64,000 nt of DNA from Pectobacterium brasiliense (GTDB taxonomy: Bacteria > Pseudomonadota > Gammaproteobacteria > Enterobacterales > Enterobacteriaceae), in NCBI RefSeq assembly GCF_016950255.1, contig NZ_JACGFN010000001.1, forward strand, positions 1,550,001 to 1,614,000. The letters run 5' to 3'. Every line of letters begins with the position of its first letter. The first letter of the stretch is position 1. This document shows, piece by piece, positions 1 to 64,000 of the stretch. The notes below the pieces were generated by a model that was given only the letters and a program-made list of their open reading frames with translations, was not told the DNA's origin and did no database searches. The position numbers and the translations under genes were made by a program.

Positions 1-925
1 GAGAACAGTGATATTTTTCCGCCAGCTTCTGCGCACCGCCCGTGCCAAAGATCGGTTCCAGATGACCACAGTTGCTACAAATATGTACGCTCATATTTTC
101 AACGATGCCCAGTACCGGCACACTGACTTTTTCAAACATCGCGATGCCCTTCATGGCATCCATCAGTGCGATATCCTGTGGCGTCGTCACGACAACCGCA
201 CCAGTGACAGGAATACTCTGCGCCAGCGTCAGTTGAATATCACCCGTACCCGGCGGCATATCTAATACCAGATAGTCCAGATCCGGCCAGAGTGTATCCT
301 GCAGCAGCTGCAATAACGCTTTGCTGGCCATCGGCCCACGCCACACCATAGCGTTATCGTCCGTCACCAGATAACCAATCGAGTTAGTTGCCAGGCCGTG
401 CGCGATAATCGGTGCCATATGTTGGCCGTCCGGCGAGGTTGGACGTTCACTGGCCGAGCCCAGCATGGTCGGAATGGAAGGACCGTAGATATCGGCATCC
501 AGAATGCCCACATTCGCGCCTTCAGCCGCCAGCGCCAGCGCCATATTCACCGCCGTACTCGATTTGCCGACCCCACCTTTGCCGGAGCTGACGGCAATGA
601 TGTTTTTCACGCCCTTCACGCCAGCCTGATCGTTAACCCGACGCAGCGTCGCGATATCGTGCGTTAAGCGCCACTCGACCGCCTTTGCGCCTGATAAACG
701 TAATAACTCATCGCTAACCGTTTCCTTTAATACAGCTAAACCGCTCAGCCAGACAAACGGCATCGTCAGGTCGATATGCAACACGTTGTCCAGCAGCGCA
801 CAATGGCGCAGTGCATTCAGTGTCGTCAGGTTATTTTTCAGTGTCGGGTGCTGAAAAGTAGATAAAACCCCGGTGACCATCGCACGCAGTGCTTCAGGGC
901 GTTGTTCGGGGACTGTCGCGTTCAT
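1..925 (-). CDS. apbC: Mrp/ApbC-family iron-sulfur cluster carrier ATPase (3' end outside window)
   Basis: P-loop ATPase of the Mrp/NBP35 family, which holds and transfers Fe-S clusters in the cytoplasm. About 308 codons are visible; the E. coli protein has 369 residues, so the C-terminus is missing at the window edge. The start is the ATG at 925-923. An N-terminal MIP18-like region is followed by the deviant Walker A motif GKGGVGKSS, an ADIYGPS switch region, and near the edge the CSNC (CxxC) motif that binds the bridging cluster. It is divergent from metG, as in E. coli. Identity is clear; only the end is unseen. Confidence 0.93.
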   Translation of the reverse strand, partial: MNATVPEQRPEALRAMVTGVLSTFQHPTLKNNLTTLNALRHCALLDNVLHIDLTMPFVWLSGLAVLKETVSDELLRLSGAKAVEWRLTHDIATLRRVNDQAGVKGVKNIIAVSSGKGGVGKSSTAVNMALALAAEGANVGILDADIYGPSIPTMLGSASERPTSPDGQHMAPIIAHGLATNSIGYLVTDDNAMVWRGPMASKALLQLLQDTLWPDLDYLVLDMPPGTGDIQLTLAQSIPVTGAVVVTTPQDIALMDAMKGIAMFEKVSVPVLGIVENMSVHICSNCGHLEPIFGTGGAQKLAEKYHCS

Positions 926-1148
926 TCCGGCTCCTTGAAATTCTCATATTTGACCGTTGAGACCGTATATAGCATACCAGAGCGAGGGAAGCCTGACGCC
1001 CTTCGGCATCAAAAACGTGGAAACGCTACGCAAATAAAAATCTGCCATGGGGTTTCCTGCCGTTTTTACTCACGCCAGCGGTTTACGCAGCAAGGCGCTA
1101 TCGGTTAACATCGATCTCCCTCTATTCACAAAAGAAAGCAAGCTCCTC

Positions 1149-3179
1149 ATGACTCAAGTCGCAAAGAAAATCCTGGTAACGTGCGCGCTGCCTTACGCTA
1201 ATGGTTCAATCCACCTCGGTCATATGCTTGAACATGTTCAGGCCGATATTTGGGTTCGTTACCAGCGAATGCGCGGCAACCAGGTTCACTTTATCTGTGC
1301 GGACGACGCCCACGGCACGCCAATCATGCTGAAAGCACAGCAGATGGGGATTGCGCCGGAACAGATGATTGCGGCAATGAGTCAGGAGCATCAGCAGGAC
1401 TTTGCCGGTTTCAATATCAGCTATGACAACTACCACTCTACGCACAGCGAAGAGAACCGCGAACTGTCAGGTCTGATTTATGGTCGGCTGAAAGAGAACG
1501 GCTTTATTAAAAATCGCACCATTTCTCAGCTGTACGATCCAGAGAAAGGCATGTTCCTGCCGGATCGTTTCGTCAAAGGCACCTGCCCGAAATGTAAGGC
1601 AGCCGACCAATACGGCGATAACTGCGAAGTCTGTGGCGCGACCTACAGCCCAACAGAGCTGATCGAACCAAAATCAGTGGTGTCTGGTGCCACGCCAGAA
1701 ATGCGTGAAACAGAACACTTCTTCTTCGATCTGCCTGCGTTCAGCGAGATGCTGCAAGCCTGGACGCGTTCCGGCGCATTGCAGGAGCAAGTCGCTAACA
1801 AGATGCAGGAATGGTTCGATTCTGGCCTGCAACAGTGGGACATCACCCGCGACGCACCCTATTTCGGTTTTGAAATCCCCGATGCACCGGGCAAATATTT
1901 TTACGTCTGGCTGGATGCGCCAATCGGCTACATGGGGTCGTTCAAGAACCTGTGCGACAAACGTGGCGATCTGAATTTCGATGATTTCTGGAAGAAAGAT
2001 TCCGACGCAGATTTGTATCATTTCATCGGTAAAGACATCGTTTATTTCCACAGCCTGTTCTGGCCTGCCATGCTCGAAGGCAGCGGTTTCCGTAAACCGA
2101 CAAACCTGTTCGTACATGGTTATGTCACGGTCAACGGCGCCAAGATGTCTAAATCACGCGGTACCTTCATCAAAGCAGGCACGTATCTGCAACATCTGGA
2201 TGCCGACTGCCTGCGTTATTACTACGCGGCAAAACTGTCTTCTCGCATTGATGACATCGACCTCAATCTGGAAGATTTCGTTCAGCGCGTAAATGCTGAC
2301 ATCGTTAACAAAGTCGTGAATCTGGCATCGCGTAATGCCGGTTTCATCAACAAGCGCTTTGACGGCAAGCTGGCGGACAAGTTGGCCGACGCCGAGCTGT
2401 ACAAAACCTTCACCGATGCCGCCACCAGCATTGCCGAAGCCTATAACAACCGTGAATCCGGGCGTGCCATTCGTGAGATCATGGCGTTGGCGGATATCGC
2501 CAACCGCTACGTTGACGAACAGGCACCGTGGGTTGTGGCGAAAGCAGAAGGTCGGGATGAAGATCTGCAAGCAATTTGCTCAATGGGTATCAACCTGTTC
2601 CGCGTACTGATGACATACCTGAAACCGGTTCTGCCTTCGCTGGCACAGCGGACAGAAGCATTTTTGAATACGGAATTGAGCTGGGATGCGATTGCCACGC
2701 CGCTGTTGAGCCATCAGGTTAGTCCATTCAAGGCGCTGTTCAACCGCATCGATCTGGATAAAGTTAACGCAATGGTTGACGCCTCGAAAGAAGACATGAT
2801 CGCCGCACAAAAAGTCGTATCTGGCCCGCTGGCAGACAACCCGGTGCAGGACACCATTAACTTTGACGATTTTGCCAAAGTCGATATGCGTATCGCACTG
2901 ATTAAGCAGGCTGAACTGGTTGATGGTTCTGACAAACTTTTACGTCTGACGCTGGATCTGGGCGGCGAAACCCGTCAGGTCTTCTCCGGCATTCGTGAGG
3001 CTTATCCCGATCCGGCTAAGCTGGAAGGCCGTTTAACTGTGATGGTCGCCAATCTGGCACCGCGTAAAATGCGCTTCGGCATATCAGAAGGTATGGTGAT
3101 GGCAGCCGGTCCCGGTGGGAAAGATATCTTCCTGCTGAGCCCAGACAGCGGCGCTCAGCCAGGAATGCAGGTCAAATAA
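1149..3179 (+). CDS. metG: Methionyl-tRNA synthetase
   Basis: Charges tRNA-Met and initiator tRNA with methionine. The start at 1149 gives 676 residues (E. coli 677) beginning [19 protein letters not shown]; an ATG 34 codons upstream in the same frame is rejected because it adds sequence foreign to the family. The class I signature [11 protein letters not shown] is at residues 15-25, the zinc knuckle cysteines at C146, C149, C159 and C162, and KMSKS at 332-336. The C-terminal part from about residue 575 is the EMAP/Trbp111-like tRNA-binding dimerisation domain. It stands alone, divergent from apbC, and ends before a strong terminator. Confidence 0.98.
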
Positions 3180-3190
3180 CCGCCCACATC

Positions 3191-3218
3191 AAGCCGGATT
3201 TTTATCCGGCTTTTTTTT
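3191..3218 (+). terminator. Rho-independent terminator of metG
   Basis: A perfect 9-bp stem (AAGCCGGAT / ATCCGGCTT) with a TTTT loop is followed directly by eight T residues. It lies 11 bp after the metG stop. Confidence 0.92.
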
Positions 3219-3460
3219 GCAACAATTCCTCCACAAACTCCCGCTTATTCCCCTTTGACTGACTCGTCACACCACATTATTTGTAACCATGAAATAACAA
3301 AACCGTTATGCATTACAATATATAGCGAATAAAAAATATACCTCTTTATAGGTGTTATGGGGGTTTAAATACTTAAATCTTGATTTTGCGCAAAGCCCAC
3401 AATTTATGTGTTGTTAAATTGCTCGCAACAAAAATGACACATAATTACACAGGGAAACTA

Positions 3461-6400
3461 ATGCAACTGAATAGAAGAGGTTTCTTTAAAGTTTGCGCGG
3501 GGGGGATGGCTGGAACCACTCTCGCGGTATTGGGCTTTACACCCACGGAAGCAATGGCATCAGTACGTCAATATAAGCTGTTACGGGCAAAAGAGACGCG
3601 TAACAACTGTACCTACTGTTCAGTGGGTTGTGGTGTGCTCATGTATAGCCTGGGCGATGGTGCCAAAAACGCGAAGCCTTCCATTTTTCATATCGAAGGT
3701 GATGCGGATCACCCAGTCAGCCGCGGCTCCCTTTGCCCAAAAGGTGCGGGTCTGGTTGACTATATCCACAGTGAAAATCGCCTGCTCTATCCTGAATACC
3801 GCGCGCCGGGTTCAGACAAATGGCAACGAATCAGCTGGGACGACGCGATTGAACGCATTGCACGCCTGATGAAAGCTGACCGTGATGCCAACTTCGAACG
3901 CACCAACGCCAAGGGCGAAACCGTCAACCGCTGGCTGACGACCGGTATGCTGTGCTCTTCTGCTGCCAGCAACGAAACCGGTATTCTCGACCAGAAATTT
4001 GCCCGGGCACTCGGCATGGTTGCTATCGACTGCCAGGCTCGCTTGTGCCACGGACCAACCGTTGCTGCACTAGCGCCGACATTCGGCCGTGGCGCAATGA
4101 CTAACAACTGGGTTGATATCAAAAACGCCAACGTCATCATCGTCATGGGCGGCAATCCAGCAGAAGCGCACCCAGTCGGTTTCAAATGGGCCGTTGAAGC
4201 GAAAACGCACAACAATGCGAAGCTGATTGTGGTCGATCCGCGTTTTAACCGCTCCGCTGCCGTTGCCGATCTCTACGCACCGATTCGCGCAGGTTCAGAT
4301 GCCGCCTTCCTGTTAGGTATCGTTAACTACCTTATTACGAACGATAAAATTCATCGCGAATACGTGGTGTCTTACACTAATGCCAGCCTGATCGTACGTG
4401 ATGACTTTAGCTTCGACGAAGGCTTGTTCAGCGGCTACGACGAACAGAAACGTCAATATGACAAATCCAGCTGGCAGTATGAGTTAGATGAGTCCGGTTT
4501 CGCCAAACGCGACAACACGCTGTCCCATCCGCGCTGCGTCTGGAATCTGCTGAAAAAACACGTCTCCCGCTATACGCTGGAAATGGTGACATCCCTGTGC
4601 GGTACCTCAGCCAAAGATTACGAAGAGATTTGCCGTACGCTGGCTGAAACCTGTGTACCGAATAAAACTGCAACCTTCATGTATGCTCTGGGTTGGACGC
4701 ACCACACCAACGGCGCGCAAATTATCCGCTCCGCTGGCATGATCCAGCTTCTGTTAGGGAATATTGGTATGGCAGGCGGTGGCATCAACGCCCTGCGCGG
4801 CCACTCCAACATTCAGGGGTATACCGATCTGGGTCTGCTGTCGTTAAATCTGCCGGGTTATATGCCACTGCCGTCAGAAAAACAGCCGGATCTGAATACC
4901 TATCTGAACCAAATCACACCGACCGCCGCACTGCCCGATCAGGTTAACTATTGGAAAAACACGCCAAAATTCTTTATCAGCATGATGAAGAGCTTCTACG
5001 GCGATCACGCGCAGGCCGCAAATAACTGGGGTTATGACTGGTTGCCGAAGTGGGATCGTAGCTACGACGTCATGGTGCAAACTGAGCTGATGGTGGAAGG
5101 CAAAATGAACGGCTACATCGTTCAGGGCTTTAACCCCGTTGCGGCGTTCTCCAACAAGAACAAAGCGACCGAAGCGCTCTCCAAGCTCAAGTACATGGTC
5201 ATCATCGATCCTTTGGTCACGGAAACGTCCACATTCTGGCAGAACTATGGCGAATTCAATGACGTGGATACGAAGTCCATTCAGACTGAAGTCTTCCGTC
5301 TGCCGTCTTCCTGCTTTGCCGAAGAGAATGGCTCTATCGCCAACTCCGGCCGCTGGCTGCAATGGCACTGGGCGGCGGCTGAGCCACCAGGAGAAGCCCG
5401 TCACGACGGTAAAATCCTCGGTAAGCTGCTGATGCGCCTGCGTGAACTGTATAACGAAGAAGGCGGTGCTTACTCGGATCCGTTGATGAACATCAACTGG
5501 AACTACAAAGACCCAGAAGATCCGCATCCAGAAGAGATCGCCCGCGAAGGCAACGGCATGGCGCTGGCGGATATCTACGACGACAGCGGCAAACTGATCC
5601 TGAAAAAAGGCCAGCAGATCGCTGATTTCTCACAGTTGCGTGATGACGGTACTACGTCCAGTTTCTGCTGGATTTACGCCGGGAGTTGGACAGAAGCGGG
5701 TAACCAGATGGATAAGCGCGACAACGCCGATGCCGGTCTGGGCTGTACGCCGAACTGGTCATGGTGTTGGCCGCAAAACCGCCGCATTCTCTACAACCGA
5801 GCCTCTGCCGACCTGCAAGGGAAACCGTGGGACAGCAAGCGTAAATTGCTGGAATGGACCGGCCAGAAATGGCAAGGCATTGATGTACCTGACTTCGCCG
5901 CAACCGTACCACCGGGCAAAGACACCGGGCCGTTCATCATGCTGCCGGAAGGTCTGGCACGTCTGTTCTCCGTGGACAAACTGGTAGACGGGCCGTTCCC
6001 TGAACACTACGAGCCGATCGAATCACCTATTGGCACCAACCCGCTGCATCCGTCAGTGATTTCCAGCCCGGTTGCGCGTTTGTTTGCGCGTGATGCGAAA
6101 ACCATGGGCACCGCGAAGGACTTCCCTTATGTGGCGACCACGTACTCAATTACTGAATTGTTCCGCCACTGGACAAAACACGCACGTCTGAACGCAATTG
6201 TGCAGCCGGAACAGTTTGTTGAGATCGGTGAAAATCTGGCGAAGAGCAAAGGCATTAAAGCAGGCGATGAAGTCAAAGTCTCCTGTCAGCGTGGCTACAT
6301 CAAAGCCAAAGCGGTGGTAACGAAGCGTATCAAAACGCTGCAAATTGCCGGACGCAGCGTGGAAACCGTTGGTATTCCCTGCCACTGGGGCTTTGAGGGA

Positions 6401-6508
6401 ACCACGCGTAAAGGGTTCCTGGCTAACACACTCACCCCGAGCGTCGGCGACGCTAATTCACAAACGCCTGAGTACAAAGCGTTTTTGGTTAATGTAGAGA
6501 AGGCGTAA
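3461..6508 (+). CDS. fdoG: Respiratory formate dehydrogenase, catalytic alpha subunit (Cys variant)
   Basis: Oxidises formate to CO2 in the periplasm using a bis-MGD molybdenum (or tungsten) centre and passes electrons to the Fe-S beta subunit. The start at 3461 gives 1015 residues, the length of E. coli FdnG/FdoG, beginning with a twin-arginine signal (NRRGFFK); an upstream in-frame ATG would bury this signal. The 4Fe-4S site is C50, C53, C57 and C92. The active-site segment reads ARLCHGPTV with codon TGC (4046-4048) at residue 196, exactly where E. coli FdnG/FdoG has selenocysteine. No in-frame TGA is present, so no selenium is needed. Overall sequence is closer to FdoG than FdnG as I recall them, but the fdn/fdo assignment is inference. 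fdoH follows after 12 bp. Confidence 0.95.
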   Translation: MQLNRRGFFKVCAGGMAGTTLAVLGFTPTEAMASVRQYKLLRAKETRNNCTYCSVGCGVLMYSLGDGAKNAKPSIFHIEGDADHPVSRGSLCPKGAGLVDYIHSENRLLYPEYRAPGSDKWQRISWDDAIERIARLMKADRDANFERTNAKGETVNRWLTTGMLCSSAASNETGILDQKFARALGMVAIDCQARLCHGPTVAALAPTFGRGAMTNNWVDIKNANVIIVMGGNPAEAHPVGFKWAVEAKTHNNAKLIVVDPRFNRSAAVADLYAPIRAGSDAAFLLGIVNYLITNDKIHREYVVSYTNASLIVRDDFSFDEGLFSGYDEQKRQYDKSSWQYELDESGFAKRDNTLSHPRCVWNLLKKHVSRYTLEMVTSLCGTSAKDYEEICRTLAETCVPNKTATFMYALGWTHHTNGAQIIRSAGMIQLLLGNIGMAGGGINALRGHSNIQGYTDLGLLSLNLPGYMPLPSEKQPDLNTYLNQITPTAALPDQVNYWKNTPKFFISMMKSFYGDHAQAANNWGYDWLPKWDRSYDVMVQTELMVEGKMNGYIVQGFNPVAAFSNKNKATEALSKLKYMVIIDPLVTETSTFWQNYGEFNDVDTKSIQTEVFRLPSSCFAEENGSIANSGRWLQWHWAAAEPPGEARHDGKILGKLLMRLRELYNEEGGAYSDPLMNINWNYKDPEDPHPEEIAREGNGMALADIYDDSGKLILKKGQQIADFSQLRDDGTTSSFCWIYAGSWTEAGNQMDKRDNADAGLGCTPNWSWCWPQNRRILYNRASADLQGKPWDSKRKLLEWTGQKWQGIDVPDFAATVPPGKDTGPFIMLPEGLARLFSVDKLVDGPFPEHYEPIESPIGTNPLHPSVISSPVARLFARDAKTMGTAKDFPYVATTYSITELFRHWTKHARLNAIVQPEQFVEIGENLAKSKGIKAGDEVKVSCQRGYIKAKAVVTKRIKTLQIAGRSVETVGIPCHWGFEGTTRKGFLANTLTPSVGDANSQTPEYKAFLVNVEKA

Positions 6509-6520
6509 GGGTAGCCAACT

Positions 6521-7429
6521 ATGTCAATGCAATCACAAGATATTATTAAACGTTCGGCCACCAACGGCTTTACACCGCCTCCGCATGTGCGTGATGACAA
6601 AAGCGAAGTGGCAAAACTGATCGATGTCACCACCTGTATCGGCTGTAAAGGCTGTCAGGTGGCCTGTTCAGAGTGGAACGATATTCGTGACGACGTCGGC
6701 CATAACTTTGGCGTTTATGATAACCCAGCGGATTTGAGTGCCAAATCCTGGACGCTGATGCGCTTTTCCGAAGTGGAAGAGAACGATCGTCTGGAATGGT
6801 TGATCCGTAAAGATGGCTGCATGCACTGTAGCGATCCGGGCTGTCTGAAAGCCTGTCCTTCCGCTGGTGCAGTGATCCAGTATGCCAACGGTATCGTCGA
6901 TTTTCAGTCCGAACACTGTATCGGCTGCGGCTATTGTATCGCCGGCTGCCCATTCAATATTCCGCGTCTGAATAAAGAAGATAACCGCGTCTATAAATGT
7001 ACGCTGTGCGTCGACAGAGTCAGCGTTGGCCAAGAGCCTGCCTGCGTGAAAACCTGTCCAACCGGTGCTATTCGTTTCGGTACGAAAGAAGAGATGAAGC
7101 ATCTGGCAGAAGAACGCATCGCCGATCTGAAAAGTCGTGGTTATGCGAACGCAGGCCTCTACGATCCGCAGGGCGTGGGCGGTACGCACGTGATGTATGT
7201 TCTGCACCACGCAGACAGGCCGTCGCTCTACAACAATCTGCCGGATGATCCGCAGATTTCTACGCCGGTCAACCTGTGGAAGGGCATTCTGAAGCCGCTA
7301 TCTGCGTTAGGGTTTGTCGCCACGTTCGCCGGGTTAATGTTCCACTACATCGGTGTGGGTCCGAACACAGAAGAAATGGATCATGACCACGAGGGAGAAG
7401 ATAAAGAAGGGGGAGACAAACATGAGTAA
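6521..7429 (+). CDS. fdoH: Formate dehydrogenase beta subunit, four-cluster Fe-S electron carrier
   Basis: A 302-residue ferredoxin-like subunit with four cysteine groups that carry electrons from FdoG to the cytochrome subunit. Visible motifs include [11 protein letters not shown] near residue 39, [26 protein letters not shown] and CTLCVDR with CVKTCP. A single C-terminal membrane helix (around [16 protein letters not shown]) anchors it on the periplasmic side, and a short acidic/His-rich tail follows. It overlaps fdoI by 8 bases (7422-7429), which suggests translational coupling. Confidence 0.96.
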
Positions 7430-8057
7430 ATCAAAAATGATTTTGCGCACCAAGTTTATCGATCGCATCTGTCACTGGATTGTGGTGATTAGCTTTTTCC
7501 TGGTCGCACTCTCAGGTATTGCTTTGTTTTTCCCTACCCTGCAATGGCTGACACAGACGTTTGGTACGCCACAGATGGGACGTATTCTGCATCCGTTTTT
7601 TGGCGTGCTGATTGTCATTTGCCTGATCCCGATGTTCTTCCGCTTTGTTGGCCATAACATTCCGAAGAAGCGTGACTTGCCGTGGTTCCTCAACATTATT
7701 GAAGTGTTGAAAGGCAATGAGCATGAAGTCTCTGAAGTGGGTAAATACAACCCAGGCCAGAAAATGATGTTCTGGAGCATCATGGGGCTGACGCTGGTAC
7801 TGTTGATCACCGGGGTAATCATGTGGCGTCCTTACTTTGCTCACCTGTTCCCGATTGATGTCGTGCGCTACGCCATTCTGATTCATGCCGTTGCGGCTAT
7901 CGTCCTCATCCATGCCATCCTGATCCATATGTACATGGCATTCTGGGTTAAAGGGTCGATCAAGGGCATGATTGAAGGCAAGGTCTCCAAGCGCTGGGCG
8001 CGTAAACACCACCCACGCTGGGCGCGTGAAATGGAAGAGAAAGAAACGAAAAAATAA
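7422..8057 (+). CDS. fdoI: Formate dehydrogenase gamma subunit, cytochrome b556
   Basis: Membrane di-heme cytochrome b that takes electrons from FdoH and reduces quinone. The start at 7422 gives 211 residues, the length of E. coli FdoI; an upstream in-frame ATG lies inside fdoH and is rejected. Four hydrophobic helices and conserved histidines are visible (FIDRICHW near residue 18, then histidines in [17 protein letters not shown]). It is the last gene of the operon and is followed by a strong terminator. Confidence 0.95.
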
Positions 8058-8087
8058 TTCAGGTTCTTTTCATTTCATCACCGCCTC

Positions 8088-8118
8088 AAATGCCCGCCTC
8101 GCGGGCATTTTTCTTTTT
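8088..8118 (+). terminator. Terminator of the fdoGHI operon
   Basis: The 10-bp stem AAATGCCCGC / GCGGGCATTT with a 3-nt loop is followed by TTCTTTTT. It lies 30 bp after the fdoI stop. Confidence 0.9.
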
Positions 8119-8342
8119 ATCCGCAGTCAGTACGAATCGTTATAACTTAAACCCAAAAGTCATAATGCTCCCCTCTTCCTCGTCTATCGCTCAACGGCTA
8201 TGATGCAGTATCATTTTTAAATAGACATCCAGACATAAAGACAGCTATAAAGTAGTGACGCAGAAAACATAACAATACTGCCATCGACACAACACACTTT
8301 CATCAACACAAGACCCCTTTATAAAACGCCATGGAGCTGATA

Positions 8343-9419
8343 ATGAAGAAATTTACGCCCGCCTTGCTTGCACTGAGCTTACTGACTGCGTTACCGGCAC
8401 TGGCTAATCAGAATGCCACCATTACTCCCGTTCCGGCCGCTATCGCCAATCATGACGGTCCGGTTCGCATCGCGGTTATCCGCAACTTGGGTTCCGACGA
8501 CAACACCACGCAGTTTGTTTCCGGCGTGCTTGAAGAAGGTAAAAAACTGGGCTTTAAGGTCAGCACCTTTCTGAGCAACGGCGATGATGCCCGTTTTCAG
8601 GATTTCGTGAATCAGGCGATTAGCCAAAAATATGATGGCATCATCCTGTCACAGGGCCGCGATCCCTACTCTACCGATTTGATTAAACGTATTGTCGACA
8701 GCGGCATTGCCGTTTCCGTGTTTGATACCGCCGTGAATGGCGAAATTCCGGGCGTGACCGTCACCCAGCAGGATGACGCCTCCCTGACTAACGAATCACT
8801 TGGCCAACTGGTGAAGGATTTCAACGGTAAAGCCAACATTATCAAACTGTGGGTTGCCGGCTTCCCGCCAATGGAGCGCCGCCAGCTCGCTTATCAACAG
8901 ATCCTGAAAGCCAACCCCGGCATCAAGGAACTCGAATCGATTGGTGCCGTGTCCTCTGACGTTCAGGGCGATACCGCTAACAAAGTCGGCGCGGTGCTGG
9001 CGAAATACCCGAAAGGCAAAATCGATGCCATCTGGGGATCGTGGGATGCCTTCAGCCAGGGCGCTTACAAAGCGTTGAAAGAAAACGGTCGGACTGAAAT
9101 CAAACTGTACAGCATCGACATCTCCAATCAGGATTTACAGCTGATGCGCGAAGCGAGCAGCCCGTGGAAAGTCAGCGTGGCTGTCGATCCTAAGCTGATC
9201 GGTAAAGTGAACCTGCGTCTGGTTGCCAACAAGATTGCTGGTGAAGCAACACCTGCAACCTATGAGTTCCGCGCTGCCGCGATTCCACAGGCGCTGTTAG
9301 CCAGCCAACCGGGTGCAGTCAACGTCGCTGGATTGGCGAAAATCATCCCAGGCTGGGGCCATACGGATGATTTTATCGCACCGTGGTTTGCTACACTGGA
9401 AGCCAAACAGGCGAAATAA
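8343..9419 (+). CDS. Periplasmic sugar-binding protein (RbsB/Peripla_BP_4 type), orphan
   Basis: A 358-residue exported protein with a clear Sec signal (MKKFTPALLALSLLTALPALA). Two alpha/beta lobes of the pentose/hexose-binding fold follow: VRIAVIRNLGSDD begins lobe one, YDGIILSQG and GIAVSVFDTA mark the ligand cleft, and DAIWGSWDAFSQGAYKAL begins the distal part. The start at 8343 is chosen over an ATG four codons earlier because the signal peptide begins there. No ABC ATPase or permease gene lies beside it; its partner 14 bp downstream is an LVIVD-repeat protein. The ligand is unknown. It may serve a transporter elsewhere or act as a sensor. Confidence 0.85.
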   Translation: MKKFTPALLALSLLTALPALANQNATITPVPAAIANHDGPVRIAVIRNLGSDDNTTQFVSGVLEEGKKLGFKVSTFLSNGDDARFQDFVNQAISQKYDGIILSQGRDPYSTDLIKRIVDSGIAVSVFDTAVNGEIPGVTVTQQDDASLTNESLGQLVKDFNGKANIIKLWVAGFPPMERRQLAYQQILKANPGIKELESIGAVSSDVQGDTANKVGAVLAKYPKGKIDAIWGSWDAFSQGAYKALKENGRTEIKLYSIDISNQDLQLMREASSPWKVSVAVDPKLIGKVNLRLVANKIAGEATPATYEFRAAAIPQALLASQPGAVNVAGLAKIIPGWGHTDDFIAPWFATLEAKQAK

Positions 9420-9433
9420 CACGGAGATAACTC

Positions 9434-10684
9434 ATGGCATCGACTCCTCTGCCCACCCCCGATTACAGCCGTAATATGCGGCTGATTGGACACAGCGATC
9501 AGGGTGGCAGACCCGACGGCGTGCAGGTGATGGTTCATCGCGGTTACGCTTACATCGGGCATATGGTTTCACAAGGCGTGTCGATTGTGGATGTGCGCGA
9601 TGCCAGAAATCCCAAACCGGCGGGGTTTATTGCTGCCCCGCCCGGCACCTGGAACATCCACCTGCAAACGCACGATGACCTGCTGCTTGTCGTCAACGCA
9701 CGCGATTTGTTTGCCGACGCCAGCTTCGCAGAGGAAAAAGTCTATTACACCCGCTCCGTCGCCGACACGGTCAGTACCAAACAGCAGGGTAAAAGTTGGA
9801 GCGCCGGATTACAGATTTTCGATATCTCAACGCCGGATAAACCGCGCGAAATCAGTTTCCTGCCGCTGGACGGCATCGGCATTCACCGCATCTGGTACGT
9901 GGGAGGGCGCTGGGCCTATGTCTCCGCGCTGCTTGATGGCTACAGCGACTACATCTTTCTGACTATCGATCTGGCCGACCCACAGCGTCCGGAAGTTGCG
10001 GGCCGCTACTGGCTACCCGGCATGCACACCGCCGGCGGAGAAACCGCAAGCTGGCCGGAAGGTAAGCGTTACGCCCTTCACCATGCCATCATCAGCGGCG
10101 ACACCGCCTATGGCAGTTGGCGTGATGGCGGGTTGACGCTGCTGGACGTGAGCGATCGCACTAATCCACAGCTCATCAGCCACCGTAACTGGAGCCCACC
10201 GTTTGGCGGCGGTACACACACGGCGCTGCCGTTGCCGGATCGCGATCTGCTGATCGTGTTGGATGAAGCGGTATTGGATAATCAGGAAGATGGCGAGAAA
10301 TTGATTTGGGTGTTCGATATTCGTGAGCCGAGCAATCCGGTGAGCATCGCCACCTTTCCGCAGCCGAAAGAGGCAGACTATGTGAAGAAAGGCGCACACT
10401 TTGGCCCACATAACCTGCATGAAAACCGGCCAGGCAGCTTCATCAGTTCGTCACTGATTTTCGCCACGTATCAAAACGCAGGGGTACGCGCTTACGACAT
10501 CAGTAACCCGTATCAGCCGAAAGAAACCGGTGCGCTGGTGCCTGCTGCGCCAGCCAAAATGATCGACAAACGCCCTGGCAGACCGCAGATTATTCAGTCC
10601 TGCGATGTGTTTGTTGATGCTGACGGCATCATCTACAGCACGGATTACAACGCCGGTTTATCGATCATCGAATACCGGGGTTAA
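9434..10684 (+). CDS. LVIVD-repeat beta-propeller protein
   Basis: A 416-residue protein built of seven degenerate blades ending in motifs such as GVSIVDVRDARNPK, GLQIFDISTPDKPR, FLTIDLADPQRPE, GLTLLDVSDRTNPQ, IWVFDIREPSNPV, VRAYDISNPYQPK and LSIIEY. This is typical of LVIVD repeats and predicts a seven-bladed propeller. Conserved histidines between blades (for example YALHHA and HFGPHNLHENRP) could bind metal or ligand. No signal peptide is visible, so it is probably cytoplasmic. It follows the sugar-binding gene after 14 bp and is likely cotranscribed. Function is not known. Confidence 0.82.
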   Translation: MASTPLPTPDYSRNMRLIGHSDQGGRPDGVQVMVHRGYAYIGHMVSQGVSIVDVRDARNPKPAGFIAAPPGTWNIHLQTHDDLLLVVNARDLFADASFAEEKVYYTRSVADTVSTKQQGKSWSAGLQIFDISTPDKPREISFLPLDGIGIHRIWYVGGRWAYVSALLDGYSDYIFLTIDLADPQRPEVAGRYWLPGMHTAGGETASWPEGKRYALHHAIISGDTAYGSWRDGGLTLLDVSDRTNPQLISHRNWSPPFGGGTHTALPLPDRDLLIVLDEAVLDNQEDGEKLIWVFDIREPSNPVSIATFPQPKEADYVKKGAHFGPHNLHENRPGSFISSSLIFATYQNAGVRAYDISNPYQPKETGALVPAAPAKMIDKRPGRPQIIQSCDVFVDADGIIYSTDYNAGLSIIEYRG

Positions 10685-10686
10685 GC

Positions 10687-10720
10687 GAAAAAAAAGCCCT
10701 GCGGATCAATGCAGGGCTTA
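10687..10720 (-). terminator. Terminator of pgl, in the gap between convergent genes
   Basis: Read on the minus strand, the stem AAGCCCTGC / GCAGGGCTT is followed by an uninterrupted run of eight T residues. Read on the plus strand the hairpin lacks a good T tract, so it mainly serves pgl but may also slow transcription from the LVIVD gene. Confidence 0.82.
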
Positions 10721-10738
10721 ATGTTGTGCGTAGCTAAC

Positions 10739-11737
10739 TTAGTCCAGCGCCAGCACCGACACCCACATTGGCCCCTGACCGACGGCGTAACGCGCCAGCG
10801 GTTGCAGATCGCCCGTGGTCTGGTCGATGTGATACACCTCAATGTGCTGAGATTTCTGCCCTGCTGAAATCAGTAACTCACCGGTGTTGTCGATATTGAA
10901 ACCGCGCGGCTGCGTTTCGGTCGGCTGATGTCCGGTCAGCGTTAACGTGCTGCCGTCTTTTGACACCTGGAAAACACTCAGCAGGCTGGCAGTACGATCG
11001 CTGATGTACAGGAAGCGACCATTCGGCGTAATGTGAATATCTGCCGCCCAGCGCGTATCGCTAAAACCTGCTGGCATAGCATCCAGCGTTTGCACTTTCT
11101 GCAACTCGCCGCTGGCTGCGTCCAACTGATACACGTCCACCGAGCTGTCCAGTTCATTCACACAATAGGCAAAGCGTTGATTCGGGTGGAAAGCCATATG
11201 GCGTGGACCGGCACCCGCTACCGTCTTCAGTTCAGCCTGACGGTGCACGCTCAATTCGCCAGCCGCACCCAGATCGTACAGACGAATGCGGTCTTCTTTC
11301 AGGCACGGTGCCCACACGACAGAATTGGTTGGATCGATGTTGGTAGAGTGGCACCCTTCCAGTCCGTCCAGTTGCTGGATCGGCTCACCGACGATGCCGT
11401 CAGCACCAATCGGGCTAACGCTAACGCAGGCACCGCTGTAAGACGCGCTGAACAGGAAACGTCCGTCGTTATCGGTAGACAGATGTGTCGGGCTGCCCGG
11501 TAAAGATGCGACACCCGCTTCCGTCAATTTACCCTGTTCATCAATACGATAGCTCAGAACCCTGAAATCAGGACGAACCCCGACATACAGGTGACGCTTG
11601 TTCGGTGCGATCACCATCGGCTGAACCTGTCCTGGAACGTCAACGGTTTGCAATAATGTCAGATTTCCCTGAGCACCGAGTTGCCAAACATGAATCTGCT
11701 GGCTTTCCGGGCTGGCGACATAAACCACTTGCTGCAT
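10739..11737 (-). CDS. pgl: 6-phosphogluconolactonase (YbhE type)
   Basis: Hydrolyses 6-phosphogluconolactone in the oxidative pentose phosphate pathway; a seven-bladed beta-propeller lactonase in the cytoplasm. The start [15 protein letters not shown] at 11737 gives 332 residues (E. coli 331) and has an AAGGAG ribosome site 6 bases ahead; the longer frame from 11758 lacks this. Motifs [10 protein letters not shown] and [17 protein letters not shown] are typical. In E. coli it lies next to ybhA, a link still visible here, although a DUF4186 gene and a tRNA now separate them. Confidence 0.96.
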
Positions 11738-11985
11738 CGTATTCTCCTTATTTTTCACGCGAATGTGACGGCACAGGAAGGCTCAAAAGAAGTTCATCAG
11801 AAGGATAATGAATCTGCTCAACCTGACGCACGGCATACCATAAATGACCAATCACTCTATTCTACAGAGACATCGCAAGGCTACTATTGATTTAAATAAT
11901 GGCTGATTTAAGTAATGATTGATTTATAGGGCAGCGTCCGCACGTCCCTATTTTTGCATCGTTCATATTTTACGGACTTTAGGTT

Positions 11986-12348
11986 ATGACCACGTTTGAT
12001 TCACTGTTTTCCCGGCTGTCGCGTTCCCCTTTCCGCCAGCGTTTTAAGTTGGGTGCCAAAGAAAGAGACTATTGCTACAGCAAAGGTAAGGAAACGATCG
12101 CCACCCACGCCGCCGATTTTGTCGCGCACAGGCTAGCACCGGCGGATCCGGCCAATGATGGTAAACAGACACCGATGCGCGGCCATCCCGTGTTTATTGC
12201 ACAACATGCCACTGCAACCTGCTGCCGGGGATGTCTGGAAAAATGGCATCACATCGCCCAACATCAGCCGCTGAGTGGCGAAGAGCAACGCTATATTGTT
12301 GAGGTAATTCTGTACTGGCTGGAAAACGATTTGATTAGCAGGCGCTAA
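11986..12348 (+). CDS. DUF4186 family protein
   Basis: A 120-residue soluble protein that I recognise as DUF4186. It has the segments RFKLGAKERDY and RGHPVFIAQHATATCCRGCLEKWH, in which a CCRGC cluster plus histidines suggests metal binding. A conserved C-terminal amphipathic region (EEQRYIVEVILYWLEND) follows. Function is unknown. It stands alone on the plus strand, divergent from pgl and upstream of tRNA-Ser. Confidence 0.75.
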   Translation: MTTFDSLFSRLSRSPFRQRFKLGAKERDYCYSKGKETIATHAADFVAHRLAPADPANDGKQTPMRGHPVFIAQHATATCCRGCLEKWHHIAQHQPLSGEEQRYIVEVILYWLENDLISRR

Positions 12349-12439
12349 AGGTGCAGCGATAACGAATAACGTAGAAAATATGACTGCAAATTGTCAGAGA
12401 TAGCTAGGAAGGGAGAGAAGGAATAAGAAAGATTTAGAG

Positions 12440-12527
12440 TGGCGGAGGAGTAGAGATTCGAACTCTAGAACGCTTTCGCGTCGCCGGTTTTCAAGACCGG
12501 TGCCTTCAACCACTCGGCCACTCCTCC
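12440..12527 (-). tRNA. serT: tRNA-Ser (anticodon UGA)
   Basis: An 88-nt cloverleaf with a long variable arm, as in serine tRNAs. The acceptor GGAGGAG pairs with CTCCTCC, followed by G and an encoded CCA. The anticodon loop CTTGAAA gives anticodon TGA, and the T loop contains TTCGAAT. It reads UCA and other UCN codons. The gene symbol is by analogy with E. coli. Confidence 0.96.
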
Positions 12528-12800
12528 GCAATGACGCGCACTATAAACAGTACGCCGCACATTGTAAAGCAGCGTTGTGATCAACTGCTTAAAAAATAGA
12601 TGATAAGCCGTTGAAAGCATAGAAAATCAACAATGGCGCTGTAAAACCGTTCGTTTAGCCTTATTTCCCACCGCCGCACAGAATCCTTCGTCATCAAATA
12701 AACCTCAGACACTTTTATCTCGCCGTTGTCTGTCTATTTTTCGCCATGTCCTTTATCGTAAGGGTAATTTGATACCCACATTTTTATTTGCGAGATAACG

Positions 12801-13622
12801 ATGACCTACCGAGTAATTGCACTTGATCTTGATGGTACGCTACTGAATCAACAGAAAAAAATCCTGCCCGAATCGCTCAGCGCACTCGCGCTGGCCCGTC
12901 AGCAAGGCATAAAAGTGATGATCGTCACCGGACGCCATCACTCGGCAATTCACCCTTTTTATCAGGGATTGCAGTTGGATACGCCCGCCATCTGCTGTAA
13001 CGGCACCTACGTCTATGATTACCAGCAGGGCCAGGCATCGCATACCAATCCGCTCTCTGTCGAACAGGCAAAAAATGTCATCACGCTGCTAGAAGAATTT
13101 GATATTCATGGGCTGATGTATGCCGATGACGACATGTATTACCAGTATCCGACCGGGCACGTAGTCCGCACGCTGGCATGGGCTGCGAACCTGCCGGAAC
13201 AACAGCGTCCTCGTTTCGCTCAGGTAGAAAATCTGGTGCGTCAGACCGAAACGTCCCACGCTATCTGGAAATTCGCGACCACGCACGCCGATGTTCCCAC
13301 ACTGAACCATTTCGCCGCAGAAGTAGAAAAGCAGCTCGGACTCGCCTGCGAGTGGTCATGGCAGGATCAGGTTGATATCGCCCAAACTGGCAACAGCAAA
13401 GGCAAGCTGCTCCAGCAATGGCTTGGCGAACAGGGCATTAGCATGAAAGATGTCGTAGCATTCGGCGATAACTTTAACGATATCAGCATGCTGGAAGGCG
13501 TAGGATTGGGTGTCGCGATGGGCAACAGTGCCGATGAGATCAAGGCGAGAGCCGATCTGGTGATTGGCAGCAATGAAGAACCTAGCATCGCCGATGTCAT
13601 CCGCACGCGTGTTCTGGCATAA
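12801..13622 (+). CDS. ybhA: HAD-family pyridoxal phosphate phosphatase YbhA
   Basis: A 273-residue Cof-type HAD hydrolase; E. coli YbhA (272 aa) dephosphorylates pyridoxal phosphate and sugar phosphates. Motif I is DLDGTLL at residues 9-15 with nucleophile D9, motif II is IVTGR near residue 43, and motif IV is GDNFND at 222-227. IHPFYQ, PAICCNGTY and ECEW-like segments match YbhA specifically. In E. coli it sits between pgl and modC; here the glk block separates it from modC. Confidence 0.93.
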   Translation: MTYRVIALDLDGTLLNQQKKILPESLSALALARQQGIKVMIVTGRHHSAIHPFYQGLQLDTPAICCNGTYVYDYQQGQASHTNPLSVEQAKNVITLLEEFDIHGLMYADDDMYYQYPTGHVVRTLAWAANLPEQQRPRFAQVENLVRQTETSHAIWKFATTHADVPTLNHFAAEVEKQLGLACEWSWQDQVDIAQTGNSKGKLLQQWLGEQGISMKDVVAFGDNFNDISMLEGVGLGVAMGNSADEIKARADLVIGSNEEPSIADVIRTRVLA

Positions 13623-13691
13623 CCGACGATGAAGCAATCAGGAAAAGCGACCGCTCTCGCTTGCCTGATTGCGTTCGACTCGCAAACAGAC

Positions 13692-14657
13692 TTACAGCGC
13701 GCTACCCAGCACCTGCCGCAGGTACGCCCCCGCCCCCATTAATCCCGGCTGCTCATGGGTAATCAAATACACAGGGATATCCTGCATATAGCCTTTGAAC
13801 CGCCCTTTGTCTTCAAAAGCCGCCCGAAAACCGGAAGCTTTAAAGAACTCAAGAAAGCGCGGAACGATGCCGCCAGCAATATACACGCCACCAAATGTGC
13901 CTAAATTTAACGCCAGATTGCCGCCGAAGCGTCCCATGATGACGCAGAAGAGTGACAGCGCGCGGCGACAGTCCACATCCGTATTGTCGACGGCACGTTC
14001 GGTAATATCTTTCGGCTCCAACGCCTCCGGCGTGCGGTCATCAGACAGCACCACGGCACGGTAGATATTTACCAGCCCCTGTCCGGAGAGTATGCGTTCA
14101 GCAGAAACATGCCCGAGCGACTGGCGCAAAACTGAGAGAATTTTGTCTTCTTCATCGCTATTCGGCGCGAAGTCCACATGACCGCCCTCACCCGGCAGGC
14201 TAATCCATTGATTAGCGGCATGTACCAAATGAGCGACGCCTAACCCCGTGCCTGCGCCATACACAGCAATGGGTTTACCTGGCACAGGCTCCCCGCCGCC
14301 AAATTGGAGTAAATCCGCGTTAGTCATCACCGGTACCGCCATAGAAACGGCGGTAAAATCGTTGATAACCTCAAAATGGCGCAGACCCAGACTCGCTTTC
14401 ATTTCTGCGATGGAAAATGCCCAGGTGTGGTTAGTCATTGCCACCCAATCACCGGTAATCGGGCAGGCAATCGCGATACAAGCATCCTGTACCGTGACCT
14501 GTCGCGAATCGAGATAATCACGAATGGCCCCTTCCAGCGAAGGAAAATCTAGCCCGGAATAGGTCTCGGTTTGCGATAATTCCCCCGTTGTGGCATCACA
14601 CAATGCCAAACGCGTATTGGTGCCACCGACATCGCCCACTAACACAAAGTGCGTCAT
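13692..14657 (-). CDS. glk: Glucokinase
   Basis: Phosphorylates intracellular glucose with ATP. The start [14 protein letters not shown] at 14657 gives 321 residues, equal to E. coli Glk; a start seven codons earlier is rejected. The ATP-binding phosphate-1 motif [12 protein letters not shown] is at residues 8-19, and glucose-contact segments such as [25 protein letters not shown] and PGEGGHVDF are present. It is divergent from an MFS sugar permease, and the shared 187-bp gap contains two LacI-type operators. In E. coli glk lies at another locus, so its place here fits a role in using glucose released by this block. Confidence 0.95.
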
Positions 14658-14784
14658 TCTTCTTTTCCCCTCAAGCAAAGCAGATTCCCGATCATTGCGC
14701 GAAAACAGCCAGCTACGCTATGGCTATATAACTTTCTAGTGATAAGGATCTCATTTATGGCTAAAAGCTGCGGTTAAGTTAAAA

Positions 14785-14796
14785 GTAATCGATTAC
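14785..14796. promoter_or_regulatory. LacI-family operator 1 (glk / MFS intergenic)
   Basis: Perfect 12-bp palindrome GTAATCGATTAC with the central CG pair usual for LacI-family operators. It is identical to two other sites in the window. It lies 48 bp before the permease ATG, 30 bp from operator 2 centre to centre (about three helical turns). Confidence 0.82.
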
Positions 14797-14814
14797 ATTT
14801 GAAAAACACAAATT

Positions 14815-14826
14815 GTAATCGATTAC
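14815..14826. promoter_or_regulatory. LacI-family operator 2 (glk / MFS intergenic)
   Basis: Second copy of GTAATCGATTAC, 18 bp before the MFS permease start codon and so well placed to block transcription. Control of glk by the same pair is possible but less certain, because glk begins more than 125 bp away. Confidence 0.82.
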
Positions 14827-14844
14827 TTTTAAGAGGGATACCAC

Positions 14845-16089
14845 ATGGTTTCTTCATCTGAAAACACAGCTACCAAATCGTTACAGCCGGCCTTCGTGGT
14901 TCCCAGACTGTCACTCATGATGTTTTTAGAGTTCTTCATCTGGGGCTCATGGTCTGTCACCCTGGGCCTGGTTATGACACAGCACAACCTGGCCGCCATG
15001 ATTGGCGACGCCTTCTCTGCCGGACCTATCGCCTCAATCCTGTCGCCGTTTGTACTGGGCATGGTGGTTGACCGCTTCTTCCCCTCACAAAAAGTCATGG
15101 CGCTGCTGCACCTGATCGGCGCGGTCATCCTGTGGTTTGTGCCTACCGCGTTAATCAACGAAGACGGCTCACAGCTGCTAATCCTGCTGTTCGCCTACAC
15201 GCTGTGCTTTATGCCAACGCTGGCGTTAACCAACAACATCGCGTTCCATAATCTGACTAACAGTGAGAAGAGCTTCCCGGTTGTGCGAGTCTTCGGCACC
15301 ATCGGTTGGATCGTCGCCGGTGTCTGCATCGGGACGGCGGGCATCTCCGCAAGCGTCAATATCTTCTACGTCGCGGCCGCTTGCTCTGCCATTCTGGCTG
15401 CCTACAGCCTGACGCTGCCGCATACCCCAGCGCCGGCAAAAGGCTTGCCGCTGGCAGTGCGCGATCTGTTCTGTGCTGATGCATTTGCGCTGCTGAAGAA
15501 AGGCCACTTTCTGGTCTTTGCCATCTGCGCCATGCTGATCTCTATTCCACTGGGTACCTACTACGCTTACACCGCATCCTTCCTGAGCAATGCAGGTATC
15601 AGCGACGTCAGCACCGCCATGTCGTTTGGTCAGATGTCCGAAATCGTCTTCATGCTGATCATTCCGCTGCTGTTTAGAAAGCTGGGCGTGAAATACATGC
15701 TGTTCATCGGCATGTTGGCGTGGTTCGTACGCTATGCCCTCTTCGCGATGGGCGTGAATGAAGAAACACGCTGGTTGCTCTACATCGGTATCCTGCTGCA
15801 CGGTATCTGCTACGACTTCTTCTTCGTCATTGGCTTCATCTACACCGACCGCATCGCGGGAGAGAAAATCAAAGGGCAGGCACAAAGTATGGTGGTCCTG
15901 TTTACCTACGGTATCGGCATGCTGCTGGGCTCGCAGGTTTCCGGTGCACTCTATAACCGTCTCTTCAACAACGGTACGTTAAACGCGCCTGAAATCTGGG
16001 CGACCTTCTGGTGGATCCCTGCGGTTGCCGCAGCCATCATCGCCATCATTTTCCTCTTCTCCTTCAAATATAAAGAAGAGCGGGCCTAA
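14845..16089 (+). CDS. MFS permease of the NupG-like (nucleoside/sugar:H+ symporter) family
   Basis: A 414-residue membrane protein with about twelve hydrophobic helices. The opening (RLSLMMFLEFFIWGSWSVTLG) and the internal segment VRVFGTIGWI resemble the NupG/XapB/YegT branch of the major facilitator superfamily. Gene context (isomerase, dehydrogenase, LacI regulator, glucokinase) argues for a sugar or glycoside rather than a nucleoside substrate; this is inference. The start at 14845 follows an AAGAGGG ribosome site. Two operators lie directly upstream. A 131-bp gap with a strong hairpin separates it from the next gene. Confidence 0.85.
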   Translation: MVSSSENTATKSLQPAFVVPRLSLMMFLEFFIWGSWSVTLGLVMTQHNLAAMIGDAFSAGPIASILSPFVLGMVVDRFFPSQKVMALLHLIGAVILWFVPTALINEDGSQLLILLFAYTLCFMPTLALTNNIAFHNLTNSEKSFPVVRVFGTIGWIVAGVCIGTAGISASVNIFYVAAACSAILAAYSLTLPHTPAPAKGLPLAVRDLFCADAFALLKKGHFLVFAICAMLISIPLGTYYAYTASFLSNAGISDVSTAMSFGQMSEIVFMLIIPLLFRKLGVKYMLFIGMLAWFVRYALFAMGVNEETRWLLYIGILLHGICYDFFFVIGFIYTDRIAGEKIKGQAQSMVVLFTYGIGMLLGSQVSGALYNRLFNNGTLNAPEIWATFWWIPAVAAAIIAIIFLFSFKYKEERA

Positions 16090-16120
16090 TTATTTAAGAC
16101 AGATTATTTAACGAGAAAAT

Positions 16121-16150
16121 GGGATGAGGTCGCCTATGGCACCTCATCCC
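16121..16150 (+). other. Perfect intergenic hairpin within the glycoside operon
   Basis: Ten-base inverted repeat GGGATGAGGT / ACCTCATCCC enclosing CGCCTATGGC, whose GCC/GGC can extend the stem with one bulge. There is no T run, so it is probably a transcript-stabilising or attenuating structure rather than a terminator. Confidence 0.6.
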
Positions 16151-16219
16151 ACTGCATTCTCCGCTATCGCAATCGTGCAACGGTATTCATGACCACACCC
16201 GTTGCCAAAGGAGGTAATA

Positions 16220-17290
16220 ATGAAGACGTTAAAAGGACCGGGTATTTTTCTCGCCCAGTATATTGGCGATCAGGCTCCCTTTAACACGCTGGAAAATCTG
16301 GCGCAATGGGCAGCCGAATTAGGCTTTAAAGCGCTACAAATCCCCTGTAATCACCCGCACATTTTCGATCTGTCTACGGCCGCCGACAGCCAAACTTACT
16401 GTGATGATGTGAAAGGACTGTTGGCGCAGCATGGGCTGACCATCAGCGAACTGTCGACCCATCTGGAAGGACAGCTCGTTGCTGTCCACCCTGCGTATGA
16501 CGATGCATTTGACGATTTCGCACCACCGGCTTACCGCCGCAATCCGCAGGCTCGCCAAGAGTGGGCTATTTCGGCAATCAAGCAGGCAGCAAAGGCCTCT
16601 TCACGCTTAGGACTAAACGCCCACGCGACGTTTTCCGGTGCGCTGGCCTGGCCCTATTTTTACCCCTGGCCGCCGCGTAAAGAGGTCATGATTCAGGAAG
16701 CCTTTAAAGAACTCGGTCGCCTGTGGACGCCGATCCTCGACTGCTTTGACGAGCACGGCGTGGATGTGTGCTACGAGCTTCACCCAGGAGAAGATTTACA
16801 CGACGGCGTAACCTTTGAACGCTTCCTTGATGTCGTCAATCATCACCCACGCGCCAACATTCTTTACGATCCTAGCCATATGCATTTGCAGCAGATGGAC
16901 TACCTCGGCTTTATCGATCGCTATCATGCACGAATCAAAGCGTTCCATGTGAAAGATGCGGAATTTAACACGTCGAGCAAAAGCGGCGTCTACGGCGGCT
17001 ATCAGTCATGGGCTGAACGCGCCGGGCGCTTCCGCTCACCGGGAGATGGTCAGATCGATTTCGGCGGCATCTTCAGCAAACTGGCCCAATACGACTACGA
17101 CGGCTGGGCGGTGTTGGAATGGGAATGCTGTCTGAAAGACAGCAATTGCGGCGCGAAAGAAGGAGCGGCGTTCATCAACCGCCACATTATTCCCGTCGCA
17201 GGACGCTCTTTTGACGATTTCGCCGCAACCAGCGACGATCGTCCGTTAGTCAGAAAAATGTTGGGATTAAAAGAGGAGAACGCAGAATGA
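16220..17290 (+). CDS. Sugar phosphate isomerase/epimerase family TIM-barrel enzyme
   Basis: A 356-residue AP_endonuc_2/xylose-isomerase-like TIM barrel without a signal peptide, so cytoplasmic. Likely divalent-metal ligands are seen in CYELHPGEDLH, YDPSHMHLQQ, FHVKDAEF and VLEWECC (Glu, Asp/His, His and Glu in the usual order). The start at 16220 has the strong ribosome site AAAGGAGGT and is preferred to an ATG six codons earlier. It overlaps the next gene by 4 bases (ATGA), so the two are translationally coupled. Members of this fold act as keto-sugar epimerases, isomerases or lyases. The substrate is unknown. Confidence 0.85.
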   Translation: MKTLKGPGIFLAQYIGDQAPFNTLENLAQWAAELGFKALQIPCNHPHIFDLSTAADSQTYCDDVKGLLAQHGLTISELSTHLEGQLVAVHPAYDDAFDDFAPPAYRRNPQARQEWAISAIKQAAKASSRLGLNAHATFSGALAWPYFYPWPPRKEVMIQEAFKELGRLWTPILDCFDEHGVDVCYELHPGEDLHDGVTFERFLDVVNHHPRANILYDPSHMHLQQMDYLGFIDRYHARIKAFHVKDAEFNTSSKSGVYGGYQSWAERAGRFRSPGDGQIDFGGIFSKLAQYDYDGWAVLEWECCLKDSNCGAKEGAAFINRHIIPVAGRSFDDFAATSDDRPLVRKMLGLKEENAE

Positions 17291-18438
17291 TTCGCGTTGG
17301 CATTATTGGTTCCGGTTTTATTGGCCCAGCACATATTGAGGCGATTCGTCGCCTTGGCTTCGTTGAGGTAGTGGCACTGGCGGAAAATTCGCTCGATCTG
17401 GCACAGCAGAAAGCGCGTCAGCTCAACATTCCTCATGCCTACGGCAGCGTCGCTGATTTGCTAAATCATCCCGGTATTGATGCGATCCATAACTGCACGC
17501 CGAACCATCTTCATGCGGCGATCAATAAACAGATTATTCAGGCAGGCAAGCACGTCTTTTCGGAAAAGCCGCTGTGTATGACCAGCGAGGAAGCGCGTGA
17601 ACTGGTGGCGCTGGCGGAAGAAAAAGGTGTTGTTCACGGCGTCAGCTTTGTCTATCGCCAATTTGGCATGGTGCAGCAGGCTGCCAGCATGATTAAGTGT
17701 CAGGAAATCGGACGCGTCTTTGCGGTACACGGCGGCTATCTGCAAGACTGGATGCTGCGCGACACCGACTATAACTGGCGTGTTGAACCGGAGTACGGCG
17801 GCGTTTCCCGCGCGGTGGCCGACATCGGCTCGCACTGGTGCGACACGGTACAGTTTATTTCCGGCCGGAAAATTGTCGACGTCTTCGCCGATTTAGCCAT
17901 CGTCCATCCGATCCGCAAATCCAATCGGAACGGTGCGGCTACGTTTTCGTCATCTGATGCACCGCCAGAGTACGACGATAAACCGGTCAAGACTGAAGAC
18001 TACGCGACCGTGTTACTGCGCTTTGAAGACGGTAGTCGCGGATCCTTTACCGTTTCTCAGGTCAGCGCTGGCCGAAAAAATCGCCTGACGTTTGAAGTGA
18101 ATGGCAGTGAACAGTCGCTGGCGTGGGATCAGGAAACGCCGCAACAGCTGTGGATCGGTCATCGTGATAAACCGAATCAGGTGTTGTCGGACGATCCTGG
18201 ATTACTGAACCCGGAAGCCGCCGCTGCGGTCCACTTCCCCGGTGGGCATATCGAAGGCTGGCCGGATGCGTTCAAGAACATGATGGCGAGCTTTTATACC
18301 TATCTGCGTGACGGCAAACAGCCGGGCGTCGATCCATGCAACTTTGCCACCTTCTACGACGGTGCGAACATCATGTTCATCATTGACGCCATCGTGCAAA
18401 GCCATCAGCAACAAACGTGGGTGAAGGTCGCCAATTAA
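17287..18438 (+). CDS. Gfo/Idh/MocA family NAD(P)-dependent sugar oxidoreductase
   Basis: A 383-residue two-domain dehydrogenase. The Rossmann nucleotide motif GIIGSGFIG starts at residue 5 and the catalytic-type lysine is in FSEKPLCMT near residue 96. The C-terminal alpha/beta sheet domain includes EYGGVSRAVADIGSHWCDTVQF, typical of the family. The coding start overlaps the isomerase stop by four bases. Coupling with a TIM-barrel isomerase parallels YcjS/YcjR and C-glycoside-cleaving pairs, where the dehydrogenase makes a 3-keto-glycoside; that reaction is inferred for this gene, not shown. Confidence 0.87.
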   Translation: MIRVGIIGSGFIGPAHIEAIRRLGFVEVVALAENSLDLAQQKARQLNIPHAYGSVADLLNHPGIDAIHNCTPNHLHAAINKQIIQAGKHVFSEKPLCMTSEEARELVALAEEKGVVHGVSFVYRQFGMVQQAASMIKCQEIGRVFAVHGGYLQDWMLRDTDYNWRVEPEYGGVSRAVADIGSHWCDTVQFISGRKIVDVFADLAIVHPIRKSNRNGAATFSSSDAPPEYDDKPVKTEDYATVLLRFEDGSRGSFTVSQVSAGRKNRLTFEVNGSEQSLAWDQETPQQLWIGHRDKPNQVLSDDPGLLNPEAAAAVHFPGGHIEGWPDAFKNMMASFYTYLRDGKQPGVDPCNFATFYDGANIMFIIDAIVQSHQQQTWVKVAN

Positions 18439-18469
18439 GGCATCAGACCGTTCATTCTCCCACGGTATT

Positions 18470-18498
18470 CATCCCGCAGGTGCGACGCCTGCGGGATG
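18470..18498 (+). terminator. Hairpin after the permease-isomerase-dehydrogenase genes
   Basis: A perfect 11-bp stem (CATCCCGCAGG / CCTGCGGGATG) with a 7-nt loop lies 31 bp after the dehydrogenase stop. It lacks a T run, so termination may be Rho-dependent or partial and the regulator may be partly cotranscribed. Confidence 0.5.
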
Positions 18499-18562
18499 CA
18501 GCCAGAGATATTTATGGTAATCTGCTCAGCCAAGCATAAGTAGCGTGAGTGCCTTCTGAATT

Positions 18563-19543
18563 ATGTCGATTCAAAAAATAGCACGGATAGCTGGAGTCTC
18601 GGTTGCCACCGTTTCACGGGTGTTGAACAACATTGATAGCGTGAAGCCGCAAAATCGGGAACGTGTTCTCAATGCGATAAAAAGCAGCAATTATCAGCCG
18701 AACTTACTGGCCCGGCAGCTACGTACCGCGCGCAGCCAGATGTTATTGGTCATGGTTTCCAACATTGCCAACCCTTTCTGTGCCGATGTGGTGAAAGGCA
18801 TTGAGGCGGAAGCGGAAGAAAACGGCTACCGCATTCTTCTGTGCAATTCAGGTGCCGATATCGTTCGCGCCCACTCCAGCCTGCAACTGCTGTCCGGTAA
18901 AATGGTCGATGGCGTGATCACCATGGACGCCATTTCAACGCTGTCTGCGCTCCAGGATATGATTGGCACCGCGCCTTGGGTGCAGTGCGCCGAGCATGAC
19001 GATACGTCCGCTATTTCATCCGTCGGGATTGATAACGCCGAAGCGTCCCGTTTCGTGATTAATCACTTTATTGGCAAAGGCCGCCGCCGTATCGCCATGA
19101 TTAACCACGACATGAATTACCTCTACGCCCAGCAGCGAGAGAAAGGCTATCGCGACGTTATCGCGGAGAATGGGTTTGATTACGGCAAAGTCGAATACGC
19201 CAGTACGCTGAGCTATTCAGGCGGAAAAGCCGCAATGAACGCGCTGCTTAACGATCCGGATCGGCCAGATGCCGTCTTTGTGGTGTCCGATACGTTGGCT
19301 GCGGGCGCACTGTCGGCAATCTGTGAGGCGGGATTGAGCGCGCCGCAGGATATTGCGGTGATCGGTTTTGACGGTTCAGAGCTGGGTTACATCACCTCGC
19401 CTCAGCTCAGCACTATTCAGCAGCCGTCCGCACATATCGGCAGAGAGGCCGTGAAATTGCTATTACAACAAATCGACCAGCCTGCCAGCGAAACAGAAAA
19501 GCGCTTACTGGAATGGACGTTTGTCGAACGGGCATCCAGCTAA
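18563..19543 (+). CDS. LacI-family transcriptional regulator of the glycoside block
   Basis: A 326-residue repressor-type protein. The N-terminal helix-turn-helix (IQKIARIAGVSVATVSRVLN) and hinge helix (NYQPNLLARQLRT) are followed by a periplasmic-binding-protein-like effector domain with DAVFVVSDTLAAGAL and IAVIGFDGSELGYITSPQ. It most likely binds the GTAATCGATTAC sites at 14785, 14815 and 20528, which flank the block and have the CG-centred form of LacI-family operators. No copy of the site was seen before this gene itself. The inducer is unknown. Confidence 0.9.
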   Translation: MSIQKIARIAGVSVATVSRVLNNIDSVKPQNRERVLNAIKSSNYQPNLLARQLRTARSQMLLVMVSNIANPFCADVVKGIEAEAEENGYRILLCNSGADIVRAHSSLQLLSGKMVDGVITMDAISTLSALQDMIGTAPWVQCAEHDDTSAISSVGIDNAEASRFVINHFIGKGRRRIAMINHDMNYLYAQQREKGYRDVIAENGFDYGKVEYASTLSYSGGKAAMNALLNDPDRPDAVFVVSDTLAAGALSAICEAGLSAPQDIAVIGFDGSELGYITSPQLSTIQQPSAHIGREAVKLLLQQIDQPASETEKRLLEWTFVERASS

Positions 19544-19580
19544 CTGACTCAGAATATCCGGTTCACCATCCCACATTTTG

Positions 19581-19608
19581 CAACCTGCGGCTCGCTGACC
19601 GCAGGTTG
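19581..19608. terminator. Hairpin between convergent regulator and isomerase genes
   Basis: Perfect 10-bp inverted repeat CAACCTGCGG / CCGCAGGTTG with an 8-nt loop. It lies in the 76-bp gap between two converging genes, so it probably acts in both directions, though no long T run is present. Confidence 0.55.
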
Positions 19609-19619
19609 ATAGCGCTTCC

Positions 19620-20483
19620 TTACTTACTTTTTATCTTACTCAGCTTTTCATACAGCGACTGGTAAGCCGCGGAAACAATGGCCTGTGGATCTTTCGGTAA
19701 GTCATGTTCAGCAACAAACCACTGAGCACCAGCCTTAGACGCAGCAGGGAGAATCTCTTCCCACGCCAAAATGCCCTCACCCGGTGGGGCAAAGTTCATT
19801 TCATCATCGCGGATGCCGATTGATGTATTGTCTTTCGCGTGAATTGAATAAATGCGCCCTTTGTACTGGCGCAGGAGACGCACAGGATCCTGTCCTCCGC
19901 GCGATACCCAGGCGACATCCATTTCCAGCATCAGATTCTCTGGTTCTGCCGCATCCATCATGATTTCCAGCGCGGTTTTACCGCGATACTTCTTCATCTC
20001 GAAATTATGGTTGTGATAAGCCAGCTTCATGCCCTGCTTCTTCAGCTCACGTCCAAGATCGTTCATTTCCACACCAAAGCGCTTCCAACCCTCTGCGCTA
20101 TCCGGTCGGTCTTCTACATTTAGCCACGGCACGATAATCATGCTGTTGCCGATGGCTTTGTTAAAGGCTACAACCTCAGCCATATTGCTTTTCAATTCGC
20201 CAAACTGAACATGCGCAGCAATGGCTTTCAACCGATACTTGCCTAATAACCCCTTCATTTCTGACGCACTAATGTCATGCGTCCCCACCAGTTCAACCGC
20301 CTTAAACCCGGCGTCTCGCGCCATGGAGAATTGCTCGTCGAGCGTATTCAAGCTGCGCAGCGTATACATCTGCAACGCTATTTTTTGGTTTTCTGCTGGA
20401 CGCTCGGCAAGCGCCAAACCCGATGAAACTATCAACAATAGCGGTATAGCGAATGCACGGCGCAACAACGTCATACAAGGCAT
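19620..20483 (-). CDS. Exported sugar phosphate isomerase/epimerase-like TIM-barrel protein
   Basis: A 287-residue protein with a Sec-type signal (TLLRRAFAIPLLLIVSSGLALA) ahead of a xylose-isomerase-like TIM barrel. Putative metal ligands lie in KAVELVG, AYHNHNF, LEMDVAW, YSIHAKD and FVAEHD. A periplasmic location is unusual for an enzyme of phosphorylated sugars, so the substrate is more likely a free glycoside or keto-glycoside. The start at 20483 has an AGGAG site eight bases ahead; MTLLRR three codons later is possible. A GTAATCGATTAC operator 45 bp upstream ties it to the permease operon. Confidence 0.83.
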   Translation of the reverse strand: MPCMTLLRRAFAIPLLLIVSSGLALAERPAENQKIALQMYTLRSLNTLDEQFSMARDAGFKAVELVGTHDISASEMKGLLGKYRLKAIAAHVQFGELKSNMAEVVAFNKAIGNSMIIVPWLNVEDRPDSAEGWKRFGVEMNDLGRELKKQGMKLAYHNHNFEMKKYRGKTALEIMMDAAEPENLMLEMDVAWVSRGGQDPVRLLRQYKGRIYSIHAKDNTSIGIRDDEMNFAPPGEGILAWEEILPAASKAGAQWFVAEHDLPKDPQAIVSAAYQSLYEKLSKIKSK

Positions 20484-20527
20484 GTCCTTCTCCTATTTTT
20501 ATCCCGTAGCACAGGTGAAAACAAAAA

Positions 20528-20539
20528 GTAATCGATTAC
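20528..20539. promoter_or_regulatory. LacI-family operator 3 (upstream of exported isomerase)
   Basis: Third identical GTAATCGATTAC palindrome, with A/T-rich flanks like those of the other two. It lies upstream of the minus-strand gene starting at 20483 and marks the far end of the regulated block. Confidence 0.82.
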
Positions 20540-20720
20540 TTTTTATGATGAAAAAATAACAACGCGGGGATAATTTATCTGACTACCTTGTTTACGCGGT
20601 AGAAAAAACGAATTGAAAATCACTCTCAATACTCATTTTGTTATCTTAGTCACAGAATATCGACTGATTTACGAGATAGACCGAGCGGTATGAACGGCTG
20701 TTCCATCGCTCGGCCTGTGC

Positions 20721-21779
20721 TTACGCCGTGATCGACACGCTCTTAATCTGCGCGTAGATCGCTTGCCCAGGATGAAGTGCGAGATCGTCGCGTGCCCACG
20801 GAGTAATACGGGACCACAGCGTCTGCTGGCCGACCGCCAGTTTCACTTCAACCTGTTCGTCGACATCAATGCACTCCACCACGCTGGCTCGCAGCACATT
20901 ACGGATGCTGCTTTTTTCCGGCGGCTCCAGCACCAGAGAGACATCGGCAGCATTCACGCGAATGCGCAATGCGGCGTCCTGCGGGAGTTCGACTTTTCCA
21001 ACCCACACCTGCTGGTCGCCTAATGCCAGCGCCGTCATCGCGTAATGCTCATGCTGAGCCAACACGCGCGCACTCAGAATACTGCTCTGTTCGTCTTTCG
21101 GTAACCACGGGCGTAGCGCGCTGCTGGCCCATACCTCTTCCAGCAGCCCCTGCGCTTTCACTTTGCCTTTATCAAGCACCACGACATGATCGGCTAACCG
21201 AACAATCTCTTCCAGACTGTGGCTGACATACAAGATCGGGATATTGACTTCTTTCGCCAGACGTTCCAAATACGGCAACAGCTCGCGCTTTCTGGGTAAA
21301 TCCAGCGACGCCAGCGGTTCATCCATAAGCAGCAGTTCCGGTGCGGTCAGCAACGCCCGACCAATCGCAACACGCTGTTTTTCGCCACCGGACAGCGTCC
21401 GTGGATAGCGATTCAGCAGCGGCTCAATGCCTAGCAAATTGACGATGTCATCGAACTGCGATTCCATTGTCTCAGCCATGCCGTAGCGCAGATTACCGCG
21501 CACGCGATAGTGCGGAAACAGGCGAGCATCCTGAAATACATAGCCGATTCGCCGCTTTTCCGGTGGTAAAAAAACACGCTGCTGCGTATCCACCAGCACA
21601 TGATTATTGAGCACAATCCGCCCACCATCCGGGCGAGTCAAGCCAACAACGGCGTTGATCAGCGAGGTTTTCCCTGCCCCGGATACGCCGAAAATCGCGG
21701 TGATGCCGTTCGCTGGCAGTTCAGACTGAACGCGAAGTTCGAGACTACCCAGCTGTTGATGAAAATCGAGTTGCAGCAT
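20721..21779 (-). CDS. modC: Molybdate ABC transporter ATP-binding protein
   Basis: Energises molybdate import through ModB. The start [11 protein letters not shown] at 21779 gives 352 residues, equal to E. coli ModC; the longer frame runs back into modB and is rejected. Walker A is GVSGAGKTS (31-39), the signature [15 protein letters not shown] and Walker [13 protein letters not shown]. The last 65 or so residues form the Mop/TOBE molybdate-binding domain. The start overlaps the modB stop by one base (TAATG). Confidence 0.97.
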
Positions 21780-22468
21780 TATCCCCCCAACCGCTTGCGG
21801 CTCCAGTTTGTTAGCCATTCCGATGCTAACAGCGCAGCCAGCGATAAGACGATGGCAATGATACACAGCCTTGCTGCATCAGCCTCCGCGCCGGGCGTTT
21901 CAATCAGGGTATACATCGCCAGTGGAATGGTTCGGGTTTCGCCGGGGATATTAGAAACAAACGTAATGGTCGCGCCAAATTCGCCCAGCGAACGGGCAAA
22001 CGCCAATACGGTTCCAACGATAATCCCAGGAAAAGAGAGAGGTAATGTGATGGTGAAAAACACGCGCCACGGCGAGGCACCCAGTGTTCGAGCGGCCTGC
22101 TCCAGATGCGTATCGACGGCATCAAGCGACAGCCGGATCGCCCGAACCATTAGCGGAAATGCGACAATCGCCGACGCTAACGCGGCACCGCGCCAGCTAA
22201 AACTAAAGCTGAAGCCGAACCAGTCATAGAGCCAGGAACCGATTACGCCGCGTCTTCCCATCGCCACCAGCAGCAGATAACCAATAACCACTGGCGGCAG
22301 CACCAGTGGTAAATGGATAATGCTATCCAGCAGTGATTTACCGGGGAACCGACAGCGCACTAAAATCCACGCCATCAGTATCCCAAACGGCAAGCTGCAT
22401 GCCACGGCCACAACGGAAACTTTGAGGCTCAGCTCAACCGCCTGCCATTCGTAATCACTCAGCATCAT
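21779..22468 (-). CDS. modB: Molybdate ABC transporter permease
   Basis: A 229-residue inner-membrane permease of the same length as E. coli ModB. It carries the binding-protein-dependent transport signature around [21 protein letters not shown] (EAA loop that contacts ModC) and [32 protein letters not shown], which is highly specific to molybdate permeases. Either of two adjacent ATGs could be the start. It overlaps modA by one base. Confidence 0.97.
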
Positions 22469-23238
22469 TAACGCGGCGCGAAGCCGTAACGTTTAAATAC
22501 CGCTGCCGCTTCTGGCGTTTTCAGGTAGTCATAAAAACCGGTAACCGCCGCGTTTTTATGCTCTTTGACTATTGCCATTGGATATTCGACAGGCTTGTGG
22601 CTCGTCGCAGGGAATGTACCGATGACCTTAACTTTGTCGCTGGCAACCGCGTCAGAACCATAAACGATACCCAACGGGGCTTCTTCACGCTCCACCAGCG
22701 CCATAGCTGCACGTACGTTATTGGCGCGCGCCATCAGCGGGGAGAGTTCATCCCAGGCTTTCAGATTTTGTAAGGCTTCTTTGGCATAGATCCCAGCAGG
22801 CACATGATCCGGGTCGCCAACGGCCAGACGTCCGCCTTTCAGCAGATTTTTCCAGTCGGTTTTATCGTCAATCTTAATCTCTTTTTGCGCACTCGCCTTC
22901 GGCGCAATCACCACCAGCTCATTGCCCAGTAGCGTGTGACGCGTAGCGGTGTCTATCAGGTTTTTATCCTGCGCGTAGTCCATCCACTGCTGGTCAGCGG
23001 AGATGAACAGATCGGCAGGCGCACCTTGCTCAATCTGGCGCGCCAGCGTTGAGGATGATGCGTAAGACGCCACAACAGCGACGTTTTTCTCTTTCTGATA
23101 TTGCGTGGCGATTTCCTGCAACGCATTCGTCAATGATGCGGCGGCGAATACAGTAACTTTATCTTCTGCTGCCGCAGGCAGCGCCATTCCTGCACTGAAG
23201 GTGAGTGCGGCAAACCATTTTAACCATTGCTGCTTCAT
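22468..23238 (-). CDS. modA: Molybdate-binding periplasmic protein
   Basis: Captures molybdate or tungstate in the periplasm. The start MKQQWLKWFAALTFSAGMA at 23238 gives 256 residues (E. coli 257) with a Sec signal ending at ALPAAA. Oxyanion-binding segments FAAASLTNALQEIA, ASSSTLARQIEQGAPADLFISAD and GIVYGSDA are present. A much longer in-frame extension upstream covers the ModE operator and part of acrZ antisense and is rejected. First gene of modABC. Confidence 0.97.
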   Translation of the reverse strand: MKQQWLKWFAALTFSAGMALPAAAEDKVTVFAAASLTNALQEIATQYQKEKNVAVVASYASSSTLARQIEQGAPADLFISADQQWMDYAQDKNLIDTATRHTLLGNELVVIAPKASAQKEIKIDDKTDWKNLLKGGRLAVGDPDHVPAGIYAKEALQNLKAWDELSPLMARANNVRAAMALVEREEAPLGIVYGSDAVASDKVKVIGTFPATSHKPVEYPMAIVKEHKNAAVTGFYDYLKTPEAAAVFKRYGFAPR

Positions 23239-23256
23239 TCTTGTCTCCTGACAATT

Positions 23257-23284
23257 ATCGTTGTGTAAATAATGATATAACGAA
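23257..23284. promoter_or_regulatory. Candidate ModE operator of modABC
   Basis: Inverted half-sites ATCGTTGTGT and ATATAACGAA are separated by 8 bp and resemble the ModE target (ATCGNTATAT spaced from its complement). It lies 19 bp upstream of the modA start, where molybdate-bound ModE represses transcription in E. coli. Confidence 0.72.
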
Positions 23285-23324
23285 TTATGAAGCAGTGTCA
23301 TGCGCTTTAAAGAGGTAGATGCGG

Positions 23325-23360
23325 GAGGTAGAAAAGAAATGTCCGGCCAAAAGCCGGACA
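23325..23360 (-). terminator. Terminator of acrZ
   Basis: On the minus strand the 8-bp stem TGTCCGGC / GCCGGACA is followed by the T-rich TTTCTTTTCTA. It lies 23 bp after the acrZ stop and separates it from the modA promoter. Confidence 0.75.
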
Positions 23361-23383
23361 TCAAAATAGGAAAGGATCGTGAA

Positions 23384-23539
23384 TCAGTGCTGATTCTTTG
23401 CGCGCTGACCGTCGGAATGACCGATGCGGGACAACACGTTAAACACTTCGCCCAGGCAATAAATTGCACCCATGATAACCACCATCATCACAGGAACCAT
23501 GGCAACTGCAAACAGCAGGCTCTTCAACAACTCCAACAT
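23384..23539 (-). CDS. acrZ: AcrZ, small membrane protein associated with the AcrAB-TolC efflux pump
   Basis: A 51-residue protein beginning [20 protein letters not shown], with one hydrophobic helix and a short hydrophilic tail ([11 protein letters not shown]). It closely resembles E. coli AcrZ (49 aa; [20 protein letters not shown]), which binds AcrB and helps export certain drugs. A ribosome site (GTGAGGTAAG) precedes the ATG. Its place between modA and modE is the same as in E. coli, where it is also molybdate-linked. Small genes like this are easily missed. Confidence 0.92.
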
Positions 23540-23735
23540 GCTTACCTCACTTATTGCAACGGTTACCGCTACTTTAGCCCGTCTAACGCGCTATTTCACT
23601 GTAAGCCGAGATCGTCATAATTGACACGTAGTCTACCGCAGTAATAGAAAATAGTGCGTCTATTTGTGCGATTTGCCCCTGATGAAGAAAATAGCGACAA
23701 TACAGAGAATTAAACTCACCAACGGTGCCCTCACT

Positions 23736-24527
23736 ATGCAGGCTGAAATTCTTCTCACCCTGAAACTCCAACAGCGTTTATTCGCCGATCCGCGGCGCAT
23801 TGAATTGCTCAAGCAAATTCGTCATACCGGTTCAATCAGCCAGGGCGCCAAGCTGGCGGGGATTAGCTATAAAAGCGCATGGGATGCCATCAATGAGATG
23901 AATCAACTGGCCGAACAGACCATCGTCGAACGAATGACCGGCGGCAAAGGCGGTGGCGGGGCTCAGCTCACCCGCTACGGTGAACGTCTTCTCCAGCTGT
24001 ACGATTTGCTCGCGCAGATTCAGCAAAAAGCCTTTGATGTCTTGCAGGAAGACGGTCTGCCGTTAGATAGCCTGCTGGCAGCTATCGCGCGTTTCTCACT
24101 GCAAACCAGCGCCCGTAACCAGTTTTTTGGAACCGTGCTCGCACGCGGTGAAGAACAGGTGCAACAACATCTGGATCTTTTACTCGCCGATGGTAAAACA
24201 ACGATCAGCGCCCTGATTACACAACAAAGTGCCGAGCGCCTGCAATTACAGAAAGGGAAAGAGGTGTTGGCACTGATTAAAGCACCGTGGATCGATGTGT
24301 ACGCCGCTACGTCCGCCGCGCCTGATGTTGATAACGTCTTATCAGGGCAAATTCAGTCCATTCAGCACGGTGTGGAAAACAGCGAAATTCTGATTACGCT
24401 GACCGGGGGAGAAACCCTGTGTGCCATGGTGCCGAATGTCTTGCTTGAGCAGCAAAAACTGCAACAGGGAGCGGATGTGAAAGCCTGCTTCAATGCGGAC
24501 CGGGTTATTATCGCCACACTTTGTTAA
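23736..24527 (+). CDS. modE: Molybdate-responsive transcriptional regulator
   Basis: Represses modABC and activates molybdoenzyme genes when molybdate is bound. The start MQAEILLTLKLQQ at 23736 gives 263 residues (E. coli 262). The N-terminal winged helix includes GSISQGAKLAGISYKSAWDA and the conserved TGGKGGGGAQLTRYG. Two Mop-like oxyanion-binding domains make up the C-terminal half, ending NADRVIIATLC as in E. coli. An ATG 24 codons upstream is rejected because it adds a non-family leader. Confidence 0.97.
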   Translation: MQAEILLTLKLQQRLFADPRRIELLKQIRHTGSISQGAKLAGISYKSAWDAINEMNQLAEQTIVERMTGGKGGGGAQLTRYGERLLQLYDLLAQIQQKAFDVLQEDGLPLDSLLAAIARFSLQTSARNQFFGTVLARGEEQVQQHLDLLLADGKTTISALITQQSAERLQLQKGKEVLALIKAPWIDVYAATSAAPDVDNVLSGQIQSIQHGVENSEILITLTGGETLCAMVPNVLLEQQKLQQGADVKACFNADRVIIATLC

Positions 24528-24567
24528 TGTCGCTTTAGCTCTATCGCCGTCTGATGAAGGATAGAAA

Positions 24568-26043
24568 ATGTCATTGTTAAAAATCACTCAGGGGCTGTTT
24601 CGTCTCAGCGACACCCGCATGCTGCATTTGGACGAACTGACGCTCGAACAAAACCAGTGCTGGGCCTTTGTTGGGGCCAACGGAAGTGGTAAATCTGCAC
24701 TGGCGCGGGCACTATCCGGCGAACTGCCAATATTGCGTGGTGAACGAACAACGGAATTTCAACACCCCGTCCGACTGTCGTTTGAACAATTACAAAAACT
24801 GGTTTCTGACGAGTGGCAACGCAATAACACCGATCTGCTCAGTGAAGGTGAAGACGACACTGGCCGCACCACGGCAGAAGTGATTCAGGATAGCCTCAAC
24901 GATCCCGCGCGTTGCCAACAGCTGGCGCACCAGTTTGGTATTGCGCATTTGCTGGAGCGCCGCTTCAAGTACCTCTCTACGGGGGAAACCCGTAAGGCGA
25001 TGCTGTGCCAAGCGCTGATGCCTCAGCCCGATCTGCTGATTCTCGACGAGCCTTTCGATGGGTTGGACGTTGCCTCCCGCCAGCAGCTTGCCGATGAGCT
25101 GAGGAAACTGGCAGGCGCCGGTTATACGCTGGTACTTATTCTGAATCGCTTCGACGACATCCCTGACTTTATCAATCATGTCGGTGTGCTGGCAGACTGT
25201 ACGCTGACCCGCGTCGGCGAGCGTGAAACGATCCTCTCTGAAGCGCTGGTGGCCCAGCTCGCGTTTAGTGAAAAACTGTCGGGAAGTTCACTGCCAGAAC
25301 CGGAAGATCCACAGCGGCATATGACGCTTCCCGCTGGCGAGGCACGCATTAGGCTGCGTAACGGCGTGGTCCAGTACAACGACCGCCCTATTCTGCACGA
25401 GCTAACGTGGGAAGTGTTGCCCAGTCAGCATTGGCAGATTGTCGGGCCAAATGGCGCAGGGAAATCGACGCTGCTCAGCCTGATTACGGGCGATCATCCG
25501 CAAGGCTACAGTAACGACCTCACGCTGTTTGGCCGTAAGCGCGGCAGCGGTGAAACCATCTGGGACATCAAGCGCCACATCGGTTACGTCAGCAGCAGCT
25601 TCCATCTGGATTACCGCGTCAGCACCAGCGTGCGCAACGTTATCCTGTCAGGCTTTTTTGACTCTATCGGCATTTATCAGGCCGTTTCCGACCGCCAGCG
25701 CCACCTGACCGAACAGTGGCTCACGCTGCTTGGGCTCAATGGCGCTATCGCCGATACCCCGTTTCAGTCGCTCTCCTGGGGTCAGCAGCGTCTGACGCTG
25801 ATTGCCCGCGCGTTAGTCAAACACCCCGCCCTGCTCATTCTTGATGAACCGCTACAGGGGCTTGATCCGCTCAATCGCCAGCTGGTACGCCGCTGGCTGG
25901 ATATTCTGATTGGCGAGGGCGAAACGCAGCTACTCTTTGTCTCTCACCACGCGGAAGACGCGCCCGAGTGCATCACACATCGGCTCACTTTCGTCCCGCA
26001 CAACGACATCTACCGCTACCAGATTGACGCGTTATGTAAATAA
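24568..26043 (+). CDS. modF: ModF, double ABC ATPase linked to molybdenum transport
   Basis: A 491-residue soluble protein with two ABC domains: Walker A GANGSGKSA with LILDEPFDGLD in the first half, GPNGAGKST with LLILDEPLQGLDPLNRQ in the second. It has no membrane segments. The ortholog follows modE in E. coli; its exact biochemical role is unsettled (formerly phrA). It begins 40 bp after modE and is probably cotranscribed. Confidence 0.94.
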   Translation: MSLLKITQGLFRLSDTRMLHLDELTLEQNQCWAFVGANGSGKSALARALSGELPILRGERTTEFQHPVRLSFEQLQKLVSDEWQRNNTDLLSEGEDDTGRTTAEVIQDSLNDPARCQQLAHQFGIAHLLERRFKYLSTGETRKAMLCQALMPQPDLLILDEPFDGLDVASRQQLADELRKLAGAGYTLVLILNRFDDIPDFINHVGVLADCTLTRVGERETILSEALVAQLAFSEKLSGSSLPEPEDPQRHMTLPAGEARIRLRNGVVQYNDRPILHELTWEVLPSQHWQIVGPNGAGKSTLLSLITGDHPQGYSNDLTLFGRKRGSGETIWDIKRHIGYVSSSFHLDYRVSTSVRNVILSGFFDSIGIYQAVSDRQRHLTEQWLTLLGLNGAIADTPFQSLSWGQQRLTLIARALVKHPALLILDEPLQGLDPLNRQLVRRWLDILIGEGETQLLFVSHHAEDAPECITHRLTFVPHNDIYRYQIDALCK

Positions 26044-26241
26044 TGTCTAAAAATAGGGATGATAACGCTACCACAAAATAAAATGTAGGGTAGAAAGCCT
26101 GGCTCATTTACACTATAGCCTATGCTTCACTCAGTTTACTCGTAAAGAAACCATCAATAACAGAGGCAGATTCTCGCTGTAGATCACCTTTTTCAGCATC
26201 TAGCCATGTTATTTTGCAGTATTGCGATAATAGAGGTCATT

Positions 26242-27261
26242 ATGAACGTTCTTGTTACAGGTGGTAGCGGTTACATAGGGAGTCATGCTTGCGTACAATT
26301 GCTGGCTGCCGGGCACACTCCCATCATTCTCGATAACTTGTGCAACAGCAAGGCTAGCGTCGTTAAAACCATTACACGCTTAACCGATAAGACACCCGTT
26401 TTTTATCAGGGCGATATCCGAGACAGCGCGCTGCTAGACGATATTTTCGCTAAGCATTCCATTGATTCTGTCATCCACTTTGCCGGCTTAAAAGCCGTGG
26501 GCGAGTCAGTGCGTGAACCGCTGAGCTACTATGACAATAACGTCTACGGTACGCTCGTGCTGGTAGAGGCGATGAAGAAAGCAGGCGTGAAGAACCTGAT
26601 TTTTAGCTCCTCCGCCACTGTCTATGGCGATCAGCCTCGCACGCCCTATCAAGAAAGTTTCCCCACAGGGCACCCTGCCAGCCCTTATGGCCGTAGCAAG
26701 CTGATGGTCGAGCAAATCCTGCAAGACTTACAGCATGCAGAACCGGAATGGAGTATTACGCTGTTGCGGTATTTCAACCCGGTTGGCGCACATCCATCGG
26801 GTGAGATGGGTGAAGACCCACAAGGTGTGCCCAATAACCTGATGCCTTACATCGCTCAGGTTGCTGTCGGACGTCGCGACTCGCTGGCGATTTTCGGTAA
26901 TGACTACCCTACCGCTGACGGCACTGGCGTGCGAGATTATATCCACGTCGTCGATCTGGCTGACGGCCATATCGCTGCCATGAACACCCTGCAAAATCGT
27001 GCTGGCGTGCATATTTATAATCTGGGCGCAGGCGTAGGCTACAGTGTATTGCAGGTCGTCGAAGCCTTTAGTCAGGCCTGTGGCAAACCGCTAGCTTACC
27101 ATTTTGCCCCACGTCGTCAGGGCGATCTGCCTGCTTATTGGGCAGATGCCGAGCGTGCAGCGAAAGACCTTAACTGGCGAGTCACACGCTCATTGCAAGA
27201 AATGGCGCAGGACACCTGGCGCTGGCAGTCCAGCCACCCTAATGGGTACGACGAAGAATGA
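26242..27261 (+). CDS. galE: UDP-glucose 4-epimerase
   Basis: Interconverts UDP-galactose and UDP-glucose for the Leloir pathway and for surface polysaccharides. The start MNVLVTGGSGYIGSH at 26242 gives 339 residues (E. coli 338) after a GAGG ribosome site. The NAD motif GGSGYIG is at 7-13 and the catalytic YGRSK (Y149, K153) with FSSSATVYG upstream. The galT and galK genes that follow in E. coli are absent; galM comes next. Confidence 0.97.
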   Translation: MNVLVTGGSGYIGSHACVQLLAAGHTPIILDNLCNSKASVVKTITRLTDKTPVFYQGDIRDSALLDDIFAKHSIDSVIHFAGLKAVGESVREPLSYYDNNVYGTLVLVEAMKKAGVKNLIFSSSATVYGDQPRTPYQESFPTGHPASPYGRSKLMVEQILQDLQHAEPEWSITLLRYFNPVGAHPSGEMGEDPQGVPNNLMPYIAQVAVGRRDSLAIFGNDYPTADGTGVRDYIHVVDLADGHIAAMNTLQNRAGVHIYNLGAGVGYSVLQVVEAFSQACGKPLAYHFAPRRQGDLPAYWADAERAAKDLNWRVTRSLQEMAQDTWRWQSSHPNGYDEE

Positions 27262-27446
27262 CGGCGTTTTTTCACGCCGAGTGACAGATAAGGGAAGATA
27301 AGCAGAACTGATTCATACCGTTGACAAACCCATTTACGGAATGAGAACGGCGTACTTTGTCAGCACACTCCTTTCTGCTTAATTCCCCAACATTGCAACC
27401 ATCGGCCAATCCTCTTTACCTTCTCAGGCCTCTACAGGAGCAAGTC

Positions 27447-28493
27447 ATGTTGAATGAAAGTCTTAGCACGCTGGCACCCGATGGTCAGCCGTTTCAATTA
27501 ACGACCTTGCAGAATCAGGCAGGCATGCGCGTGTGCCTGATGGACTGGGGTGCAACCTGGCTTTCCTGTGAGCTGCCGCTACCAGAGGGTGAGGTGCGAG
27601 AAGTCTTATTGGGCTGTGCCTCACCCGAGCAGTATCCGCGACAAAGCGCTTATCTCGGTGCATCGATTGGCCGCTATGCCAACCGCATAGCCAAAGCCAC
27701 ATTCAGTCGAGAAACCGAAACGTTCCATCTGGTTCCAAACCAGAACGAGCACCAGTTGCACGGTGGCCCGGAAGGCTTTCATGCTCGCCGCTGGCGAATT
27801 GCCAGTCAGGATGCCGCGCAGGTGACGTACCAGTTGCACTCACCGGATGGCGATCAAGGATATCCAGGGCATCTCAACGTACAGGTGACCTACGCGCTGA
27901 CCGAACATAATTCGCTGGAAATCTCGTATCAGGCGACCGTAGAGAAAGCCTGCCCCGTTTGCCTGACCAACCACGCGTATTTCAACCTTGATGGCGATCT
28001 GACTGACGTCCGTAAGCACCAGTTGCAGTTGTTTGCCGATTATTATTTACCGGTTAATAGTTCGGGCATTCCTAACGCCGATCTGACACCGGTAAACGCT
28101 ACCGGAATGGACTTCCGCCAGCCAAAAGCACTGGAAGAAGATTTCCTGCGCGACAGCGATCAAATGGCCGTCGGCGGCTACGATCACGCCTATTTATTGC
28201 ATCGCACCTGCGGTTCCAGCGAAAGTCCGGCTGCCAATTTATGGTCATCCGATGGCCGCGTGCTAATGAGCGTTTTCACCAGCGCTCCCGCCTTACAGCT
28301 CTACAGCGGCAACTTTCTTGCCGGAACGCCCTCGCGAGACGGCGGTCAATATGAAAACTATGCCGGTGTCGCACTGGAAAGTGAATTCCTGCCGGACAGC
28401 CCGAATCACCCCGACTGGCCGCAGCCCGACTGCTGGCTGAAACCGGGGAAAGTCTATCGCTCGGATACCACTTACCAGTTTCTCATACAGTAA
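27447..28493 (+). CDS. galM: Galactose mutarotase (aldose 1-epimerase)
   Basis: Interconverts alpha and beta anomers of galactose and glucose. The start MLNESLSTLAPDGQPF at 27447 (AGGAG six bases ahead) gives 348 residues (E. coli 346). Motifs LGASIGRYANRIA, NQLHGGPEGF, TNHAYFNLDG and VALESEFLPDSPNHP carry the catalytic His and Glu. It sits 185 bp after galE with gpmA further on as in E. coli, but the copper operon has been placed in between. Confidence 0.96.
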   Translation: MLNESLSTLAPDGQPFQLTTLQNQAGMRVCLMDWGATWLSCELPLPEGEVREVLLGCASPEQYPRQSAYLGASIGRYANRIAKATFSRETETFHLVPNQNEHQLHGGPEGFHARRWRIASQDAAQVTYQLHSPDGDQGYPGHLNVQVTYALTEHNSLEISYQATVEKACPVCLTNHAYFNLDGDLTDVRKHQLQLFADYYLPVNSSGIPNADLTPVNATGMDFRQPKALEEDFLRDSDQMAVGGYDHAYLLHRTCGSSESPAANLWSSDGRVLMSVFTSAPALQLYSGNFLAGTPSRDGGQYENYAGVALESEFLPDSPNHPDWPQPDCWLKPGKVYRSDTTYQFLIQ

Positions 28494-28528
28494 CCGAACG
28501 GCAAAACATAATTAACCCATTGATAACA

Positions 28529-28550
28529 TTGGCAGATAACTTTCTGCCAA
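28529..28550. other. Inverted repeat between galM and the copper operon
   Basis: Perfect 8-bp inverted repeat TTGGCAGA / TCTGCCAA with a 6-nt spacer, 35 bp after galM and 82 bp before the first copper-operon gene. It may be a weak galM terminator or an operator; the T run after it is too short to decide. Confidence 0.45.
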
Positions 28551-28631
28551 TTTACAAAACTATGCTATTCCCCGCTTGCCCCCTTCCCGCTCAGACGCAT
28601 ACACTGCCAAAACGTCCAAAAGGGAAACGCC

Positions 28632-29084
28632 ATGTCCGCATCATCACGGTCTCCATTATTCATTCATCATCTGCGCCATAAAGGCAGGTGGGGATGGCTA
28701 TTGGCGCTGTGCTGGTTTTTCCTGAATGCACAACTGGCTATCGCAGGGCATCAATGCGATATGACGATCGGCCAGACATCCCCCGCACTCCAGCATCAAG
28801 CACATCTGCAACAGGCTGACGTTCAGCCGTTATCATCTCATGCTCAGCATACGGCTAAAGCATCTTACGTTGCCGACCAGCAAACGCCGCTGTGTGAAAA
28901 ACACTGTGTGCCGGATAGCGTGAAGCAGGATAATAGCTCGCTGGTATTATTAGCGCTGCCGGTCAGTGGCGAGCTAGTCTTAGCGGATAATCCTGTCACC
29001 CTTAGTTCGACATCTGATGTCTGGCTCTCGCCTCCTGCGGTCGGCCCCCCGGCTGAAATCCGTTTCTGCCGATTCAGAGAATAA
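28632..29084 (+). CDS. Small exported Cys/His-containing protein leading the copper efflux operon
   Basis: A 150-residue protein of unrecognised family. An N-terminal hydrophobic stretch (WGWLLALCWFFLNAQLAIAG) acts as signal peptide or anchor. It is followed by CDM, several His residues (HQAHL, SSHAQHTA) and CEKHCVP, which could bind soft metals; a second hydrophobic patch (LVLLALPVSG) follows. Position directly upstream of a CusF gene suggests a periplasmic copper or silver role, but function is inferred from context only. It resembles DUF2946-type leaders of copper clusters in general layout. Confidence 0.6.
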   Translation: MSASSRSPLFIHHLRHKGRWGWLLALCWFFLNAQLAIAGHQCDMTIGQTSPALQHQAHLQQADVQPLSSHAQHTAKASYVADQQTPLCEKHCVPDSVKQDNSSLVLLALPVSGELVLADNPVTLSSTSDVWLSPPAVGPPAEIRFCRFRE

Positions 29085-29158
29085 CCCAAGCGATTGATAA
29101 CCCCTGCGCCAGCGCGCGCAACATCTTGTTTATCAATTATTTTTATTGGGATTATTTT

Positions 29159-29512
29159 ATGCGTATTACTTATATGGCTTTGATCAGCAGCCTGATTTTT
29201 TCTGTTTCTTCCTTCGTCTTCCCCGTGTGGGCAAACGACCACCAGCATCACGCGATGATGCCGACCATGCCCCCTGCGGCCACAACAGCCGTTTATCAAA
29301 CTACCGGGATTGTTAAGCAGTGGAACGCCAGCAGCGTCACGCTCTCTCACGCGCCGATTGCCGAGCTCAAATGGCCTGCCATGACGATGGCCTTCACGCT
29401 GCCATCCAGCGGCGAAATAACGCCATTGCCTGTCAACACACCCGTTACGTTCAGCTTTATCCAGAACGATAGCGGCTACATCCTGACCGCGATTACACCA
29501 CAGCAACCTTAA
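29159..29512 (+). CDS. cusF: CusF-type periplasmic Cu(I)/Ag(I) chaperone
   Basis: A 117-residue exported metal chaperone. The start at 29159 (MRITYMALIS) begins a Sec signal ending near PVWA; an ATG 11 codons earlier lacks support. Ligands H64, W72, M75 and M77 are spaced +8, +11 and +13, the same as H36, W44, M47 and M49 of mature E. coli CusF, including the tryptophan that forms the cation-pi contact with Cu(I). It delivers metal to the adaptor of the efflux pump encoded downstream. The next gene begins 12 bp later. Confidence 0.9.
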   Translation: MRITYMALISSLIFSVSSFVFPVWANDHQHHAMMPTMPPAATTAVYQTTGIVKQWNASSVTLSHAPIAELKWPAMTMAFTLPSSGEITPLPVNTPVTFSFIQNDSGYILTAITPQQP

Positions 29513-29524
29513 CCGGAGTACAGC

Positions 29525-30784
29525 ATGAACTTATCCAAACACGACGCCGCGCGCGCGTGTCTGGCGATGTTGCTGTGGCTGCCTGCCGTCGTCTTTGCGG
29601 CAGATCTGAGTCTTGAACAGGCCTTACAGGCGGCGGAGCGTTATTCCGCTGACCTGTCGGCCAATCAACACCAGATTAATGCGCTCCAGAACATGGCCGA
29701 CTCTGCTACGCAACTTCCCGATCCGAAGTTGAAATTTGGCGTCGAGAATTTGCCATTAGGCGGCAACAACGGTAGTCGACTCACGCGCGAAGGAATGACG
29801 ATGCAGCGTATCGGCGTCATGCAAACTTATGTCAGCAGCCGTAAGCGCGATAGCAAGGCGCAGGCTATTCGGGTTGAAGCCGATGCGTTGCAAAGTAACA
29901 GCGCAAGCATTCGTGCCCGCCTGCAACGGGAAACGGCACAGGCATGGCTGGATCTGGCGCTCTCCCAAAAGGCGTTGACCGAAGTGACCGCGCTGGTCAA
30001 CGAAAGCCAGCGGCAGATCGCCTCACAAAAAGCGAGTGTGGCTGCGGGCAGTGAAGCCAGTAGTGTTCTGGATGCCCGCCTGACGCTGGCGGCCATGCAG
30101 GACAGACTGGCCGATGCCGAGCGAGATACCCGCATCGCGCACACCCGACTGGTGCAGCTTACCGGCATGCCGGATATCAACGTGCACGGTGAACTGCCTC
30201 GCTTTGAACGGCTACCCGCCTCACCGGAGGTACTAGGCGACGCCATTCATCAACATCCAGAAATGCAACAGGCGCAGCGTGAAGCTGAACTGGCTCAGGC
30301 TCGCTCCGCACAGTCAGCCGTTGCCGCCATCCCCAATGTCGATGTTGAAGTCTATTACGCGAAGCGCGGAGATGATTACGACGACATGGCAGGCATGATG
30401 GTGACGGTCGATCTGCCGCTGTTCACATCCAAACGTCAGGATAAGGACTACGCCGCAGACGTATCACGCAGCATGGAAGCGCGCGACAAAGTCTTGCTCA
30501 CCGAACGAGAACATCAGGCGCAGCTCGATACGCTGATTGCTAAATATCAAGCGGCACAGTCACGCTGGCAGCGTCAGCACAACGACGTTCTTCCGCTGCA
30601 ACAGCAGCGCATCAAACTGATTCAGGCTCAGTATCAATCCGGCAGCAGTAACCTCTCTGCCGTACTGGATGCCCGCCGAGCGCTGCTCGAAAGCCGGATC
30701 GCCGTTCAGGATACCGCACGGGAGATGGCCCAATATTGGGCTGCCATCCGCTATCTGACGCCACAAGGAAACCCTACGCGATGA
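29525..30784 (+). CDS. TolC-family outer membrane channel of the Cu/Ag efflux pump
   Basis: A 419-residue outer membrane efflux protein with a Sec signal (LAMLLWLPAVVFA) and two OEP repeats rich in coiled coil (from LSLEQALQAAERYS and again from VLGDAIHQHPEMQQAQREAELAQ). It lacks the lipobox cysteine and the length of E. coli CusC (457 aa), so it is closer to CzcC/TolC-like partners. It overlaps the adaptor gene by 4 bases (ATGA). Confidence 0.87.
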   Translation: MNLSKHDAARACLAMLLWLPAVVFAADLSLEQALQAAERYSADLSANQHQINALQNMADSATQLPDPKLKFGVENLPLGGNNGSRLTREGMTMQRIGVMQTYVSSRKRDSKAQAIRVEADALQSNSASIRARLQRETAQAWLDLALSQKALTEVTALVNESQRQIASQKASVAAGSEASSVLDARLTLAAMQDRLADAERDTRIAHTRLVQLTGMPDINVHGELPRFERLPASPEVLGDAIHQHPEMQQAQREAELAQARSAQSAVAAIPNVDVEVYYAKRGDDYDDMAGMMVTVDLPLFTSKRQDKDYAADVSRSMEARDKVLLTEREHQAQLDTLIAKYQAAQSRWQRQHNDVLPLQQQRIKLIQAQYQSGSSNLSAVLDARRALLESRIAVQDTAREMAQYWAAIRYLTPQGNPTR

Positions 30785-32283
30785 GCAAAACAGTCACAAG
30801 CAAATCTCTGATATTTAGCCTGATGACGCTGGCTATCCTCAGCGCAGGTGGCGTGGGCTATCTGGTGGGTAAACAGCCAACGCCACAGTCTTCTTCCGCC
30901 GCAGCGTCAGCACGTACCGTCCTCTATTGGTACGATCCGATGGTGCCGGATAAACGCTTCGATAAACCAGGGAAATCGCCTTTTATGGATATGGAACTGG
31001 TGCCCCGCTACGCCGATGAAGCGCAGGATGACGGTGGTATCACCGTCAGCGCACGCCAGCAGCAAAACCTCGGTGTTCGCACGGCGCGCGCTGAAATGCG
31101 CGAACTTTCCAGTAGTAGCACGGGTTACGGTACCGTCACGCTCAACGAACGCGGATTCCACTCGCTGGTGGCACCCAGCGGCGGCATTGTCGAAAAGCTC
31201 ACCGTCAGTGCGCTACAACAGCAGGTGAAGAAAGGCGAAACGCTGGCGACATTGTGGAACCCGGCATGGGCGGCGGCGCAGCGCGAATATCTGGCGGTAC
31301 GGCAGTTGGGCGACGACATGCTGACTCAATCGGCTCGCCAGCGGCTAGCACTGCTCTTCATGCCGGAAGCGATTATTCGGCAGGTCGAGCGTAGCGGTAA
31401 GCCGCAGGATAGGATCGCGATTACCGCGCCGGAAGACGGCTACGTGAATAAGCTAGAGGTGCGGCAAGGCATGCAGTTAAGCCCAGCGCAGCCTCTCTTT
31501 GAGCTTGCCAGCCTGAATCCAGTGTGGGTGGATGTCGATTACCCCGAATCGCAAACCGCGCAGCTCACTCTCGGCAGCGACATCATCGCGACAAGCAACG
31601 GCTGGCCGGGTAAAACCTTCCACGGCAAGATCAGCGAACTGCTGCCCGTATTAGATAGCGCCACACGTACGTTAAAAGCCCGCGTGGTGCTGGATAACCC
31701 GCAACAGCAGCTTAAACCCGGTATGTACCTGACCGTGCAGCTCTCTCAGCCGCAGGCACAGCCGCGTCTGGCGATCCCACAGGAAGCGCTATTGGTCAGC
31801 GGTAGCCAAAACCGGGTCTTACTGAGTGATGGCACTGGTCATTTTACCCCACGTAACGTCACAGTGGGCGCGTCGCTCGGCGACTGGGTCGAAATCCTCA
31901 ATGGACTGAAGGCAGGTGACAACGTGGTCACTTCCGGTCAGTTCCTGATTGATTCCGAAGCCAGCCTGCGCAGCGCCCTACCGCAGTTTGATGCGGAAAA
32001 GTCGACAGCCCCAGAAACGTCGGCTGCGCCCGTTGGCTATCACACTCAGGGAGTCATCAGGGCGATAAACGGCAATCAGGCCACCATCGAACACGAAGCG
32101 GTTCCGGCACTCAACTGGTCGCCGATGACGATGGATTTCACGCTACCACCGTCAGGGCTACCGCAGGGAATGGGAATCGGCAGTACCGTGCGTTTCCAGT
32201 TCAACATGGACGACAGCGGGATTCACGTCCTGAACTTTTTACCCGCTGACGATCCGCATGCCAGCCATGGAGGCCATCCATGA
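30781..32283 (+). CDS. cusB: CusB-type membrane fusion protein with fused C-terminal CusF domain
   Basis: Periplasmic adaptor joining the RND pump to the outer channel. The start at 30781 gives 500 residues, well above the 407 of E. coli CusB. After an N-terminal anchor comes a heavy-metal-binding segment ([20 protein letters not shown], then MDMELVPRY), then barrel-sandwich and beta-barrel domains. The extra C-terminus (about residues 417-500) is a CusF domain with H438, W446, M449 and M451 in the canonical +8/+11/+13 spacing, ending in a short His-rich tail. It overlaps both neighbours by four bases, which implies tight stoichiometric translation. Confidence 0.92.
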
Positions 32284-35200
32284 TTGCCTACATCATTCGC
32301 TGGTCGCTCAAAAACCGTCTTCTGGTTTTACTGGCAGCGCTATTCATGGCTGCGTGGGGCCTGCTATCGCTACAAAAAACGCCGCTGGATGCTCTGCCCG
32401 ATTTATCGGACGTACAGGTCATCATTCGCGTCAGCTATCCGGGAAAAGCACCACAGGTGGTGGAAAATCAGGTGACCTACCCGCTGACCACAACCATGCT
32501 TTCCGTTCCGGGGGCCAAGACGGTACGGGGCTTCTCCATGTTCGGCGATGCCTACGTTTATGTACTGTTTGAAGATGGCACCGACCCTTACTGGGCGCGT
32601 TCTCGCGTGCTGGAATATCTCAGCCAAGTGCAATCCAGCCTGCCAGCCGACGCCAAGACTTCACTCGGCCCGGATGCCACTGGTGTCGGCTGGATTTACG
32701 AATATGCGCTGGTGGATCGCAGCGGCAAATACAGTCTGGCCGACCTGCGTGGCTTTCAGGATTGGCTGCTGAAATATGAGTTGAAAACGGTGCCTGATGT
32801 GGCGGAAGTCGCCAGCGTGGGCGGCATGGTCAAACAGTATCAGATCGTCGTCGACCCGGAACGCATGCGGACACTGGGCATCACCCACCAGCAGATCGTC
32901 AGTGCCGTAAAGGCTGCCAATCAGGAAAACGGCGGTTCCGTGCTGGAATTAGGCGAAGCAGAGTACATGGTGCGCACCACTGGTTACCTGAAAAGTATGC
33001 AGGATTTTAACCACGTGGTGATTACTACCCGCAATGGCATTCCCGTGCTGTTGCAGGATGTGGCTACGCTCAGAGAAGGGCCGGAGATGCGGCGCGGCAT
33101 CGCCGAGTTGAATGGCGAAGGTGAAGTGGCCGGCGGCATCATCGTCCTGCGCTATGGCAAGAATGCGCTGAATACGCTGCATGCTGTCAAAGCACGGTTA
33201 CAGGAAATACAGAAAAGCCTGCCCGCGGGTGTAGAGATCGTCCCAACCTACGATCGTTCGCAGTTGATTGAACATGCCATCGATACGCTTAGCTTCAAGC
33301 TGCTGGAAGAGTTTGTCGTCGTAGCGATTATCTGCGCCCTGTTTCTGTTTCACTTCCGCTCGGCGCTGGTGGCGATCATCAGTCTGCCGCTGGGGATTCT
33401 GGGGGCGTTTATCATCATGCGCTATCAGGGTGTGAACGCCAACATCATGTCGCTGGGCGGTATTGCGATTGCCATCGGCGCGATGGTAGATGCCGCGATT
33501 GTGATGATAGAAAACATGCATAAAGTCATTGAGCAGTGGCGGCATGAGAATCCTGGGAAACAGCCGCAGAATAACGAGTGGTGGCAGTTAGCGGAGCGGG
33601 CTGCGGTAGAGGTCGGGCCTGCGCTATTTTGCAGCCTGCTAATCATTACGCTGTCGTTTGTGCCCGTGTTCTCACTGGAGGCGCAGGAAGGCCGCATGTT
33701 TTCACCGCTGGCCTTCACCAAAACCTATGCCATGGCCGTCGCCGCCGGATTAGGGATTACGCTGGTGCCGGTATTAATGGGATATTTCGTTCGCGGCAAG
33801 ATACCGGACGAACAGGCGAACCCGATTAACCGCTGGCTGATTGCAGCCTATCACCCGGTGCTGCAAAAGGTGCTGAGCTATCCGAAGACCACGCTGCTGG
33901 TCTCCGGCCTGCTGTTGCTGTTGACGCTCTTTCCACTCAGCCGTCTGGGAAGCGAATTCATGCCGCCGCTGGATGAAGGCGATCTGCTGTATATGCCTTC
34001 CACTCTGCCCGGTATCTCCGCGCGAGAAGCGGGTCGTCTGCTGCAACAAACGGACCGGCTGATTAAAACCGTGCCCGAAGTCGAATCGGTTTTCGGCAAA
34101 GCAGGCCGTGCCGAAACGGCCACCGACCCCGCCCCGCTCACCATGCTGGAAAGTACGATTCGGCTGAAACCGCGCAACCAGTGGCGCGAAGGCATGACCA
34201 TGGACAAGCTGGTGGCCGAGTTGGATCGTACCGTCAGCCTGCCGGGTATCGTCAATGTGTGGGTGCCACCGATTCGCAATCGGCTGGACATGCTGGCCAC
34301 CGGCATCAAAAGCCCAGTGGGTATTAAGGTTAACGGCAATAATCTGGCAGACATCGAACGCACCGCCGCACAAATAGAGCAGGTGGTGAAGCAGGTTCCG
34401 GGCGTGACGTCTGCACTGGCGGAACGGCTGGCGGGCGGGCGCTATATCGATATTGATATCGACCGGCAACGCGCTGCGCGCTACGGTGTGTCCGTCGAGG
34501 AACTTCAGTCGGTGGTTTCTACACTCATCGGCGGGCAAAATATCGGCGAAACGATTGAAGGTCGCCAGCGTTATCCCATCAATATCCGCTACCCGCGTGA
34601 ATTACGCGATTCACTGCAAAAATTGCGTGATCTGCCCATCGTGACGGCAAATGGCAGCAGAGTGATGCTGGCAGAGCTGGCTGATATTCGCGTCAGCGAA
34701 GGGCCACCAATGCTGAAAAGTGAAAACAGTCGCCTGTCGGACTGGATCTACGTCGATCTCCGCGGCCGCGATCTGAAATCCGCCGTTGAAGACATGCAGC
34801 AGGCCGTTACCCAGCAGGTCACGCTGCCGGAAGGCGTTTCACTGAGCTGGTCCGGTCAGTTTGAGTATCTGGAACGCGCTACCGAGAAAATGAAAGTCGT
34901 CGTGCCTTTTACGCTGCTGATCATTTTTGTGCTGCTGTATGTCACCTTCAACCGCATCAAAGATGCATTGCTGATCATGGCAACCTTACCTTTCGCGCTG
35001 ATTGGCGGCGTCTGGCTGCTCTATATCCTTGGCTATAATCTTTCTGTAGCCGGTGCTGTGGGCTTTATTGCACTGGCGGGCGTGTCGGCGGAATTCGGCG
35101 TCATCATGCTGCTCTACCTCAATCATGCGGTAGAGAAACACCGCGTGGCGGGCCAGGCGCTGTCACGCCAGCAGTTGATGGATGCCATCCACGAAGGGGC

Positions 35201-35417
35201 GGTTCTGCGCGTACGGCCAAAAATGATGACCGTCGCAACGATTATGGCAGGGCTGCTTCCCATCATGTGGGGTGGCGGCAGCGGATCCGAAATCATGCAG
35301 CGGATTGCCGCACCGATGATCGGCGGGATGGTGAGCGCTCCTCTGCTGTCGATGCTGGTGATCCCTGCGGTCTATCTGTTATTGCACAAGGGGGATTCCG
35401 GTTTGCTGAAACGGTAA
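32280..35417 (+). CDS. cusA: CusA-type Cu(I)/Ag(I) RND efflux pump
   Basis: A 1045-residue heavy-metal RND transporter (E. coli CusA 1047) with twelve membrane helices and two large periplasmic loops. The three metal-binding methionines of CusA are conserved at M572 ([10 protein letters not shown]), M622 (PLTMLEST) and M671 (RLDMLATGI). The proton-relay helix reads [20 protein letters not shown]. It expels Cu(I) or Ag(I) from periplasm and cytoplasm. It is the last gene of the operon. No CusRS-like two-component genes are nearby. Confidence 0.95.
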
Positions 35418-35479
35418 AGCCAGAGCGTGATTTTACGCAAATAACCTGCGGATAAATCACGCTTGCCCTCGACTATCGA

Positions 35480-35509
35480 TTGCCGATAACCGTTCTCCAC
35501 CCCTATAAT
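35480..35509 (+). promoter_or_regulatory. Candidate sigma-70 promoter of gpmA
   Basis: -35 TTGCCG (35480-35485), 18-bp spacer, consensus -10 TATAAT (35504-35509). The start codon is 45 bp further on. Confidence 0.65.
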
Positions 35510-35554
35510 GAAATTAGTTATCACAGAAATCTTAGGATAGGAAGGAGTTTAGCT

Positions 35555-36307
35555 ATGGCTGTAACTAAGCTGGTACTGGTAAGACACGGTGAGAGCCAGT
35601 GGAACAACGAAAACCGCTTCACAGGCTGGTACGATGTCGATCTATCCGACAAAGGCCGTTCAGAAGCCAAAGCCGCAGGTCAGCTGCTGAAAGACGAAGG
35701 TTTTGCCTTTGATTTCGCTTATACCTCCGTGCTGAAACGTGCCATTCACACACTGTGGAATATACTGGACGAGCTGGATCAAGCCTGGTTGCCAGTTGAG
35801 AAATGCTGGAAACTGAATGAGCGTCACTACGGTGCGTTGCAGGGTCTGAACAAAGCCGAAACCGCTGAGAAATACGGTGATGAGCAGGTTAAACAATGGC
35901 GTCGTGGTTTTGCAATTACGCCTCCAGAGTTAACGCGTGATGACGAACGTTTCCCGGGCCACGATCCGCGTTACGCTTCTCTGAGCGACAAAGAGCTGCC
36001 ACTGACTGAAAGCCTGGCGCTGACCATCGACCGTGTTGTGCCTTACTGGAACGAAACTATCCTGCCACGCGTCAAAAGCGGTGAGCGTGTGATCGTTGCG
36101 GCTCACGGTAACTCACTGCGTGCGCTGGTGAAATATCTGGATAACCTGGGCGAAGACGAAATTCTGGAACTGAATATCCCAACTGGCGTGCCGTTGGTTT
36201 ATGAGTTCGACGAGAACTTCAAGCCAATCAAACGTTACTATCTGGGCAACGCAGACGAAATCGCTGCAAAAGCTGCCGCAGTAGCGAATCAGGGTAAAGC
36301 GAAGTAA
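35555..36307 (+). CDS. gpmA: 2,3-bisphosphoglycerate-dependent phosphoglycerate mutase
   Basis: Glycolytic interconversion of 3- and 2-phosphoglycerate. The start [17 protein letters not shown] at 35555 after GGAAGGAG gives 250 residues, as in E. coli. The phosphohistidine is H11 in [23 protein letters not shown] and [17 protein letters not shown] hold the other active-site residues. A frame extension of 25 codons upstream covers the promoter and is rejected. Confidence 0.98.
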
Positions 36308-36323
36308 TTTACCCCTGAATGAG

Positions 36324-36352
36324 AAAAACCCGGCCTGTGCCGGGTTTTTTTA
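36324..36352 (+). terminator. Terminator of gpmA
   Basis: Stem AAAACCCGGC / GCCGGGTTTT (with CTGT loop) followed by a T run; lies 16 bp after the gpmA stop. Confidence 0.92.
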
Positions 36353-36422
36353 TGGCGCATAATTCAACGTGTTTCCTGACAAACTATCGCCAACGACGTT
36401 GAAAAACGTCCCCTACGTTTTT

Positions 36423-36446
36423 ATAGCGTGCCAGGTAGCACGCTAT
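36423..36446 (-). other. Hairpin downstream of aroG
   Basis: Perfect 9-bp inverted repeat ATAGCGTGC / GCACGCTAT with a 6-nt loop, 6 bp after the aroG stop on the minus strand. It lacks a T run on that strand, so it is likely an RNA 3' end stabiliser or Rho-assisted terminator. Confidence 0.5.
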
Positions 36447-36452
36447 TCGATA

Positions 36453-37508
36453 TTACTTGTTACGGCGTTCGCGTACAGCAGACGCTAACTGACGCAGCAG
36501 GGATTCAGTGTCTTCCCAGCCAATGCAGGCATCGGTCACACTGCGACCATAAACCAGCGGCTCACCGCTTTCCAGATTCTGGTTGCCTTCGACCAGATGG
36601 CTTTCCACCATCACGCCCATAATCGCTTTGTCGCCCTGAGCGATCTGCCCACTGACGTCAGTACAGACATCCATCTGCTTTTTGAACTGCTTGCTGCTGT
36701 TCGCATGGCTGAAATCGATCATGACCTGTGGTGTCAGACCCGCTTTTTCCAGACCGATCTTCACATCTTTCACATGCTCAGCGCTGTAGTTCGGCGTTTT
36801 ACCGCCACGCAGAATGATGTGGCAATCATTGTTACCGCTGGTGTTCACGATAGCCGAGTGGCCCCATTTGGTCACAGACAGGAAGCAGTGTGGCGCGCTG
36901 GCGGCGTTGATCGCGTCAATCGCGACCTTGATCGTCCCGTCGGTGCCGTTTTTAAAGCCGACAGGGCATGACAGGCCGGATGCCAGTTCACGATGTACCT
37001 GAGATTCCGTCGTACGTGCGCCGATAGCACCCCAGCTCATCAAATCCGCTAGGTATTGCGGGGTGATCATATCCAGAAACTCACCCGCTGCTGGCAAACC
37101 GATATCGTTAATTTCCAGCAGCAGCTGACGTGCAATGCGTAAACCGTCATTGATCTGGAAGCTGTTATCCATGCGCGGATCGTTGATCAACCCTTTCCAG
37201 CCAATCGTGGTGCGTGGTTTTTCAAAATAAACCCGCATAACCACTTCCAGATCGTCGCTCAGCTCGTTACGCAGCGTCAGCAGACGCGCGGCATACTCTT
37301 TTGCTGCTTTCGTGTCGTGGATCGAGCAAGGACCAATGACCACCAGCAGGCGGTCGTCATTGCCGTTAAGAATTTTATGGATGGCAGTACGCGCGAACGA
37401 TACCGTTTCTGCTGCCTTCTCCGTGGCTGGAAACTTTTCTAGCAAAGCAACCGGCGGCAAAAGTTCATTAATCTCTTTAATTCTTAAATCATCATTTTGG
37501 TAATTCAT
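36453..37508 (-). CDS. aroG: 3-deoxy-7-phosphoheptulonate synthase, Phe-sensitive type
   Basis: First step of the shikimate pathway: condenses PEP and erythrose 4-phosphate. The start MNYQNDDLRIKEINELLPP at 37508 gives 351 residues (E. coli AroG 350) and the N-terminus is nearly identical to AroG rather than AroF or AroH. Active-site segments LLVVIGPCSIHD, GARTTESQVHRELASGL and DFSHANSSKQ are present. No clear TyrR box was found upstream. In E. coli ybgS lies between aroG and zitB; here that gap (296 bp) holds no such gene. Confidence 0.97.
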   Translation of the reverse strand: MNYQNDDLRIKEINELLPPVALLEKFPATEKAAETVSFARTAIHKILNGNDDRLLVVIGPCSIHDTKAAKEYAARLLTLRNELSDDLEVVMRVYFEKPRTTIGWKGLINDPRMDNSFQINDGLRIARQLLLEINDIGLPAAGEFLDMITPQYLADLMSWGAIGARTTESQVHRELASGLSCPVGFKNGTDGTIKVAIDAINAASAPHCFLSVTKWGHSAIVNTSGNNDCHIILRGGKTPNYSAEHVKDVKIGLEKAGLTPQVMIDFSHANSSKQFKKQMDVCTDVSGQIAQGDKAIMGVMVESHLVEGNQNLESGEPLVYGRSVTDACIGWEDTESLLRQLASAVRERRNK

Positions 37509-37559
37509 AAATAAATCCATCGGTTCCGAAACGGTATGTTAGTCCCATCCAATACGCGC

Positions 37560-37627
37560 CATCCCGCCTATACGGGTAGCATGAGAAGCGGGATGTTTCA
37601 TATTGAAGATTGGTTATTATATGTCAA
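37560..37627 (-). promoter_or_regulatory. Candidate aroG promoter region with inverted repeat
   Basis: A consensus -35 TTGACA (37627-37622) is followed after 17 bp by a weak -10 AATATG (37604-37599). Just downstream is the 8-bp inverted repeat CATCCCGC / GCGGGATG (37560-37567 and 37588-37595), which could be an operator or leader hairpin. Confidence 0.4.
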
Positions 37628-37804
37628 GCTGGTGTTGTCAGGGCGCTGAAATCAGCGGAATTTACGCGATCAAATGCTCTCAGATGCCGCATCCGTCCTA
37701 TTTTCATCAGAAAATAGCTCAACTGACCGATCGGGTGAATGACAGAATAGGTTTTCTCTGTGGGTTTCAGTAAAGTGGGATAAAACCGCAACTCAGGGTG
37801 ATCT

Positions 37805-38767
37805 ATGGCACATAATCACAGCCACACGGAATCCGGCAACAGTAAACGTCTGCTGGCCGCGTTTATCATTACCGCCACGTTTATGGTGGCAGAAGTCATT
37901 GGTGGTCTGCTGTCCGGCTCCCTCGCGCTGCTGGCAGATGCAGGCCATATGTTGACGGACGCCGCCGCGCTGTTCGTCGCGCTTGTCGCCGTACGTTTCG
38001 CACAGCGTAAGCCCAATGCGCGCCATACCTTTGGCTATTTGCGACTCACGACCCTCGCCGCCTTTGTGAACGCGCTGACGCTGATACTGATTACTGCCTT
38101 CATCTTCTGGGAAGCCATTCAGCGCTTCTATGATCCCCAGCCCGTTGCCGGTGTGCCTATGCTGCTTGTCGCTGTTGCCGGTTTGGTGGCAAATATCGTG
38201 GCATTTTGGCTGCTACACCACGGCAGTAAAGAGAAAAATATTAACGTCCGCGCGGCAGCCCTGCATGTGCTGGGCGATCTACTTGGATCCGTTGGTGCGA
38301 TTGCCGCAGCCATTATCATTCTTTATACCAACTGGACGCCTATCGACCCGATTCTTTCTATTTTGGTGTCATGTCTGGTGCTGCGTAGTGCGTGGGCGTT
38401 ATTGAAAGAGAGTATTCACGAGTTGCTGGAAGGTACGCCCGGACAACTTAGCGTTGAGGTTCTACAGAAAGATCTGACGCTGAATATTCCCGAAGTCAGA
38501 AACATCCATCATGTCCATTTATGGCAGGTTGGCGAAAAACCGATGATGACGCTGCATGCACAGGTGGTTCCACCTCACGATCACGATGCGCTGTTAAGAC
38601 GGATTCAGGAATATTTACTGAAGCATTACCAGATTGAACACGCGACGGTTCAGATGGAATATCAACGCTGTGATGATGACCACTGCTCTTTTCATCAGGA
38701 AAGCCATCATTCGGCTATTCATTATGGTGAAAAGTATGATGCAGAAGGCCACCACCACAAGCATTAA
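37805..38767 (+). CDS. zitB: ZitB zinc exporter (cation diffusion facilitator)
   Basis: A 320-residue proton-coupled Zn(II) efflux protein of the inner membrane. A His-rich N-terminus (HNHSH) precedes six helices. The metal site residues of the CDF family are in [15 protein letters not shown] (HxxxD) and [15 protein letters not shown] (HxxxD). The cytoplasmic C-terminal domain has [16 protein letters not shown] and an unusually His-rich tail ([16 protein letters not shown], then HHHKH). Gene order with pnuC-nadA is as in E. coli. Confidence 0.94.
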
Positions 38768-38773
38768 ATTTGA

Positions 38774-39499
38774 CTACACGCCGTGTGAAACCGCGCTGGC
38801 GCGGTTTTCCTGCGCGCTCTTAATCCACAGCCAAGAGCCGTTCAGCGCAATCAGCGTCAGGATGGCGTACTCTACCGCCATCGCATACACGCCCTGATAA
38901 GCAAAAATCACCACGCTTATCACATCAATCACCACCCACAACAGCCAGTTCTCGACGTATTTACGCGTCATCAGAATCATCGCCACGATCGACAGCACCA
39001 TCATGGTGGAATCCCAGAATGGGAACGCATCTGGCTGGAGAGTCGGCATCTGTACAGACAGCCCTAACCCCTGCATACCGGAAACAGCGATGCGCGTCAG
39101 CACTGCAAACACCGCGTCAATATAGAACGTCATCAAGCCAATCGCGACAACACACGCCACCGACCAGCCAATCAGTTTCTGCACTGGCAGCCAGCGGATA
39201 CGTAACTCCACTTCCTGCGAATCCGTCTTACGCGTCCAGGCATACCAGCCATAAATATTGGCGGCAAAGAAGAAGATTTGCAGTAACAGGCTGGCGTAAA
39301 GCTGAATCTGGAAAAAGATCACGGCAAACAACGTGACGTTAATCAACCCAAACAGATAGTTGATGGTTTTTTCCTGACTCGCGAACCAGATACACAGCAG
39401 GCCAAACAGCGTACCAATCGCCTCAATCCAGGAAAGATCGTATCCCCCTTCCCCCAAAGGGATATGAATTAAAATATTGCTGGTACTAAAAAAATCCAT
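38774..39499 (-). CDS. pnuC: Nicotinamide riboside transporter PnuC
   Basis: A 241-residue membrane protein with about seven helices that imports nicotinamide riboside for NAD salvage. The start MDFFSTSNILIHIPLGEGG at 39499 matches E. coli PnuC (239 aa); an ATG six codons upstream is not favoured. Motifs YGWYAWTR, WLLWVVIDVISV and QGVYAMAVEY are typical. It follows nadA by 58 bp and is probably in the same NadR-controlled operon. Its 3' end overlaps a hairpin that may terminate zitB. Confidence 0.95.
   Translation of the reverse strand: MDFFSTSNILIHIPLGEGGYDLSWIEAIGTLFGLLCIWFASQEKTINYLFGLINVTLFAVIFFQIQLYASLLLQIFFFAANIYGWYAWTRKTDSQEVELRIRWLPVQKLIGWSVACVVAIGLMTFYIDAVFAVLTRIAVSGMQGLGLSVQMPTLQPDAFPFWDSTMMVLSIVAMILMTRKYVENWLLWVVIDVISVVIFAYQGVYAMAVEYAILTLIALNGSWLWIKSAQENRASAVSHGV
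38788..38810 (+). terminator. Possible zitB terminator inside the 3' end of pnuC
   Basis: The 8-bp stem AAACCGCG / CGCGGTTT with a CTGG loop is followed by TCC; it lies 20 bp after the zitB stop and within the last codons of the convergent pnuC. Confidence 0.45.
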
Positions 39500-39557
39500 C
39501 TCATCACCCTGTCTCAATTATTGTAAAAAGTCTCTATGACGATGCCCAAGATCTCCG

Positions 39558-40619
39558 TCAGGCATTCCCTTTCACACGCAATTTTAGCGAAGCCGCAAAA
39601 TCCAGCATGCGATTCAGCGGGATTAACGCGCCTTCTCGCAGGGCTGCATCAACATGAATCTCATGAGCATCACCGCCTTGCTCCAGACCATTAGCAATCG
39701 CTTCCAGTCCATTCATCGCCATCCACGGACAATGGGCGCAGCTGCGACAGGTAGCGCCTTCACCCGCTGTCGGCGCTTCCAGTAATGTTTTCTCTGGGCA
39801 AGCCTGCTGCATCTTGTAGAAAATACCGCGATCGGTCGCCACAATCAGTTCGCGCTGTGGCAGCGTTCCCGCCGCCTGAATCAACTGGCTAGTTGACCCC
39901 ACGGCATCAGCCATCTCTACCACACTCTGTGGCGATTCTGGATGGACCAAAATTGCCGCATCGGGGTACAAAATCTTCATGCGCTTCAATGCCTGCGTTT
40001 TAAATTCGTCATGCACAATGCACGCACCCTGCCAGCATAGTACATCCGCCCCTGTCTGCTTTTGTACATAGCTTCCCAGATGGCGATCCGGTGCCCAGAT
40101 AATCTTTTCTCCCAGGCTATCCAGATGCTCGATCAATTCCACCGCGATGCTGGATGTCACCACCCAATCCGCACGTGCTTTCACTGCCGCGGAGGTATTG
40201 GCATACACCACCACCGTTCGGTCCGGGTGCGCATCGCAAAAACGGCTGAACTCATCGACGGGACAACCGAGATCGAGCGAGCATTCTGCTTCCAGCGTGG
40301 GCATCAGAATCGTCTTTTCCGGGTTGAGTATCTTGGCGGTCTCTCCCATAAAGCGGACACCTGCCACCAGCAGCGTTGATGCCTTATGGGTGCTGCCGAA
40401 GCGCGCCATTTCCAGCGAGTCCGCTACACAGCCGCCCGTTTCTTCCGCCAGCGCCTGAATTTCAGGATCGGTATAATAGTGCGCGACCATGACAGCATTT
40501 CTTTCCCGCAGCAGCGTTTTTATCCTGCTACGATAGTGCTGTTTTGCATCAGCCGATAAGGGTCTGGGCTTCGGCGGAAAGGGATAAATGGTCTCATTGC
40601 TATCAAAAAGGATACTCAT
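39558..40619 (-). CDS. nadA: Quinolinate synthase A
   Basis: 4Fe-4S enzyme making quinolinate from iminoaspartate and DHAP in NAD biosynthesis. The start [18 protein letters not shown] at 40619 gives 353 residues (E. coli 347); a 20-codon upstream extension is rejected. Cluster cysteines lie in [25 protein letters not shown] and [14 protein letters not shown], and substrate residues in [11 protein letters not shown]. First gene of the nadA-pnuC operon. Confidence 0.96.
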
Positions 40620-40682
40620 TATAAATTTCCACGATGACAACTCGGGTTGTAACATCAGATACTCATTAATCATCAGCACTGA

Positions 40683-40700
40683 AGTTTTTTATCCTAAACA
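40683..40700. promoter_or_regulatory. Candidate NadR box of nadA-pnuC
   Basis: AGTTTT-TTATCC-TAAACA matches the TGTTTA-N6-TAAACA NadR target at 10 of 12 half-site positions and lies 63 bp upstream of the nadA start. A second partial site, TGTTTA, occurs at 40757-40762. Confidence 0.45.
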
Positions 40701-40841
40701 AAATACCGAAATACTGCCCTGAAGTCGCGGTGTTTTTTCAATAAAACCCTCAAATTTGTTTACTATGCTTAAAAACGTGAGATGAAATGCGTAAGTGGCA
40801 TGACTTGTAGAAAGTAGAAAAGAGACAAGGAGAGAAATGGC

Positions 40842-41240
40842 ATGGCCAGCCTCTATATCAGAATCTATCGCAATACCCTGACCGTCAGAAACGTGGACAC
40901 GAAACAAGAGGTGACAGAGCAATCAGAAACGCCTTTTACCACCACACGCTTACTACTCGGACAGATGATTCCGGCGATGAAGCTATTGGCTCGACTCACG
41001 CGTAAAGTGGCATCCAAACGATTAATCGATCTGTTCGCCTCACACAAGGTCATCATCCATGCCATGGAGATGAATGAAGGTGGACACAGCCAGGTCGAGT
41101 TTGCCAGCTACATCGAGCTAGCCAAGAGCATCAGCCCGCAAGGAAAGCATATTTATGTCTGTAGCAAAAGCGTGCCGCTTACCGATCAGGAAGTGACACA
41201 AATCTTTAGCGGCGACATGCCTTTGATCGTCAGCCGCTAA
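40842..41240 (+). CDS. YjaA-like small protein of unknown function
   Basis: A 132-residue soluble protein. The opening LYIRIYRNTLTVRNVDTK and the internal segment IHAMEMNEGGHSQVE resemble E. coli YjaA, a stress-induced protein of unknown role (as I recall: LYIQIRRNQITVRDLESK and ALEMNEGGLSQVE). The start at 40842 has AAGGAGA nine bases ahead. It is convergent with the DUF554 gene, 14 bp away. E. coli yjaA is not at this locus. Confidence 0.62.
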   Translation: MASLYIRIYRNTLTVRNVDTKQEVTEQSETPFTTTRLLLGQMIPAMKLLARLTRKVASKRLIDLFASHKVIIHAMEMNEGGHSQVEFASYIELAKSISPQGKHIYVCSKSVPLTDQEVTQIFSGDMPLIVSR

Positions 41241-41254
41241 TCAGATGCTGCGCT

Positions 41255-41971
41255 TTAGGCGAAGAAGCGATGCCAGTACAGAGAGATAGGAATAACCAGA
41301 ACCAATGCAGGCAGGAAATTAACCACCGCAAATGATTTGATCTGCGCGATCCTCAGCCCTACTGCAATCATGATAATGCCGCCACAGGCAGAAAAATCAC
41401 CCATCGTGATATCTGTCATAAAGGGCATAATCAATTTGGCGGAGAAGAACAGCAGCGTCTGGACAATAATTTGCGGTATCGCAATCGACATCACAGCAAG
41501 GCCAAGCGTGATGGAGAAAATCAGCGCGGTGAAAATATCCAAAGCAGATTTGATGATTAGCAGTTGATAATCGCCGGTTAGTCCTTCCGTCAACGCACCA
41601 ACCACACCGGTCCCACTAGCACAAAACAGGACGATTAACGCGGTAAAGTTCTGAGTGTAGACATCCTGCGGCAAGCGGTGCTCCTGTGCAGGCAGCACGC
41701 GGTTTAATCCTTTCTGAATCATCATACCAGCCCACTGCACACCGGATTCCATACGTAGCAGCTCGCCTAACGCCACACCAATCACGATAGCCAGCGCCAC
41801 CGCAGGCAACTGCTGGACTTTAACAACCAGCGTGATTCCCATTGCAATCGACACCATCGCAAACGCTGGCGGAAGGCCATCTTGCAAACGCTGAGGGATA
41901 AAACGACGTAAAGCAATACCCAGCCCGCTACCAATCAAGATAGCGGCACCATTAATCAACGGACCAATCAT
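41255..41971 (-). CDS. DUF554 membrane protein (YqgA-like)
   Basis: A 238-residue integral membrane protein with about seven hydrophobic helices. The pattern GPLINGAAILIGSGLGIALR at the N-terminus, ALIVLFCASGTGVVGALTEGLTGDYQLLIIKSALD in the middle and CGGIIMIAVGLRI near the end is characteristic of DUF554/YqgA. It is probably a transporter or channel-like protein; function is unknown. E. coli YqgA has 235 residues. Confidence 0.82.
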   Translation of the reverse strand: MIGPLINGAAILIGSGLGIALRRFIPQRLQDGLPPAFAMVSIAMGITLVVKVQQLPAVALAIVIGVALGELLRMESGVQWAGMMIQKGLNRVLPAQEHRLPQDVYTQNFTALIVLFCASGTGVVGALTEGLTGDYQLLIIKSALDIFTALIFSITLGLAVMSIAIPQIIVQTLLFFSAKLIMPFMTDITMGDFSACGGIIMIAVGLRIAQIKSFAVVNFLPALVLVIPISLYWHRFFA

Positions 41972-42365
41972 ATATCTTCCTAAACAGGGCTACACGCGCT
42001 TCCCTGTGGCAATGACTCCATCCCTGCTCGATAGGATTAAAAAACAGTTCCTGACGGGTTATATAGTCCATAGAGAGGGGGAAAAACCTAATATACCGCA
42101 AAGCCTTACCGAGTAGGGAATGATGATGGGTTTTATCTCATCGATACGGTGTACACGATCGTTGTATCAACGTGGATTTATGCGAGGAAGGAATGCTACT
42201 GCTGAAAGGCGAGTCGTACAGGACACTCGGCTTTCGGGGTCAACGCTAACGCGTTGCTGTCACGCTTCGTTCGGCTCGAACCTGAGCGCAGGTTCTCACC
42301 TACACGACACGTGCGATATATGACTTAAAATGAATTTATTCGAGAAAGGAATGCTACTACTGAAA
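41972..42365. other. Structured intergenic region before the tRNA-Lys genes
   Basis: A 394-bp gap without a credible gene. It contains a partial direct repeat of the tRNA-Lys 3' region (see 42176), the perfect inverted repeats CAACGC-TAAC-GCGTTG (42241-42256) and GAACCTG-AGCG-CAGGTTC (42278-42295), and the DUF554 promoter side. Confidence 0.6.
42176..42232 (-). repeat. Decayed partial copy of the tRNA-Lys 3' flank and 3' end
   Basis: About 57 bp here align with 42334-42390 downstream: ATTTATGCGAGGAAGGAATG against ATTTATTCGAGAAAGGAATG, then CTGAAAGGCGAGTCGTACAG against CTGAAATGGTGGGTCGTGCAG. The second copy runs into the intact tRNA-Lys 3' end, so the first looks like the relic of an earlier tRNA copy. 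Confidence 0.55.
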
Positions 42366-42441
42366 TGGTGGGTCGTGCAGGATTCGAACCTGCGACCAAT
42401 TGATTAAAAGTCAACTGCTCTACCGACTGAGCTAACGACCC
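42366..42441 (-). tRNA. lysT: tRNA-Lys (anticodon UUU), copy 1
   Basis: A 76-nt cloverleaf with acceptor GGGTCGT / ACGACCC, encoded CCA, anticodon loop CTTTTAA (anticodon TTT) and T loop TTCGAAT. It is identical to the second copy 46 bp away. Symbol by analogy with the E. coli lys/val tRNA cluster at this locus. Confidence 0.96.
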
Positions 42442-42486
42442 GCAATGCGGAACTGCTTTGATACATACTAAAACTACATTTGAAAT

Positions 42487-42562
42487 TGGTGGGTCGTGCA
42501 GGATTCGAACCTGCGACCAATTGATTAAAAGTCAACTGCTCTACCGACTGAGCTAACGACCC
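42487..42562 (-). tRNA. tRNA-Lys (anticodon UUU), copy 2
   Basis: Same 76-nt sequence as the neighbouring copy. It lies between cpoB and copy 1 on the same strand and is probably processed from the same transcript. The tRNA-Val genes found in the E. coli cluster are absent. Confidence 0.96.
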
Positions 42563-42687
42563 AATTTCATGCTGCTTTAGCGTTTTGCTATTTGCCTTGG
42601 CAACGGCGGCACATATTACTGATTTAAATTTTCGGCGCAACCTATTTTCTTAAAAAACTGTTTGATTGCCTACTCTTAAGACGTTTA

Positions 42688-42724
42688 GGCACAAAAACCG
42701 CTCATGATGCGCAATTTTTGTGCC
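42688..42724 (-). other. Long hairpin at the 3' end of the Tol-Pal operon
   Basis: On the minus strand GGCACAAAAATTGC pairs with GCGGTTTTTGTGCC over 14 bp with two G-U pairs, 13 bp after the cpoB stop. No T run follows, so it probably stabilises or processes the mRNA end ahead of the tRNA-Lys genes. Confidence 0.55.
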
Positions 42725-42737
42725 AATTAAGACGGGG

Positions 42738-43514
42738 TTACGATCCGGCTAAACGCTTTTGCGCCTGCTTTGCACTTTCCGTATTGGGGTACATTTTTAC
42801 AACCTGCTGGTAAACGGCCTTGGCTTTATCTGCCTGACCTTTTTCCTGCATGATCACCCCAACCTTCAGCAAGGCTTCAGAACTTTTTGGTGACTTGGGA
42901 TAATTTTTAACAACGTTGGCGAAATAGTACGCCGCATCGTCCTTTTTCCCCTTGTTGTAATTCAACTGACCAAGCCAATAGTTAGCATTAGGTTGATACG
43001 TTGAATCGGGGTACTTCTTGACGAATGCCTGAAATGCGCTGATAGCCTGATCGTACTGTTTTTTCTCCAGCACGAGCGCGACTGCTGCATTGTAATCAGT
43101 ATTTGCATCCCCTGTACTGGCCGGTGCCGCCGTATTGGCAGCACCGGTATCAGTCCCCGCCGCAGCAGCTGGCGTGCCATCTGTCGTCGGTGTAGAAGGT
43201 GATTGCGAACTTAATCCATCAATCTGCTGATAGATCTGTTTCTGCCGTTCAACAACCTGATTCAACTGATACTGACTTTCCTGAATCTGCCCACGGAGGC
43301 TATCAATATCACGCTGATTATCAGAGAGCTGCTGTTGAAGTTGGGTTAAAAGCTGACTGTGAGCGTTAGAAATACGCTCCAATTGAGTGACGCGGTCTTC
43401 GACCGAGCCTGAGCCGACATTACTGATTGGCGCTTGGGCAGTAGCGGCCCAAGGGACCGCTACGCCAACCAGTAACGACAGACCCAACAGGTGACGTCTG
43501 AAGTTACTGCTCAT
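42738..43514 (-). CDS. cpoB: CpoB (YbgF), cell division coordinator of the Tol-Pal system
   Basis: A 258-residue periplasmic protein that couples peptidoglycan synthesis by PBP1B with outer membrane constriction through TolA. A Sec signal ends near ATAQA. A trimerising coiled coil spans roughly residues 38-100 (VEDRVTQLERISNAHSQLL onward), then a Pro/Ala/Thr-rich linker, then three TPR repeats (DYNAAVALVLEKKQYDQAI, YWLGQLNYNKGKKDDA and KVGVIMQEKGQADKAKAV). It lies 9 bp after pal. Confidence 0.95.
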   Translation of the reverse strand: MSSNFRRHLLGLSLLVGVAVPWAATAQAPISNVGSGSVEDRVTQLERISNAHSQLLTQLQQQLSDNQRDIDSLRGQIQESQYQLNQVVERQKQIYQQIDGLSSQSPSTPTTDGTPAAAAGTDTGAANTAAPASTGDANTDYNAAVALVLEKKQYDQAISAFQAFVKKYPDSTYQPNANYWLGQLNYNKGKKDDAAYYFANVVKNYPKSPKSSEALLKVGVIMQEKGQADKAKAVYQQVVKMYPNTESAKQAQKRLAGS

Positions 43515-43523
43515 GCGATTCTC

Positions 43524-44036
43524 TTAATATACCAGAACGGCACGACGGTTTTTGGCATAAGCCGCTTCGTCATGGCCGAGAACAGCTGGTTTCTCTTTAC
43601 CGTAAGAAACGATAGAGATCTGATCGGAAGAAACGCCTTTACCTTGCAGGTACATTTGTACCGCGTTGGCACGACGCTCACCCAGAGCGATGTTGTATTC
43701 TGGCGTACCGCGTTCGTCCGCGTGACCTTCGATAGTCACTTTGTAAGACGGGTTGCTACGCAGGAATGCAGCGTGTGCGTCCAGCATCTGAGCGAATTCA
43801 GAGCTCACATCGTACTTGTCCAGACCGAAGTAAACGATGTTGTTGCGCTGTAATTCTTGCATCTGCAAACGAGCTTGCTCAGAAGAAGACATGTTGCCGC
43901 CGTCCATCATGCCGTTGTTACCAGCAGTACCCATGGAAGATTGGTCATTGTCCGCATTCTTGTTGGAGCTACAAGCGGCCACTGCCAGTACCGGCAGAGC
44001 CAACATCAGGCCTTTCAGCACTTTATTGAATTGCAT
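43524..44036 (-). CDS. pal: Peptidoglycan-associated lipoprotein
   Basis: A 170-residue outer membrane lipoprotein that ties the outer membrane to peptidoglycan and binds TolB. The lipobox LAVAAC has the acylated C22. The OmpA-like domain has [29 protein letters not shown], which binds meso-diaminopimelate. tolB is 40 bp upstream. Confidence 0.98.
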
Positions 44037-44076
44037 TTCTTATGTCCTTTGACGAGTTTATTGTACATATCTGTAC

Positions 44077-45369
44077 TTATAGATACGGCGACCAGGCAGG
44101 GAATTTAACCTGTCCATCAGTAGCCGGAAGACGCGCTTTGAAACGTCCATCTGTCGAAACCAACTGTAGCACTGAACCCAGCCCTTGTTTGGAACTGTAG
44201 ATCACCATCGTGCCATTCGGTGCGATACTTGGCGTTTCGTCCAGGAACGTGTCCGTTAATACTTGTACGGCACCCGTTACCAGATCCAGTTTGGAAATAT
44301 GCTGAGCCCCACCATTCGAGCTCACCGTTACCAAAAATTTCCCGTCGGCGCTCACATCGGAGTCCTGATTCTGAGAACCTTCCCAGGTCAGACGCTGTGG
44401 CGCGCCGCCGTTAGCATTCACTTTATAAACTTGCGGACGACCAGCCTGGTCTGAAGTATAGGCCAAGGTCTGACTGTCTGGGAACCAGGTTGGTTCCGTG
44501 TTATTGCTGCGACCATCGGTCACCTGGCTGATTTGCCCCGATCCCAGATTCATCACATACAGATTCAGGCTACCGCTCTTAGACAGTGCGAACGCCAACT
44601 TGCTGCCATCAGGAGAGAAAGAAGGTGCACCGTTGTGACGCGGGAAGGAGGCAACCTGACGGATTGCACCATTTGCCAGCGTCTGAATAACCAACGCAGA
44701 ACGACCACTTTCAAACGTTACATAGGCGAGCTTGCTGCCGTCTGCGGACCAGGCCGGAGACATCAGCGGCTGTGGTGAGCGGTGAACCACAAACTGGTTG
44801 TAACCATCGTAGTCGGCAACACGCAGTTCATAAGGGAACTGACCACCGTTCGTCTGAACAACGTAAGCGATACGGGTACGGAACGCACCTTTGATACCAC
44901 TCAGTTTTTCAAACACTTCATCACTGGCGGTGTGCGCAGCATAGCGTAACCACTGTTTGGTCACTTTGAACTGGTTCTGCGCTAATACGTTACCAGGGTT
45001 ACCGGAAGTATCAACGAGCTGGTAAGAAACCAGATAGCTGCCATCAGCACTCGGTTGAACCTGACCAACAACAACCGCATCGATGCCCAGCGCCGTCCAT
45101 GCAGCAGGCGTCACTTCGGATGCTGTTGCAGGTTGCTGAGGCATACGGTTTGCGTCGATCGGGTTGAATTTGCCACTGTTACGTAAGTCAGCACCCACGA
45201 TGCCGCCGACGTCTTCAGGCGCAGCACCCGGACCCGCCCATTTGAACGGAACCACGCCGATAGGACGTGCAGAGTCTACCCCTTGGGTAATCTCTATACG
45301 TACTTCCGCGTGAACAACCGCAGTCCACAGCATTAAAAAGCTTAATGCAACTTTCAGTACTTGCTTCAT
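44077..45369 (-). CDS. tolB: Tol-Pal system periplasmic protein
   Basis: A 430-residue protein, the same length as in E. coli, with a Sec signal ([13 protein letters not shown]), an N-terminal alpha/beta domain that reaches TolA and a six-bladed WD40-like propeller that binds Pal (repeats such as [32 protein letters not shown] and [16 protein letters not shown]). The 138-bp gap to tolA is the place of the internal tolB promoter in E. coli. Confidence 0.97.
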
Positions 45370-45507
45370 CTCATCTCCCTTATCCAGACGCGAAGTCTAC
45401 GATAAATTAGCAGAATTTTAACAAAAACAAACCAATGTCAACAAAACAACATAACCTGGTTTATTTACCATCGTAATAATCTTAAATCTATTGGGTAAAC
45501 AGCCCGG

Positions 45508-46683
45508 TTACTGCGGTTTAAAGTCTATCGGCGCATTTTTGAAAGCCTCATAAACTTCTGGACTTGGTGGCTTCGGTATTCTGGCCTGTTTGGCAGCCGC
45601 AATAGCCGCCTGACATAACGCCGGATCGCCGCCTTCAGCAGTGACATCAGTCAAAAAGCCATCTGGCGCCAGCTTAATCCGTAACGTACAGGTGCGCCCT
45701 TTATAAAGTTGCCAGTCATAAAACTTGCTCTGAATGGCTGAACGTACCTGACTACCATAGCTATCAAGCGCTGCACCTGATGCACCGCTCTTCTTATTGT
45801 TACCGGTGCCCGCAGGTGCACCGCCGCCAGACTTCGGCGCATTTTTCGATGAAGCCAGTCCGCCCAGCAAATCATCAACGGCGCTTTCCTGCTTAGCGGC
45901 CTCTGCTGCCGCTTTCTTTTTCTCATCAGCCGCTTTCTTAGCCGCAGCTGCAGCTTCTGCTTTCTTCGCTGCTTCAGCATCGGCTTTTTGCTTAGCGGCT
46001 TCGGCTGCTGCTTTTTGTTTAGCTTGTTCAGCCTCAGCAGCTGCTTTTGCTGCTTCTGCTTTAGCGGTTTCTGCTGCCTTCTGCTTGGCAGCTTCAGCCG
46101 CTTTCTCTTTAGCCTCTTCTTCCGCCTGCTTTTTGGCAGCAGCGGCCGCAGCAGCTTGTTTCTTCGCTTCGTCTTCCGCTTTCTTCTTAGCGTCTGCCGC
46201 AGCTTTCGCCTGTTGTTCAGCTTCGGCCTTCGCTTTTGCCGCTGCCGCTTCGGCTTGCTTCTGCTGTTCTTTTGCCTGCTGAGCCGCCGCTTCAGACTGC
46301 TTACGCTGTTCAGCCTGCTCCTGAGCCTGCTTTTTCGCCTCTTCCTGCGCTTGCAGACGCTCTTTTTCCAGCTCTTTCAGCCGCTGCTGTTCAGCCGCTT
46401 GCTTCTGTTGAAGCTCTTCGGCCTGCCGTTCAGCTTGCTTTTGACGCTGCTGTTCAGAACGTTTTGCATCCGTCTGCTGCTGCTGTTGGCGGTTATACTG
46501 CTCCACCACTGCGCTCGGATCGACCATGACGGCATCAATTGACGAGCCTCCGCCGCCTCCGCTGGCATCCATCGTTTGCGTCGACGAACTCCAAAGCAGC
46601 AAAGCAATCAGTATGATGTGCAAAACAGCCGAGATAATAACGGCGCGTTTCAGCTTATCGTTTTGTTCGTTTGCCTTTAGCAC
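45508..46683 (-). CDS. tolA: Tol-Pal system inner membrane-spanning protein
   Basis: A 391-residue protein linking inner and outer membranes. The start is GTG at 46683, as in E. coli (LKANEQNDKLKRAVIISA). Domain I is one membrane helix (IISAVLHIILIALLLW). Domain II, about residues 65-270, is a long Ala/Lys/Glu/Gln-rich helix with many AEAAKQK-type repeats. Domain III at the end (YDWQLYKGRTCTLRIKLAPDG with two cysteines) binds TolB and Pal. The length differs from E. coli (421) because of the repeat region. Confidence 0.97.
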   Translation of the reverse strand: MLKANEQNDKLKRAVIISAVLHIILIALLLWSSSTQTMDASGGGGGSSIDAVMVDPSAVVEQYNRQQQQQTDAKRSEQQRQKQAERQAEELQQKQAAEQQRLKELEKERLQAQEEAKKQAQEQAEQRKQSEAAAQQAKEQQKQAEAAAAKAKAEAEQQAKAAADAKKKAEDEAKKQAAAAAAAKKQAEEEAKEKAAEAAKQKAAETAKAEAAKAAAEAEQAKQKAAAEAAKQKADAEAAKKAEAAAAAKKAADEKKKAAAEAAKQESAVDDLLGGLASSKNAPKSGGGAPAGTGNNKKSGASGAALDSYGSQVRSAIQSKFYDWQLYKGRTCTLRIKLAPDGFLTDVTAEGGDPALCQAAIAAAKQARIPKPPSPEVYEAFKNAPIDFKPQ

Positions 46684-46747
46684 AAGCGATTCCCAAAAAC
46701 AGTGTTGCCAGAAATAGGCTTAACGATCATTACCGTGATGCGCTCAT

Positions 46748-47173
46748 TTAAATCGGTTGTGTCATCAAACCAACGGATTTTACGCCAGCCTGATGCAACA
46801 AATTCAACGCTTTAATGATCTCATCGTAAGGAACATCCTTCGCGCCACCAATCAAAAAGACCGTCTTGGGATTGGTTGACAGCCGTGATTGCGCTTCCGC
46901 AACCACCTGCTCTGCCGGAAGCTGCTCCATACGGTTTTGTTCAACAACAAGGCTATATTGCCCTATGCCTGAAACCTCTACGATCACGGGCGGATTGTCA
47001 TTGCTGGAGACCGTTTTTGAGTCGGTCGCATCCGGTAGATCCACCTCAACGCTCTGCGTAATAATCGGCGCTGTCGCCATAAAAATCAGCAACAGTACCA
47101 ACAGCACGTCCAGTAGCGGGACAATGTTGATCTCGGATTTCAGCTCACGACGGCCTCTGCGTACTCGTGCCAT
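46748..47173 (-). CDS. tolR: Tol-Pal system protein TolR
   Basis: A 141-residue ExbD/TolR-type protein. It has one N-terminal membrane helix with the conserved Asp (SEINIVPLLDVLLVLLLIF) that takes part in proton flow with TolQ, and a periplasmic domain ending GVKSVGLMTQPI. It starts 12 bp after tolQ. Confidence 0.97.
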   Translation of the reverse strand: MARVRRGRRELKSEINIVPLLDVLLVLLLIFMATAPIITQSVEVDLPDATDSKTVSSNDNPPVIVEVSGIGQYSLVVEQNRMEQLPAEQVVAEAQSRLSTNPKTVFLIGGAKDVPYDEIIKALNLLHQAGVKSVGLMTQPI

Positions 47174-47185
47174 GATCCCCCCTGA

Positions 47186-48273
<1,088 letters not shown>

Positions 48274-48406
48274 TCTACATCCCAGTAATGCATTAAACCT
48301 CGCTACTATACGCAAGAGAAATGAGGTTTGGAATGGATTGTGACAGCGGAAAGAAAATAATTATGGGCTGCAAGCAACCCATAACTAAATGGAATAGGAG
48401 GCTATT

Positions 48407-48700
48407 TTAGCCGAAGAAATAGTACAATCCTGCGCACAGGATCACAAAGGCGGGAAGTGGTGCGAAAAACGCGCGCCAGAGCAGGCGATGTGGACGAAAA
48501 CCAACGCCATGAACAACGCCAGCGCAAACGGCCCAAATCAACAGCAGACCCTGCCAAACCGCCAGTTCACTAGTCCGCGCCGCGAAGCGCGTCGGATCCC
48601 AGAATACACAGCCAGCCAGCAGTAACGCCATGATAAGGGAAAGAGCCCTTAACGGGCTCTTATCCATCAGGCGATAGAGTTTATCGACCAGATCACTCAT
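48407..48700 (-). CDS. ybgE: Cyd operon protein YbgE
   Basis: A 97-residue membrane protein with three hydrophobic stretches (ALSLIMALLLAGCVFW, WQGLLLIWAVCAGVVHGVGF and PLPAFVILCAGLYYFFG). The ortholog is the last gene of the E. coli cydAB-X operon; its function is not established. It overlaps cydX by 4 bases (ATGA), so the two are coupled. Confidence 0.92.
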   Translation of the reverse strand: MSDLVDKLYRLMDKSPLRALSLIMALLLAGCVFWDPTRFAARTSELAVWQGLLLIWAVCAGVVHGVGFRPHRLLWRAFFAPLPAFVILCAGLYYFFG

Positions 48701-48813
48701 TGCTTATCTTCTTTAGCCGCTTTGCTTGCCTCACTCTGCTCAATAGCCAGGGCCGTGATAATCCCCAGTGAGCAAGCAAGAAGCGTTCCGAGTATCCAGG
48801 CAAAATACCACAT
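48697..48813 (-). CDS. cydX: CydX, small subunit of cytochrome bd-I oxidase
   Basis: A 38-residue protein beginning MWYFAWILGTLLACSLGIIT, nearly identical to E. coli CydX (37 aa, formerly YbgT). It is a single membrane helix that stabilises the heme d site of CydAB. It lies 16 bp after cydB and overlaps ybgE by 4 bases. Easily missed because of its length. Confidence 0.95.
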   Translation of the reverse strand: MWYFAWILGTLLACSLGIITALAIEQSEASKAAKEDKQ

Positions 48814-48829
48814 AAATTAAGCTCCTTAC

Positions 48830-49969
48830 TTAGTACATAGAGTGAGTGTTTTGCTCAATCTGCTCTTTGGTAATGCGACCGAACATCTTGTAGTAACACC
48901 ATGCGGTATAAGACAGCACGATAGGAACGAAAATTATCGCAACCACTGTCATGACTTTCAGCGTCAGCAGGCTTGATGTTGCATCCCATACCGTCAAGCT
49001 GACGTTAGGCACAGTCACTGACGGCATGATGAACGGGAACATAGCGATCCCTGCGGTCAGAATCACACAAGCGATAGTCAGAGAGGAGAACAGGAATGCC
49101 CAAGCCCCTTTCTCTGCGCGCGCCATAAGGGTAGTCAGCACTGGCAGCACTACGCCCAGAACAGGGATAGCCCACAATACCGGATGGTTATTGAAGTTGA
49201 TCAGCCAGGCACCTGCCTGCTGAACGACTTCTTTACGCAGCGGGTTAGATTCGGCCGCGGTGTTAATCGCAGACGTCACCACATAACCATCAATACCGTA
49301 AATGACCCATACGCCAGCCAGAGCAAACGTCACCATCATCACCAGCGCGGAAATCTGCGCGGCAGACTTGGAACGCACGTGCAGGTCGCCCGTGGTCCGC
49401 ATCATCAGATAGGTTGCACCCTGAGTCAGGATCATTGTCAGACTAACCACACCAGCCAACAGGCCAAACGGATTCAGCAGTTGGAAGAAGTTTCCGGTGT
49501 AGTACAGGCGCAGATATTCATCAACGTGGAACGGTACACCCTGCAACAGGTTACCAAATGCCACACCAATCACTACTGGTGGGACAAAGCTACCGATGAA
49601 GATGCCCCAGTCCCACATGCCACGCCAGCGCGGATCTTCGATTTTTGAACGGTAATCGAAGCCGACAGGACGGAAGAACAATGAGGCCAGCACCAGAATC
49701 ATGGCAATGTAGAAACCGGAGAACGCGGCAGCGTAAACCATCGGCCAGGCAGCAAACAGCGCACCACCGGCGGTGATCAGCCAGACCTGGTTACCGTCCC
49801 AGTGCGGCGCAATGCTGTTAATCATGACGCGACGTTCGGTATCACCACGTCCCATCAGACGCACCAGAATGCCCACGCCCATGTCAAAACCATCAGTGAT
49901 AGCGAAGCCAATCAGCAAAATACCGATCAACAGCCACCAGATAAAACGTAAGACTTCATATTCAAACAT
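48830..49969 (-). CDS. cydB: Cytochrome bd-I ubiquinol oxidase subunit II
   Basis: A 379-residue integral membrane protein, equal in length to E. coli CydB. Typical segments are WWLLIGILLIGFAITDGFDMG, PHWDGNQVWLITAGGALFAAWP and the C-terminal MFGRITKEQIEQNTHSMY. It pairs with CydA to form the high-affinity oxidase that reduces O2 to water. It starts 13 bp after cydA. Confidence 0.97.
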   Translation of the reverse strand: MFEYEVLRFIWWLLIGILLIGFAITDGFDMGVGILVRLMGRGDTERRVMINSIAPHWDGNQVWLITAGGALFAAWPMVYAAAFSGFYIAMILVLASLFFRPVGFDYRSKIEDPRWRGMWDWGIFIGSFVPPVVIGVAFGNLLQGVPFHVDEYLRLYYTGNFFQLLNPFGLLAGVVSLTMILTQGATYLMMRTTGDLHVRSKSAAQISALVMMVTFALAGVWVIYGIDGYVVTSAINTAAESNPLRKEVVQQAGAWLINFNNHPVLWAIPVLGVVLPVLTTLMARAEKGAWAFLFSSLTIACVILTAGIAMFPFIMPSVTVPNVSLTVWDATSSLLTLKVMTVVAIIFVPIVLSYTAWCYYKMFGRITKEQIEQNTHSMY

Positions 49970-49982
49970 AGTGGACTCCTGT

Positions 49983-51551
49983 TTACCGTGCTTCCTGCGC
50001 AGCCGCTATAGGTTGTTCAAAATGGTAGCGCCCTGTTTTCAGGCTGCTTGGCCCCAGACGTGCGAATTTGAACATCAGATACATTTCTGCAATCAGGAAG
50101 AGCGTATACAGACCACAGATCAGCCCCATGGAGAACAGAATATCCCCTGCGGTTAGTGATGACGTCGCAACGGCTGTCGGCAGAATCTCACCGATAGCCC
50201 AAGGCTGACGGCCGTATTCAGCCACAAACCAGCCGGCTTCGATAGCAATCCACGGCAGTGGAATACCGTACAACGCCGTACGGAGCAGCCAACGTTTCTG
50301 ACCAATTTTGTTGCGCAGAACACTCCAGAAGGACAGGCCGATGATTAACAGCATCAGAACGCCACAGCCCACCATGATACGGAAAGAGAAATACAGCGGT
50401 GCAACGCGCGGGATAGAATCTTTAACAGCTTGTTGAATCTGCGTTTCTGTCGCATCAGAGACTTTCGGCGTATAGCGTTTCAGCAGCAAGCCATAGCCCA
50501 GATCCTGTTTAGCTTGATCGAACGCTGCTTTTACTGCCGGGTCGGTGTTGCCCGCGCGTAATTCTTCCAGCAACTGGTAAGCCTTCATACCATTGCGAAT
50601 ACGCACTTCATGCATCACCAGCAGTTCTTTCAGACCCGTGACTTCTTTGTCAGTAGAACGCGTGGCAATGAGCCCCAGAGCATAAGGGATCTTGATGGCA
50701 TAGTTATTTTCCATCGTATCCTGATTGGGAATGCCGATCAGCGTAAAGGATGCCGGTGCGGGTTGCGTTTCCCATTCCGCTTCAATTGCCGCCAGTTTGG
50801 TTTTCTGTACGTCACCCATTTCATAACCGGATTCATCACCCAGTACAATAACGGACAAGACAGAAGCCATACCGAAGCTTGCTGCGATAGCGAATGAACG
50901 CTTGGCAAACGCAATGTCACGGCCTTTCAGCAGATAGTAAGAACTGACACCCAGAATGAACATCGCGCCCGTACAGTAACCTGCCGCTACCGTATGAACG
51001 AATTTCACCTGAGCTACCGGGTTAAGTACCAGATCGGCGAAGCTCACCATTTCCATACGCATGGTTTCGAAATTGAAATCCGATGCGATGGGGTTCTGCA
51101 TCCAGCCATTGGCAACCAGAATCCACAGTGCGGAGAAGTTAGAGCCCAGCGCGACCAGCCAGGTCACGGCCATATGCTGCACTTTTCCTAAACGGTCCCA
51201 GCCGAAGAAGAACAAGCCAACAAAGGTCGATTCCAAGAAGAATGCCATCAGGCCTTCAATCGCTAGCGGCGCGCCGAAAATATCCCCGACGTAGTGAGAG
51301 AAATATGACCAGTTGGTCCCGAATTGAAACTCCATGGTCAATCCGGTAGCGACCCCTAGAGCGAAGTTAATTGCAAATAACTTGCCCCAGAACTTGGTCA
51401 TATCTTTATAGATTTGTTTGCCGGACAGCACATATACCGTTTCCATAATCGCCAGCAAAAACGCCATCCCCAGCGTTAATGGTACGAATAGAAAATGGTA
51501 CATTGCAGTTAAGGCAAACTGTAAACGTGACAGTTCGACTACATCAAACAT
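49983..51551 (-). CDS. cydA: Cytochrome bd-I ubiquinol oxidase subunit I
   Basis: A 522-residue subunit, equal in length to E. coli CydA, carrying hemes b558, b595 and d. It opens [23 protein letters not shown], with the heme-ligand His of the first helix, and contains the quinol-binding Q loop (about residues 255-385) and [20 protein letters not shown] near the C-terminus. First gene of cydABX-ybgE. A long regulatory region lies upstream. Confidence 0.98.
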
Positions 51552-51915
51552 TTTGACTCCTTGCTCCTCGCAGGAAGGGATTAGCTTGCAAACGCTGACA
51601 AGCCGCCAAACATCCGGCCATTACACCCAAAAAGAACACAACAAGAATTGCTTTAACACAGGCTGTAATGAACGCTAGAAATACCGTTCACCAGGGCAGT
51701 CGCATCGCGATACCCTGACAGCAAGCTCAAGATAAATCACAAGTATTACAAATCGCGTACCCCATAGGGAGGTAGCCGTATATTACGCCTGTAATCCCCT
51801 ACAATAAATAGGTTTTTACGTGACCCAGACTAGGTTTTTGGCTTCAAATCAACTTTTCCACTAAACGACGTGAAAGACGATAATTGACCTCGCGCAATTT
51901 AAGCCTATTTCAGAA

Positions 51916-51921
51916 ATTATA
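51916..51921 (-). promoter_or_regulatory. Candidate cydA -10 element
   Basis: Consensus TATAAT on the minus strand. The FNR-like site at 51936-51949 covers the -35 position (a poor TTAGAT), where bound FNR would repress, as FNR does for cydAB under strict anaerobiosis in E. coli. Confidence 0.5.
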
Positions 51922-51935
51922 TCCAGAGGCGTTTT

Positions 51936-51949
51936 TTGATCTAAAACAA
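51936..51949. promoter_or_regulatory. Candidate FNR site of cydAB
   Basis: TTGAT-CTAA-AACAA matches the FNR consensus TTGAT-N4-ATCAA at 9 of 10 positions. Its centre is about 33 bp upstream of the likely transcription start. Confidence 0.55.
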
Positions 51950-52004
51950 TTTAACGCTTTTCTCGTGATTGTCGCGTTGCATTAATTTCCTTATTACACT
52001 CATT

Positions 52005-52042
52005 GTTAATGCAATGTGACTTTTAGGTTTAATTAAAATTAA
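52005..52042. promoter_or_regulatory. Candidate ArcA sites upstream of cydAB
   Basis: GTTAATGCAATGTGA (52005-52019) matches the ArcA consensus GTTAATTAAATGTTA at 12 of 15 positions, and TTTAATTAAAATTAA (52028-52042) at 11 of 15. They lie roughly 95-135 bp upstream of the proposed start, suited to activation. Confidence 0.42.
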
Positions 52043-52232
52043 TTCAGCAATGTATTCTTTACTTTGGTGCTCGATTATTCACATACAATAAAACGAGTTA
52101 TCTTTATTCTTTTTTTTGTATGATTTCTCTTATTTTATTACTTATACTTTTGTTTATTTACTGTTTTATAATTGTTGTAGATGTTAACAACATTTAGCCA
52201 TATTTGATCCTATTGAATTCCATCATTTTTTA

Positions 52233-52260
52233 CGTAAAAAAGCCACCCGAAGGTGGCTAG
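52233..52260 (-). terminator. Terminator of sucABCD
   Basis: On the minus strand AGCCACC-TTCG-GGTGGCT forms a 7-bp stem with a very stable UUCG tetraloop, followed by a T run. It lies about 22 bp after the sucD stop. Confidence 0.92.
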
Positions 52261-52281
52261 AATGTTTAATCGAATAATCGA

Positions 52282-53154
52282 TTAACGCGATAATATCGCT
52301 TTTACTGCATCGCCGATATCCGCCAGGCTGCGAACGGTTTTAACACCCGCCGCTTCTAACGCTGCAAATTTATCGTCAGCGGTGCCTTTACCACCGGCGA
52401 TGATGGCGCCAGCGTGGCCCATACGCTTACCTTTCGGTGCCGTCACACCCGCGATGTAGCCGACAACCGGTTTCGTCACGTGCTCTTTAATGTAGGCAGC
52501 CGCTTCTTCTTCCGCCGTACCGCCGATTTCACCGATCATCACGATGGCTTCCGTCTGCGGATCCTGCTCAAACAGCTTCAGAATATCGATGAAGTTAGAA
52601 CCTGGGATCGGGTCGCCGCCGATACCCACACAGCTTGACTGACCCAGACCCGCATCGGTCGTTTGCTTCACGGCTTCATACGTCAGGGTACCGGAACGAG
52701 AAACGATGCCCACTTTACCCGGCAGGTGAATATGGCCCGGCATAATACCGATCTTACATTCGCCCGGCGTGATCACACCTGGGCAGTTCGGACCGATCAT
52801 CCGTACACCGCTCTGGTCGAGTTTCACTTTCACCGTCAGCATATCCAGCGTCGGGATACCTTCGGTGATACAGATGATCAGCTCGATACCTGCGTCAATC
52901 GCTTCCAGAATGGAGTCTTTACAGAACGGAGCAGGAACGTAGATAACGGATGCCGTTGCGCCCGTCGCTTCTACCGCTTCACGCACCGTATTAAATACGG
53001 GCAGACCCAGATGTTCCGTGCCGCCCTTACCCGGCGTCACACCACCAACCATTTGCGTACCGTAAGCAAGTGCTTGCTCAGAGTGGAATGTCCCCTGACT
53101 ACCGGTAAAACCCTGACAGATAACTTTGGTATTTTTATTAATCAGAATGGACAT
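52282..53154 (-). CDS. sucD: Succinyl-CoA synthetase alpha subunit
   Basis: A 290-residue subunit that binds CoA and carries the phosphohistidine (H247 in MGHAGAII). The CoA-binding Rossmann region includes [16 protein letters not shown] and [19 protein letters not shown]. With SucC it makes ATP or GTP from succinyl-CoA in the TCA cycle. Its start overlaps the sucC stop by one base. Confidence 0.98.
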
Positions 53155-54320
53155 TATTTACCCTCCACAGCTGCAACAACCTGCTGAGCAGCACCCGTCA
53201 GGCTGGTCGCGGCAATAATATTCAGGCCGCTATCCGCCAGTTTCTTGGCACCCAGCTCCGCATTGTTTCCTTCAAGACGTACCACAACCGGTACGTTAAC
53301 ACCCACTTCGGCTACGGCGCCGATGATGCCGTCAGCGATCAAATCGCAACGTACGATGCCACCAAAGATGTTAACAAAGACAGCTTTTACCTTGTCGTCA
53401 GACAGGATGATTTTGAACGCTTCGGTAACACGTTCTTTCGTCGCACCGCCGCCAACATCGAGGAAGTTCGCAGGAGCACCGCCGTGCAGCTTCACGATGT
53501 CCATCGTGCCCATCGCCAGACCGGCACCGTTGACCATACAGCCAATGTTGCCATCCAGCGCAACATAGTTCAGTTCCCACTGTGCCGCATGCGCTTCACG
53601 GGAATCTTCCTGACTTGGGTCGCGCATTTCACGCAGCTCAGGCTGACGGAACAGGGCATTGCCGTCCGCGCCCAGTTTGCCATCCAGACAGATCAGATCG
53701 CCCTGCTTGGTGATAACCAGCGGGTTGATTTCTACCAGCGCCAGGTCGCGCTCCAGGAACAGCGTCGCCAGACCCATGAAGATTTTGGTGAACTGAGCAA
53801 CTTGCTTACCACTTAAGCCCAGTTTGAAAGCCAACTCACGGCCTTGATAAGGCTGTGGGCCTACCAGTGGATCGATCGCCGCTTTATGAATCAGCTCCGG
53901 CGTTTCTTCTGCCACTTTTTCAATTTCTACGCCACCTTCGGTGGACGCCATGAACACCACGCGACGCGTGCCACGGTCAACAACTGCCCCCAGATAAAGC
54001 TCTTTGTCGATATCCGTTGCGGCTTCAACCAGGATCTGATGAACCGGCTGACCCTGTGCGTCAGTTTGATAAGTAACGAGTTTTTTACCCAGCCAGTTTT
54101 CAGCAAAGGCGCGGATATCTTCTTTATTGCTGACAACTTTAACGCCGCCCGCTTTACCGCGACCGCCTGCATGAACCTGACATTTTACGACCCACGGACC
54201 CGCACCAATTTTAGACGCGGCTTCTTCCGCTTCGCGCGGAGTGGTACAGGCATAGCCGGTCGGTGCCGGTAAACCATATCGAGCAAAGAGTTGTTTTGCC
54301 TGATACTCGTGTAAATTCAT
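53154..54320 (-). CDS. sucC: Succinyl-CoA synthetase beta subunit
   Basis: A 388-residue ATP-grasp subunit that binds nucleotide and succinate. It opens [18 protein letters not shown] and contains [23 protein letters not shown] and the C-terminal [13 protein letters not shown] (power helix region). A 202-bp gap with small hairpins separates it from sucB, as in E. coli where the operon continues through a similar gap. Confidence 0.98.
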
Positions 54321-54522
54321 GATGTTCTATCCATTTAGGTTTGGAGATAAGTCGGCAGACGGTTTTTCATCACCGAATCTTTCGGTAGAGAAAAGCGCCA
54401 TTAACTCTCTGATATATTTGGATAACGCCGTTGAGAAAAAACGGCCTGCATAGCACATAATCTGGTATACCGTTTCGAGCGGAAACCGTCAGGGTTACCC
54501 GCCCGAAAGCCTATCTGTCGGA

Positions 54523-55749
54523 CTAAACGTCTAACAGCAGACGCGCTGGATCTTCCAGCATCTCTTTCACCGTCACCAGGAAGCCAACGGACTCACGGCC
54601 GTCAACCAAACGGTGATCGTAAGACAGCGCCAGATACATCATCGGCAGAATAACGACCTGACCATCAACCGCCATCGGACGATCTTTAATGGCGTGCATA
54701 CCCAGAATCGCACTCTGCGGTGGGTTGATGATTGGGGTAGACATCAGAGAGCCAAAGACGCCGCCGTTGGTAATGGTGAAATTACCGCCCAGCAGTTCTT
54801 CAACCGTCAGTTTGCCGTCACGGCCTTTCACGGCCAGCTCTTTGATACGCTTCTCGATGTCGGCCATGCCCAGCGCATCCACATCACGTAGCACTGGCGT
54901 AACCAGACCACGCGGGGTAGACACCGCGATGCTGACATCGAAGTAGTTGTGGTAAACCACATCTTCGCCATCAATAGACGCATTCACTTCTGGATAACGC
55001 TTCAGCGCTTCGACCACGGCTTTGATGTAGAAGGACATGAAGCCCAGACGCACGCCATGACGCTTCTCGAATGCCTCGCCGTACTGCTTACGCAGATCCA
55101 TGATTGGCTGCATGTTGATTTCGTTGAACGTCGTCAACATTGCCGTGCTGTTTTTCGCTTCCAGCAGACGCTCTGCAACACGCTTACGCAGGCGCGTCAT
55201 CGGTACGCGTTTTTCGCTGCGCGCGCCCAGAGCTGGTGCCGAAGAAGCCGCTGGCGCTTCAGACTTAGGCGCTTTATCAGACTCTTTCTTCTGAGCAGCC
55301 AAATGCTTATCTACGTCTTCACGGGTAATTCGACCGCCTACGCCGCTGCCTTTGATAGCAGAGGCATCGAGATCGTGCTCTGCAATCAGGCGGCGGATCG
55401 CCGGGCTGAGCGCGTCGCTGTTCTCTTCTTCCAGCCCAGCCGTATGGCGCTGTGCCGGTGTTGATTCTTTGCTTTGTGATTTCTCGCTGGTTTCTTTACC
55501 AGAGCTGTCGCCACGACGAATGCGGCCCAGCAGTTGGCGAGACGTCACTGTCGCGCCTTCCTCTTCCAGCACGGCATCCAGAATGCCAGCTTCAGAGGCA
55601 GGAACTTCAAGTACAACTTTGTCAGTTTCAATTTCAACCAGTACTTCATCGCGCTCGACGCTATCGCCTGGCTTTTTATGCCAGGTAGCAACGGTGGCGT
55701 CAGCGACGGATTCAGGCAGGTCGGGTACATGAATATCTACGCTACTCAT
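54523..55749 (-). CDS. sucB: Dihydrolipoyl succinyltransferase, E2 of 2-oxoglutarate dehydrogenase
   Basis: A 408-residue core enzyme (E. coli 405). The lipoyl domain carries K44 in [13 protein letters not shown]; a charged Ser/Lys-rich linker leads to the E1/E3-binding domain ([21 protein letters not shown]). The catalytic domain ends with [21 protein letters not shown] holding the active-site His and Asp. It starts 15 bp after sucA. Confidence 0.98.
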
Positions 55750-55764
55750 TATCTATCCTTTTAT

Positions 55765-58572
55765 TTAATCAACGTTCAGCGCGTCATCGACCAGATCTTG
55801 CTGTTGTTTCTGGTGTACGGACATATAGCCAACGGCGGGTGATGCAGACGCCGGGCGTCCTGCGTAACGTAAAGAAGCCCCAAACGGAATCACTTCACGG
55901 AAATGGTGCTGACTGCAATACCAGGCTCCCTGATTCAGCGGCTCTTCCTGACACCACACGAAATCGTGAACATGGGCAAACGATTCCAGCGCAGCTTGAA
56001 CGGCCTGATGCGGGAACGGATAAAGCTGTTCGATACGGACGATCGCGACATTCTTTTGCTCGTTCTTACGGCGCTGTTCTACCAAATCATAGTAGACCTT
56101 ACCGGAGCAAAGCACGACACGCTTCACGGCTGCCGGATCTAATTCTTCTACTTCACCAATCGCTGGCTGGAAGGAACCATTTGCCAGTTCATCCAGTGAA
56201 GAGATCGCTAGCGGATGGCGCAGCAGAGATTTCGGTGACATGACCACCAGCGGACGGCGCATACCGCGCAGCGCCTGACGGCGAAGCATGTGATAAACCT
56301 GCGCTGGCGTTGACGGAATACAGACCTGCATATTTTGCTCAGCGCACAACTGCAGATAGCGTTCCAGTCTGGCAGACGAGTGCTCAGGGCCTTGACCTTC
56401 GTAACCGTGCGGCAGCAGCATGACCAGACCACACATACGGCCCCACTTCTGCTCACCGGAGCTGATGAACTGGTCGATAACAACCTGTGCACCGTTGGCG
56501 AAGTCACCAAACTGCGCTTCCCAGATAGTCAGGGTGCGCGGTTCTGCGGTCGCATAGCCGTATTCAAACGCCAGAATCGCCTCTTCAGACAAGACGGAGT
56601 CCCAGACGTTAAACTCGCCCTGTCCGTTATGCACGTGGTTCAACGGCGTGTAGCTGGAACCATTTTTCTGGTTATGCACGACAGCATGACGATGGAAGAA
56701 CGTACCGCGACCGCTGTCCTCACCAGACAGACGAATCGGAATGCCTTCATCGACCAGCGTAGCGTAAGCCAGCGTTTCTGCCCCGCCCCAATCAAACGGC
56801 TTGTTGCCCGCCGCCATTTCGGCACGGTCAGCATAGACCTTGGCAACACGAGGATGGATTTCAATCCCTTCCGGCACTTCACTGATACGCTTCGCCAGCT
56901 CCTGCAAGCGTTTCATTTCCGTTGCGTGCGGATAAGGCTCATCCCACTCATGGTTCAGATACGGCGTCCAGGTAAAGGACTGCATATCCATCTGACGCCA
57001 TTCTTCCACCACGCATTCACCGGCATCCAGCGCATCGCGGTACAGGTTGACCATTTCGGTGGCATCTTCCAGCGTAATGGATTTTTCCTGCTCCAGACGA
57101 TCGGCGTATACCTTACGCGGCGTCGGGTGTTTCTTGATCTTCTGGTACATCATCGGCTGCGTTGCACTTGGCTCGTCAGCTTCGTTATGACCATGACGGC
57201 GATAACAAATCAGATCGATGAACACATCACGCTTAAACTCATTACGGAAATCCAGCGCCAGACGCGTAACAAACGCCACCGCTTCCGGGTCGTCTGCGTT
57301 AACGTGGAAAATCGGTGCCTGCACCATCTTGCCGATATCGGTACAGTATTCGGTTGAGCGAATGTCCAGCGGGTTAGAGGTGGTAAAGCCGATACGGTTG
57401 TTGATTACAATACGCAGTGTGCCGCCAACTTCGTAGCCACGCACCGTCGACATGTTCAGCAGTTCCTGCACCACGCCCTGACCGCTGATTGCCGCATCAC
57501 CGTGAATAGTGATAGGTAAAACACGCGGACCGCTCTGGCTATTCAGACGATCGAGACGCGCACGTACAGACCCTGTTACTACCGGACTGACGATTTCGAG
57601 GTGAGATGGGTTGAACGCCAGCGCCAAATGCACCAGACCGCCAGCCGTCTCGAATTCAGACGAGAAGCCCTGGTGATATTTCACATCACCGGTACCGAGG
57701 TGTTCTTTATGCTTGCCAGCGAACTCGTCGAACAGATCCTGAGATTTTTTGCCCAATACGTTGATCAGCACGTTGAGGCGGCCACGGTGTGCCATCCCCA
57801 ATACGACTTCGCGAGTATCGTTTGCACCCGCATGGCGAATCAGCTCTTTCAGCATCGGAACCAGTGCATCACCGCCTTCCAGCGAGAAACGCTTGGCACC
57901 AGGATATTTGGCACCCAGGTAACGCTCCAGCCCTTCGGCTGCGGTTAACTCTTTCAGGAAACGGCGTTTCTCTTCCAGAGAGAATGACGGTTGCCCCATT
58001 ACCGATTCGATACGCTGCTGAATCCAACGTTTCTCTTCCGTACTGGTCATATGCATATATTCCGCACCGATAGAACCGCAATAGGTGCGTTTCAGCGCGT
58101 CATACAGGTCTTCCAGCTTCATGGTGTCTTTGCCGATGGCAAAAGAGCCCACGTTGAAGGATTCCTGTAGGTCATCCTGCGTCAGGTTGTGGTAATCCAG
58201 ATCCAATTCTGCAACGGGTTCCTGCGGGCGCAGGAAGATCGGATCCAGGTTAGCTTGCTGATGTCCACGGAAGCGGAACGCATTGATCAGCTGCAATACC
58301 TTGACCTGCTTAGCATCAATATCGGGGTCGGTGACTGACGAGGTAAAGCGCGAAGAGTCTTTCGCCAGGCGGCGGAAATATTCACGCGTTTTGGAATGGA
58401 GTTGATCCGGTTTGACCCCACTCGTAGGCAATTGCTGGAAGATCGAGCGCCAGCTATGTTCGATCGAGTCAGGATCGGTTAAAAAATCTTCATAGAGTTG
58501 CTCTATGTAGGACTGATTCGCACCCGCCAAATAGGAGGAATCCAGCCAGGCCTTCATCGCGCCGTTCTGCAT
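55765..58572 (-). CDS. sucA: 2-oxoglutarate dehydrogenase E1 component
   Basis: A 935-residue thiamine diphosphate enzyme (E. coli 933) that decarboxylates 2-oxoglutarate. The start MQNGAMKAWLDSSYL at 58572 matches E. coli; an ATG immediately before it (58575) is equally possible on spacing. Thiamine motif residues lie in LPITIHGDAAISGQG and ICYRRHGHNEADEPS, and the C-terminal half has GEDSGRGTFFHRHAVVHNQ. It follows sdhB after a hairpin-rich gap. Confidence 0.97.
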   Translation of the reverse strand: MQNGAMKAWLDSSYLAGANQSYIEQLYEDFLTDPDSIEHSWRSIFQQLPTSGVKPDQLHSKTREYFRRLAKDSSRFTSSVTDPDIDAKQVKVLQLINAFRFRGHQQANLDPIFLRPQEPVAELDLDYHNLTQDDLQESFNVGSFAIGKDTMKLEDLYDALKRTYCGSIGAEYMHMTSTEEKRWIQQRIESVMGQPSFSLEEKRRFLKELTAAEGLERYLGAKYPGAKRFSLEGGDALVPMLKELIRHAGANDTREVVLGMAHRGRLNVLINVLGKKSQDLFDEFAGKHKEHLGTGDVKYHQGFSSEFETAGGLVHLALAFNPSHLEIVSPVVTGSVRARLDRLNSQSGPRVLPITIHGDAAISGQGVVQELLNMSTVRGYEVGGTLRIVINNRIGFTTSNPLDIRSTEYCTDIGKMVQAPIFHVNADDPEAVAFVTRLALDFRNEFKRDVFIDLICYRRHGHNEADEPSATQPMMYQKIKKHPTPRKVYADRLEQEKSITLEDATEMVNLYRDALDAGECVVEEWRQMDMQSFTWTPYLNHEWDEPYPHATEMKRLQELAKRISEVPEGIEIHPRVAKVYADRAEMAAGNKPFDWGGAETLAYATLVDEGIPIRLSGEDSGRGTFFHRHAVVHNQKNGSSYTPLNHVHNGQGEFNVWDSVLSEEAILAFEYGYATAEPRTLTIWEAQFGDFANGAQVVIDQFISSGEQKWGRMCGLVMLLPHGYEGQGPEHSSARLERYLQLCAEQNMQVCIPSTPAQVYHMLRRQALRGMRRPLVVMSPKSLLRHPLAISSLDELANGSFQPAIGEVEELDPAAVKRVVLCSGKVYYDLVEQRRKNEQKNVAIVRIEQLYPFPHQAVQAALESFAHVHDFVWCQEEPLNQGAWYCSQHHFREVIPFGASLRYAGRPASASPAVGYMSVHQKQQQDLVDDALNVD

Positions 58573-58644
58573 CATGATCCCTTAAGCTAATAAGCTTCAG
58601 TTTTCGCCGTGGTTAACATGTAATTAGTGTCCGTATATCGTTTG

Positions 58645-58791
58645 CCGTACAAACGGTTCACTTGTCGTACTTCGGTACGCGCTTAGGGTATCCGTCCCCC
58701 CTAAGGAACCTTTAAAAACCGGTTCGGGCGCGTAAGCCGGTTTTTAAAGGTTTCCTGCGCTCCCTCTGAAGAATAGCAACTTCAGAGGGAG
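58645..58791 (-). repeat. Cluster of five hairpins between sdhB and sucA
   Basis: Five inverted repeats in about 150 bp: CCGT/ACGG (58645-58656), CGTAC-TTCG-GTACG (58666-58679), CTTAGGG/CCCTAAG (58682-58705, overlapping the next by one or two bases), a 17-18-bp near-perfect stem containing CCTTTAAAAACCGG (58705-58755), and the perfect 12-bp CTCCCTCTGAAG / CTTCAGAGGGAG (58760-58791). There is no T run, so transcription probably continues into sucA. Confidence 0.75.
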
Positions 58792-58847
58792 ATACATGTT
58801 TTACTACTTAATCTTTATGCAATAACACGTTACGTACTGACTAACCG

Positions 58848-59564
58848 TTACGCGCTACGGTGCAACAACATCGATTTAATATGACCAATAGCCTTGGTCG
58901 GGTTCAACCCTTTCGGACACACGTTGACGCAGTTCATGATGCCGTGGCAGCGGAAGACGCTGAATGCATCGTCCAGATCGTCCAGTCGTGGCTGGGTTTC
59001 CGTATCGCGGCTGTCAATCAGGAAGCGATACGCTGCCAGCAGCCCCGCGGGTCCGACAAACTTGTCCGGGTTCCACCAGAACGACGGGCAAGACGTTGAA
59101 CAGCAGGCGCACATGATGCATTCATACAACCCATCCAGCTTGGCACGTTGTTCAGGCGATTGCAGATGCTCACGCGCCGGCGGATTTTTCCCATTATTCA
59201 ACAGGTAAGGCTTTATTTTCTCATATTGAGCATAGAACTGTCCCATGTCCACTACCAAATCACGAACAACCGGTAATCCAGGCAAAGGACGGATAACAAT
59301 TTTGCTGTTTCCGCGACGTAACGCAGAAACTGGCGTGATACAGGCCAGCCCATTTTTGCCGTTCATGTTGACGCCATCAGAACCGCAGACGCCTTCACGG
59401 CAGGAACGACGGAATGACAGCGTCGGATCCTGCTCTTTCAGCAGCATCAGCGCATCCAGCAGCATCATGTCGCGGCCTTCTTCCGCCTCCAACTGGTAAT
59501 CCTGCATCCGCGGAGCATCGTCAACATCCGGGTTGTAACGATAAATAGAAAATTCGAGTTTCAT
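58848..59564 (-). CDS. sdhB: Succinate dehydrogenase iron-sulfur subunit
   Basis: A 238-residue subunit with three Fe-S clusters that links SdhA to the membrane quinone site. The 2Fe-2S motif is CREGVCGSDGVNMNGKNGLAC, followed by CIMCACCSTSCPSFWW and CHGIMNCVNVCPKGLNP for the 4Fe-4S and 3Fe-4S clusters. It starts 16 bp after sdhA. Confidence 0.98.
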   Translation of the reverse strand: MKLEFSIYRYNPDVDDAPRMQDYQLEAEEGRDMMLLDALMLLKEQDPTLSFRRSCREGVCGSDGVNMNGKNGLACITPVSALRRGNSKIVIRPLPGLPVVRDLVVDMGQFYAQYEKIKPYLLNNGKNPPAREHLQSPEQRAKLDGLYECIMCACCSTSCPSFWWNPDKFVGPAGLLAAYRFLIDSRDTETQPRLDDLDDAFSVFRCHGIMNCVNVCPKGLNPTKAIGHIKSMLLHRSA

Positions 59565-59580
59565 CGTTTTATCTCCGCAA

Positions 59581-61347
59581 TTAATAAGTACGTATTTTCG
59601 GCGGGAACGCCGGACGCAGTTTAGGCTGCATGTTCACCTCACGGCGCGTCATGCTGTCGGTTTGCGGCAGATACAACGAATGGCACAGCCAATTCTCATC
59701 GTCACGCTCTGGGTAGTCGAAGCGGCTATGGGCACCACGGCTTTCAGTACGGAAGTTAGCAGACACCGCCGTCGCATACGCGGTTTCCATCAGGTTATCC
59801 AGCTCCAGACACTCGATACGCTGGGTGTTGAACTCGCTTGACGTGTCATCCAGACGCGCATTTTTCAGGCGTTCACGAATCACTTTCAGCTCTTCCAACC
59901 CTTTCGCCATCGCATCTCCTTCGCGGAAGACCGAGAAGTTGTTCTGCATACAGGATTGCAGCGCCTTGCGGATTTCAGCTGGATCTTCCCCTGAACGGGT
60001 ATTGTTCCAGCGGTTCAGACGGTCGAGAGAGGCTTCAATATCGGATTCGCTGGCATCACGGCTTTCGCCCTGCTCGTTCAACGACTCTTGCAGGTGAATA
60101 CCCGCCGAACGACCGAATACCACCAGATCGAGCAGCGAGTTACCGCCTAGACGGTTAGCACCATGAACCGAGACGCAGGCGATTTCACCTACGGCAAACA
60201 GCCCTGGAATCACCACATCTTCGCCTTTCTCATTCACCGTCAATGCCTGACCGCTCACTTTGGTCGGAATACCGCCCATCATGTAGTGGCAGGTTGGGAT
60301 AACCGGAATCGGTTCTTTCACCGGGTCGACGTGAGCAAATGTGCGAGACAGTTCCAGGATGCCCGGCAGACGGGATTCCAGAACATCTTTACCCAGATGG
60401 TCCAGTTTCAGCTTGGCATGTGGTCCCCACGGGCCTTCACAGCCGCGGCCTTCACGAATTTCGATCATGATGGAACGGGCAACAACGTCACGACCAGCCA
60501 GATCTTTCGCGTTTGGCGCATAACGTTCCATGAAACGTTCACCGTGCTTGTTCAACAGGTAACCGCCTTCACCACGACAACCTTCTGTCACCAGCACACC
60601 CGCACCCGCAATACCGGTCGGGTGGAACTGCCACATTTCCATGTCCTGCAACGGAACGCCCGCACGCAGTGCCATGCCCACGCCGTCACCTGTATTAATG
60701 TGCGCGTTGGTAGTGGACTGGTAAATACGGCCTGCGCCGCCGGTCGCCAGCACGGTCGCTTTCGCTTTGAAATAGACGACTTCACCGGTTTCGATACAGA
60801 TCGCCGTACAACCGACCACCGCGCCATCCTGATTCTTCACCAGATCGAGGGCATACCATTCGGAGAAAATAGTGGTGTGATTTTTCAGGTTCTGCTGATA
60901 CAGCGTATGCAGCAGGGCATGACCGGTACGGTCTGCGGCAGCCGCAGTACGTGCGGCCTGCTCGCCGCCAAAATTCTTGGATTGACCACCGAACGGACGC
61001 TGATAAATGCTGCCATCATCCAGACGGGAGAACGGTAATCCCATGTGTTCCAGTTCCAGAATCGCTTCCGGACCGGTTTTACACATATATTCAATAGCGT
61101 CCTGATCGCCAATGTAATCCGACCCTTTTACGGTGTCGTACATGTGCCATTCCCAGTTGTCCTCATGGGTGTTACCCAGCGCAACGGTAATACCGCCCTG
61201 CGCGGACACAGTATGGGAACGGGTTGGGAACACTTTCGATAACAGGGCACAGGACAGGCCCATTTGGGAAATTTGCAGCGCGGCGCGCATACCTGCGCCA
61301 CCCGCACCTACAACAACTGCATCAAATTCTCTGACTGGCAAATTCAT
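59581..61347 (-). CDS. sdhA: Succinate dehydrogenase flavoprotein subunit
   Basis: Oxidises succinate to fumarate. The start [19 protein letters not shown] at 61347 gives 588 residues, equal to E. coli SdhA; its ATG overlaps the sdhD stop (TGATG). The covalent FAD histidine is H45 in [10 protein letters not shown]. The catalytic region includes THGER-like [10 protein letters not shown] and the active-site Arg in [20 protein letters not shown]. Confidence 0.98.
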
Positions 61348-61694
61348 CACGCACCCCACACCACAATAGTTCCATAAATGACGTACACCAACAGCGCTAC
61401 GACAATCGCCAACTGTAAAGTCAGGCGTAAGGCCAGCGGTTTAATGTAGTCGGTCAGCACTTGCCACATCCCTATCCAGGCATGAACCAGAATGGAAAAT
61501 AACGTTAGCAGTGTGAATACTTTGGTGAGAGCCATTGCGAAGAAACCACGCCAGATTTCATACGTGATGTCGCCAGCCGTAGCAATAAAACCAATAATAT
61601 AAATTACATACAGAACAATGACGATGGCGGAAGCGCGAATCAGTAACCAATCGTGTACGCCATTGCGTCCTAACGCAGAAGCATTGCTTACCAT
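61347..61694 (-). CDS. sdhD: Succinate dehydrogenase membrane anchor SdhD
   Basis: A 115-residue anchor with three membrane helices, same length as in E. coli. Conserved residues include the heme-region His in [19 protein letters not shown] and the Tyr-Asp near the quinone site. It overlaps sdhC by seven bases and sdhA by one base. Confidence 0.97.
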
Positions 61695-62077
61695 ACGAGG
61701 ACTCCAGCCAGAATTGAAAGCACGACAGTAATAATAAAGGAGATATTTGCAGAACGTTTACCTGCGGCAAAGTCTTCTTCTATATAGCCAAAATCCATCA
61801 ACAGGTGACGTATACCACCAACAATGTGATAAGCCAACGCGACGAGGATGCCCCAAACGATAAACTTGACGATGAAGCTATCCATAATTTCCGCAGCGCG
61901 CAGGAACCCTTCCTCTGAAGAAAGAGAAGTGCCTAACAGCCACAGTAAAATACCGACAGCGACAAAGGTGATAACGCCGGAGACGCGGTGAAGAATAGAT
62001 GCTATCGCAGTAACGGGAAACTGGATCGTCTGCAATTCCAGATTGACAGGTCTTTGTTTTTTCACGGATTTGCCCAC
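61688..62077 (-). CDS. sdhC: Succinate dehydrogenase cytochrome b556 subunit
   Basis: A 129-residue anchor (E. coli 129) with three helices and the heme b ligand His in [36 protein letters not shown] forms part of the quinone site. The start is GTG at 62077 on length grounds; a second in-frame GTG at 62065 (VKKQRPVNL) is possible. No strong ribosome site precedes either, which fits known small-RNA control of this start in E. coli. Confidence 0.94.
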
Positions 62078-62258
62078 ACAGCTTTTATTATTGTTTCTTC
62101 CTCCGGGCCTGATGTGAGGTCAGACAGTATGAAAGTTACAGCCCTGAAAAGTGGGTTTACGATACGCGCTCAAACATCGACATTCCGGTGTCTAAACAGC
62201 GCATGATCCTTTCATACTGGGTGCTCCTACTGCAGGGTGATTCCGGAGACCTGGCGGG

Positions 62259-62287
62259 AGTATAGGTCCTTCACATTCCCATTACAA
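62259..62287 (-). promoter_or_regulatory. Candidate promoter of sdhCDAB-sucABCD
   Basis: Minus strand -35 TTGTAA (62287-62282), 17-bp spacer, -10 TATACT (62264-62259). Confidence 0.62.
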
Positions 62288-62324
62288 TTCCCATACAAAC
62301 TGTTTGGTGACATTTGCCCCGAAC

Positions 62325-62340
62325 AGTGATTTAGATCACG
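62325..62340. promoter_or_regulatory. Candidate CRP site in the sdhC-gltA gap
   Basis: AGTGATTTAGATCACG contains the symmetric core GTGA-N6-TCAC. Its centre lies about 80 bp upstream of the likely sdhC start, a usual class I distance, and it is also upstream of gltA. Confidence 0.6.
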
Positions 62341-62374
62341 AATTTCACAATTTATATAAAATTAATTATCTGAT

Positions 62375-62404
62375 TTGACAAAAGTTCAACATTTCAATTA
62401 CAAC
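62375..62404 (+). promoter_or_regulatory. Possible gltA promoter
   Basis: Consensus -35 TTGACA (62375-62380) and, after 18 bp, a moderate -10 TACAAC (62399-62404). Confidence 0.35.
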
Positions 62405-62729
62405 TAGGGGATTGAATTCCTTATGATGTGTTAAAGCACAACGGCGACACTTCCACACTGGCGTAACTTATGTAACAGTGGGGAGAGTCCACGTAAAAGT
62501 CATAGGTAATGACTACAATCTATTCAGAGCATTGTTAATTGCCTGAAGATCGCTAATTACCTGGAGAACGAATTTTTCATCCTGAATGCGGCTATCCGCC
62601 TTACTCTGTATCCTATTTGACGACTGTGTCACGACAGAGTTTCACCGGACATTTATTCGCCCGGTGCACAGGCATGACGGTATTTCTTCAGTGAGAATAT
62701 TTAAAATTAAAGCGCTAAGGAGACTGTAA

Positions 62730-64000
62730 ATGGCTGATAAGAAAGCAACTCTTACTCTAGAGGGTAAAGATCCAATTGAGCTAAATGTCCTATCAGGTAC
62801 ATTGGGGTATGATGAGATTGATATTCGTCCCCTCGGTTCTAAAGGTTACTTCACATTTGACCCCGGCTTTACCTCTACCGCATCTTGCGAATCCAAGATT
62901 ACCTATATCGACGGTGACGAAGGCATCTTGCTACACCGTGGCTTCCCTATTGCCCAACTGGCTGAAAAATCGAATTATCTTGAAGTTTGTTACATCCTGC
63001 TGTTCGGTGAAATCCCGACGGTAGAACAGTATGAAACCTTCAAAACCACCGTAACGCGTCACACCATGATCCATGAGCAGATTACTCGTCTGTTCCACGG
63101 TTTCCGTCGTGATTCACATCCAATGGCCGTATTGTGCGGTGTCACGGGTGCACTGGCGGCGTTCTATCACGATTCACTGGACATTAACATTGAGCGCCAC
63201 CGCGAAATCGCGGCCTACCGCCTGCTGTCCAAAATGCCGACCGTTGCAGCAATGTGCTACAAATACTCACTGGGTCAGCCGTTTGTTTATCCGAAAAACA
63301 ACCTGTCCTACGCGGGTAACTTCCTTCACATGATGTTCTCTACGCCTTGCGAAGAATATGTTGTGAATCCGGTGTTAGAACGTGCCATGGACCGTATCCT
63401 GATCCTGCATGCCGATCACGAGCAAAATGCCTCGACGTCTACCGTGCGTACTGCTGGCTCGTCTGGTGCGAACCCGTTTGCCTGTATCGCCGCGGGGATC
63501 GCCTCGCTGTGGGGACCGGCGCACGGCGGCGCGAACGAAGCCTGCCTGCGTATGCTTGAAGAAATCAGCAGCGTGGAGCACATCCCTGCGTTTATCGAGC
63601 GTGCAAAAGACAAGAACGATTCCTTCCGCCTGATGGGCTTCGGTCACCGTGTGTACAAAAACCACGATCCGCGCGCTACCGTCATGCGTGAAACCTGCCA
63701 TGAAGTGCTGAAAGAGCTGGGCAGAAAAGACGACCTGCTGGAAGTGGCGATGGAACTGGAAAATATCGCGCTGAACGACCCGTACTTCATCGAGAAGAAA
63801 CTGTACCCGAACGTGGACTTCTACTCCGGTATCATCCTGAAAGCGATGGGGATTCCGTCTTCCATGTTCACCGTTATCTTCGCGATGGCGCGTACCGTGG
63901 GCTGGATTGCACACTGGAACGAAATGCACGACGACGGCATCAAAATTGCCCGTCCACGTCAGCTGTACACCGGCTACGACAAACGTGACTTTGCATCCAA
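62730..64000 (+). CDS. gltA: Citrate synthase, type II (3' end outside window)
   Basis: Condenses oxaloacetate and acetyl-CoA to start the TCA cycle. The start [21 protein letters not shown] at 62730 has AAGGAG seven bases ahead. 423 codons are present of the 427 usual in E. coli, so only the last few are missing. Family segments [31 protein letters not shown] and [13 protein letters not shown] hold the catalytic histidines (equivalent of H264 and H305). It is the NADH-regulated hexameric enterobacterial type. Confidence 0.97.

Follow-up and report, generated by a model that had tools for sequence, protein, structure and literature searches.

Six genes lie side by side in a 64,000-nucleotide stretch of Pectobacterium brasiliense DNA (hereafter the window), and open reading frames and profile matches place all of them where the original prediction had put them. 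They encode glucokinase Glk (13692-14663, minus strand; NF001414, 612 bits), an MFS permease of the NupG/YegT (nucleoside:H+ symporter) family (14845-16089, plus strand; PF03825, 341 bits), a TIM-barrel protein predicted to be a 2-hydroxy-3-keto-glucal hydratase (HYD; 16220-17290, plus strand; PF01261), a Gfo/Idh/MocA oxidoreductase proposed to reduce 3-keto-glucose (GFO; 17287-18438, plus strand; PF01408/PF22725/PF02894), a LacI-family regulator (18563-19543, plus strand; PF00356 and PF13377) and a second TIM barrel, predicted to be an exported 3-keto-O-glucoside β-eliminase (OGE; 19620-20483, minus strand). HYD and GFO share a four-base ATGA overlap (17287-17290), which supports the translational coupling of the two genes proposed earlier. 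The window is Pectobacterium DNA, with its nearest named relatives at 98-99%. Visual inspection of the base-composition profile reveals no discontinuity at the cassette, and promoter and terminator scans gave no excess over shuffled sequences (3 versus 6.2 and 7 versus 7.4, respectively).

The two TIM barrels resemble solved enzymes of exactly the elimination and hydration steps described for Agrobacterium tumefaciens in PMC10628242. OGE is 48% identical to the 3-keto-O-glucoside β-eliminase AtOGE (8BVK; 121 of 250 residues, 259.6 bits), and E39, H66, H132, H134, E161, H189 and E233 of AtOGE are all conserved. Across 41 OGE homologues these seven residues differ in only two proteins, both at E39, while all 42 family sequences, 8bvk included, share the ligand aspartate D163. 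By homology, OGE would hence be a lyase of 3-keto-O-glucosides. Its export is predicted from a leader that AtOGE lacks, i. e. a putative Sec signal peptide of 26 residues ending in ALA (20406-20483, minus strand), which was called by hydropathy comparison with the cleavage point set by eye. A hydrophobic leader is shared by 37 of the 42 clustered OGE-family ORFs (fragments included, L089 protein left out), the other five being three start-less fragments and two distant leaderless MAG sequences. HYD, in turn, shares 65% identity with the 2-hydroxy-3-keto-glucal hydratase 8RO4 (229 of 350 residues, 553.7 bits), which suggests that this cytosolic TIM barrel is a hydratase; PMC10628242 calls the A. 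tumefaciens hydratase evidence itself preliminary. A lyase and a hydratase thus probably take the place of the isomerases, and of the possible epimerization, that had been assumed originally.

GFO belongs to the right family, and its position matches that of Gfo in the A. tumefaciens operon as given in PMC10628242; its identity to the Gfo proteins of four more distant sets amounts to only 27-39%. No leader was seen in GFO. The permease matches the YegT structure 8zoj (259 bits) and stays below the curated nucleoside-permease cut-off (TIGR00889, 334.8 of 446.1 bits), as both TIM barrels do for IolE (76 and 66.7 versus 290 bits), so that the names NupG and IolE had rightly been withheld. It is proposed to import 2-hydroxy-3-keto-glucal or 3-keto-glucose. 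No transporter of the NupG/YegT family is known to carry a keto-glycal.

The LacI-family protein scores below every curated cut-off listed. Control by a single regulator, which had merely been asserted, is now supported by a 12-bp palindrome, GTAATCGATTAC, which forms candidate operators (strand not assigned) at 14785-14796 and 14815-14826, 60 and 30 bp before the permease start, and at 20528-20539, 56 bp before the start of OGE. No other exact site occurs in the 4.88-Mb genome. Allowing up to two mismatches, the window contains seven sites versus a shuffle mean of 1.88, and none of 100 shuffles reaches seven. Allowing up to one mismatch, the genome contains eight sites (the three exact ones and five at other loci) versus ten for a reversed control, and only the exact sites are therefore meaningful. 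The bases of GTAATCGATTAC are the core of the Staphylococcus aureus cre site ATTGTAATCGATTACATT of CcpA, another LacI-family protein, according to PMC9598941.

A comparison of the gene set across genomes, as originally suggested, revealed that five-gene sets with the palindrome recur in Enterobacterales. It comprised 28 named loci (L068-L095; 26 from Enterobacterales and two from Pseudomonas) that were fetched by means of OGE, whose presence is thus given by construction, with the more distant L096-L100 left out of the palindrome counts. All 20 Enterobacterales five-gene sets have two exact copies ahead of the permease, and at least one copy precedes OGE in all 26 Enterobacterales loci, counts that are not independent because the loci partly stem from the same or sister genomes (e. 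g. L048 with L068; L080, L082, L095) and that include L073, in which several cassette genes are split and the second OGE fragment served as the reference for the palindrome. Among the 26 are six OGE genes whose fetched flanks, roughly 10 kb per side, contain no permease, HYD or GFO gene. For the two Pseudomonas loci, the palindrome count is zero. Five adjacent genes with one type of palindrome are consistent with a co-regulated pathway, in which the LacI protein may bind the three sites and a pathway sugar may act as inducer.

Glk is the sole strong glucokinase match in the genome; the next PF02685 match reaches 42 bits, above the cut-off of 22.1. The gene is kept between ybhA and modC in five of eight cassette-free Pectobacterium genomes, and none of the 14 named five-gene sets from outside Pectobacterium shows a glk match within the fetched stretch, which extends up to 10 kb to either side of OGE. 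Glk, originally counted into the gene set, is thus a resident neighbor outside the cassette that likely catalyzes the last step of the pathway. Beyond the five cassette genes, no gene is common to more than six of 14 sets.

The distribution of the set is patchy, since OGE was not found in 73 sampled relatives outside Pectobacterium. Genome G013 lacks OGE and G008 retains only its last 84 codons, and in both the remaining four genes are matched over their full length; likewise, G033 and G047 contain the four genes without an OGE match anywhere in the genome. Such sets would be expected if the permease imports the product of the lyase instead of the glucoside. With the region from permease to GFO of a Klebsiella plasmid record as query, a DNA-level blastn search at 1e-20 gave no match in 20,395 Escherichia coli records.

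The reading that we favor, with a probability of about 0.6, is a LacI-controlled cassette for 3-keto-β-glucosides that combines periplasmic cleavage with glycal import, hydration, reduction and phosphorylation. The five genes would probably serve to split already oxidized plant glucosides outside the cell and to rebuild glucose inside. OGE, secreted to the periplasm, would remove the aglycone of 3-keto-O-glucosides by Mn-dependent β-elimination to afford 2-hydroxy-3-keto-glucal, which (or 3-keto-glucose) the NupG-like permease would import. Then, HYD could add water to the glycal to form 3-keto-glucose, GFO could use NAD(P)H to reduce the latter to glucose, and glucose 6-phosphate would be generated by the resident Glk. 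The LacI protein would occupy the three palindromes until released by a pathway sugar. Since the searches turned up no GlycDH-type oxidase, other microbes that inhabit the rotting plant are the most likely source of the 3-keto-glucosides. Of the original prediction, a 3-keto-glycoside route to glucose under one LacI regulator is retained. The view that this route is undescribed is not, as the cassette matches the non-hydrolytic sequence of oxidation, elimination, hydration and reduction reported for A. tumefaciens in PMC10628242 and PMC13273386.

Instead of relying on its neighbors, Pectobacterium could possess a complete pathway with its own periplasmic 3-oxidase, unrelated to GlycDH and encoded elsewhere. 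The sets of A. tumefaciens (PMC10628242), Xanthomonas sacchari, Ketogulonicigenium and Paracoccus all include an oxidase, which argues for this possibility; on the evidence that follows, we nonetheless deem it unlikely. A search for the GlycDH-type classes, i. e. the GMC subunit and the PF13618 subunit, found no glucoside-oxidizing enzyme in the locus or the genome. PF13618 is absent from the P. brasiliense genome, and none of 25 Pectobacterium genomes contains it. A search at 1e-20 with the X. sacchari GMC oxidase as query covered 17 of these 25 (the HYD carriers), five other relatives, 22 named-locus genomes and three plasmid records; none of the 17 carriers gave a match, while all three complete-set records did, at 76-100%. 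The genome under study encodes one GMC protein, which is BetA-like to judge by its betB-like neighbor. A genome-wide search with GTAATCGATTAC for a hidden regulon gene such as an oxidase returned exact sites at this locus only, and no recognizable sugar dehydrogenase was spotted by eye among the ORFs that flank the five one-mismatch sites at a distance of up to about 1.5 kb. Nor do the other seven Gfo/Idh/MocA proteins display an obvious leader by eye. Outside Pectobacterium, PF13618 occurs in four of nine HYD-carrying relatives (G033, G044, G048, G056), and GMC proteins occur in 15 of 22 other OGE-bearing genomes as well as in G044 (29%; one of the five other relatives), with 25-43% identity among the matches listed. 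The absence of the oxidase is hence a Pectobacterium result and not a general one.

Less probable still is the route envisaged originally, in which a glucoside is imported, oxidized by GFO in the cytoplasm and cleaved by a TIM barrel, whereupon Glk phosphorylates the glucose. Gfo/Idh/MocA enzymes can oxidize C3 of glycosides, and among NCBIfam models GFO scores best with levoglucosan dehydrogenase (173 of 650 bits), whereas its matches to models of glycoside 3-dehydrogenases are weak. The top PDB match, 6a3f (146 bits), was deposited as a putative dehydrogenase and is presumably a levoglucosan dehydrogenase as well. However, since export is predicted for the lyase and no leader is seen in GFO, GFO most plausibly acts as the terminal 3-keto-glucose reductase and not as the initial oxidant, the reductive direction being adopted from PMC10628242. 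According to the same source, AtHYD, to which the cytosolic TIM barrel is related, does not act on 3-keto-phlorizin. Finally, catabolism of inositol, a nucleoside or another cyclitol with a mere resemblance to 3-keto pathways is very improbable, because the weak IolE, IolG (105.3 of 355 bits) and nucleoside-permease matches that hint at it all fall below curated cut-offs, a separate iol-type cluster in the genome encodes an IolG that passes (452 versus 355 bits), and 8ro4 and 8bvk are far closer matches.

Periplasmic cleavage with glycal import is thus preferred, and it leads to a broader and more tentative proposal, to which we give somewhat less than even odds. Plant-associated Enterobacterales may hold a dedicated regulon for scavenging 3-keto-glycals, in which neighbors oxidize C3, only the lyase is secreted and a NupG-family permease transports 2-hydroxy-3-keto-glucal. 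Permease, hydratase, reductase and LacI would form its core, and the exported lyase would be optional and sometimes encoded apart. If so, a recently described sugar pathway would be divided between species, with the oxidized glucoside as a shared good. Soft-rot and epiphytic Enterobacterales would gain carbon, plant aglycones would be released extracellularly, a branch of the NupG family would receive a transported substrate, and an inducer-operator pair would be ready for sugar-sensing tests. In the literature covered (nearest PMC10628242, PMC13273386 and PMC12101588; subscription papers outside the scope), no description of this cassette was found, and by title no paper on Pectobacterium and 3-keto glucosides concerned such a locus. 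While the chemistry has already been described in a soil bacterium, the GTAATCGATTAC sites, the OGE leader, the negative search for a GlycDH-type oxidase in 17 Pectobacterium carriers and the resident status of Glk are new.

Among known systems, the Bacteroides 3-keto-glycoside set, to which we assume 8tcd, 8tcs and 8tct belong, offers distant TIM-barrel relatives (68-78 bits), and its enzymes and operon presumably differ from those of the cassette. Gut C-glycoside deglycosylation by PuCGE and DgpA follows the same 3-keto β-elimination logic with the same metal site, as stated in PMC10628242. The C-glycoside reading was nevertheless set aside. No β-subunit gene was seen in the cassette, and AtOGE is specific for O-glucosides according to the same text. 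The X. sacchari plasmid set (L138) shares LacI, HYD (69% identity), the permease (44%), Gfo (39%) and a leader-bearing OGE (46%). It differs by its GMC oxidase, PF13618 subunit, cytochrome c and PF06439 3-keto-disaccharide hydrolase, and the stretch contains no exact GTAATCGATTAC. In its proposed chemistry, the cassette resembles the GlycDH-AtOGE-AtHYD-Gfo system of A. tumefaciens, for which Kastner et al. (2024) is cited as well. With the operon of Bitter et al. (2023, PMC10628242), it shares a homologous lyase (48%), a homologous hydratase (65%) and a Gfo-family oxidoreductase. In contrast, neither GlycDH nor a PF13618 subunit was found here, the lyase of the cassette bears a leader that the 259 aa of AtOGE lack, and the cassette also includes a NupG-like permease as well as a LacI gene accompanied by a palindrome of its own.

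Gene and family searches of the window found all six genes of the original prediction in place: a glucokinase gene (glk, 13692–14663, minus strand), a NupG/YegT-like permease (14845–16089, plus), a predicted 2-hydroxy-3-keto-glucal hydratase that is a cytosolic TIM barrel (HYD, 16220–17290, plus), a Gfo/Idh/MocA oxidoreductase (GFO, 17287–18438, plus), a LacI regulator (18563–19543, plus) and a predicted exported 3-keto-O-glucoside β-eliminase (OGE, 19620–20483, minus). Permease, HYD, GFO and LacI genes run in the same direction, with an ATGA overlap of HYD and GFO at 17287–17290, while OGE converges on them. The closest named OGE loci are those of P. carotovorum DSM 30168 (99%) and P. versatile KC01 (98%), and the genome is one of Pectobacterium. 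The gap between the permease and HYD genes (16090–16219; z = −3.71 on folding) contains a strong inverted repeat without a T run, TGGGATGAGGT...ACCTCATCCCA (16120–16151), of which exact copies occur in 11 of 206 loci, several representing the same genomes.

HYD scores 553.7 bits against 8ro4 (229 of 350 residues identical), a structure deposited as 2-hydroxy-3-keto-glucal hydratase, and OGE scores 259.6 bits against 8bvk (121 of 250). The latter is the Agrobacterium tumefaciens enzyme AtOGE reported by Bitter et al. (PMC10628242). The window OGE shares with it His134 (catalytic), His132, Asp163 and His189 (metal ligands), Glu233 (a weak ligand) and, at the alternative site, Glu39, His66 and Glu161. 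According to the same report, the dehydrogenase GlycDH oxidizes the glucoside, AtOGE performs the elimination, AtHYD hydrates the product, on evidence that its authors call preliminary, and a Gfo oxidoreductase converts 3-keto-glucose into glucose; this four-step route was restated in 2026 by the same group (PMC13273386). The cassette is therefore not a new pathway: the glycoside chemistry proposed originally came close, but the pathway, not recognized there, had already been described. GFO shares 69% identity with its counterpart in a Klebsiella set, 39% with the Gfo of a complete Xanthomonas sacchari set and 27–30% with those of three alphaproteobacterial sets. Elsewhere in the genome, an iol-type cluster encodes another Gfo/Idh/MocA protein (L009:12191–13330) that scores 363 bits against a levoglucosan dehydrogenase model with a cut-off of 650.

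Two copies of the palindrome GTAATCGATTAC precede the permease start, at distances of 60 and 30 bp (14785 and 14815), and one precedes the OGE start by 56 bp (20528); these three are the only exact copies in the 4.88-Mb genome. As it is common to both, OGE is tied to the permease operon independently of adjacency. In S. aureus, these 12 bases also make up the core of a cre site (PMC9598941) of CcpA, itself a member of the LacI family. The cassette LacI is inferred to bind the palindrome.

Comparative genomics of the gene set, proposed as a check in the original prediction, covered 28 named loci chosen by OGE (L068–L095), in which permease, HYD, GFO and LacI were counted above set score limits. 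All five genes occur together in 20, comprising six from Pectobacterium (one, L073, with split genes) and 14 labelled Pantoea, Erwinia, Winslowiella, Rahnella, Klebsiella, Mangrovibacter or Enterobacter. In L051/L073 (PL152), several genes are split in a manner that looks like sequencing error. The permease is preceded by two exact palindromes in all 20 of these Enterobacterales sets, and OGE by at least one in 26/26 Enterobacterales loci (25 by a common positional scan; in L094 the start of the alignment masked the sites, of which a site listing shows two). These include six loci with OGE but without permease, HYD or GFO within the approximately 10 kb fetched on each side (L078, L083, L086, L088, L092 and L093), all six with the palindrome and L078 with a LacI gene. 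The remaining two, from Pseudomonas, hold weaker versions of the set, in which the palindrome was not found and LacI is more distant (179–181 bits). Among plasmids, HYD relatives occur in 320 records, with Phaeobacter (58), Pantoea (54) and Pseudosulfitobacter (46) as the largest groups; the one Pantoea agglomerans plasmid inspected encodes permease, HYD and LacI with no adjoining GFO or OGE. OGE relatives on an Enterobacter (L139) and a Klebsiella plasmid (L140) lie, without HYD, beside a LysR, metallophosphoesterase, MFS and SDR module, preceded by an exact palindrome in L139 and by none in L140.

Glk was originally counted as part of the system. In eight HYD-free Pectobacterium genomes, whose stretches all lack the exact palindrome, glk sits alone between ybhA and modC in five; in the other three it is missing from this site, with no match genome-wide at 1e-40. 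These cassette-free stretches indicate that glk belongs to the resident genome, the cassette having been acquired or lost next to it. No other gene of the genome matches glucokinase strongly (a further PF02685 match reaches 42 bits), and Glk would be the natural end of the route. A lone periplasmic sugar-binding protein gene and an LVIVD-repeat gene (together 8331–10684) follow a set of formate dehydrogenase genes, and the LVIVD-repeat gene was ruled out as a cassette member by its presence in 7/8 cassette-free stretches. The large-subunit gene (3380–6508), assigned by family to formate dehydrogenase, lies upstream of genes for a ferredoxin-like subunit and a cytochrome b; it encodes Cys in ARLCHGPT, where the E. 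coli enzyme carries selenocysteine.

The C3 oxidase was sought with the complete-looking set on an X. sacchari plasmid (L138, 5349–15341), which comprises LacI, HYD, a nucleoside permease, Gfo, OGE with a leader, cytochrome c, a 3-keto-disaccharide hydrolase, a PF13618 subunit, a GMC oxidase and a TIM barrel. PF13618, the family of the small subunit encoded next to the GMC oxidase in X. sacchari and, by annotation, in Paracoccus and Ketogulonicigenium, is absent from 25/25 Pectobacterium genomes and present in 4/9 HYD-carrying relatives outside the genus. With the X. sacchari GMC protein as query, counterparts were recovered in three complete sets at 76–100%, none of the 17 Pectobacterium carriers matched at 1e-20, and of 22 other OGE-bearing genomes 15 had proteins 25–43% identical among the matches listed and seven had nothing. 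The single GMC protein of the source genome is BetA-like and adjoins a BetB-like gene. Nor was a hidden oxidase seen travelling with the cassette, since no sixth family occurs in more than six of the 14 sets outside Pectobacterium; the recurring extras are ABC ATPases, LysR regulators, SDR proteins or shared synteny.

Judged by hydropathy, the OGE N-terminus has a charged start, a hydrophobic core and ALA, as in a classical leader; a hydrophobic leader was found in 37/42 OGE-family ORFs, the others being three fragments and two distant MAG sequences. A lyase in the periplasm is hard to combine with an oxidant in the cytosol. On the simplest account, 3-keto-glucosides would arrive from outside, or from a periplasmic oxidase of another kind. 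OGE would then split them in the periplasm, and the NupG-like permease would import the resulting glycal. Import of this product is favoured over import of the glucoside, as the HYD step follows that of the lyase and it is the lyase that drops out of the set. HYD occurs in 17 of 25 sampled Pectobacterium genomes, and across all 25 OGE is full-length in 13, in two pieces in two, a remnant in one and undetected in nine; among 73 sampled relatives outside the genus, nine carry HYD and none OGE. The other four genes match over full length in G013 (L202), without OGE, and G008 (L203), with only the last 84 OGE codons, and over essentially full length in G016 (L054), where OGE is in two pieces. G033 and G047 carry these four genes together with the palindromes, and OGE has no match anywhere in either genome. 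Scavenging of 3-keto-glucosides made outside is the boldest reading that this evidence allows.

In contrast to the window OGE, AtOGE lacks a leader, as it has 259 residues and the match begins at its residue 8. Judged from sequence, the form described here, in which the lyase is predicted to be exported, the cassette has a palindrome of its own and searches of Pectobacterium gave no oxidase, is new so far as the literature searched shows. The complete X. sacchari set has a permease 44% identical to that of the window, which may serve the same import role.
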